NCBI GenBank assembly: GCA_014728225.1
Contig: WJLX01000053.1
Span: 1-37,149 of the forward strand
Origin: Candidatus Coatesbacteria bacterium
GTDB lineage: Bacteria; RBG-13-66-14
Reading direction: 5' to 3'
Length of the DNA: 37,149 nucleotides
The position numbers and the translations under genes were made by a program. Below, one piece after another: positions 1 through 37,149 of the stretch (the stretch's first letter is position 1; each line of letters starts with the position of its first letter). The notes beneath the pieces were generated by a model. It saw only the letters and a list, made by a program, of their open reading frames with translations, ran no database searches and was not told where the DNA came from.

Positions 1-551
1 CCGGCGAAGGGCTCGTCGAGGAGCATGAAGCGGGGCCGGCGCACCAGGGCCCGAGTGATCTCGACCCGCCTGCGCTCGCCACCGGAGAGGGTGAAGGCTT
101 TTTTGTCGGCGAGCTTGGTCAGGTCGAGCTTGGCCAGCAGGGTTTTGAGTTCGCGCTTTCTCTCTTCGTGGGAGAGGGGGATTGTTTCCAGGATGGCCCG
201 GATGTTGTCGCGGACGGAGAGCTTGGTGAAGATGCTGGGCTCCTGGGCCAGGTAGCCGATGCCCATGCGGGCGCGCTTGTACATCGGCACGCGGGTGATG
301 TCGCGGTCGTCGAGGTAGACGCGGCCCTGGTCGGGGCGGATGAGTCCGGTGATCTGGTAGAAGGTGGTGGTCTTGCCGGCGCCGTTGGGTCCGAGGAGTC
401 CGACGATCTCGCCCTGGGTGACGCGGATGGAGACTTCGTCGACAACGCGGCGGCGGCGGTAGCTCTTGACCAGGCCGTCGGTGCGCAGGGTGGATTGTTT
501 CGGCTCAGTCGGCGTCGTCGTCTGCCGGTCTGTCTTGGTCTGGGGGCTCAC
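1..551 (-). CDS. lptB: LptB, LPS export ABC transporter ATP-binding protein (3' end outside window)
   Basis: ATPase subunit of the LptB2FGC complex, which extracts lipopolysaccharide from the inner membrane and drives it along the Lpt bridge. About 183 of the usual 240 residues are present; the C-terminus runs off the left edge. Reading the minus strand gives Walker [10 protein letters not shown], a Q-loop in [12 protein letters not shown], the LptB-type signature [11 protein letters not shown] and Walker [11 protein letters not shown], in the right order. I chose the GTG at 551-549 because AGGAGG lies 3 nt upstream and no standard start is nearer to the conserved [14 protein letters not shown]. 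This start overlaps the upstream lptA-like gene by 47 nt, so the two are probably translationally coupled. The family call is secure; the exact start is less so. Confidence 0.9.
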
Positions 552-1671
552 TGTCCTCCTGCGGTTCGTCGGCGGTTTCTTCGGTTTCGTCGGCGGCGGG
601 GGTTTCGGGGGGCGGCTTGTAGCGACCGTGGGCGTTGCCCCGGGCAACGAAGCGGTCGAGCTCGCCCTCGACGAGGAAGAGGTCCATCTCATCGCCCTCG
701 ATGTCGGTGCGGCCGCGGCGGGCGGCGGGGTCGGCGGGGGTGTAGACGGCGTTGGCGTCGCCGGTGAGGGTGATCTGGCGGGCGACGTCGTCCTCGAGGT
801 AGATGGTGATGGTATCGGCGTCGGCGTCGATGCGGCCCTCTTCGCCGGCGGCGGGGTCGGGGGTGTAGACGGCGACGGCGTCGCCTTCGCAGATGATGCG
901 GTCGGGCTCGTCGCCGACGTAGAACATGGTGATGGTGTTCCCGGCTAGTTCGAGACGCCCGGGCTTGTCCTCTTCACCCACGTAGTAGACGGCCCGGGCG
1001 GTTCCCTCGATGAGGATCTTTTCCAGCTCCTCGTCCTCGGCGGCCAGGAACATGGTCATCCGCTCGCCGCCGGTTTTATCGTCGCCGCGCCAGGCGATGG
1101 GGTCGCCGTCGAGGACGATGGTCCCGGCGGCGCCGGAGTAGGTCGCCTGGTCGCCCACGGCGCGCATCTCGTCCTGGACGACCTCGACGCCGCCGGTGGC
1201 GGTGCCGTGGTCCTCGTCCAACCAGTACTCCATCACCCTGCCGCTGATGACGATGTCACCGCCGGAGCGCCCCAGGAGGGTCAGTACGGGGTCCTCGGTG
1301 ACCACGCAGTAGCGCTCGACGCGGTGGTACTCGAGGTAGCGCCCGGTCAGCCGTGCGTTGCGCTCGGATTCGTGGACGGCGACCTCGCCCTTGAGCAGGG
1401 CGATCTGCTCGATGTCGTAGTAGTACAGCTCATCGGCGGTGATCTCCGTCGAGCCCTGGACGAGCTTGACGTGGCCCAGGGCGCGCACGGTGCGCACGGC
1501 GGGGTCGATGTTGCCGACGACGCGGTCGGCCTCGAGATAGTAATCCTCGTCGGGGTCGCCGAAGGTGACGCGCTCGCGCTCGGCGTCGGCCTCGGCGGCT
1601 TCCGGGGTCTGGGCGGAAACGGCGAGGGCCAGGAGCAGATTACCCAGGACTGTGATCGAACGAGCGCTCAT
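505..1671 (-). CDS. LptA/OstA-like periplasmic LPS transport protein, long form
   Basis: OstA-family protein expected to bridge the periplasm for LPS transport, placed immediately upstream of lptB as in many Gram-negatives. From the ATG at 1671 it has 388 residues starting with a signal peptide ([20 protein letters not shown], cleavage near A20). A longer reading from TTG at 1761 adds 30 residues before this signal and was rejected. The body is beta-rich, with OstA-like phrases ([20 protein letters not shown]). Its second half has at least three related units of about 45 residues, each with an I/LEGDA or VARGNA turn followed by a VYTP/RYKP ending. It is about twice the length of E. coli LptA. 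The C-terminal roughly 30 residues are an acidic low-complexity tail. It could also combine LptA- and LptC-type roles, as no separate lptC is visible. Confidence 0.8.
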
Positions 1672-1788
1672 CGACAAGCCATAGCGGAATGAGGGCGGCT
1701 TCGGCGGGCGGATGCCGAGCCAAGCTGCGTCCAGCCTCACCAGGTAACGGAAAGGTCCCAATCCTGTAACGCACTAAATTTCAAGCCG

Positions 1789-1817
1789 ATTATGCCACTC
1801 CGATCCGGAGGGGTCAA
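1789..1817 (-). promoter_or_regulatory. Sigma70-type promoter for lptA-like/lptB
   Basis: On the minus strand, -35 TTGACC (1817-1812) and -10 CATAAT (1794-1789) are separated by exactly 17 bp. The predicted start near 1782 gives a leader of about 110 nt to the chosen ATG at 1671. Confidence 0.5.
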
Positions 1818-1824
1818 CGCGACC

Positions 1825-1853
1825 TTGACCTGGAGCGAAAGCTATCTTAGCTT
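1825..1853 (+). promoter_or_regulatory. Possible sigma70-type promoter for the carboxypeptidase gene
   Basis: TTGACC (1825-1830) and TAGCTT (1848-1853) are spaced 17 bp apart, back to back with the minus-strand promoter at 1789-1817. The -10 is weak; TACTAT at 1854-1859 is an alternative with poor spacing. The rest of the 1672-1984 interval shows nothing else. Confidence 0.3.
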
Positions 1854-1984
1854 ACTATAGTCATCATCGGTCGGGGGCGCTGTGGCGAGCCGTCGGTTGC
1901 CGTCATGAAAGCCATTGACGCATATCAGCATGATATAAAGAGACTTAGCTGTCGAGCACCATCTTTGCCGTCGAGGAAGCGCCG

Positions 1985-3946
1985 ATGAGCAAACTCTTGC
2001 GCAGCGTCATCCTGGTAGTCCTCGTCCTCAACGCCGCGGCCGGCGCCGCCGACAGCCTGGTCGTCGTCGGCCCTCTGGATCACGACGAAGTACCCCATCT
2101 GGAACGGGAGTTCCCCCTCTCCGTCGACGACTATGACGGCCTCTACGCCTACTGCTACCTGCGGGCCGTCGATCTCGATCAACTGGAGGCCCTGCCCTGG
2201 GATTGGCGCTTGCTGGTCGCCGACATCCGGGCCGTCAATCCACGCATCAATGCTGACGGCGAGGGACGCGACGAGCCCTGGGACGACTTCCACACCTACG
2301 CGGAAACCATCGCCCTGCTGCAAGACTGGGCCGGCGATCCGGACTACGACGATATCTGCCGCTACGTCGATCTGGGGCTGGATTCCCTGGAGGGCCGGGA
2401 GCTGGCGGCGATCGTCATCTCGGACAACGTCGACGTCGAGGAGTACGAGCCCGAGGTCCGCGTCGTCGGCACCCACCACGGCAACGAGGAGATCGCCAAC
2501 GAGGTGACCCTCTACACCGCCGAGCGCCTGCTGACCGGTTACGTCGCCGGGGACCCTGACGTCGTCGAACTCGTCGAGGGGACGGAGATCTGGCTCCAAC
2601 CCCTGGTCAACCCCGACGGCTACGTCGCCTCCAGCCGCTACAACGACAACAACGTCGACCTCAACCGCAATTACTCCTACCAGTGGGAGAGCGGCTACGG
2701 CCACGGCTCCCACCCCTTCAGCGAGCCCGAGACCCAAGCCGTGGCCGATTACTCCGGCGGCGACGAGGACCATGTCCCCGACAACGTCGAGGACAACGCC
2801 TTCGTCCTAGGCCTGACCCACCACTCCGGCGCCGTCTGCGTCAACTACGTCTGGAACTATCAGCGGCAGGACGCCCCGGACAAAAACCACATCTGGCACA
2901 ACATCTCCCAGAGCTACTCCGACGGCTGCGAGGAAAGCCCCTACTACGACGGTCTCAGCGATCCCGACTACATGGACTGGATCACCGAGGGCTGGGATTG
3001 GTACGAGACCCACGGCGACCTCAACGACTGGAGCTACGGGATGCGGGGCTGCATCGACACCACCATCGAGCTCTCCGAGGGCCAGTACGGCGGCCACCCC
3101 GAGGGCACGATCCTGGCGCTCTGCGACGTCAACTGGGAAGCCACCTACAATTACCTCGACTGGGCGGACTACGGTCTCCACGGCCTGTGCACCGACGGCG
3201 GCGGAGAACCGGTGCCGACACTGATCACCGTCGACAACCGCACCGAAGCCTTCTTTTACAACGACCCCACCGTCCACGGCGATTACTGGTTGACCCTGGC
3301 CGACGGCACCTATGACATCACCTTCTCCGCCGACGGCTACGATCCGGTGATCATCGAAGACGTCGTTGTCGACGGCGAGAACACGCCGCCCCTGGATATC
3401 GAGTTCATCAACACCGGGACGACGGGCCCCGAGCCGTGGGCCGAGCTCCGCGACGAGGGCGTCCTGCTGCGTTGGAACCCCGCCGACTATCAGAGCTACA
3501 ACGTCTACCGCCTCGGGTCCCGGGGAACCACGATCGGAACCCGGCTCAACGAGTACCCCCTGCCCGGGGGCACGGTCAGCTTCCTCGACCGCCGACCCCG
3601 CCGCCCCGTCAGCCGGTACCGGCTCGAAGCCCTCGACGCCGCCGGCCACCGCGCCGTCTTCGGTGCCGTCGAGATCAACCTGCCGCCGGAGGAATCCCGC
3701 ACCGGACTGGCCCTCTATCCGAATCCCGCCCACGATCGGGTCAACCTCGAAATAAGCGGCACCGGATCCATCGTCGTCGAGCTCTACGATCTGGCCGGCA
3801 GGCTGCTGCGCGTCGAGAGGTTGTCCGCGGGAACGGGCTCACGCACACTGAGCTGGAATGTCGAGAACCTGGCCGCCGGGCTCTACCTGGTCAACCTCCG
3901 CGGACCGAACACCACAACGACGCGCCGCCTGATCATTAACCGCTGA
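1985..3946 (+). CDS. Secreted M14 zinc carboxypeptidase with C-terminal sorting-type domain
   Basis: Extracellular metallocarboxypeptidase of 653 residues. A signal peptide covers residues 1-20 or so (MSKLLRSVILVVLVLNAAAG). The M14 catalytic domain shows the zinc motif H165-G-N-E168, the family phrase DLNRNYSYQWES, the third zinc-ligand region THHSG (H279/H280) and the catalytic glutamate in TTIELSE (E362, or E365). Around residues 415-475 lies a carboxypeptidase-regulatory/PEGA-like beta domain (GTYDITFSADGYDPV), then an FN3-like stretch. The last roughly 80 residues form a FlgD/T9SS type-A-like domain (LYPNPAHDRVNLEIS, LYDLAGRLL, GLYLVNLRG), which suggests export and surface attachment. GAGGAAG precedes the ATG. 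Substrate preference cannot be read from sequence. Confidence 0.9.
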   Translation: MSKLLRSVILVVLVLNAAAGAADSLVVVGPLDHDEVPHLEREFPLSVDDYDGLYAYCYLRAVDLDQLEALPWDWRLLVADIRAVNPRINADGEGRDEPWDDFHTYAETIALLQDWAGDPDYDDICRYVDLGLDSLEGRELAAIVISDNVDVEEYEPEVRVVGTHHGNEEIANEVTLYTAERLLTGYVAGDPDVVELVEGTEIWLQPLVNPDGYVASSRYNDNNVDLNRNYSYQWESGYGHGSHPFSEPETQAVADYSGGDEDHVPDNVEDNAFVLGLTHHSGAVCVNYVWNYQRQDAPDKNHIWHNISQSYSDGCEESPYYDGLSDPDYMDWITEGWDWYETHGDLNDWSYGMRGCIDTTIELSEGQYGGHPEGTILALCDVNWEATYNYLDWADYGLHGLCTDGGGEPVPTLITVDNRTEAFFYNDPTVHGDYWLTLADGTYDITFSADGYDPVIIEDVVVDGENTPPLDIEFINTGTTGPEPWAELRDEGVLLRWNPADYQSYNVYRLGSRGTTIGTRLNEYPLPGGTVSFLDRRPRRPVSRYRLEALDAAGHRAVFGAVEINLPPEESRTGLALYPNPAHDRVNLEISGTGSIVVELYDLAGRLLRVERLSAGTGSRTLSWNVENLAAGLYLVNLRGPNTTTTRRLIINR

Positions 3947-3994
3947 GACCGCTGAGCCTGTGCCGCTCGCTGGCGACTTGCGCCCGCGCGCCCC

Positions 3995-4522
3995 ATGGAG
4001 TATCATCCACTCATGGAGCACCGGGCGCAGTTTTGTCCTCTGCTGATTGTGCTGGCGCTGCTGACCGGAACGGCAACGACGTCCGGAGCGGCGGGGCTGG
4101 CCCTGCACCTCGAGACCGGCCTGGCCAGCTACGCCCTCAGCGACGTCCCCGCCGCCTTAAGCCTAGGCGCCGATCTGGGCTACCGCACCGACTGCGTCGC
4201 CTTCACCCTGGGCTACGCCGCCGAGCCCTTCGCCGAATTCGGCGGCGTCCAGGCCCCCCGCCTCCAAGTCTACTATTTCACCAACCCCGCCCACCCCTTT
4301 TCCCTCCGCCTGGGCGGCGGTCTGGATTACTACTGGCGGCTGAGCCCCTTCGGCAACGAGGAGCGCGCCGAGGGGATCCTCGGCGGCCGACTCGGTCTGC
4401 AGGCGGCCCTCAACCTCGTCGACCGCCTGGCCGTCGCCGTCGACGCCGGCCTGCTCTTCCCCCTCACCGACCAGGTCGGGCTGGCCACACGCTTCCTCTT
4501 CGCCCTGGTCTACCGCCTGTGA
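3995..4522 (+). CDS. Small secreted or outer-membrane beta-barrel-like protein
   Basis: Unrecognised protein of 175 residues. After a hydrophobic signal segment (CPLLIVLALLTGTATTSGA) it consists of alternating amphipathic strands rich in Gly, Tyr and Leu (GADLGYRTDCVAFTLGYA, LRLGGGLDYYWRL, GGRLGLQAALNL, TRFLFALVYRL). This pattern fits an eight-stranded outer-membrane barrel. The ATG at 4013 is an alternative start preceded by GGAG. It lies 48 bp after the carboxypeptidase and may be cotranscribed; a terminator follows at 4548. Function unknown. Confidence 0.65.
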   Translation: MEYHPLMEHRAQFCPLLIVLALLTGTATTSGAAGLALHLETGLASYALSDVPAALSLGADLGYRTDCVAFTLGYAAEPFAEFGGVQAPRLQVYYFTNPAHPFSLRLGGGLDYYWRLSPFGNEERAEGILGGRLGLQAALNLVDRLAVAVDAGLLFPLTDQVGLATRFLFALVYRL

Positions 4523-4547
4523 CACCGCCGCCGCTTAACATCGGGAA

Positions 4548-4573
4548 ACCGGCCTCCCGGCCGGTCTTTGTTT
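4548..4573 (+). terminator. Intrinsic terminator after the beta-barrel-like gene
   Basis: ACCGGCC (4548-4554) and GGCCGGT (4559-4565) form a perfect 7-bp stem with loop TCCC, followed by CTTTGTTT. It separates this gene from the convergent zapA. Confidence 0.6.
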
Positions 4574-4598
4574 ATCAAACACGTCTTGAACGTCAACG

Positions 4599-4916
4599 CT
4601 AGAGCTGGACGTCGGGATCCTCGTCCGCCGCCCCGCCGACGGTCTGCAGGCCGTCGTCCAGGCGATCGCACAGCTCCTGAACCGTGGAACGCAGCAGCTT
4701 GCGACCCTCCGACAGCTCCAGCCACTCCACCGCCAGCTCCAGGGCCGTCCAGATGGCCAGCTTGACCGTGCTGGGAAGCTGGGAGCGGCTCTCCAAGGTC
4801 TTGATCCGGTTCTCCACCAGCTCCGCCGCCCGTTGCAACCGCTCGGCGTCCTCCACGGTAAAGGTAAAGCTATGACCGTGAACCTCGACGGTGGTGGGCT
4901 GCTTGTCGTCGAACAC
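4599..4916 (-). CDS. zapA: Cell division protein ZapA
   Basis: ZapA-family protein of 105 residues, the usual size, which bundles FtsZ protofilaments at the division ring. The N-terminal beta hairpin has the typical form VEVHGHSFTFTVEDAERLQRAAELVENRI. It is followed by a long helix expected to form the coiled-coil dimer (residues about 45-92) and an acidic tail. The gene stands alone on the minus strand. The inverted-repeat element at 4996-5174 lies just upstream, and one of its sigma54-like arms points at zapA. Confidence 0.8.
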   Translation of the reverse strand: MFDDKQPTTVEVHGHSFTFTVEDAERLQRAAELVENRIKTLESRSQLPSTVKLAIWTALELAVEWLELSEGRKLLRSTVQELCDRLDDGLQTVGGAADEDPDVQL

Positions 4917-4995
4917 CGGGCCTCCGCGGGGAAGAGAACGGGTTCATTATACGGCCGGCGCCCCGGTTTGACAAGCTTCGGCCGAAGACACCCCC

Positions 4996-5174
4996 GGGAG
5001 ACCTTTGAAAACACCGCCGGCGTCAACGACCGCCGCCCCCGGAACCGGCACGGTTTTTGCATCTCGGCGACCGTGAGGCCGATGCTAACGGTCCGCCTCC
5101 GCAAAAACCGTGCCGGTTCCGGGGGCGGCGCGGCACCGTCGGCCGGTCTTGCAAGGCGTTTTCAAAGGTCTCCC
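4996..5174. repeat. Nested inverted-repeat element, copy 1 (convergent sigma54-like arms)
   Basis: The outer arms 4996-5012 and 5158-5174 are a perfect 17-bp inverted repeat. The inner arms 5031-5060 and 5101-5130 are a perfect 30-bp inverted repeat. The 40-nt centre starts ATCTCGGCGACCG and ends ACGGTCCGCCTCC, adding a 6-bp GACCGT/ACGGTC stem. The inner arm carries CGGCACGGTTTTTGC, where the other copies have TGGCACGG; the change is mirrored in both arms. The element fills the space between zapA and the first tonB gene, ending 3 nt from the tonB stop codon. Orientation is the same as copy 2. Confidence 0.9.
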
Positions 5175-5177
5175 TTT

Positions 5178-5834
5178 CTACTGGGTGAAGTTGAAGCGGT
5201 AGGTGACGGCGACCTCGCGGGCGATGGGCCGGCCGTTCTGCTGGGCGGGCTCCCATTGCGATTTGCGCGCCGCTTCGAGGGCGGCGGCGTCGGCGTCGGA
5301 ACGGCCGGTGGAGTTGATGATCCGGACGCGCAGCACCTCGCCGGTAGCGGAGAGATAGATGCCGACGCTGCAGGTCAGGCTCTCGCCGGTCTGCTCGATG
5401 AACTGCCGCACCCCGGGCGGGGTCACGGGCTCGGGGAGGCTGAGCTTGCGCGCCGATGTGGTGGTGTCTGAGGTACCGGGGTCGACGAGGGGGTCGAGAT
5501 CGACGAAGGGATCGGACTTTTCGAGGGGCAGATAGCCGGGAACGGGCGTATCGGGCAGATCGATGGCGCCTTCGGCCTCGGAGACGACCGGGGCGGTGAT
5601 CACACGCCGTACCGGCGGTCGGACCTCGGGGATCACGATGGTTTGGGGCGGCGGCCGATAGGCCTCCAGGTTCTCCAGCTCCTGAACGTCGCGCTGCAGC
5701 TCGTAGGGCCGCAACGGCCGGCTGTAGTTGCCCAGGGCCATGACGATGATGACGTCGAGGAGCAGGCTCAACAGCAGGGCCCGGGAAAGGATCAGGCGAC
5801 GGCGGGTACGACGGTTGCCCTCTTTGTTGGACAC
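5178..5834 (-). CDS. TonB-family energy transducer, paralogue 1
   Basis: Links the ExbB/ExbD proton-driven motor in the inner membrane to outer-membrane receptors. From the GTG at 5834 it has 218 residues; AGGAGG sits 4 nt upstream, which decides against the longer open frame. Order: basic N-terminus (NKEGNRRTRRRLILSR), one membrane anchor (about residues 15-37), a proline/acidic periplasmic spacer (IPEVRPPVRR), and a C-terminal TonB domain from about residue 140 (SLTCSVGIYLSATGEVLRVR, ending YRFNFTQ). The C-terminal domain is nearly identical to the tonB at 9785-10456, at the DNA level as well. It stands outside the exb operon, in the opposite direction. Confidence 0.8.
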   Translation of the reverse strand: MSNKEGNRRTRRRLILSRALLLSLLLDVIIVMALGNYSRPLRPYELQRDVQELENLEAYRPPPQTIVIPEVRPPVRRVITAPVVSEAEGAIDLPDTPVPGYLPLEKSDPFVDLDPLVDPGTSDTTTSARKLSLPEPVTPPGVRQFIEQTGESLTCSVGIYLSATGEVLRVRIINSTGRSDADAAALEAARKSQWEPAQQNGRPIAREVAVTYRFNFTQ

Positions 5835-5975
5835 GGCTCCTCCTGTCGGGGGGGTCTCACCTATCTCTACGCCGCCAAGAATGCTTTGGTTCGCGGATCG
5901 CGCCGCTGAAGGATGTTTCGAGTGATAGTCATCACAACAACAGCCCGTTGACGGCCACATAATCCCCCCTTCGTA

Positions 5976-6004
5976 TTGACAGGACAGGCTTAATTGGCTA
6001 AACT
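5976..6004 (+). promoter_or_regulatory. Strong sigma70-type promoter with a long leader, for the GWxTD-exbBD-tonB operon
   Basis: TTGACA (5976-5981) and TAAACT (5999-6004) are 17 bp apart on the plus strand. The next plus-strand gene begins at 6405, implying a leader of about 390 nt that contains the 13-bp tandem repeats at 6101-6199. Confidence 0.55.
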
Positions 6005-6100
6005 TTGACCCCTGATACATTGCGTTTTCTTCATCCATCGGGCCGGGTCACAGCAGCGCCTGTCAAGGTCGTCATGAACCCGCCGGCGTTTGGCGCAGCG

Positions 6101-6199
6101 CCACTCCAGGGGGCCACTCAAGGGGGCCACTCCAGGGGGCTACTCAAGGGGGCTACTCAGAGGGGCCGGGCCACGGATCCGGAGGGCCACTCAAGGGGG
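6101..6199. repeat. 13-bp direct tandem repeats in the operon leader
   Basis: Five consecutive 13-bp units of the form CYACTCMAGGGGG (6101-6165, the last one slightly altered), then another unit at 6187-6199. The interval 5835-6404 otherwise holds the promoter at 5976 and a small palindrome GTGAT-AGTC-ATCAC at 5922-5935. No gene is supported in it. Confidence 0.85.
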
Positions 6200-6404
6200 C
6201 CGGGCGAGGGCTCCGGGTATCGCGCCCGCGGACCCGGCAGCGAGGGATCCTCGAACGCTGACGACCGTTTGCACCGCACCAAGCAACCCCTCAAGTCAAC
6301 AATCGCTCCTAAGGCAAACCCGTCCCAGCCCGCACGACACGGCGCCAGACCGCACTCATCCTGTTTGTTCATTTCAGCGGGGATAACGTCACCCGGGAGT
6401 ACCG

Positions 6405-7970
6405 ATGAAGCACCACATACGCCTGTTCGTTATCCTGTCGATTCTCGCCGCCCTGCCCGCCGCGGCCGACTTCGGACCCGTCGCCAACGACGAAGGTCTC
6501 GAATTCCAGCTCGACAGTTGCCAATTCCTGGGTAACTCAGGCACCCTGGTCGAGCTCTACCTGCAGGTGCCCAACCGCGGGTTGGAGTTCCTGGCCGAGG
6601 ACCCCCTAGAGGGTCCCTGGTGGGCCACCTACGTGGTCAAGCTCGAGCTGCTCGACGACGCCGGCCAGGTCATCTATCGTGACACCTGGTCCAACGACAT
6701 CCAGGCCGTCGCCGAGGAGCAGACCGTCCGCGAGGGCTCCTTTTCCCTCGACGTCGTCCGCCTCGACATGGACCCCGGTCTCTACGAGGTCCGGCTGACC
6801 CTGGGCGATCCCAACAGCGAGGACATGGCGACGGGCACGGCCCTGTTACCCCTCGAGGTCGCTGATCTGTCCACCGCCGCCCTCAGCCCGCTCCAGGTCA
6901 GCTCCAACATCCGCCTCGTCGACACCGAGAATTTCACCACCGTGCCCATCGGTCGAGCCGGCCTGTACCTCGACGAAGTCCCCAGCGAGGCCGTCGGCCC
7001 GGCCGGTGCCTTCAGCGCCAACGACGAGTTCATCAAGCTGGACAAGTTCGTCGCCCCGTTGCCCAGTCGCACCAAGACCGGCAGCCAGCAGGATCTCCTC
7101 TACTTCTACGGCGAGCTCTACACCAGCGGCGAGTACAGCCTGGCCTATGAGGTCTACAACGCGCCCGGCTCCCTGCTGTCCGACGGCGAAACGGCCGTCG
7201 ACGCCGACGGGATGAACAGCTACGCCGTGGCCGTCGACACCGCGGGCTGGAGCGACGGCGAATACCGCCTGGAGATCGAGCTGCGCGACGCTTCCGAAGC
7301 CGTGCTGGCCGAGAGCGGCCGCGACTTTACCATCGGCGTCGGCGCGGAGACCGTCGAGGTCGTCGCCGACAGCGGCGAGCCGATGACCGACGAGGAGCTG
7401 CGGCGTTTCATCCGCGAGGTCGGCTTCATCGCCTCGGAGCGTGAACTCAACGACCTGACCGGCGCCCCGGCCGACAAGCGCTGGCTGCTGGTCGAACGCT
7501 TCTGGGCCAAGCGCGATCCCGATCCCGCCACCCCGACCAACGAGTTCAAAATCGAATACTACAACCGACTGGCCTACGTCCGCGATCATTACGGCCGCGG
7601 TTACGGCGACGGCCTCGACAGCGACCGGGGGCGCGTCTACATGATCTACGGACCCCCCGACGAGGTCGAGGACACCCCGTTGGGTTCGGGGATGATCGCC
7701 GACCGCCCGACGGAGTCCGGCATCAGTGAGCTGGAAGCCGAACTCGACGTCTCCGGCACCAAAGGCGTAAGCGCCGGCGAGACCTCGGATATGGACACCA
7801 GCGCCGGCGGCGAGCTCTCCAGCAACATCCTAGATCTGGAAAAACCGCACCTGTTGTGGATCTACTACCGCAGCGGCGGTGAAAGCCAGATGATGAAATT
7901 TTTGTTCGAAGATCGTACCGGTTACGGCGATTACGATATCGTCTGGTCGACGGAGCGTGGTCAGTACTAG
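6405..7970 (+). CDS. GWxTD-domain secreted protein
   Basis: 521-residue exported protein with a signal peptide (MKHHIRLFVILSILAALPAAA). Residues about 25-325 are beta-rich, with macroglobulin-like or Ig-like repeats (YEVRLTLGDPNSED, YRLEIELRDASEAVLA). The C-terminal part is the GWxTD domain: EELRRFIREVGFIASERE, then RWLLVERFWAKRDPDPATPTNEF, then the signature DRGRVYMIYGPPDEVE; here the GWxTD position reads GLDSD. GWxTD proteins occur widely in FCB-group bacteria and have no settled function. The gene starts the operon carrying exbB, two exbD and tonB (51 bp to exbB), which suggests an envelope role. GGGAG lies 5 nt before the ATG. Confidence 0.8.
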   Translation: MKHHIRLFVILSILAALPAAADFGPVANDEGLEFQLDSCQFLGNSGTLVELYLQVPNRGLEFLAEDPLEGPWWATYVVKLELLDDAGQVIYRDTWSNDIQAVAEEQTVREGSFSLDVVRLDMDPGLYEVRLTLGDPNSEDMATGTALLPLEVADLSTAALSPLQVSSNIRLVDTENFTTVPIGRAGLYLDEVPSEAVGPAGAFSANDEFIKLDKFVAPLPSRTKTGSQQDLLYFYGELYTSGEYSLAYEVYNAPGSLLSDGETAVDADGMNSYAVAVDTAGWSDGEYRLEIELRDASEAVLAESGRDFTIGVGAETVEVVADSGEPMTDEELRRFIREVGFIASERELNDLTGAPADKRWLLVERFWAKRDPDPATPTNEFKIEYYNRLAYVRDHYGRGYGDGLDSDRGRVYMIYGPPDEVEDTPLGSGMIADRPTESGISELEAELDVSGTKGVSAGETSDMDTSAGGELSSNILDLEKPHLLWIYYRSGGESQMMKFLFEDRTGYGDYDIVWSTERGQY

Positions 7971-8021
7971 CGCGCTCCCCCATCACCCCAAGCTTGATTT
8001 AAGCCGAGGAGGACAGCATAG

Positions 8022-8861
8022 ATGGCCAAAGCCAAACTGCTCAGGATCATCTGCTTGGTGACCATCGCCCTGTTCGTCCTGGTCCCGACCACTCTGGTCA
8101 TGGCCCAGGAGGAGGAAGCCGCCGAGGAAACCGCCGCAGCTGAAGGCGCGACCGAGGAAACCCCGGCCGAGGGCGAAGCCGCCGCCGAGGGGGACGCTGA
8201 AGAAGCCCCCAGCGAGGCCCCCGCCGACGTCCAGGAGGGCGAATCCGGCAGCATCCAGGACTACTTCGCCAAGGGCGGCCCGGTTATGTACCCGCTGCTG
8301 CTCACCGCGGTCCTGGCCGGCGCTTACATCATCGAGCGCCTGTTCACCTACCAGTTCGCCAAGATCAACACCCGGACCTTCACCGACGAGGTCGTCGAAC
8401 TCGTCAAGTCCGGCAAGCGCACCGAAGCCATCGAGAAGTGCAAGAATGAGCGCGGGCCGATCGCCGCCGTGTTCAAAGCCGTTCTCGAACGCGCCGACCG
8501 CGGCGTCGCGGCGGCGGAGAAGACTGCGGCCAACGCCGGCGCCGTCGAGCTCTCCTTCCTCGAACGCGGCCTGATCGTCCTGGCCTCGGTCTCCACCATC
8601 GCCCCCATCCTCGGGTTCCTCGGTACGGTTACCGGTATGATCCGCGCCTTCGAAGGGATCGCCCGGGCCGGCGAGGTCAAGCCCACCGTCGTCGCCTCCG
8701 GTATCTCCGAGGCCCTGATCACCACCGCGACAGGTCTGGCCATCGCCTTCCCCGTGTTGATCATGTACAACTACTTCACCAGCCGGATCGACCGCTTCGT
8801 CCTCGAGATGGAAGAAAGCACCACTGAGCTGATCAACGCCATCGAGGACACCCAGGCCTGA
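8022..8861 (+). CDS. exbB: MotA/TolQ/ExbB proton channel protein with acidic N-terminal extension
   Basis: Inner-membrane proton-channel subunit of the TonB motor, 279 residues. Residues 1-29 look like a cleavable signal peptide (ending TLVMAQ). They are followed by about 48 residues rich in Glu and Ala (AEETAAAEGATEETPAEG) that would lie in the periplasm. The three channel helices follow: about 86-111 (GPVMYPLLLTAVLAGAYII), 183-209 (LIVLASVSTIAPILGFLGTV) and 227-252 (EALITTATGLAIAFPVLIMY). The TolQ/ExbB phrase APILGFLGTVTGMIRAF is intact. GAGGAGG precedes the ATG, and exbD follows after 20 bp. Homologues with such extensions occur outside Proteobacteria; the function of the extension is not known to me. 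Confidence 0.9.
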   Translation: MAKAKLLRIICLVTIALFVLVPTTLVMAQEEEAAEETAAAEGATEETPAEGEAAAEGDAEEAPSEAPADVQEGESGSIQDYFAKGGPVMYPLLLTAVLAGAYIIERLFTYQFAKINTRTFTDEVVELVKSGKRTEAIEKCKNERGPIAAVFKAVLERADRGVAAAEKTAANAGAVELSFLERGLIVLASVSTIAPILGFLGTVTGMIRAFEGIARAGEVKPTVVASGISEALITTATGLAIAFPVLIMYNYFTSRIDRFVLEMEESTTELINAIEDTQA

Positions 8862-8881
8862 CCAAACCGACGGGAGAAACC

Positions 8882-9292
8882 ATGGCTTTCAAAAGGAAAA
8901 GCAGGACCGCCGCGGAGATCCCGTCGTCCTCGATGTCGGACATCGCCTTCCTGTTGCTCGTCTTCTTCATGACCACCACCATCTTCAACGTGGAGAAGGG
9001 GATCCGGGTCCAACTACCCGGTAAAGGCGAACCCACCCAGATCAAGGCCGACAACGTGGTCACGGTCCGGGTCCGACGGGACGGCTCAATCTATCTCGAC
9101 GCCAAGGAAAACCCGATGGAAATCCCGAGCCTCGGCCTGCTCAAGGACGAGCTCGAGAAACGTCTGGCCGCCAACGAGAAACTGGCCGTCATTTTCGAGG
9201 TCTCCCCGGAGGCCAGCTACGACAAGATGATCGACGTCTTCGACGAAATCAAGAAGGCCAACATCGTGCGCCTGGCCCTCAAAATCGAGTAG
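8882..9292 (+). CDS. exbD: ExbD/TolR-family protein, first of two
   Basis: 136 residues. A short cytoplasmic segment (KRKSRTAAEIPSSSMS) leads into a single helix DIAFLLLVFFMTTTIF. D20 is the conserved protonatable aspartate that faces the ExbB channel. The periplasmic domain (residues 40-136) follows. Encoded 20 bp after exbB and 12 bp before the second exbD. The two ExbD share the first 30 residues almost exactly and differ in the periplasmic domain (this one has VQLPGKGEPTQIKADNVV), so the pair could form a mixed dimer or serve different partners. Confidence 0.9.
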   Translation: MAFKRKSRTAAEIPSSSMSDIAFLLLVFFMTTTIFNVEKGIRVQLPGKGEPTQIKADNVVTVRVRRDGSIYLDAKENPMEIPSLGLLKDELEKRLAANEKLAVIFEVSPEASYDKMIDVFDEIKKANIVRLALKIE

Positions 9293-9304
9293 AAAGGAGG
9301 ATCG

Positions 9305-9718
9305 ATGCAGCTCAGGAAAAAAACCAGCAGTAAACCCGAAATACCATCGTCCTCCATGTCGGACATCGCCTTCCTGCTGCTGATCTTCTTCATGACCACC
9401 ACGGTGTTCAACGTGGACCGCGGGCCCAACCTGACCCTGCCCGCCGCCGAAAAGGTCGAGAAGACCAAACGCAAGGATACGATGTCGGTCTACGTCGACG
9501 CTAACGGCAACGTGAATATCGACGGACGCTACATCGCCCTGGAGATCCTCCCCGAGATCATGGCCGAGGAGGTCGCCGCCAACCCCAACATCACCGTCGT
9601 GTTCAAAGCCGACAAGAACGCCGAATACGGCCGCCTGATGGAGGTCTTCCAGCAGCTCCAAGAAGCCCAGGCCTACAAGATATCCCTCTCCACCGAATTG
9701 GAAAGCGGAGGCTTGTAA
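9305..9718 (+). CDS. exbD: ExbD/TolR-family protein, second of two
   Basis: 137 residues with the same layout as its neighbour: EIPSSSMSDIAFLLLIFFMT, with the proton-carrying aspartate again at residue 20. The periplasmic domain differs (LTLPAAEKVEKTKRKDTMSVYVDANGNVNIDGRYI). A strong ribosome-binding site (AAAGGAGG, 4 nt spacing) precedes the ATG. It lies between the first exbD and tonB, clearly within the operon. Two exbD per exbB is common in FCB-type genomes. Confidence 0.9.
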   Translation: MQLRKKTSSKPEIPSSSMSDIAFLLLIFFMTTTVFNVDRGPNLTLPAAEKVEKTKRKDTMSVYVDANGNVNIDGRYIALEILPEIMAEEVAANPNITVVFKADKNAEYGRLMEVFQQLQEAQAYKISLSTELESGGL

Positions 9719-9784
9719 CGCCGGAACCAAACGCACGCCCGACTCCGTATAGTAACCGGGCAGGACGGGCTTTAAGGAGGCCAC

Positions 9785-10456
9785 ATGGACGACAAGAACA
9801 CCAATGGCAAAAAGAACGGCCAGGACCGGAAGGAACTCTTCCGCCAGTCCCTGCTGTTCAGCCTGCTGTTCATCGCCTCCCTGGTGATGGCGATGAATAA
9901 CTTCTCCGAACCCATCGACCCCTTCGTCATGCGCAAGGACGTCCAGGAGCTGGAGAATATCGAGGTCTACAAACCCCCCTCAAAGACCATCCAGATCCCC
10001 GAGGTCAAACCCCCCGCCCAGATGGTTCAGACCGCCCCCGAGGTCAGTGAATCCGAGGAGGCCATCGAGACCATCGACGTCCCCAGCCAGGAGTACGTCG
10101 AGCTGGAAGGCGGCGGCGACGAGTTCGAAAACCTCGGCACCCTGGGCGGTGAGGAAACCGAATCCGACGAGACCATTCCGCCCCAAAAGGTCAGCGTTCC
10201 CGAACCCGTCACCCCGCCCGGGGTGCAGGAGTTCATGGAGCAGACCCAGGAGAGCCTGACCTGCAGCGTCGGTATCTACGTCTCCGCCGACGGCCAGGTC
10301 CTGCGCGTCCGGATCATCAACTCCACCGGTCGCTCCGACGCCGACAACGCCGCCCTCGAAGCGGCCCGCAAATCGCAATGGGAGCCCGCCATGCAGAACG
10401 GCCGCCCCATCGCCCGCGAGGTCGCCGTCACCTACCGCTTCAACTACACTCAGTAG
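9785..10456 (+). CDS. tonB: TonB-family energy transducer, paralogue 2
   Basis: 223 residues: basic N-terminus (KKNGQDRKELFRQ), membrane anchor (residues about 20-37, LLFSLLFIASLVMAM), a proline/glutamate-rich periplasmic spacer (IQIPEVKPPAQ), and a C-terminal TonB domain (SLTCSVGIYVSADGQVLRVR, ending YRFNYTQ). AAGGAGG lies 4 nt from the ATG. Last gene of the GWxTD-exbB-exbD-exbD operon; two terminator hairpins follow. Probable clients include the TonB-dependent receptor at 15110-17827. The C-terminal domain is almost the same as in the paralogue at 5178-5834, whereas the membrane and spacer parts differ. Confidence 0.9.
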   Translation: MDDKNTNGKKNGQDRKELFRQSLLFSLLFIASLVMAMNNFSEPIDPFVMRKDVQELENIEVYKPPSKTIQIPEVKPPAQMVQTAPEVSESEEAIETIDVPSQEYVELEGGGDEFENLGTLGGEETESDETIPPQKVSVPEPVTPPGVQEFMEQTQESLTCSVGIYVSADGQVLRVRIINSTGRSDADNAALEAARKSQWEPAMQNGRPIAREVAVTYRFNYTQ

Positions 10457-10487
10457 GTGGGGCTGGATCAGGGGTTGTTCACCCTAC

Positions 10488-10516
10488 AGGGGTTCCCGGA
10501 CGGGGACCCCTGTTTT
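10488..10516 (+). terminator. Intrinsic terminator of the exb-tonB operon (first)
   Basis: AGGGGTTCC and GGGACCCCT pair over 9 bp (one G-T) around loop CGGACG, followed by GTTTTG. It starts 32 nt after the tonB stop codon. Confidence 0.75.
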
Positions 10517-10568
10517 GCGATGACACCACCGGCCCCCCACAGCCTGATTTCGCGGCCGATCACCCCGC

Positions 10569-10597
10569 AGGGGTTCCCGGACGGGGACCCCTTTTAT
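10569..10597 (+). terminator. Intrinsic terminator of the exb-tonB operon (duplicated)
   Basis: The same hairpin as at 10488, in the second 81-bp unit, followed here by TTTAT. Acts as a back-up if the first is read through. Confidence 0.7.
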
Positions 10598-10648
10598 GCA
10601 ACGATACCATCGGCCACCCCCAGCCTGATTTCGCGGCCGATTATCCCC

Positions 10649-11221
10649 GGGGGTTCCGAACAGTTATTCACCGCCTGCGTGCAACGAGACCGTAGCACCA
10701 AGGGCGAACTGCTGTTTACAAGCCAATCACCCGCCTGTGGATGCTTGCCTTCCTCGGTAAGCTCGCAACACACCCGCCGCAACCAAATTGGCTCAGCCTG
10801 CGCAACAAGACTGAAAGCGCAATTGTCGATTCGAATACCGCCGACGATAGTTATCACAGGCCAACGGTCTACCGCGGTTCGCTGCGTAGCCACCCGCCAC
10901 ACTAGTCAACCGAATGACACTCAATACCGCACTTCCACCGCCGGCTCGTGCTATCCAGGTTCGTCTCAAACTAAGTTAATGCAGCGAACGAGTTTAACCA
11001 AAGTTCTCGTCAGGACTTGCTGCCCTCAACCCTCGACCGACGAGCGCCAGCAGCGGCTGAACCGCCCGCCAAGGCCCCCAGCGCAAATACCTCTTCATCG
11101 TCAGCAGACACCTCCAGCAGCAGACCGCTGACTACAGGTACAGATTCTTCATAAGAACAACAGCCTCAACAAGCTACGACTTAGGCCAAGAACAACCCTC
11201 GGGGAACTAACGGGTCGGTTC
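10649..11221. other. Gene-free, less GC-rich interval
   Basis: About 570 bp between the duplicated terminators and repeat copy 2. Base composition is visibly more mixed than in the neighbouring genes. Open frames on both strands are short, lack ribosome-binding sites and show no family motifs. I found no tRNA, tmRNA or RNase P signature by eye. A decayed gene or an unrecognised RNA cannot be excluded. Confidence 0.5.
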
Positions 11222-11406
11222 GAGCTTTGAAAAACAGCCACCGCTCGCGGTCTTGACCCTCGAACAACCCGGCGCGGAACTGGCACGGTTTTTGCATCTC
11301 GGCGCCCCTTGGCGGGGGGGGCGCCGGTCGCGCCTCCGCAAAAACCGTGCCAGTTCCGCGCCGGGTTGACGGTGTCGAGGCGTTTGGTGGCTGTTTTTCA
11401 AAGCTC
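11222..11406. repeat. Nested inverted-repeat element, copy 2 (convergent sigma54-like arms)
   Basis: The outer arms 11222-11242 and 11386-11406 are a perfect 21-bp inverted repeat (GAGCTTTGAAAAACAGCC side). The inner arms 11265-11295 and 11338-11368 are a perfect 31-bp inverted repeat containing GGAACTGGCACGGTTTTTGC. The centre starts ATCTCGGCGCCCC and ends GCGCCTCC, the same orientation as copy 1. It lies in the gene-free space between the convergent tonB and PorV-like genes. Confidence 0.9.
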
Positions 11407-11489
11407 TCGACCCCGGACCTTTTCAGCGCTTTCTCACCGTCTCCGCTTTAACCGACGTAAAACAACGATCGCCGACCTTGATAGAACAA

Positions 11490-11513
11490 CCGGGGCCCAA
11501 GGGGACCCCGGTC
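11490..11513 (-). terminator. Terminator-like hairpin after the PorV-like gene
   Basis: ACCGGGGCCC and GGGACCCCGGT pair around a short loop. On the minus strand the stem is followed by TGTTCTATC, so the U-run is weak. It lies 28 bp beyond the PorV-like stop codon and could also stop plus-strand read-through. Confidence 0.4.
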
Positions 11514-11540
11514 GTTTAGTGTACTGCCGTTTGCCGGACT

Positions 11541-12548
11541 TTAGAAGGCGAAGCCCAGGCTGAACCGCAGGGAGTAGCCCAGGCGACCCATATCGGCGTA
11601 GGCCGCGTCGGCCTTGATGTTCATCCCGCCGGCGGGAATGTTGAAGCCCACACCGGCGTTGAGGCCCGGGGCGAAGGAATCGGCGTCTTCGTCTTCACCG
11701 ACGAAGAAGTCGTAGTTCACCTGGTAGCCCGCGCGGATGGCGGCGATGCGGTAGAGCTTGTACTCCACACCGACGTTGACGCGCTCTTCGGCGTCGTTGG
11801 GGTGGATGGCGTCCAGGCCGACTGTCATGAAGTGGTCGTCGCCCTCGAGCAGGTCGTAGGCGACGCCGAGACGGAAGGTCATCGGTAGAACGTTGGCCGT
11901 GAATTCGGTATCGGTGTAGCCGCTCTTGTCGCGCAGCAGCTCACCGTAGGTGCCGTCGAAGGCGATGTCACCACCGAAGTACTGCAGGGCCATACCGATG
12001 CGCAGGCTCTGGAAGCCGGTGTTGTAGAGGGTACCCACGTCGACGGCCCAGCCATCGGCGGTGTAGCCGTCGATGTCCATGTGGATCCACTGGGCCCGTC
12101 CGCCCACGGCGAAGCGGTCGGTCAGGTTGCGCCCGTAGGTCAACCCGGCGGCCATGTCGTAGGCGGTGAAGGTGCCGTTGCCGTCCTGATGGTCCTGGTC
12201 GGTGCGGGTCATCTCGCCGTAGTCCAGGTACTGGAAGGTGGCACCGAAGGTACCGACGTTCTTGAGATTGTAGGCCAAGGCGCCGGAGAGCATCCGGGTC
12301 TCGGCTACCCATTCGTTGTCTTCGAAGAACAGGTCGAAGCCGGGAATGCGGGCGGTCGCGGCCGGGTTCCAGAAAGCCATGGCGGCTTCCGGCATCCCGG
12401 TGGCCACGACGGCGCCACCCATCCCGAGCATCCGCGGACCAACCCCGATCTTGAGGAACTGGGCGGTCGCGATTCCTGTCTTCTCCTGCGCCATAGCCGG
12501 CAGGACCAGCACCAGCACCAGGAGAAGTGCTAGGGTTTTATGCTTCAT
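11541..12548 (-). CDS. PorV/PorQ-family outer-membrane protein
   Basis: 335 residues: a signal peptide (MKHKTLALLLVLVLVLPAMAQ), then the PorV/PorQ (UPF0164, FadL-like barrel) opening ATAQFLKIGVGPRMLGMGGAVVA and the phrase EAAMAFWNPAATA, followed by many amphipathic strands and a C-terminal LGYSLRFSLGFAF ending in phenylalanine, as expected for outer-membrane insertion. In Bacteroidota, PorV is an outer-membrane component of type IX secretion that handles cargo with C-terminal sorting domains. Here it closes the operon after a 790-aa protein with a sorting-like C-terminus and a TonB-dependent receptor, which agrees with such a role. Other T9SS components are not in the window. Confidence 0.8.
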   Translation of the reverse strand: MKHKTLALLLVLVLVLPAMAQEKTGIATAQFLKIGVGPRMLGMGGAVVATGMPEAAMAFWNPAATARIPGFDLFFEDNEWVAETRMLSGALAYNLKNVGTFGATFQYLDYGEMTRTDQDHQDGNGTFTAYDMAAGLTYGRNLTDRFAVGGRAQWIHMDIDGYTADGWAVDVGTLYNTGFQSLRIGMALQYFGGDIAFDGTYGELLRDKSGYTDTEFTANVLPMTFRLGVAYDLLEGDDHFMTVGLDAIHPNDAEERVNVGVEYKLYRIAAIRAGYQVNYDFFVGEDEDADSFAPGLNAGVGFNIPAGGMNIKADAAYADMGRLGYSLRFSLGFAF

Positions 12549-12597
12549 GAGTTTCTAGCCCCCTTCTCGAAGGGAAGTCATGTCGAGCCGCAGGCGG

Positions 12598-12630
12598 GCC
12601 GGCCGGGAACGCCCGGCGCCCCCGGCCGGC
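12598..12630. other. Intercistronic stem-loop
   Basis: GCCGGCCGGG (12598-12607) and CCCGGCCGGC (12621-12630) are a perfect 10-bp inverted repeat between the 790-aa protein gene and the PorV-like gene. No U-run follows, so it more likely affects mRNA stability or processing than termination. Confidence 0.45.
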
Positions 12631-12637
12631 TTGCGGG

Positions 12638-15010
12638 TTAGATGCGTTCGCCCATCAGCACGGCAAACTTACCGATTGTGGTGCCGATGCCCGGGGCATC
12701 GATGTGATAGACGTAAACGCCGGAGGCTACCTCCATGCTGTTGCGGGACTGGAGGCTCCACCAGGCGGTGCCGCTGGTGGCGTCGTTGTGTTCGAGAATG
12801 TCCACCAGATCGCCGGCGATGGTGTAAATCCGGATGGTGCAACGTTCGGGCAGGTTGGTGAAGGCCAACTTGCGCTCCACGACCCCGGTAACCGAACGGG
12901 TCTGCCAATCGACGCCGCCGATGTAGGGGTTGGGCACCACCAGGACGTTATCCAGACTGGACTGGACCTCGGAAGACAGGGTCACCTCGACCAGGTTGGC
13001 GCGCACACCGCCTTCGATACCCGGCAGGGGCTCGGAGCCGATGTTCTCGTTGTAGATCGGGCTGGCGCCGTAGTCGAAGGCGACAACGGAGTAGTAGTAG
13101 GTGAAGTGGTTGCGCGGCTGGTCCGGGGCGTCAACGGTGACGTCGTCGTAGGGCCACTTGTCGTAGTCGTGGTAGTTGGTGCCGTCGTCGACGTACTCGT
13201 AGATCCGGTTGCCGGTGCCGGGCGCGTAGCCCTCGCCGTCGCCGCTTTCGGCAAAGATATCGCCCCAGTTATCCAGGCTGTAGCTGGGCATCCACTGGTC
13301 GTTGTCGTTGCCCTCGTACCCGGGGGCGCGCAACGAGGCGGGACCGTCGAATTCGGGATCGTCGGCCCAGTTGTGGCTGGTGTCGTTGATATCCTTGTCC
13401 CACTGGGCCAGGAGGTTGCGGATGTATCTGGGCTCCTCGCCGCCGTAAGTGTAGGCCTGGTACTCAGGCATCTCGTCGGGCCAATCGCCGTCGGCCGGAT
13501 TGCTGGCGAACCAGGGGGTCAGGTCGCTGCCGTCGCCCAACTGGTCCTCGGTGCTGGCGCGGTAGATGCGATAGCCTTCGAAGTCGATCTGGCCGCCGGT
13601 GCTGCCATCCTGCTCCCGCTCAATGTTGGTGGTCGAGTTGACCTGGGGATCGAAACGCAGGGTCACCGAACCGTCGCCGGTCACGGCGGTCAACAGCGGG
13701 CTGTTAGGCGGGGAGAGAACGATGAAGTCATCGATCTCGTCGCCCTGCTGGGGATCGTCGAACTTGCCGTTGAAGCCCAGGGCGTCGGCCATGGCCTGAT
13801 CGGCGTTCTTGTGGATCCCGGCGAAGCCCTCGCCGACGATGAAGGACATCCGGACTTCCAGTACGTCACCGGGCTGCATACCCGCACCCTCGGCATCCTG
13901 CAGGGGGCCGATGGAGGGGCAGACGCGCCAGTCGAACATGTTGGAGGTCTCTTCGTAGGTGCCGACGTCGGACATATAGGCGTACTTGTAGGCGTCGGTG
14001 GCCGGGTCGTTGTTCCAGTCCCAGGAGTGGGAGGAGGTGACGATATACTCACGCTCGTCGTCCAGACCCGGGTTGATGCAGGCGCGCAGGATGCGGGCGC
14101 CGCTGAAGCCGGTCACGCCGGGGACTTCGTCGCCGTTGTACATGTAGGCCAGATAGCGGCATTCGGCGTCGTCGTCGAACTGGTCCCAGTAGGGCTGAGT
14201 CGACTCGTCACCGTCGATGGGCATGGGGAAGTTGACCGAGTCGTAGGCGTCGATGATGCCGTCGGAACCCGGGGCCCAGGTGACGTTGTTGTACTCGTCG
14301 AGGGCGTCCTGGGGATCGTCGATTGAGACGAGGTCGTCCAGGTTGCCGTTGGAGCCGCCGACGTCGATGTCGTAGGCGTAGGCCAGGTAGCTCTTGGGGT
14401 CGAGAGTGTCACCACCGACGTAGCGGTAGTAATAGATGATGGTCAGCCATTCGTCGTGGCCGGGGGCGCCCCAGACCATCGAGTGGCTGCAGACCTCCAG
14501 ACCGAAGGTCGTGGAGGAGTCGGCGTCGGTGTTGTACCAGTGGGCATCCTGGTCGGAGATACGGCTCGGCGTATCGTCGCGCCAGAAATCGGCCATCCAG
14601 CCGTAATCGACGCCCTCGTGGGAGCCGAAGCTCGGCGGCAGCGGGGTGGTCGTGCCGGCCTCGCTGTCATAAACCGGGCTGGTCGGGTGCCACTCCGTCG
14701 GCTGGGCGTACTCGTTGTTGATGATGGTTTCGGAGTTACCGAACCACAGGTACATATTCCAGAGATAGAGGATGCCCGAGCCGATGGGCCATTCCGCCGT
14801 GCCGTCGTTGGTGTCGAAGATGTGCATGTCGTTACCGACGACGATCTCGAGCTTGCCGGCGTCGTGACGGAACTTGTCCACCGGGTAGTTGGGCGAATAC
14901 CCCTGATCCCGTGACCTGGCGACGGTCGCATCGGTCCCCATCACGGATACTCCGACCAGGGCCGCCGCCGTCACCAGTGCCAGGACAGCTATACTCAGTT
15001 TCAGCTTCAT
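12638..15010 (-). CDS. Large secreted surface protein with FlgD/T9SS-like C-terminal domain
   Basis: 790 residues, no catalytic family recognised. A signal peptide covers about residues 1-27 (MKLKLSIAVLALVTAAALVG). The body is very rich in Asp, Tyr, Trp and Asn, typical of extracellular calcium-rich beta proteins. Around residues 440-480 an FN3-like segment appears (GDGSVTLRFDPQVN, then FEGYRIYRAST). The C-terminus has VVPNPYIGG, FTNLPERCTIRIYTIAGDLV and SGVYVYHIDA, the layout of FlgD-Ig/T9SS type-A sorting domains. AAGGAGG precedes the ATG. It sits between a TonB-dependent receptor and a PorV-like protein in one operon, so surface display through that system is likely. Its ligand is unknown. 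Confidence 0.7.
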   Translation of the reverse strand: MKLKLSIAVLALVTAAALVGVSVMGTDATVARSRDQGYSPNYPVDKFRHDAGKLEIVVGNDMHIFDTNDGTAEWPIGSGILYLWNMYLWFGNSETIINNEYAQPTEWHPTSPVYDSEAGTTTPLPPSFGSHEGVDYGWMADFWRDDTPSRISDQDAHWYNTDADSSTTFGLEVCSHSMVWGAPGHDEWLTIIYYYRYVGGDTLDPKSYLAYAYDIDVGGSNGNLDDLVSIDDPQDALDEYNNVTWAPGSDGIIDAYDSVNFPMPIDGDESTQPYWDQFDDDAECRYLAYMYNGDEVPGVTGFSGARILRACINPGLDDEREYIVTSSHSWDWNNDPATDAYKYAYMSDVGTYEETSNMFDWRVCPSIGPLQDAEGAGMQPGDVLEVRMSFIVGEGFAGIHKNADQAMADALGFNGKFDDPQQGDEIDDFIVLSPPNSPLLTAVTGDGSVTLRFDPQVNSTTNIEREQDGSTGGQIDFEGYRIYRASTEDQLGDGSDLTPWFASNPADGDWPDEMPEYQAYTYGGEEPRYIRNLLAQWDKDINDTSHNWADDPEFDGPASLRAPGYEGNDNDQWMPSYSLDNWGDIFAESGDGEGYAPGTGNRIYEYVDDGTNYHDYDKWPYDDVTVDAPDQPRNHFTYYYSVVAFDYGASPIYNENIGSEPLPGIEGGVRANLVEVTLSSEVQSSLDNVLVVPNPYIGGVDWQTRSVTGVVERKLAFTNLPERCTIRIYTIAGDLVDILEHNDATSGTAWWSLQSRNSMEVASGVYVYHIDAPGIGTTIGKFAVLMGERI

Positions 15011-15067
15011 GGAGTTGATCCTCCTTGCTGAGCCGCGAAAAAAGTAAGTAGATAGACCGTGGGTGGC

Positions 15068-15096
15068 TGGAGTGAACCCGCTGCGGGCTCACTCCA
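15068..15096. other. Intercistronic stem-loop
   Basis: TGGAGTGA (15068-15075) pairs with TCACTCCA (15089-15096), with a further inner CCCGC/GCGGG stem, just downstream of the TonB-dependent receptor stop codon. No U-run follows on the minus strand. It may set relative expression of the receptor and the downstream surface protein. Confidence 0.45.
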
Positions 15097-15109
15097 ACCC
15101 GTTATCCCG

Positions 15110-17827
15110 TTAGAAGGAAATGCTGGCGCCGACGCGGATCTGGAGCGGCTCACCGTAGACTTCCATGTCGTCCCAGGGGCCGTTCTCGTCGTCGTAGTTC
15201 TCGTAGTAGTAGGTCCAGTCGGAACCGGAACCCGAGCCCTCATCGGAGCCGAAGTTGGTGACGTTCCAGCGGTCGAAGAGGTTGAAGGCCTCGACGAACA
15301 GCCCGAAGTTCATCCCCCACAGCTCGAGATCGTAGGTCGCCTTGGCGTCGAGGTTGATCAGCCAGGGCATCCGCTTGGTGTTGATCTCCTGCTGGCCGCC
15401 CTCTTCGATCGGGGGCGAGTAGGGGGTGCCGGAGCCCAGGTTGGCGTTGATGTTGACGCCGAAGGGGCCCTGGCGGAAGTCGAGCATGACGTTGATGGTG
15501 TGGGTGACGTCCCAGTCGAGCAGGTTGGCTTCGAGGGGCAGGTTCCAGCCGTTGTAGGAGTACTCGTAGCCCTGACGCCAGTCGGAGGACAGGCCGCGGG
15601 CGATGGAGTAGGTGTAGGATATCTTGCTGGAGAACCAGTCGGTCCAGCTACCGTCGAGGACGACCTCGACGCCGCGGACGTTGCCCCAGTCGGCGTTGGT
15701 GGTGCGGGTGTAGTTGTAGATCCCCAGCGGGTGGGTGTACATGATGGTGTCGATCTGGTTGGAGATGTCCTTGTAGAAACCGGTGACATCGAGCAGGATC
15801 GACTGGCCGCGGGGGTTGGTCTCGCTGACGCCGAGCTTGAAGACGTGCTGGACGCCGACCTCGTAGCTGATGGTCTTCTCGGGCTTGAGGTTCGGGTTGC
15901 CGAAGATCGGGAAGGACCCAGTGGGTTCCTCGTAGTTGCCCATGTAGAGGAAGCGGAAGATCGGCATCTGGAAGAAGTGGCCGTAGGAGAAGTGGATCTT
16001 GTCGAACTCGGTGATCGGATGGGCCACGCCCAGACGCGGCGAGAGCTGATACTTGGGATCGGCCTCGACGCGCGGGACATCGTCCCAATTCACGTATTCG
16101 GAATCCGAGTCCTTACCCTGGTAGTTCATCGGGTTCTCGGCGTAGTCGGTGTTGGGATCGAAGTAGTCGAAACGCAGGCCGAGGTTGATCACCATCTCCG
16201 AGTAGTCCATCTTGTCCTGGACGTAGGCCGCGCCCTGCCACGGGAAGACGTGATAGCCGTCGCCGTAGACGTTGTTGGGCAGCGGCTGGCGCTGGAAGTA
16301 CTCGACGTCGTAGTACTTGTACTCCAGCCCGGCCTTGACCAGGTTGTGCTTGTCGAGCTCGGTCTGCATGTCGGCCTTGCCCGTCAGGATGTCCTCGTAG
16401 GTGTTCTCGTACCAGCGCATGTCGCCGGTGGTGTAGAACCAGCCGTCGGGACCGGTCTGGGTGCGGTTGAGATCGTAATCCTCCCACCACTTCCAGCCGC
16501 CGACTTCGTGCTCTTCCCAGGCGTCGCCGTTGTTCCAGACCTTCTCGACGCCGCCGTCGTCGGTGCCTTCGTAGTGCCAGTCGTCCTCGCCCCACTTGAT
16601 GCCGGCGTGGACCCAGGTGTTGTAGTAGTTGGCACGGACGGTGTACCAGGTCTTGTCGCTGACCAGGTGGCGCCACAGACCGGTGACCTGGTAGGTGTCA
16701 CGGGCCTGGTAGATGTAGTTGTTCAGGGTGTACTGCCACTGGCAGTCCCAGAGCTGGCGCGTCATCTGCGACAGCGTACCCGAGGCGATGAAGAACATGT
16801 TGTTGTACTCGGGACGCGCCTGATCGCCGGCGAAGGCCATGCGGATCTTACCCTGGGCGTTGTACTCCTCACGGGGCTCGTCCTTGGGCAACTGGCCGCC
16901 GTTGACGTAGTAGTCGCCGGAGAGGAACAGGGTCATGAAGTTGCCGATGGGACCACCGAAGGCGCCTTCGGCCTTCCAGAAGTTGGCCCGGCGGGTGCGG
17001 GTGGTCCAGGTGACCGGAACCGAATCGGGATCGGGCTCGCCGGTCGAGGCGAGGATCTTTTGTGATTCGATTTCCTTGGTGGTCTGGAAGACCTCCATCC
17101 GGCCGCGCAGGGTGCCCTCCCAGCGATCCGTGCTGCCGTGCTTGGTCACGATGTTGATGACCGCGGACTGGGCGTTGCCGTACTCGGCGTTGAAGGCCCC
17201 GGAGATGATCGTCATCTCGGCGATGGAGATGTTGTTGATACCCGTGGCCGCGTAGCCGGAGATCGGATCGACGATCGGCATATCGTCGACCATGTAGGTG
17301 ATCTCGGTGGCGCGACCGCCGCGGACGTGCATGTAGCCGTCGTCGTTGACGGTGCCGGCCTCGTTCTCCATCAGGTCGTAGAAGTTGTCGGCCGGGAGCT
17401 TCTCGATGTCCTCTTCACCGATGCGACGGATCTTGGAGGTGACATCGCTCTCGATCAGGCGACGACGAACGTCGACCTCGACCACGATGTCTGTCTGCTC
17501 CACGTCGGTGAGCGGATTGAGGGTGAAGTTCAGGGTCCGGCGGACGTCGGAGATGAAGATGACGCCCTCGACGACCTTACCCTGGTACCCTTCATAGGTA
17601 CACTTGACGCTGTAGGTTCCCGGCGGGATGTCGGTACGGGAGAAGTACCCGTCCTCATCGGTTTGGATCATGATGTCTGTACCCACGAGCTTGATCTCAG
17701 CCAGCTCCAGGGGGTTACCGTTAGCGTCGGTTACGGTACCCGAGATCTGGGCGTTGGTGCCGGCGAAGGCCGGGCCAACCAACAGCAGGATGAGCATCAA
17801 GGTAAGGGTCAGAAGATGTTTTTTCAT
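15110..17827 (-). CDS. TonB-dependent receptor with N-terminal carboxypeptidase-regulatory-like domain
   Basis: 905-residue outer-membrane active-transport receptor. A signal peptide (MKKHLLTLTLMLILLLVGPAFA) is followed by a CarboxypepD_reg-like beta domain (residues about 26-110: ISGTVTDANGNPLELAEIKL, GTYSVKCTYEGYQGK). The plug domain follows (DNFYDLMENEAGTVND, MHVRGGRATEITYMVDDMPI, GAFNAEYGNAQSAVINIVTK). The rest is a beta-barrel with many aromatic residues, ending LQIRVGASISF. Length and order match SusC/OMR-type receptors. A good ribosome-binding site (GGGAGGG) precedes the ATG. First gene of the operon receptor, 790-aa surface protein, PorV-like. The imported substrate cannot be deduced from the sequence. 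Confidence 0.88.
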   Translation of the reverse strand: MKKHLLTLTLMLILLLVGPAFAGTNAQISGTVTDANGNPLELAEIKLVGTDIMIQTDEDGYFSRTDIPPGTYSVKCTYEGYQGKVVEGVIFISDVRRTLNFTLNPLTDVEQTDIVVEVDVRRRLIESDVTSKIRRIGEEDIEKLPADNFYDLMENEAGTVNDDGYMHVRGGRATEITYMVDDMPIVDPISGYAATGINNISIAEMTIISGAFNAEYGNAQSAVINIVTKHGSTDRWEGTLRGRMEVFQTTKEIESQKILASTGEPDPDSVPVTWTTRTRRANFWKAEGAFGGPIGNFMTLFLSGDYYVNGGQLPKDEPREEYNAQGKIRMAFAGDQARPEYNNMFFIASGTLSQMTRQLWDCQWQYTLNNYIYQARDTYQVTGLWRHLVSDKTWYTVRANYYNTWVHAGIKWGEDDWHYEGTDDGGVEKVWNNGDAWEEHEVGGWKWWEDYDLNRTQTGPDGWFYTTGDMRWYENTYEDILTGKADMQTELDKHNLVKAGLEYKYYDVEYFQRQPLPNNVYGDGYHVFPWQGAAYVQDKMDYSEMVINLGLRFDYFDPNTDYAENPMNYQGKDSDSEYVNWDDVPRVEADPKYQLSPRLGVAHPITEFDKIHFSYGHFFQMPIFRFLYMGNYEEPTGSFPIFGNPNLKPEKTISYEVGVQHVFKLGVSETNPRGQSILLDVTGFYKDISNQIDTIMYTHPLGIYNYTRTTNADWGNVRGVEVVLDGSWTDWFSSKISYTYSIARGLSSDWRQGYEYSYNGWNLPLEANLLDWDVTHTINVMLDFRQGPFGVNINANLGSGTPYSPPIEEGGQQEINTKRMPWLINLDAKATYDLELWGMNFGLFVEAFNLFDRWNVTNFGSDEGSGSGSDWTYYYENYDDENGPWDDMEVYGEPLQIRVGASISF

Positions 17828-17929
17828 CTTTCCCTCCCGATACGGTGCAAGGAGCTTGCTAGCCTTTCGTAAGAAGACTTGGGGTCGTAAGCCTGAGATA
17901 GGATATATGGACCTCCTCCAACAGTAATA

Positions 17930-17957
17930 AAGATAGCCGAAACTTCCGTTTTGGCAA
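17930..17957 (-). promoter_or_regulatory. Promoter of the TonB-dependent receptor operon
   Basis: On the minus strand, -35 TTGCCA (17957-17952) and -10 TATCTT (17935-17930) are separated by 16 bp. The predicted leader is about 95 nt. Confidence 0.45.
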
Positions 17958-17976
17958 GTCCCGCGTCCAAAACGGA
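17945..17976. promoter_or_regulatory. Candidate operator overlapping the receptor operon promoter
   Basis: TCCGTTTTGG (17945-17954) and CCAAAACGGA (17967-17976) form a perfect 10-bp inverted repeat with a 12-bp spacer. One half covers the -35 box, so a bound dimer could block or position RNA polymerase. No matching regulator is identifiable. Confidence 0.4.
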
Positions 17977-18269
17977 GGGTGATAAATCAACCGTGGCGTA
18001 AAAAACCCTGAACGGGGATACATATCTGCCGGGTATCGGGGAACTCGGCTGCCGCATCAGAACGTATCCATACGGCCGGTGAGTTCAGCGCCGGGGGTCC
18101 GGTTTTTAACCCGGTTCGCGTCGTTCCGGGACCGTTTCGGGCGCCGCCGGTCCGCAGCACGGCCGAGCTGATCGGCCTGAACCGCTCGTCCGCAGCCGCG
18201 CGTACGGTAGGGCTGGCAGGTTTCCACTGCGGCGTGGGTCGTTTGGGCCGGGAAGGCGGGTTGCCGGGT

Positions 18270-18317
18270 GAAGCCTTGCTCGAAGCCTTACTAGAAGCCT
18301 TACTAGAAGCCTTGCAA
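18270..18317. repeat. Four 12-bp direct tandem repeats
   Basis: GAAGCCTTGCTC, GAAGCCTTACTA, GAAGCCTTACTA, GAAGCCTTGCAA. They lie in the gene-free interval 17977-18933. Frames through them read as simple ALLE or KASS repeats, have no ribosome-binding site, and are not believed to be genes. Confidence 0.85.
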
Positions 18318-18532
18318 CAAACCGCGCGAAGTCGAGCAATAAACCCGGGATGCTGCCTGAGACGGAAACCCGGGGCGGACATACAGTGTTTCGCCCCTTC
18401 TGCTTCGCCCCTACTATGTCCTTGTTCCGGCCCCGACGCGCCTTCTTCAATCTCAGGCTCGAAGCCCTTTCGGCCCTGGCGACCCGCTTGCCGGGCGGTC
18501 CTGCCGGCTCGCACTCCCTGCCGTGATCCCTT

Positions 18533-18583
18533 GACAGGTCAATCGATAGGACAGGTCAATCGATAGGACAGGTCAATCGATAG
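18533..18583. repeat. Three 17-bp direct tandem repeats
   Basis: Three perfect copies of GACAGGTCAATCGATAG, each containing the palindrome ATCGAT, followed by a partial unit (GTCAAGC). Possible protein-binding iterons or simple slippage products. The surrounding 17977-18933 shows nothing else I can support. Confidence 0.9.
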
Positions 18584-18933
18584 GTCAAGCAAAACGAGAA
18601 TGCGGCCAGCCTGGCCCCGGCTGGTGAAAACGGACGGGAAGCGGGACGGGACCCGGGGAATTCTTGTAACAACACTATCTTAGTCTGTCCAAAGGTAAAA
18701 CAGTCAAGCGGCTATGTCAAGGTAAAAAACCGGGCCGGGGCAACGCTTGAGCGGTCACCTGGGCCTCGGCGGCACCCGTGCCGCCGGGTTGAAATCGGCG
18801 GCGGCTGACCCGGCGCGACCGGGAGAAGCGCTGGTCGTGACGGGTCGGGAGAGGGGGCGGCGGCTCTTGTGTCGGCGCCGGATCGCCCCCCGGTGGCGAG
18901 CGCCCGCGGCACGCCCGGCATAACCGCTGCAGA

Positions 18934-18957
18934 ACCGGCCTCGGGCCGGTTTTTTTT
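18934..18957 (+). terminator. Strong intrinsic terminator upstream of aspS
   Basis: ACCGGCC-TCG-GGCCGGT is a perfect 7-bp stem followed by eight T. It lies 222 bp before aspS with no recognisable gene ahead of it. It either ends an unrecognised transcript or acts as an attenuator in a long aspS leader. Confidence 0.7.
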
Positions 18958-19008
18958 GCATGTAACGACGATGATCGCGCGACCGGCGGACCAGCCGCCG
19001 TCGGCGGT

Positions 19009-19031
19009 TAACCGACCGTCGCGGTCGGTTA
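19009..19031 (+). other. Stem-loop in the aspS upstream region
   Basis: TAACCGACC and GGTCGGTTA form a perfect 9-bp stem with loop GTCGC, 148 bp before the aspS ATG and without a U-run. It could be an operator or an mRNA structure. Confidence 0.4.
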
Positions 19032-19179
19032 CTGGACCGCGGGGGATCGGCTTTGGTACGATACCCCTCCACCGTCGCGGGCCGACCGGACGAGGCGCCC
19101 GCCCCCCGGCCGACGGCGAAGAGACGCCGCTGCCGCCCCGCCGCAAACAGAAACCGGAGACCGAAAAGCGAGGAAGCGG

Positions 19180-20985
19180 ATGCCCGATTATAGCAAACGG
19201 ACCCACCATTGTGCAGAACTGGCGGCGGACGACCTCGGGGCCGCGGTCGTCCTCTGCGGCTGGGTGCGCCAGGTGCGCGACCTGGGTGGGCTGGTCTTCC
19301 TGCGCGTGGGTGATTGTCGCGGCGAGACCCAGGCGGTCTGCGATCCCGATCACGCCCCGGCGGCCCTGGAGGCGGCCTCGAGCTGCCACCTGGAGTACGT
19401 GGTCTGCCTGGCGGGGAAGGTGCGTCGCCGGCCTGACGATCAGGTCCGCGACGACGAGCCCACGGGAGCCGTCGAGGTGCTGGTCGATGAGCTGGAGATC
19501 CTCTCGTCGGCAAAACCGCTGCCCTTCCCGCTGACCGACGAACCCTCGAAGAACGAGGAGCTGCGTCTCAAGCACCGCTACCTCGACCTGCGCCGCCGCC
19601 CGATGCTGAAGGCCCTCGAGTTCCGCCACCGCTTCATCCTCGAAATGCGCAACCGGCTGGCCGCCGAGGGTTTTGTTGAGATAGAAACCCCGCAATTGAC
19701 GCGCTCGACCCCGGAAGGCGCCCGGGACTTCCTCGTCCCCAGCCGCAGCTTCCCCGGCTCCTTCTTCGCCCTGCCCCAGAGCCCGCAGATCTACAAACAG
19801 CTTCTGATGGTCGCCGGAGTGGACCGCTACTTCCAGATCGCCCGTTGCTTTCGCGACGAGGACCCCCGGGCCGACCGCCAGGTCGAGTTCACCCAGTTGG
19901 ACCTGGAGCTGGCCTTCGCGACGGGCGCAGCGGTCATGGAGGTCTCCGAGCGCCTGTTCAACCACCTCTGGCGGAAGCTGCTGGATGTCGAGCTGCCCGC
20001 ATCCTGGCCCCGATTGACCTACGCCGAGGCCCTGGAGCGCTACGGCACCGACAAGCCGGACACCCGCTTCGGTCTGGAGCTGGTCACCCTGGACGCCGCC
20101 TTCGCCGATACCGAGCTGCGCTTCATCAAAGACGCTCTGGCCCAAGGCGGCGCGGTGCGCGGCCTGCTGGTCCCCGGCGGCGCCGGGGCCAGCCGCAAAC
20201 AGCTCAAGGAGTGGGAGAACGAGGTCAAGAGCGCCGGACTCGGCGGGATGATCTGGATCAAGTGGACCGTCGACGGCCTCTCCTCCAGTATCAAGAAGTT
20301 CGTCGAGGGCGGACCGGCCGACAAGCTGCGCGAGCTCTCCGGCGCCGGCGAGGGCGACCTGCTGCTGGCCTGCGCCGGGAGCGGCTCCCGGGTCAACACG
20401 GCCCTGGACCGGCTGCGGCGCAGACTCGGCCGTGAGCAGGAGCTGATCGAAGACCGCTGGGACGTCCTCTGGGTCACCGAGTTCCCCCTCTTCGAAGAGG
20501 ACGACGAGGGCCGGATCACCTCCAGCCACCACCCCTTCACCGCCCCCCTGGCCGAGGACGCCGAGAAGATCGAGAGCGAGCCGCTGAGCGTGCGCTCGGC
20601 CAGTTACGACATCGTCATCAACGGCGTCGAGGTGGCCTCGGGCTCGCCGCGGATCCACGACGCCGAGCTGCAGCAGCGCGTCTTAGCCGCTTTGGGGATC
20701 GGCGCCGAGGAAGCTCGGGAGCGCTTCGGCTTCTTCCTTGAGGGACTCTCCTACGGCACCCCGCCCCACGCCGGCATCGCCCCGGGCCTGGACCGCATCA
20801 TCGCCCTGATGCTCGGGCGGGCGAGCATCCGCGAGGTGATCGCCTTCCCCAAGACCCTGCGCGCCGCCGACCCCCTGACCGGCGCACCGAGCCCGGTGGC
20901 GGATTCCCAACTAACTGAATTGGGAATTCGGGTTGTCGAAACCGCCCCGGAAACCATACCGGAGACCATAGATGAAGACGGCTAG
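19180..20985 (+). CDS. aspS: Aspartyl-tRNA synthetase
   Basis: Class II synthetase that charges tRNA-Asp, 601 residues, the normal size for the bacterial type. The N-terminal OB-fold anticodon-binding domain covers residues 1-105 (CGWVRQVRDLGGLVFLRV). Motif 1 and flipping loop follow (ETPQLTRSTPEGARDFLVPS), then motif 2 (FRDEDPRADRQVEFTQLD from F224), the bacterial GAD insertion (about 290-410), and motif 3 (GLDRI near 536). The C-terminal FPKTLRAADPLTGAPSPV is also typical. GAGGAAG lies ahead of the ATG. Whether it also charges tRNA-Asn (non-discriminating type) cannot be decided by eye. Confidence 0.97.
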   Translation: MPDYSKRTHHCAELAADDLGAAVVLCGWVRQVRDLGGLVFLRVGDCRGETQAVCDPDHAPAALEAASSCHLEYVVCLAGKVRRRPDDQVRDDEPTGAVEVLVDELEILSSAKPLPFPLTDEPSKNEELRLKHRYLDLRRRPMLKALEFRHRFILEMRNRLAAEGFVEIETPQLTRSTPEGARDFLVPSRSFPGSFFALPQSPQIYKQLLMVAGVDRYFQIARCFRDEDPRADRQVEFTQLDLELAFATGAAVMEVSERLFNHLWRKLLDVELPASWPRLTYAEALERYGTDKPDTRFGLELVTLDAAFADTELRFIKDALAQGGAVRGLLVPGGAGASRKQLKEWENEVKSAGLGGMIWIKWTVDGLSSSIKKFVEGGPADKLRELSGAGEGDLLLACAGSGSRVNTALDRLRRRLGREQELIEDRWDVLWVTEFPLFEEDDEGRITSSHHPFTAPLAEDAEKIESEPLSVRSASYDIVINGVEVASGSPRIHDAELQQRVLAALGIGAEEARERFGFFLEGLSYGTPPHAGIAPGLDRIIALMLGRASIREVIAFPKTLRAADPLTGAPSPVADSQLTELGIRVVETAPETIPETIDEDG

Positions 20986-21169
20986 ATCCCCAACAGGCAA
21001 AGGTTTAGCCCTGGATCAACTTTTTCTGATAATTTTGGCCCGCGACTTGAAAAAGGCTCTGGTCAATTCCCCGCTTTTCTGTTAGACTTCTACAGTCGCA
21101 TATTAAAAGGCGCTTCAGCTTTGCCTTGTCTTACATCCTTAGTCCTACCCATAACCTAGGAGGAGTTCT

Positions 21170-21589
21170 ATGTGGATTACCTTTATCGCGCTGCTGCTCG
21201 GTGGTATCCTGGGCGCCGCCGGTATGATCGTCAAGAACAAGCCGTCGGCCGCTGACGCCATCGCCAAGCTGACCCCCTTCCAGGGGTACATCGGTGTCGT
21301 CCTGTTGCTCTGGGGTATCTGGGACCTGATCCAGTCCTTCAGCCTGCTCAGCCTGTGGGGCGGTATCATCGGTATCCTGGCCCTGGCCACCGCCATCGTC
21401 GAGATCATCCTGGGCATCGTCCTGGGCTGGAGCCTGATCGTCAAGTACTCCAGCGGCGCCGCCGAGAAGATGGAAAGCACCTACGCCAAGCTGGTGCCCC
21501 TGCAGGGCATCTTCGGCATCCTGGCCATCCTGCTGGGCATCTTCTGGCTGCTGTTCAGCTTCGGCATCTTCAACTTCATGCTCTTCTAG
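21170..21589 (+). CDS. Small four-helix membrane protein with internal duplication
   Basis: 139 residues, unrecognised. Four hydrophobic helices are arranged as two related halves. Compare KLTPFQGYIGVVLLLWGIWDLI (about residues 35-56) with KLVPLQGIFGILAILLGIFWLL (about 108-129); each half is preceded by an AA-rich or GAAEKME-type polar segment. AGGAGG with 6-nt spacing gives a very good ribosome-binding site, and a terminator follows, so it is a single-gene unit that is probably well expressed. Confidence 0.75.
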   Translation: MWITFIALLLGGILGAAGMIVKNKPSAADAIAKLTPFQGYIGVVLLLWGIWDLIQSFSLLSLWGGIIGILALATAIVEIILGIVLGWSLIVKYSSGAAEKMESTYAKLVPLQGIFGILAILLGIFWLLFSFGIFNFMLF

Positions 21590-21621
21590 AAACCGCCTAG
21601 CCGAAGCCTAGTCTCATCCGC

Positions 21622-21658
21622 ACGGGGCGACTCAGATTTGAGCCGCCCCGTCGGTTTT
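21622..21658 (+). terminator. Intrinsic terminator after the four-helix protein
   Basis: ACGGGGCG-A-CTCA pairs with TGAG-C-CGCCCCGT around loop GATT (one A/C mismatch), followed by CGGTTTTAG. Confidence 0.65.
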
Positions 21659-21749
21659 AGCGGTCGCACGCCGCGGACCCGCCCGCGGCCGCCGCCGATT
21701 ACGGCCGCAATCGACCGACCAACACTCCTTGCCGAACGGCACCCCCGCC

Positions 21750-22613
21750 ATGACCATCGCCCAACTGCTGCGCCGCATTCAACGGGAGCTGCACCGCTCC
21801 AGCCCGCCGTCCCGCGAGGCCGAGCTGCTGCTGTCCAGGCGCCTGGGCCTGCCCCGGCACCTGCTCTATCTGGAGGCCGGGCGGGAGGTTCCCAGCGACG
21901 TCGTCACGGCGCTGGAGTCCGACCTGCGGCGTCGCCGCGCCGGCGAGCCGCTGCAGTTGATCCTGGGCTCCGTCGGCTTCCGCGGACTCGAGCTCAACGT
22001 ACGCCCCGGCGTCTTCATCCCCCGGCCCGAGACCGAGGTGCTGGTCGAATACGCCGTGGCCCTCGCCGCCGATGTCCCCGGCGTCATCCTGGACCTCTGC
22101 TGCGGCGCCGGGGCCGTCGCCTGCGCCCTGGCGGCGGAGCTGCCGACGCGCCGCGTCGTCGCCGTCGATGCGAGTCCGGCGGCCTGCGTCTTGACCCGGG
22201 ACAACGCCCGATGCCTGGGGCTGAGCGAGCGGATCGGCGTCGTCCGGGGCGACCTGACGGAGGCTCTCGGCGGACCCTTCGCCCTGCTGGCCTGCAATCC
22301 GCCCTACATCGCCAGCGACGACCTGGACGCCCTGCCCGTCGAGGTGCGTGACCACGATCCGTCGGCGGCCCTCGACGGCGGCCCCGACGGCCTGGACTTC
22401 TATCGTCGATTGGCCCCGGAGTTGACTCGATTGCTGGTGCCGGGCGGCTGGACCGTCCTCGAGATCGGCGAGGAGCAGGGCGAGGCGGTCGGGGATATCT
22501 TCGCGAAGACCCCGGGATTGGAGCGAACGGCGATCCAGCCCGACCTGACCGGCCGCGACCGGGTGGCCGTCGCCCGGCGGATTAGCACACAACAGCCAAG
22601 CAATGGCGAATAA
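21750..22613 (+). CDS. prmC: Release factor glutamine methyltransferase PrmC (HemK)
   Basis: Uses S-adenosylmethionine to methylate the glutamine of the GGQ motif in RF1 and RF2. 287 residues from the ATG at 21750; TTG at 21729 would add seven residues and has no better signal. The N-terminal helical domain (about 1-75) binds release factor. The Rossmann domain shows FIPRPETEVLVE, the SAM loop DLCCGAGAVACALA (near 115-128) and the catalytic N183-P-P-Y186, followed by the LDGGPDGLDFYRRL phrase. Its substrate RF2 is encoded about 3 kb away at 25505. prfA, the common neighbour, is not in the window. Confidence 0.93.
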   Translation: MTIAQLLRRIQRELHRSSPPSREAELLLSRRLGLPRHLLYLEAGREVPSDVVTALESDLRRRRAGEPLQLILGSVGFRGLELNVRPGVFIPRPETEVLVEYAVALAADVPGVILDLCCGAGAVACALAAELPTRRVVAVDASPAACVLTRDNARCLGLSERIGVVRGDLTEALGGPFALLACNPPYIASDDLDALPVEVRDHDPSAALDGGPDGLDFYRRLAPELTRLLVPGGWTVLEIGEEQGEAVGDIFAKTPGLERTAIQPDLTGRDRVAVARRISTQQPSNGE

Positions 22614-22678
22614 CTACTTGTGGGGTAAGGACGTTACGTTAATTGTTCAACCAACTATTTGATGACCCACCGCCAAAC

Positions 22679-22699
22679 GGGCCGACCTCGGGTCGGCCC
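22679..22699. terminator. Bidirectional terminator-like hairpin between convergent genes
   Basis: GGGCCGACC-TCG-GGTCGGCCC is a perfect 9-bp stem midway between convergent prmC and the M20 peptidase. U-runs are poor on both sides (TAACG; GTTTGG), hence low confidence. Confidence 0.4.
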
Positions 22700-22769
22700 T
22701 AACGAACATTAACAACCCCAACAACGCTTCGCTCCTCAACCACCACCGCGGAACCGATGGCGACACAAG

Positions 22770-22835
22770 GACCGGCGCGGTTCTTGCGACGCCGACCCCG
22801 ACGGGTCGGCGTCCATGCAAGAACCGTGACGGCCC
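22770..22835. repeat. Possible decayed relative of the inverted-repeat family, also a hairpin
   Basis: CGGTTCTTGC (22778-22787) and GCAAGAACCG (22817-22826) flank GACGCCGACCC / GGGTCGGCGTC (22789-22799, 22803-22813), making a long stem. The outer motif resembles the CGGTTTTTGC end of the family arm, but the centre and outer arms differ. Located 12 bp from the M20 peptidase stop codon. Confidence 0.45.
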
Positions 22836-22846
22836 GGCCGAACGCC

Positions 22847-24193
22847 TCAATGCCGGCGCAGCTCGCGCACCAGCTCCAGGTAGCGCGCCGTGATCCGCTC
22901 CAGGATGTCCACCTCCAGCCGCTCGTCGACGGCGTGCATCCGGTGGTTGAAGTCGGCGGGCAGCGGATCCGCCGGATAGGGCACGTAGCCGTAAGAATCG
23001 ATCCCCGCCCAGCGCAGGTGGCGGGAGTCCGTCCCCGCCGGACAGAGGAAGGGCAGGAACGCCGACTGGGGCTCCCAGCGGGCGACGAGCCGGCGGGCGA
23101 CCTCGACGACGGGGTGGGCGACGTCGGAGACGCTGGCCGGATGGGAGGAAGAGATCTCGATCTCGACGGGCAGATCGGCCGCCAGGGTGCGCAGCTCGGC
23201 GAGTAAAGCCTCGGGCTCCGTTCCCGGCAGCAGGCGGCAGTCGCAGCTCAGGGCGACCCTGCCCGGGATGATGTTGATCTTCTCCCCGCCGTGGACGATC
23301 GTCGGTGCCAGGGTGTCGGTGTAGGCGGCGCGCAGGGCGTCGACCACCTCCGGCGCTCCGGCGGCCGGGCCGGCGAACAGCTCCCGCCAAGCCGCCGCGT
23401 CCCCGGACTCCAGGGCCGCCGTCAGGGCTTCCCCGTCGGGCCGTCCCGCCGTCAGCAGGCCCAGCAGCTCGACGTTGACGTCCAGGACCCGGTAGACCCG
23501 CGGTCGCTTGCGCAGGCGGGTGAGCAGCTCGCCCAGGATATAGACGGCCTGCTCGTCGCCGGGCAGGGCCGCGTGACCCTGACGGCCGCGGATGGTGAAG
23601 TCCAGCCGCAACTGCCCCTTCTCGCCGACCATGAAGGTCGCGACGCCGCGCCCGCCCAGCCTATAGTACTCGCCGCCGCCCTCGGTGACGCAACACCAGC
23701 AATCGACGAGCTCCCGACGGTGCTTGGTCAGCCAGCCGACGCCGGCCGCGCCGCCCACCTCTTCATCGGGCGCCGCCAGCAGGCGCACGGGGCGCCCCGT
23801 CGTCTCACCGTTGCGGGCCATTTCGGCCAGAGCCACCGCCTGGGCGGCCAGCACACCCTTGCAGTCGATGGCCCCCCGACCCCAGACGCAGCCGTCGACG
23901 ACCTCGCCACCGAAAGGATCGTGGGTCCAGGCCCGGCGGTCGCCGACGGGGACGACGTCCAGGTGGCCCATCAGCATGATCGGCGCCGCATCGCGATCAC
24001 CGGGCAGCAACGCCTCCGCGCCGCCGCGATCCGGCTCGGTCTCGTAGACCCGCCCGGGCAGGCCGTGGTCGTTGAGCCAACCGGCCAGGAAGCGGGCGCA
24101 CTCCAGCTCGTCCCCCGGCGGGTTGGTGGTGTCGATACGGATCAGACCGCTCAACAACTCGACGGCCCGATCACGCAACCGTTGTAAATCCAT
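22847..24193 (-). CDS. M20-family metallopeptidase (ArgE/DapE/carboxypeptidase G2 type)
   Basis: Zinc-dependent hydrolase of 448 residues from the ATG at 24193, which has GGGGGGAAG just upstream; a start at 24229 without such a site was rejected. Metal-site residues are visible: H77 and D79 in MLMGHLDVVP, bridging D110 in GRGAIDCKG, catalytic E144-E145 in APDEEVGG, and a late histidine in DFNHRMHAVDERLEV. The dimerisation (lid) domain lies between about 190 and 320. Members cleave amide bonds of acyl-amino acids, succinyl-diaminopimelate or dipeptides; the sequence does not settle which. No arg or dap genes are nearby. Confidence 0.88.
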   Translation of the reverse strand: MDLQRLRDRAVELLSGLIRIDTTNPPGDELECARFLAGWLNDHGLPGRVYETEPDRGGAEALLPGDRDAAPIMLMGHLDVVPVGDRRAWTHDPFGGEVVDGCVWGRGAIDCKGVLAAQAVALAEMARNGETTGRPVRLLAAPDEEVGGAAGVGWLTKHRRELVDCWCCVTEGGGEYYRLGGRGVATFMVGEKGQLRLDFTIRGRQGHAALPGDEQAVYILGELLTRLRKRPRVYRVLDVNVELLGLLTAGRPDGEALTAALESGDAAAWRELFAGPAAGAPEVVDALRAAYTDTLAPTIVHGGEKINIIPGRVALSCDCRLLPGTEPEALLAELRTLAADLPVEIEISSSHPASVSDVAHPVVEVARRLVARWEPQSAFLPFLCPAGTDSRHLRWAGIDSYGYVPYPADPLPADFNHRMHAVDERLEVDILERITARYLELVRELRRH

Positions 24194-24244
24194 GGACTTC
24201 CCCCCGTCAAGGTCCACTGACCGCGCCATAATCCCGAAACGAAT

Positions 24245-24261
24245 ACGACGTCGTGATTATA
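24245..24261 (-). promoter_or_regulatory. -10 box and palindrome upstream of the M20 peptidase gene
   Basis: A perfect TATAAT on the minus strand (24261-24256), about 60 nt before the ATG, with no clear -35. It is followed at the expected start site by the palindrome ACGACGTCGT (24245-24254). Confidence 0.35.
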
Positions 24262-24317
24262 CCAGTCGCCGGCGCGCCGTGCAGAACGCTCCGGCGACCC
24301 ACTGCACCGTTCACCGT

Positions 24318-24983
24318 TCAATACAGGGCCTTGATCGCGCCCCAGGACAGCGGCTCGACGGCCTGCTCCGCCGTTCCGTAGAGCTCCATCATCGCGCTGT
24401 ACTGATCGTCGAACTGCTGATCACAGCGCATCCAGCTCTGACCGCCGTCGGCGCTCCAGCAGGCCGGCAGGCCGTAGCTGTAGTCGGCGTAGCGGTTGAC
24501 CATCTGCAGGAAGATGCCGGACCCGCTCAACACGCTGACCAGCCAGTAGGTCTCGCCACTGTCGAGGACGATAGCCCCGGGCAGCTCCAGATCGATCTGA
24601 TAGACGCCGAACTCGTCGCCTTCGTACTCGAAATGTTCGTAATAGGTAACAGTGACGGCGGACGACGGCACGGTGACCGACTGCAGCACGTCACCACCGG
24701 TTGGCATCCCGCCGTTGTCGGAGTAGACCCGCACTTCGAAGTCCTGCGGCGAAGACAGGTAGCAGCCCCAGATACGGATGCCGTCGACGGTCCACTCGCC
24801 CGACGGGGTGACGTCGTCGGCCAGCAGCATCGAACCGTAGTCGCCCACAGCATACTCGGGATCGACATAGGGCTGCTCGTAGATCAACTCGTCCGCCGTT
24901 TCAGGATGCAGGCCCAAACCCCGCCCCGCGGCGCCGGAACCGACCAGCACCGCCAACAGCAGCAGTAAACAGCTACGTTTCAT
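24318..24983 (-). CDS. Secreted hypothetical protein
   Basis: 221 residues from the second of two adjacent ATGs (24983), favoured by spacing to GGGAGG; 24986 is equally possible. A signal peptide (KRSCLLLLLAVLVGSGAAG) leads a single beta-rich domain: SMLLADDVTPSGEWTVDGI, YLSSPQDFEVRVYSDNGGM, VYQIDLELPGAIVLDSGETY. This resembles the carbohydrate-binding/jelly-roll-like segments often seen in extracellular proteins of FCB-type bacteria (disorganised-aggregate surface proteins). No catalytic motif is seen and I cannot assign a family. It has its own promoter region. Confidence 0.65.
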   Translation of the reverse strand: MKRSCLLLLLAVLVGSGAAGRGLGLHPETADELIYEQPYVDPEYAVGDYGSMLLADDVTPSGEWTVDGIRIWGCYLSSPQDFEVRVYSDNGGMPTGGDVLQSVTVPSSAVTVTYYEHFEYEGDEFGVYQIDLELPGAIVLDSGETYWLVSVLSGSGIFLQMVNRYADYSYGLPACWSADGGQSWMRCDQQFDDQYSAMMELYGTAEQAVEPLSWGAIKALY

Positions 24984-25040
24984 CATCGCCCTCCCCCAGC
25001 GGTCAATCACTCCTCGACTCGTTTCACGGGACAGATAAAC

Positions 25041-25086
25041 GGTATACTACAATAATCAGGTTAGTCAAATGCCGGGTTGCTGTCAA
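25041..25086 (-). promoter_or_regulatory. Two overlapping sigma70-type promoters for the secreted hypothetical
   Basis: On the minus strand, TTGACA (25086-25081) with TAACCT (25063-25058), spacing 17, overlaps TTGACT (25068-25063) with TATACC (25046-25041), spacing 16. Both point at the gene starting at 24983. Confidence 0.5.
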
Positions 25087-25250
25087 CAATCAACCGCCGA
25101 GTCGCTTCAGCAATACCCGTCCCCGCCCTGTGCTACAATCGACCCTCTCGCTCTAGTCGATACCAACGCCGGATTGGATGCGTGGCAGCTCAACCCCCGC
25201 GATCCGACTTGAAAAACCGCCGACGACGGCCTACGATTAGCATTCGCCCC

Positions 25251-25448
25251 GGCGACCCGGGAAAACCGCCGCGGGATTCGTCCGGCCAAACGCCGAACCT
25301 CGGGCGGCCGGAACTGGCACGGTTTTTGCGGAGGCGGAACCGTCCTCCAGTCCACCGGGGCGCCGAGATGCAAAAACCGTGCCAGTTCCGGCCCGGGCCC
25401 AGCCGCGACGTAGGGGAGAAAGCGTCGGGCGGTTTTTCCCGGGTCGCC
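25251..25448. repeat. Nested inverted-repeat element, copy 3 (convergent sigma54-like arms)
   Basis: Outer arms 25251-25270 and 25428-25448 are complementary except for one extra T. The inner arms 25306-25329 and 25370-25393 are a perfect 24-bp inverted repeat carrying GGAACTGGCACGGTTTTTGC. The centre begins GGAGGCGGAACCG and ends GCGCCGAGAT, the reverse orientation of copies 1 and 2. It ends 56 bp before the prfB start codon, so its rightward sigma54-like arm faces prfB. Confidence 0.88.
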
Positions 25449-25504
25449 GGCGGCCTCCAACCACGGTTGACCACTCGCAGCCAACCTTCTCCGGGAGCCC
25501 ATAG

Positions 25505-26618
25505 ATGAGCGACTTCGCCGAAACCGCCGAACGCGCCCGCCTCGCCGTCGCCGACCTCTGGGGGTGCCTTTGACCCCGAGACCAAGCGCGAGCGGTTGGC
25601 GGAACTGAATGAACGGATGAGCGCCCCGGACTTCTGGGACGATCCGCAAGCGGCGGGCAAGCTTTCCGCCCGTGCCTCGCGCCTCAAGGAGGAGCTCGAG
25701 CGGGCCGACAGGCTGCGTGCCGAGCTTTCCGACCTCGAGGAGCTCGGGGCCATGTCCCTCGAGGAGGGGGACGATGACGAACTCGGCCAGGTCGTCGACG
25801 GTCTGGAGAATCTGACCCGGCGGGCCGAGAAGCTGACCGCCCAGGCGTTGCTGTCCGGCGAGTACGACGACGAGGACGCCATCGTCGAGCTGCACCCCGG
25901 CGCCGGGGGCACCGAATCCGCCGATTGGTGCGAGATCCTCTACCGGATGTACGTGCGATACTGCGAGCAGCGCGGCTGGAAGGTCGAGCTGCTCGAGCTG
26001 GCCCCGGCCGACGAGGCCGGGCTCAAATCCGTCACCATGGCCGTCCGCGGCGAGCTGGTCTACGGCCGCCTCAAGGGTGAGATCGGCGTCCACCGCCTGG
26101 TGCGCATCTCGCCCTTCGACGCTTCCGGCCGCCGTCACACCTCCTTCGCCGCCCTCTACGCCTATCCCGACCTGGACACCGACGTCGAGTTCGAGATCAG
26201 CCCCGCCGACCTGCGCATCGACGTCTTCCGCGCCTCGGGCCACGGCGGCCAGTCCGTCAACACCACCGACTCCGCCGTGCGCATCACCCACAAACCCACC
26301 GGCATCGTCGTCAGTTGCCAGAACGAGCGCAGCCAGCACGCCAACCGTGATTACGCGATGAAGGTCCTGCGGGCCCGCCTGGCCGATCATTACCGTCGCC
26401 AGCGCGAGGCCGAGCTGGCCGACTCCAAGGCCGACAAGAGCGAGATCGCCTGGGGTCAGCAGATCCGCAACTACGTTCTCCATCCCTATCGGCTGGTGAA
26501 GGATACCCGTACGGGTTGTGAGACGGGCAGCGTCGACGCCGTTCTCGACGGCGACCTCGAGGCCTTCATCGAGGCCTACCTGCGCTGGGTGCACAAGAAG
26601 GAGAAAAGCAATGGCTGA
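25505..26618 (+). CDS. prfB: Peptide chain release factor 2, programmed +1 frameshift
   Basis: Recognises UGA/UAA stop codons and triggers peptide release. The zero frame runs from ATG 25505 to an in-frame TGA at 25571-25573. A +1 shift after CTT (25568-25570) continues at GAC 25572 to the stop at 26618, giving 370 residues. Diagnostic RF2 features: the S202-P203-F204 codon-recognition tripeptide, G247-G248-Q249 (GHGGQS) for peptidyl-tRNA hydrolysis, and the late phrase SQHANRDYAMKVLRARL. GGGAG precedes the ATG. Regulation is autogenous: low RF2 lets the ribosome shift instead of stopping. The coding sequence overlaps the restriction gene downstream by 8 nt. Confidence 0.96.
25560..25574 (+). 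promoter_or_regulatory. prfB programmed frameshift site
   Basis: An internal Shine-Dalgarno-like GGGGGT lies immediately before CTTTGAC. The CTT codon slips to TTT when the TGA stop is slow, the classical RF2 recoding signal. Confidence 0.93.
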
Positions 26619-27633
26619 ACGAGCTTGGATGGTGCGTGCCGGCAGGGATGCGATTCTGGCCGACCAATTCGAAGAAAAAGAACTGGTTGCCATTGGCCAT
26701 GATCTCGATGATATAAATGACTACAATGACCTACTGGCTGTAAAATCTGCATTAAAGAAACGGTTTCCAGAAGCAAAAAGAATGCAGATCGCAGTTTGGG
26801 CGGGCCAATTGTGGAGGTTGGCCAAGGAGATCGAGCCGGGCGATTATCTCGTTACCTATCTACCCGCCAGTCGAGAGTATTTGATCGGGCAAGCGGCCGA
26901 TGGATACCAATACGATCCGAAAGCCATCGACGAGTATGAAGGCGAATACCCGCATATTCGCAGAGTGGAGAGCTGGCGACGGGCGGATCGAGACCTGCTT
27001 TCCCAATCCGCCCGAAATACTCTTGGTGCGATTTCAACACTTTTCGAAGTAACGAAAATCCTTCCAGAGTTACTGGCGGTGGCCGAGGGTCAAGCAGCCA
27101 CAGAAATGGACCAACCAGAACCCGAAGAGGAAGAGGACGAAACGGCAATCGACTACTATGAGGATGTTAAGGCTCGAAGTGACGAACTAATTGGAGACTT
27201 GCTGGCCCGCCTCGACGGTTACGAGTTCGAGGATCTTACCGCTGCTTTACTACGGGCGATGGGCTACTACGTCACCCAAAGCGCCAAGGGGCCTGATCGC
27301 GGCGTTGATATCCTGGCCGGCCCCGATCCGTTCCACCTGGAACAGCCTCGGATAAAAGTACAGGTAAAAAAGCGCGAGAGTGCAGCCGACAGCAACATGA
27401 TCCGCAGTTTTATCGGCATCCTACAGTCCGAAGACCGCGGCCTTTTCGTCTCCTTCGGTGGATTCTCCAAGGATGCCCGTATCGAGGCAGAACGCTCCAA
27501 CCGACCGATAACCCTTCTCGACCGCTTGGAGTTCACAAGACTCTTACTCGAGCATTACGAGAAGCTGGAGCCGGAGTACCAACGCCAGATACCCTTGAAA
27601 CCCGTCTATCTTCCTACTACGACGACAGAGTAA
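26611..27633 (+). CDS. Mrr-type restriction endonuclease-like protein (COG4127-like)
   Basis: 340 residues. The N-terminal half (about 1-130: EKELVAIGHDLDDINDY, QIAVWAGQLWRLAKEIEPGDYLVTYLPASREYLIGQA) resembles the sensory part of COG4127 predicted nucleases and may be an EVE/PUA-like fold. An acidic linker (about 165-178) leads to a C-terminal Mrr_cat domain: E207 in YEFEDLTAALLRAMGY, D233 in RGVDILAG, and Q251-V-K253, the E-D-QxK nuclease core. The ATG overlaps the prfB stop (ATGGCTGA) with AAGGAG ahead, so translation is coupled. Codon use is visibly AT-richer than in neighbouring genes, suggesting acquisition by transfer. No methyltransferase is nearby, so a type IV-like, modification-dependent role is possible. 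Confidence 0.8.
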   Translation: MAERAWMVRAGRDAILADQFEEKELVAIGHDLDDINDYNDLLAVKSALKKRFPEAKRMQIAVWAGQLWRLAKEIEPGDYLVTYLPASREYLIGQAADGYQYDPKAIDEYEGEYPHIRRVESWRRADRDLLSQSARNTLGAISTLFEVTKILPELLAVAEGQAATEMDQPEPEEEEDETAIDYYEDVKARSDELIGDLLARLDGYEFEDLTAALLRAMGYYVTQSAKGPDRGVDILAGPDPFHLEQPRIKVQVKKRESAADSNMIRSFIGILQSEDRGLFVSFGGFSKDARIEAERSNRPITLLDRLEFTRLLLEHYEKLEPEYQRQIPLKPVYLPTTTTE

Positions 27634-27639
27634 CGATTA

Positions 27640-28053
27640 ATGCCCCCCCAAACACCCTGGTACCGTCTGCTGCTCTACTTCGCCCTGGGCTTCGGCGCGG
27701 CGGCGGCGTTGGTGCTGCTCTGCGAGGCGGGCGCCGAGCCGGCGGTCACGGGGACGGTCTACGACGCCCCGACCAACGCCCCGCTGCCGGGGGCCGAGGT
27801 GACCATCTGGCCGCTGGCGGTGCCGCCGGGCTACGATCCGGTACGGCACAGCGCCGAGAGCGGCCCCGACGGAACCTTCGCCCTGGAGTTGAACGAGGAG
27901 CGCTTCCCCGCTAGAATCTACGTGCGCTGCGACGGCTACCTGCCCCGGGAGGTGGTGGTGGCCGAAGGCGGCGTCGTGGCCGTGGCCCTGGAGCGCAACG
28001 CCGACGGGGCGGTCCCCCTCACCGATCAACCAACGGCATTCGAGGAGCGCTGA
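27640..28053 (+). CDS. Membrane-anchored carboxypeptidase-regulatory-like protein
   Basis: 137 residues. One N-terminal transmembrane or uncleaved signal segment (LLLYFALGFGAAAALVLLCEAG, about residues 10-31) precedes a CarboxypepD_reg-like beta sandwich: VTGTVYDAPTNAPLPGAEVT, SGPDGTFALELN, YVRCDGYLPREVVV. Such domains usually serve as binding or structural modules. It lies 6 bp after the restriction gene and 6 bp before the dehydrogenase gene, so the three are probably cotranscribed. Exact role unknown. Confidence 0.65.
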   Translation: MPPQTPWYRLLLYFALGFGAAAALVLLCEAGAEPAVTGTVYDAPTNAPLPGAEVTIWPLAVPPGYDPVRHSAESGPDGTFALELNEERFPARIYVRCDGYLPREVVVAEGGVVAVALERNADGAVPLTDQPTAFEER

Positions 28054-28059
28054 GACGCG

Positions 28060-29085
28060 ATGTACGACATCGGACGCACCCCCCAGCGGATTCTGGTCTT
28101 CGTCAGCTCGGATTACGAGATCCAGCGCCGGGTCGTCGCCGACATCCGCCGGTCCATCGCCCTGACGGGGGGCTCGGACCTGGACGGCGACGGGGTTCCG
28201 GACATCACCGTGGTGCCCAGCCGGGACCGGGCCCATTTCTACGATGAGCTGCCCCAGGCCGACGTCTTCTTCGGCTGGTCGATCGACGAGGAGAAGCTCA
28301 GGGCGGCCGAGCACCTGATGTGGGTTCAGCTCGCCGGGGCGGGGATGGAGCACATCCCCCTCGAGGCGATCGCCAACCGGGGGATCATCCTGACCAACGC
28401 CCACGGGCTGCACTCCGTGGCGGTGGCCGAGCACGCCCTGGCGCTGACCCTGGCGCTGACCCGGCGGCTGGAGCTGCCGCTGTGCCGCAAGCGGGAGCGC
28501 GTCTACAGCCGCGAGGGTGTGGCCCTGCGCCAGACGGAGCTCTGCGGCAAACGGGCGGGGATCCTGGGCTTCGGCAGCATCGGCGTCGAGATCGGTCGCC
28601 GGCTGGCGGGCTTCGGCGTCGAGGTCTGGGCGATGGTCAAGGTCCCGCGCCTGGTGCGCGAGGCGACGCGGGTCTTCGGCCCGGGGGACTGGGAGGAGTT
28701 CCTCGGCGGCGTGGACATCATCTACAACTGCCTGCCCCTGTTGCCCGCGACGGAGAACTGGCTGGACGCCGAGAAGCTGGCCGCGGTCAACAAGGGCGCC
28801 CTGCTGATCAACGTCGGCCGCGGCGGGACCGTCAACGAGGGAGAGCTGATCGCGGCGCTGGAGAAGGGCCGCCTCGACGGCGCCGCCCTCGACGTGACCC
28901 GGCGGGAACCCCTGCCGGCGGACTCGCCGCTCTGGGAGGCGCCCAACCTGATCATCACCCCGCACACGGCCAGCCTGACCCGGCAGATGTACGGCAAGGT
29001 TACGGCGCTGTTCAACGACAACCTGCGGCGCTACCTCTCGGGGCGGGAGCTGGTCAACCTGGTCCACATCGGCCGGGGGTACTAG
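28060..29085 (+). CDS. D-isomer-specific 2-hydroxyacid dehydrogenase family protein
   Basis: NAD(P)-dependent oxidoreductase of 341 residues. The nucleotide-binding loop is G170-F-G172-S-I-G175. The catalytic set is present: R254 in INVGRGG, E283 in DVTRREPLP and H302 in ITPHTAS. The N-terminal substrate domain contains an unusual calcium-loop-like stretch, D40-L-D42-G-D44-G-V-P-D48. GDH-type members act on hydroxypyruvate, phosphoglycerate, glyoxylate and similar acids; the substrate is not evident here. It follows the small anchored protein by 6 bp. Confidence 0.88.
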   Translation: MYDIGRTPQRILVFVSSDYEIQRRVVADIRRSIALTGGSDLDGDGVPDITVVPSRDRAHFYDELPQADVFFGWSIDEEKLRAAEHLMWVQLAGAGMEHIPLEAIANRGIILTNAHGLHSVAVAEHALALTLALTRRLELPLCRKRERVYSREGVALRQTELCGKRAGILGFGSIGVEIGRRLAGFGVEVWAMVKVPRLVREATRVFGPGDWEEFLGGVDIIYNCLPLLPATENWLDAEKLAAVNKGALLINVGRGGTVNEGELIAALEKGRLDGAALDVTRREPLPADSPLWEAPNLIITPHTASLTRQMYGKVTALFNDNLRRYLSGRELVNLVHIGRGY

Positions 29086-29205
29086 GCCGCGGGGGCGGAT
29101 ACGGCGGTTGTGCGAACCGCTGCCCCACATCGGGGGGATGTTAAAACACAGGGGCGCTGAGTCACCGGTCGCCCGTCCTGCCGGCAGAATAACCATTCGC
29201 TGGGG

Positions 29206-29226
29206 CCGACTTTAAGTCGGTTTGAT
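29206..29226 (+). terminator. Weak terminator-like hairpin after the dehydrogenase gene
   Basis: CCGAC-TTTAA-GTCGG (29206-29220) is followed by TTTGAT. The interval 29086-29413 otherwise holds only the minus-strand terminator. Confidence 0.35.
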
Positions 29227-29313
29227 CGACACCCTCTCCCCAGAGGGACACAGAGAGACATCGATACCACTTTGTGGGGGATAAACGTCCTCCGTCGCCC
29301 TTTTTCATCGCAT

Positions 29314-29349
29314 CGAGGAAACAAACGGGAGGACCTCAAGGTCCTCCCG
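29314..29349 (-). terminator. Intrinsic terminator after the GIDE-like gene
   Basis: CGGGAGGACCT and AGGTCCTCCCG (29326-29349) form a perfect 11-bp stem with a two-base loop. On the minus strand it is followed by TTTGTTTCC. Confidence 0.55.
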
Positions 29350-29413
29350 TCCACGATTCAGAGCAATAATGCCGGTCCTGGGAGAGGAATCGGCAATCAC
29401 TCGGCCAACCACA

Positions 29414-30172
29414 TCAGGCCCAGGGATCGAAAACGCCCAGCAGGATCAAGGCCGCCCCGATCACGCCCAGCACGGGCACCAGCACCCGCCAGAGCTTGAC
29501 CCGGCCCTCGAGACCCTCGACGAGTTCGCGCTCGCTCTTCAGGCTGATGATGTAGCGGTCGTCATCACCGCCGGTGGCCTGCATGGCCAGGGCGCCGCCG
29601 CGGTCGGTGACGTGGCCCAGGGCGTAGACGGGGACGTCCAGGGGCACCAGCCATTCCTGCTTGCGGTAGCCGAGGACGCGGTTCTCGCCGTAGCCGGGCT
29701 CCTTCTCGAAGCGGTCGTAGACGACGTGGGCGCCGATGATCTCGGCCCCCTCGGAGCGCACCGGGATCCGGCCGGACTCGTCGGTGACGTAGAAATCGCT
29801 GCGATCGGTCTCGTCGGAGACGGTCTCCCAGATCTGCTGGACCTGCTTGCGCCGACGTCCCTTGTTGTCGGTGGTCCAGCGGGTCTCCTGGCGCTGGCGC
29901 TCGACGACGGAGCGGTACCACACGCCGCGCTTGCCCGACATCGGCGCGGTGACCGGATCGTCGGCCTTGATGACACCCTTGAGTTCGCAGGGGAAACTGA
30001 ACTCGCCCTCGAGCATCTCGTCCTGGGTGGTCTGGTAGACCTCGCGGATCTCCTTGGCGCTGTAGGTCTCGGTGCCGATGATCTTCTCGCGTTTGCGCTT
30101 GGCGGCGCCGAGTACGAAGAAGCCGACGACGGCGATCAGCAGGCTGAGCCCGCCCCCGATGTAGAAACCCAT
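29414..30172 (-). CDS. GIDE-domain membrane protein (bacterial MULAN/E3-ligase-like, no RING)
   Basis: 252 residues. N-terminal membrane helix (about 4-24: YIGGGLSLLIAVVGFFVLGA) and C-terminal helix (about 228-248: LWRVLVPVLGVIGAALILLG) flank a soluble domain. That domain has the GIDE pattern CELKGVIKADDPVTAPMSGKRGVWYRSVVE, then a basic loop, FYVTDESGRIPVR and LDVPVYALGHVTDRGGALAM. The eukaryotic relative MUL1/MULAN carries a RING finger after this domain; here no RING cysteines exist, so ligase activity is not expected. AAAGGAG precedes the ATG. Its function in bacteria is unknown to me. Confidence 0.75.
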   Translation of the reverse strand: MGFYIGGGLSLLIAVVGFFVLGAAKRKREKIIGTETYSAKEIREVYQTTQDEMLEGEFSFPCELKGVIKADDPVTAPMSGKRGVWYRSVVERQRQETRWTTDNKGRRRKQVQQIWETVSDETDRSDFYVTDESGRIPVRSEGAEIIGAHVVYDRFEKEPGYGENRVLGYRKQEWLVPLDVPVYALGHVTDRGGALAMQATGGDDDRYIISLKSERELVEGLEGRVKLWRVLVPVLGVIGAALILLGVFDPWA

Positions 30173-30281
30173 CTCCCATCTCCTTTGCTGACGGTGGTGT
30201 GATTAATATAAGGCCTTGTTGGACGACGACTTGACCGTGAAACGCGGCGTCGTCGTGTGTGACAGGATCATCCGCTGGTAT

Positions 30282-31247
30282 TCAGTTATCAGCGACGAAA
30301 ACGCCCCAGGCGGCCGCGGCGGATCCGATGACGGCCGCCCGCCAACCCAGCTCGGCCCGGACCAGCCTCAGCCGCGGCCGCGGCGGGAAGAGCGCCCCGG
30401 CCAACACCTCGCGCGTGGCGGGCAGGAACAACTCCCCGGCGGCGGCCAGACCACCTCCGATGACCACCAGGTCGGCGTCGATCAGGGTCAGGGCTCGGGC
30501 GATGCCCACGCCGAGCCAATGGCCGGCCCGGCGGAACAACCGCCGGCAAACCTCGTCACCGGCCTCGGCGAAATCGGCCAGCAAACGACAGTTGATATTC
30601 TTCGCTTCACCGCCCGCGGCGGCCAGCAGACCGGCCAGCTCACCGGAACGGGCCAGCTCCGTCGCCCGACGGCGCAGGGCTCCGGCGGAGCTGAAGGCCT
30701 CCAGACAGCCGCGACGACCGCAGGCGCAGACCGGGCCGGCGGGATCGACGAGCAGATGGCCCAACTCGAGGGCGTTGCCGTGGGCCCCGAACAACGGTCG
30801 GCCGTCCTGGAGCGCCCCGCCGCCGACGCCGGTCCCCAGGGTCAGGCCGAGGACGTCGTCGCAACCGGCGGCGGCGCCGCCCCAGGCCTCGCCGAGGACG
30901 AAGGCCGTCCCGTCGTTGAGCAACTCGACGGGGACCTCGAAGGCTTCCTCGAGCAGGGCCGTCAGCGGGACGTCGTGCCAGGCGCTCAGGTTGACCGCCC
31001 CCTGGATCCGTCCCGCCGGACGCTCCAGCGGACCGGGGGCGCCGACGCCCAGGGCGACGAGTTCGATCTCACCGTCCGCTTCGGCGGACATCGCGGCATA
31101 GTCGTCCAGCAGTCGATCGCGCAGCCCCAGGGGGCTCAGGCCGTCACGGTGGGTCAGCCGACGCTCCGTCAGGACCACCCCCCGGGAATCGACCAGCCCC
31201 AGACGCAGGTTGGTCCCCCCGAGATCGATCCCCAACACCACGCGCAT
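30282..31247 (-). CDS. ROK-family sugar kinase (glucokinase-like)
   Basis: 321 residues. An ATP-binding phosphate loop lies at the N-terminus (GIDLGGTNLRLG, residues 6-17). The catalytic base is in LLND112G, and the second glycine loop is LTLGTGVGGG. The ROK zinc site is complete: E161-L-G-H164 plus C174-A-C176-G-R-R-G-C181-L-E183. The C-terminal DLVVIGGGLAAAGELF phrase is also typical. There is no N-terminal helix-turn-helix, so it is an enzyme and not a ROK repressor. Likely substrates are glucose, mannose, fructose or N-acetylated sugars; the choice cannot be read here. AAAGGAG lies 9 nt from the ATG. It is divergent from the receiver-domain gene. Confidence 0.9.
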   Translation of the reverse strand: MRVVLGIDLGGTNLRLGLVDSRGVVLTERRLTHRDGLSPLGLRDRLLDDYAAMSAEADGEIELVALGVGAPGPLERPAGRIQGAVNLSAWHDVPLTALLEEAFEVPVELLNDGTAFVLGEAWGGAAAGCDDVLGLTLGTGVGGGALQDGRPLFGAHGNALELGHLLVDPAGPVCACGRRGCLEAFSSAGALRRRATELARSGELAGLLAAAGGEAKNINCRLLADFAEAGDEVCRRLFRRAGHWLGVGIARALTLIDADLVVIGGGLAAAGELFLPATREVLAGALFPPRPRLRLVRAELGWRAAVIGSAAAAWGVFVADN

Positions 31248-31260
31248 CGTCGCGGTCTCC

Positions 31261-31289
31261 TTTACAGTCTTTTACGCCCTTGGTATTCT
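31261..31289 (+). promoter_or_regulatory. Sigma70-type promoter for the receiver-domain gene
   Basis: TTTACA (31261-31266) and TATTCT (31284-31289) are 17 bp apart. The predicted start near 31296 leaves a 42-nt leader that contains GGAGG ahead of the ATG at 31338. Confidence 0.5.
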
Positions 31290-31337
31290 AGCACCAAAAG
31301 CGGCCCGTTTGCAGGACCAACCACGGAGGCGTAACAG

Positions 31338-31940
31338 ATGGCCGACAAACAGGGTGATAAACGCCCCTGCGTCTGGCTGATCGACGACGAGGAACGTAAC
31401 CACCTCGCCCTCGATGAGCGCCACGGCGAACGCTTCGATATCCGCCACTTCTACGAGCCCGCTGAGCTGCTGGCGGCCCTGGAGGAGGAGCGACCCGACC
31501 TCATTCTCAGCGACGTCTTTTTCCTCGAGCCGGGTCGCGACGAGGAGGGCGCCGCCCTGCAAGCCGAAGCAGCCGCCATCCGACGCAAACTCGCGGACTT
31601 CGCCGAACGCTACCGCGGCGTCTACCACCCCGCCGGTCTCGAACTGGCCGACAAGCTGCGCCGAGAGTACCCCGGCCTGACCAACGTCGTCTACTCGAAC
31701 AAGGCCCCGCTGCTCCTCGACAAAGGCGGCTTCTCCCGCATCACCACCGCCGCCGGACCCGTCTGGATCTTCAAGGGCTACGAGAGCGTCGAGGCCGAAC
31801 GGCTCAAGATCAACGCCGTACTCCAGGGAGCAGAACACCGCAAGCACTACCTGCGGCTGAAAGGCCTGACCGTCATCGTCGGCCTGCTGGCGGCGGCGGC
31901 GGGTTGGGTCCTGGGACTGGTCCTCAGCGGAGGATTGTAG
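31338..31940 (+). CDS. Membrane-tethered response-regulator-like receiver protein
   Basis: 200 residues. The N-terminus reads like a divergent CheY-type receiver: acidic pair D16-D17 in WLIDDEER, putative phosphoacceptor D59 in PDLILSDVFF, S120 in NVVYSNKAP at the switch Ser/Thr position, and K146 in WIFKGYES at the conserved lysine. About 40 residues (65-105) are inserted between D59 and the switch strand. There is no DNA-binding or enzymatic output domain. Instead the protein ends in one transmembrane helix (about 177-197, LTVIVGLLAAAAGWVLGLVL), so the receiver would sit at the inner face of the membrane. No histidine kinase is adjacent. Good ribosome-binding site (GGAGG, 8 nt). Confidence 0.65.
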   Translation: MADKQGDKRPCVWLIDDEERNHLALDERHGERFDIRHFYEPAELLAALEEERPDLILSDVFFLEPGRDEEGAALQAEAAAIRRKLADFAERYRGVYHPAGLELADKLRREYPGLTNVVYSNKAPLLLDKGGFSRITTAAGPVWIFKGYESVEAERLKINAVLQGAEHRKHYLRLKGLTVIVGLLAAAAGWVLGLVLSGGL

Positions 31941-32023
31941 GACGCCGATCCGCCGCTAGCAGCTCTACGGGTGGGCCCTGCGGTCCTCCCGTTTTCTTTG
32001 TCACCATCCACCACCGGCAAACA

Positions 32024-32205
32024 CCCGCCGTTGAAAAACAGCCCCCGCTGCACACCTAACCGCCGCCGCCCGCCGGAACTGGCACGGTTTTTGCGGAGGC
32101 GGACCGTTATCATTCGTCCTAACGGGCGCCGAGATGCAAAAACCGTGCCAGTTCCGGCGGGCGGCGGTATCACGGGTTGGCCGGGGGCTGTTTTTCAACG
32201 GCGGG
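32024..32205. repeat. Nested inverted-repeat element, copy 4 (convergent sigma54-like arms)
   Basis: The outer arms 32024-32047 and 32182-32205 are a perfect 24-bp inverted repeat (CCCGCCGTTGAAAAACAGCC side). The inner arms 32063-32094 and 32136-32167 are a perfect 32-bp inverted repeat carrying GGAACTGGCACGGTTTTTGC. The centre begins GGAGGCGGACCG and ends GGGCGCCGAGAT. Reversed, this centre aligns closely with that of copy 1. It lies between two convergent genes. Confidence 0.92.
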
Positions 32206-32210
32206 ATAAG

Positions 32211-32235
32211 CCAACGGGGCCGGCGGCCCCGTTGG
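32211..32235. terminator. Strong hairpin between convergent genes
   Basis: CCAACGGGGCC-GGC-GGCCCCGTTGG is a perfect 11-bp stem with a 3-base loop, followed by TTGGTCCGTTAG on the plus strand and by CTTATCC on the minus strand. It probably stops transcription of the flanking genes, although the U-runs are poor. Confidence 0.45.
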
Positions 32236-32260
32236 TTGGTCCGTTAGGTCAGCGGGGGGG

Positions 32261-32788
32261 TCATTCCCGGGGTTCGATGTCCAGGATGTTGACCAGGCGG
32301 GCGGGTTCCCGGCAACTGAAGACGTAGAACTCGCATTCTTTTTCGTCGGACTCCCGCACCTCGAGGCGCACCCCGGGGCCGCCGTCGGTAGCCCAGTAGT
32401 AGGTGCCGTCGCGGCCGCGTCGCCGTCCCAGCCCCCGGGCCTGGGAGAGTTGGATGACCGCGGGTTCGGCAGCGCGCAGGTGTTTGCGGCGCAGCTTCTT
32501 GCGGAACAGGCCGAAGGCCAGGATCACCCGGCGCTGGGTGACGGTGACGGTCAACTGTGTCAGGTTGACGCCGAAAAACAGCACCGCCGAGGCCAGCAGG
32601 GCGAACAGGCCGAAGAGCACCAGCCCTCGGGTGGTGTCGAGCTCGCCGAGGCTGAGCACGACGCCGACCAGCAGTCCCAGGGTGACGAAGACGGTTATCA
32701 GGAAGGTGGCCTTGGAGAAGGCGCTTTCCCGGTAGATGACGACGTCGCCGCCGGACCGGGGTTGTTTGTAGGTTTTTTTCTCGCCCAC
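32261..32788 (-). CDS. PH-like two-helix membrane protein
   Basis: 175 residues from GTG 32788. That start follows the arsR stop by 10 bp with AAGGGCGGG ahead; an ATG at 32821 overlapping arsR is the alternative. Two membrane helices (FLITVFVTLGLLVGVVLSL and LVLFGLFALLASAVLFFGV) are followed by a beta-rich domain, TVTVTQRRVILAFGLFRKKL and VIQLSQARGLGRRRG, ending in a strand-rich tail. This resembles bacterial PH/YdbT-like membrane proteins, but the match is by pattern only. It forms an operon with the ArsR regulator. Confidence 0.6.
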   Translation of the reverse strand: MGEKKTYKQPRSGGDVVIYRESAFSKATFLITVFVTLGLLVGVVLSLGELDTTRGLVLFGLFALLASAVLFFGVNLTQLTVTVTQRRVILAFGLFRKKLRRKHLRAAEPAVIQLSQARGLGRRRGRDGTYYWATDGGPGVRLEVRESDEKECEFYVFSCREPARLVNILDIEPRE

Positions 32789-32798
32789 GTCCCGCCCT

Positions 32799-33110
32799 TT
32801 AGGATCCGGCGTCGGGAGCATCCTGACCGACGCCCATGCAGTTGCCGAGGGAGACGATGATCTTGATCAGGTCGGGGTTGGCCAGGGAGTAGCAAACCCG
32901 GTTGCCGTCGCGTTCCGAGTTGACGATGCCGTTCTGTCGCAGCACGGCCAGGTGCTGGGAGATGTTGGGCTGCTTCAGTCCGAGCTCTCGGCGGATCTCC
33001 TCGACGCAGCGCATCCCCAGGGACAACAGGCCGACGATCCGCAGCCGGGTGGGGTGGCCGAGGGCTTTGAAGTGCCGCGCCAGCTCATCGCATTGCGCCA
33101 GTTTCGTCAT
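32799..33110 (-). CDS. ArsR/SmtB-family winged-helix regulator
   Basis: 103 residues, a typical length. The winged helix-turn-helix is clear: ALGHPTRLRIVGLLSLG, then CVEEIRRELGLKQPNISQHL (recognition helix), AVLRQNGIVNSERDGNRVCYSL (wing). A cysteine at residue 35 (MRCVEEI), one in the wing (RVCYSL) and a late one (GNCMG) could bind metal or sense thiols, but the full ELCVCD motif of arsenic sensors is absent. GGGAGGAA precedes the ATG. It probably controls its own promoter and the membrane protein gene behind it. Confidence 0.88.
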   Translation of the reverse strand: MTKLAQCDELARHFKALGHPTRLRIVGLLSLGMRCVEEIRRELGLKQPNISQHLAVLRQNGIVNSERDGNRVCYSLANPDLIKIIVSLGNCMGVGQDAPDAGS

Positions 33111-33133
33111 CCGATTCCTCCCGCTGCGGGGAC

Positions 33134-33154
33134 GGCCCCGTAACCGACGGGGCC
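33134..33154 (-). other. Stem-loop in the arsR leader
   Basis: GGCCCCGT and ACGGGGCC form a perfect 8-bp stem around a five-base loop, 24 bp upstream of the arsR ATG. It may influence translation; no riboswitch class is recognisable. Confidence 0.35.
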
Positions 33155-33266
33155 CGGGGGTCCAACCGAACCCGGATCGGAGGTGGCCGCATGAAATCCA
33201 ACCGCCCCTCTACCCGCCGACGCAAACAAAAACCATCGGTGGAAGTATAACGCTTAAGTGCTTTAG

Positions 33267-33295
33267 AATGTAGGCAATTATGGCCTCTTTGTCAA
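33267..33295 (-). promoter_or_regulatory. Strong sigma70-type promoter for arsR
   Basis: On the minus strand, TTGACA (33295-33290) and TACATT (33272-33267) are separated by exactly 17 bp. Just downstream, at 33250-33262, lies a TTAAG-centred imperfect palindrome (CGCTTAAGTGC) that could be the ArsR operator. Confidence 0.6.
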
Positions 33296-33442
33296 GCCTT
33301 GTCCGCGACGGCCCCGTCGCCGGCGCCCCGGTTCGCTGCGCTCCATGCGCCGGGGAACCGGCACCGGGCGGGTCGGTTATCCGCGCGACGAAGCCCGTGA
33401 TGAGGCGCCCACACCGACTCGACGCTTGACAAGGCCGGGCGC

Positions 33443-33471
33443 TTGACCGGCCGCGGCTGCGTCTGTATACT
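33443..33471 (+). promoter_or_regulatory. Sigma70-type promoter for the sigma54 activator gene
   Basis: TTGACC (33443-33448) and TATACT (33466-33471) are 17 bp apart, giving a leader of about 38 nt before the ATG at 33516. The 33296-33442 portion of this interval shows nothing else. Confidence 0.6.
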
Positions 33472-33515
33472 ATCCTAGACACCCGACGACGGCCGCTCAC
33501 CCCAACCCCGGCACC

Positions 33516-35021
<1,506 letters not shown>

Positions 35022-35109
35022 CACAGAAAAACCACCGGGAATGCCCGGGGCCGCTGCGACGTAGAATAACAATCGCCCGACCGCCGCCGACAAGGAGGCG
35101 ACGAAAACC

Positions 35110-36546
35110 GTGGACGCCGACCTGCGAGCCGTGGCCGAGGCCCGGGAGCTGCTGCGCCGGGCCCGCGGGGCCGCCGACGCCCTGGCCCGCGAGGAGCCCG
35201 CCGAACTCGACGGCTACGTCCGCGCGATGGGCGCCGCGGCAGCCGCGGCGGCACGCGAGCTGGCCGAGGCCGCCGTGCGCGAGACCGGTTTCGGCGTCGT
35301 CGAGGACAAGGAAACCAAGAACCGCCTGGCCAGCGAGACGCTGACGACGGCACTGCTCGAACAGCGCATCCTGGGCGTGCTGGAGCGCGATCCGGCCCGC
35401 GGTGTGGTGACCTACGGCGTGCCCGTCGGTGTGGTGGCGGCGGTCATCCCCTGCACCAACCCGACCTCGACGGCGATCTTCAAGGCCCTGATATCGATCA
35501 AGGCCGGCTGCGCCGTGGTGATGAGCCCTCACCCGCGCTCCGTCGCGTGCACCCGGCGCGCCGTCGAGATCTGCCGCGACGCCCTGACGGCGGCCGGCGG
35601 CCCCGCCGGCGCCCTGGGCTGCCTGTCCCTGGCCCAGATGGCCGCCACCCGGGAGCTGATGCGTCACGAGCTGACCGACGTCATCCTGGCCACCGGTGGG
35701 CTGAGCCTGGTGCGGGCGGCCTACTCCTCGGGCAAGCCCGCCTACGGCGTCGGGCCGGGCAACGTGCCGGTCTATCTCGACCGCTCCGCCGATCCCGTCG
35801 ACGCCGTCGACAAGATCTTCCGCGGGACGACCTTCGACAACGGCACCGTCTGCGCCTCCGAGCAGGCCCTGGTCGTCGACGAGCCGCTCGCCACCGCACT
35901 GCGCTCCGCCGCCGAAGCCGCCGGGGGTTACTTCCTCGACGCCGCTGAAGCCGTCCGCCTGGCCAACTACCTCTTCGGCGGAGGAACCTTCAACGCCGCC
36001 GCCGTCGGCCGCACGGCCCGGCAGATCGCCGCCGCCGCCGGCCTCGAGGTCCCGGCGGACACCCGGGTCCTCCTCGCCGAGCCGGACGGCGTCGGTGTCG
36101 ACCACCCCCTCTCCGGAGAGAAACTCTGCCCCGTGCTGGCCTGGTACGTCGTCGACGGCTGGCGCGCCGGCTGCGAGCGCTGCATCGAGCTGCTGCGCTA
36201 CGGCGGAATGGGCCACACCCTGGCCCTCCACGCCGCCAACAGCGCCGTCGTCGAGGCCTTCGCCCGCGAGAAGCCCGTCTGCCGGGTGCTGGTCAACACC
36301 TGTTCGGCCCTCGGCGCCGTCGGCGCCACCACCAACCTCGAGCCCAGCCTGACTCTGGGACCCGGGGCCTGGGGCGGCTCCTCGACCGGCGACAACGTCA
36401 GCGCCCGCCACCTGACCGACCGCAAGCGCCTGGCCTGGGATTCCTCCCTGACGCCGCGAGACGCCGATAAACCAGGCGGAGAAACCATCAGCGACGAGCG
36501 CATCAAACGCGCCGTCGCCAAGGCCCTGGACGAACTGGGGCTGTAG
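35110..36546 (+). CDS. Acylating acetaldehyde/propionaldehyde dehydrogenase (EutE/PduP-like)
   Basis: CoA-dependent aldehyde dehydrogenase interconverting acetaldehyde-type aldehydes and acyl-CoA with NAD. 478 residues from GTG 35110, with AAGGAGG 11 nt upstream. Family phrases: PVGVVAAVIPCTNPTSTAIFK, the nucleophile C248 in DNGTVCASEQALVVD, and the closing NTCSALGAVGATTNLEPSLT with GPGAWGGSSTGDNVSA. It is the EutE/PduP/AdhE N-domain type and not an ordinary NAD aldehyde dehydrogenase. The first 20 residues could be a short helix, but I see no clear microcompartment-targeting peptide, and no shell proteins are nearby. It follows the sigma54 activator by 88 bp; a sigma54 promoter is not visible in that gap. 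Confidence 0.88.
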   Translation: MDADLRAVAEARELLRRARGAADALAREEPAELDGYVRAMGAAAAAAARELAEAAVRETGFGVVEDKETKNRLASETLTTALLEQRILGVLERDPARGVVTYGVPVGVVAAVIPCTNPTSTAIFKALISIKAGCAVVMSPHPRSVACTRRAVEICRDALTAAGGPAGALGCLSLAQMAATRELMRHELTDVILATGGLSLVRAAYSSGKPAYGVGPGNVPVYLDRSADPVDAVDKIFRGTTFDNGTVCASEQALVVDEPLATALRSAAEAAGGYFLDAAEAVRLANYLFGGGTFNAAAVGRTARQIAAAAGLEVPADTRVLLAEPDGVGVDHPLSGEKLCPVLAWYVVDGWRAGCERCIELLRYGGMGHTLALHAANSAVVEAFAREKPVCRVLVNTCSALGAVGATTNLEPSLTLGPGAWGGSSTGDNVSARHLTDRKRLAWDSSLTPRDADKPGGETISDERIKRAVAKALDELGL

Positions 36547-36592
36547 CGCCGAGCCGAACCCCTCAATACGAGATACAATCAGGAGGCACCCG

Positions 36593-36964
36593 ATGACCGA
36601 ACGCTACAGCGTGAACGATGAATTGGCGGTTAAGCTGCCCGCCGAGCTGGAGGAGCGCGTCAAGTCCCTGGCCCTCAACTTCCAACCACCGAAGCCCCGA
36701 GCCCGCAAGAAGCCCCCCTCCTTCGCCGACTGGCGGGGCGAGGTGCCGGGGAACGTCGAGCTGCGCGGATTGCTCAAACGCGCCCGGCTGGTCCACATCT
36801 GGGGCGAGGGCGATCACCGTTTGTACGGCTATCCCGTCGACGACACCCTGGTGGTCATCGACCTTACCCGGGGGCGCCTGGTCTACTGCGGTGAACCACC
36901 GGCCTGGTATCCCGATCCGGTAATGACCGCCTTTGAGTTGACCCGCCCCCTGGGGGAGCTGTAA
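36593..36964 (+). CDS. Hypothetical soluble protein
   Basis: 123 residues, unrecognised. AGGAGG with 7-nt spacing supports the ATG. The N-terminal third is helical and basic (ELEERVKSLALNF, PKPRARKKPPSF); the remainder has Trp/Tyr-rich strands (LVHIWGEGDHRLYGYPVDDT, LVVIDLTRGRLVYCGEPPAWYP). No signal peptide or membrane segment. It lies 46 bp after the aldehyde dehydrogenase and may be cotranscribed. Confidence 0.6.
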   Translation: MTERYSVNDELAVKLPAELEERVKSLALNFQPPKPRARKKPPSFADWRGEVPGNVELRGLLKRARLVHIWGEGDHRLYGYPVDDTLVVIDLTRGRLVYCGEPPAWYPDPVMTAFELTRPLGEL

Positions 36965-37108
36965 GCACCTCGGCGGTGACACGGAGCTCTCAACGACGAC
37001 CATTAACGAAAGGGATACCTTAACGCTTATGGATCATCATATATCGTGATAATCTTGTAGTCACGAGAGTTACCAGGATGCTATCATGCCACAAGTAAAG
37101 GAGGCGAT

Positions 37109-37149
37109 GTGGCAGATGGCTTAAAGAGTAATCCCGACAGGCATGTCAA
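37109..37149 (+). CDS. Start of a further gene, cut by the window edge
   Basis: An open frame from GTG 37109 (MADGLKSNPDRHV) runs off the right end, preceded by AAAGGAGG with 4-nt spacing. The ATG two bases earlier meets a stop after five codons and was rejected. The upstream 36965-37100 is AT-rich and likely carries its promoter. Product unknown. Confidence 0.4.
   Translation, partial: MADGLKSNPDRHV

Follow-up and report, generated by a model that had tools for sequence, protein, structure and literature searches.

A divergent receiver family with an inserted helix and a C-terminal membrane tail in Candidatus Coatesbacteria and Planctomycetota

Most response regulators do their work away from the membrane, on DNA or on a motor. 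The stretch of DNA analysed here (the window: 37,149 nt, the entire contig C53 of source genome G000) carries a gene for a receiver-like protein that ends in a hydrophobic segment, which raises the question of what a receiver fixed to the membrane would do there. We call the gene REC-TM, and its parts are as follows.

31338..31940, plus strand: REC-TM gene, an ATG-start ORF of 200 aa encoding a receiver with a predicted membrane anchor, conserved in 10 genomes
31371..31523, plus strand: N-terminal receiver half (beta1-alpha1-beta2-alpha2-beta3, residues 12-62) with D16/D17 and D59, from the NtrC profile match, superposition and model
31539..31622, plus strand: inserted helix, residues 68-95, from the model helix, heptad statistics, hhalign gap and spacing
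31632..31787, plus strand: C-terminal receiver half (alpha3-beta4-alpha4-beta5, residues 99-150) with S120, K122, W143 and K146
31788..31925, plus strand: alpha5 continuing as one predicted helix into the anchor, residues 151-196, hydrophobic at 178-196, with G189xxxG193

Receiver identity, family and membrane tail

REC-TM is a divergent receiver, and the family-level evidence for this is firmer than that from the single sequence. Alone, the protein matched PF00072 (Response_reg) over residues 12-60 with an E-value of 0.0058 and 17.2 bits, against a gathering cut-off of 30.2, and the NtrC receiver with an E-value of 0.026. Its score lies under the Pfam gathering threshold and it is therefore termed a divergent receiver by profile and fold, not a Pfam member; it is absent from the 19 Response_reg hits of the source genome. 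A profile of 8 members aligned with the NtrC receiver (E 1.5e-5) in two pieces, one on each side of the insertion, the second being weak by itself. When 10 members were aligned by hhalign with 13 of the 19 Response_reg hits, our canonical comparison set, the match reached 97.2% (E 3.1e-11) with residues 67-99 gapped. Among solved structures the nearest in sequence is the NtrC receiver (PDB 1dc7, 1krw), whose match covers residues 8-61 and extends weakly into the GLEL-like helix that comes next. Unlike NtrC, REC-TM has no AAA+ or DNA-binding domain and possesses the insertion and membrane tail.

Structure comparison, limited to folds listed by VIA-align, agreed with the receiver assignment made earlier, and the unrelated fold that had been named as refuting it did not appear. 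By title, nearly all Foldseek PDB rows at E<=0.001 were response regulators or receiver domains, with 2rjn, 28tm_A and 3kcn as exceptions. In a structure search of BFVD nothing reached E<=0.001. No output-domain family was found in Pfam or NCBIfam, as the earlier note had proposed. A CHASE2 match (E 0.015) was taken as chance because it occurred in only one of 8 members.

The assembled family has ten members (alignment A5), from seven Coatesbacteria and three Planctomycetota genomes, and Candidatus Coatesbacteria MAGs make up most of the named relatives of the locus. A search of 98 genomes gave 8 with a match at E<=0.001, which covered most of the query in 7 and residues 8-63 only in G076. Matches occurred in 7 of 14 genomes of the source phylum, and the same 7 were recovered at E<=1e-9 from 386 genomes of wider kinship. 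Of 392 Planctomycetota genomes (the phylum of G098), 17 matched at E<=0.001, two of them over most of the profile. The class of G237 gave 1/75 genomes at E<=1e-9 and that of G098 gave 2/397 at E<=1e-8, adding G1134. The large searches may have missed members, since no more than 8 candidates were scored in each genome. A contig search identified 9 of 94 pattern stretches as relatives, 6 of which belong to the REC-TM family.

Matches confined to the N-terminus were left out of the family. In the other 15 matching Planctomycetota genomes the alignment reached position 105 at most, and these were taken as ordinary receivers, with ORFs inspected for part of them. Likewise, L008 and L015-L017 (3 of the 9 contig-search loci) aligned N-terminally only and their ORFs look like ordinary multi-domain response regulators. 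REC-TM had no match in G004, where the neighbouring 186-aa gene, too, is represented by no more than a weak match at a contig edge; this absence is for that reason not a clear loss. A phage or plasmid origin was rejected: REC-TM was unmatched in phages, had no PHROG and no relative in viral contigs, and the proteins of L014 and L027 had no plasmid match.

The acidic pair D16/D17, D59, S120 and K146 occupy receiver positions, as had been read from the single sequence. D16, D59 and S120 are each present in 10/10 members across the two phyla, and G100 and A123 are also invariant (10/10). D17 is kept in 9/10 (N in L003), K122 in 9/10 and Y119 in 9/10, with F in the remaining member. The switch position W143 is W in 8/10 and F in one more, hence aromatic in 9/10. 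K146 is found in 8/10 members; in L014 and L067 the lysine comes one residue later. The homologues have thus not lost D59 and K146, the loss named earlier as refuting a receiver. The KP that follows beta5 in 13/13 source-genome receivers is KG in REC-TM.

The displaced K146, the D17 substitution, the change of KP to KG and the bulky insertion beside D59 would suit a pseudo-receiver, a membrane scaffold that works unphosphorylated and in which the acidic pocket serves structure or metal binding. The invariance of D16, D59 and S120 across two phyla and the near-constant aromatic at W143 argue against this reading, which we consider unlikely. Substitution rates between the window and L002 speak against a chance resemblance: with dN 0.13 / dS 0.79 at residues 12-62 and dN 0.21 / dS 0.57 at residues 99-160, the receiver core is, by this estimate, under purifying selection. 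The insertion (dN 0.59 / dS 0.78) and tail (dN 0.75 / dS 0.76) are by the same estimate weakly constrained in sequence, much less than the core.

The proposal of a single C-terminal membrane helix was supported by the sequence. Residues 178-196 are the only hydrophobic segment of the chain, with a Kyte-Doolittle mean of 2.35 over 19 residues, and are flanked by 4 K/R in the preceding 20 residues and 0 after. By the positive-inside rule, the basic side of a transmembrane segment faces the cytoplasm; the receiver is therefore predicted on the cytoplasmic side. An equivalent tail with preceding basic residues is present in 9/10 members, L067 being without one. GxxxG occurs in 8 of the 9 tailed members, but the members are related and the motif also turns up in 7-57% of shuffled tails, depending on the member.

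The inserted helix and a proposed output at the membrane

The earlier note described a 40-residue insertion after the phosphoacceptor. The insertion is real, helical and placed between beta3 and alpha3, but the hhalign gap and residue spacing reduce it to about 31-33 residues. It is present in 10/10 members, in which D59 and S120 lie 59-67 residues apart, compared with 28-30 in the 13 canonical source-genome receivers. Its heptad positions are L74, A78, I81, L85, F88, Y92 and V95, and the hydrophobic pattern is kept although the letters vary. In the best register 61 of 70 a/d cells are hydrophobic, and of 20000 column shuffles 10 did as well. The figure is not a strict probability because the 10 rows are related; the register had also been noticed before testing, although all 7 registers compete in the test.

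The kept receiver site, extra helix and membrane tail together suggest that REC-TM probably acts through protein contact at the membrane and not through DNA binding. With moderate confidence we thus read it as a single-domain response regulator, tail-anchored and phosphorylatable, that would deliver its output as protein contact at the inner membrane; output, partners and kinase are all inferred. In this scheme D59 would be phosphorylated by a histidine kinase whose gene lies elsewhere in the genome. The resulting change at D59, S120 and W143 would shift the neighbouring insertion helix together with the alpha4-beta5-alpha5 face. Contact would then be made on the membrane's inner face by the heptad helix, probably along with a GxxxG-assisted dimer of transmembrane helices; REC-TM would not bind DNA and has no enzymatic output domain. 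A small family of two phyla, fixed to the membrane and with an extra helix at the phosphorylation site, would read a phosphoryl signal there in a way of its own.

The earlier note had offered a membrane platform or a phosphate sink. A membrane-bound sink would relieve a membrane kinase of its phosphoryl groups and pass nothing on, consistent with the absence of an output domain, the kept phosphorylation residues and the kinases encoded elsewhere in the genome. It leaves unexplained both the anchor and the heptad insertion conserved next to the phosphoacceptor, and neither a kinase nor a second receiver was linked to REC-TM in the neighbourhoods inspected. We judge the sink improbable. The platform, as a predicted function, fits better because it accommodates the conserved heptad insertion and the anchored tail.

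That the kinase is not in the window proved correct: contig C53 holds none of the source genome's 14 HATPase_c hits, nor any of its 19 Response_reg hits. Four of the 14 (on C61, C90, C154 and C40) lie on contigs with no Response_reg hit, although these contigs may be incomplete. Frames in L055, L057 and L060 contain what we take to be H-box-like motifs. Outside family f1, none of the 11 other window genes tested matched in REC-TM neighbourhoods; with only REC-TM in common, these neighbourhoods indicate no partner.

Two neighbourhoods drew separate attention. Gabija-type GajA and GajB (L014 4442-8639; PADLOC E 1.1e-192 and 1.8e-118) precede the Planctomycetota member L014. They were treated as coincidence, and a defence role rejected, because they are distant (about 640 nt), an opposite-strand ORF intervenes and they lie near L014 only among the neighbourhoods inspected; 0 PADLOC families match the REC-TM protein. 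The tail-less member L067 (about 4739-5347 of L068, minus strand) lies about 190 nt behind a weakly SixA-like gene on the same strand, the two together spanning L068 4739-6704. This neighbour matches TIGR00249 (SixA phosphohistidine phosphatase) at E 9.5e-5, below cut-off, has no Pfam match at E 0.01, and contains stretches hydrophobic by eye and an RHG motif, which we take to be typical of histidine phosphatases. In this one case a phosphoryl-signalling gene may bear the membrane part instead.

Single-domain response regulators are already known. REC-TM shares with the CheY/Spo0F/DivK type the predicted receiver fold, the acidic pair, the phosphoacceptor Asp, the Ser/Thr and Lys positions and the lack of an output domain, and differs from it in the helical insertion of 31-33 residues, KG in place of KP, and the C-terminal membrane anchor. 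A membrane anchor is also reported for MetOD3, an archaeal response-regulator output domain found in methanogens (excerpts of PMC5847659), a likeness drawn from that description. Response_reg_2 (PF19192) is, in the excerpted text of PMC8011034, a divergent receiver with loop extensions and a linked HEF_HK gene; those extensions fall at other loops than that of REC-TM, near which no HEF_HK gene was seen. PF19192 matched neither REC-TM (Pfam, E up to 10) nor the 8 members (E up to 1), in searches whose HMMER filters can drop weak matches. Our literature searches found no description of the REC-TM family in bacteria. In titles, abstract openings and excerpts of PMC8011034, PMC5847659, PMC4823666, PMC3018481, PMC4395418 and PMC6718144 we recognised no bacterial single-domain response regulator described as fixed to the membrane, and nothing combined Coatesbacteria with response regulators.

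Two structural models of the receiver

AlphaFold gave a closed receiver of mean pLDDT 55.6 from 7 sequences. Its best Foldseek E-value was 3.7e-5, and many rows aligned about 110 residues at 2.2-2.9 A with Z near 12. From 10 sequences the mean pLDDT was 87.6 and pTM 0.63, with the order beta1-alpha1-beta2-alpha2-beta3-inserted helix 68-95-alpha3-alpha4-helix 151-196; beta3 spans 55-58, and beta4 and beta5 are merely two-residue stretches. Several of the top rows superposed 55-58 residues of the N half of this model (residues 9-65) on receivers at about 1.3-1.9 A (3c97: Z 8.2, 55 residues, 1.3 A), whereas whole-length receiver matches were mostly at about 12-17 A. The two halves of the model do not seem to pack against each other the way they do in an ordinary receiver. 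The models therefore disagree, a closed monomer against separated halves, and the more confident prediction is the less ordinary one.

This disagreement leaves room for an obligate domain-swapped membrane dimer, in which the inserted, coiled-coil-like helix would allow each site to join the N half of one chain to the C half and transmembrane helix of the other. Phosphorylation would then report and control the pairing of two membrane anchors, and REC-TM would be a natural test of whether two receiver halves can be shared between chains. The fit of the better-supported model by its N half favours such a swap, as does the presence of PhCheY among its best receiver-spanning rows (6er7_A: Z 7.6, 115 residues, 14.4 A; 6exr_C: Z 7.4, 112 residues, 11.9 A). 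Other receiver-spanning rows are PleD chains, which we presume not to be swapped. According to excerpts of PMC6718144, Pyrococcus horikoshii CheY crystallised as a domain-swapped dimer hinged at the beta3-alpha3 loop, the position of the REC-TM insertion; PhCheY has neither insertion nor anchor, and its authors exclude a physiological role for the swap. With the 7-sequence model closed, albeit at low pLDDT, and the other resting on 10 sequences only, we find the swapped dimer the most doubtful of the readings weighed and retain that of a phosphorylatable regulator acting by protein contact.

Immediate surroundings of the gene

The features flanking REC-TM are as follows.

30282..31247, minus strand: ROK-family sugar kinase, divergent from REC-TM, adjacent in 4/5 other family-f1 loci
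31261..31289, plus strand: sigma-70-like promoter site TTTACA-17-TATTCT with TG before the second hexamer, a consensus match only
32261..32821, minus strand: 186-aa membrane protein, convergent with REC-TM, kept in 4/5 other family-f1 loci

The REC-TM ATG is preceded by GGAGG, and the sigma-70-like site lies 48 nt 5' of the ORF (1 found versus a shuffle mean of 0.1). Standing between the divergent ROK kinase and the convergent 186-aa gene, REC-TM appears monocistronic and is, by the direction of its flanking genes, probably transcribed alone. Four of the 5 other family-f1 loci share the gene order ROK, REC-TM, 186-aa membrane protein, ArsR; L046 does not. The 186-aa protein matches DUF3093 at E 4.7e-4, below cut-off.

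Several further observations were made in the window. A GIDE (E3 ubiquitin ligase-like) domain protein is encoded at 29414-30172 on the minus strand (PF12483, E 1.9e-23), and a GIDE-domain gene also lies near REC-TM in L012, L045 and L046. The C-terminal part of the ORF at 26518-27633 (plus strand) resembles, by eye, an Mrr-type restriction endonuclease domain. Just 5' of a prfB-like ORF (25596-26618) is CTTTGAC (25568-25574), possibly the programmed frameshift motif of release factor 2; it occurs 2 times in the window against 2.66 expected by chance.

We also found a palindromic interspersed repeat, composed of AACTGGCACGGTTTTTGC, about 41 nt and the reverse complement of AACTGGCACGGTTTTTGC. 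The 2.96 Mb source genome contains 255 forward and 240 reverse matches (<=1 mismatch), roughly 240 copies, and 0 matches to the reversed control pattern. Copies in the window lie at 32063-32167, 25306-25393, about 11278-11355 and 5093-5119, and one copy separates the REC-TM gene from the next gene.
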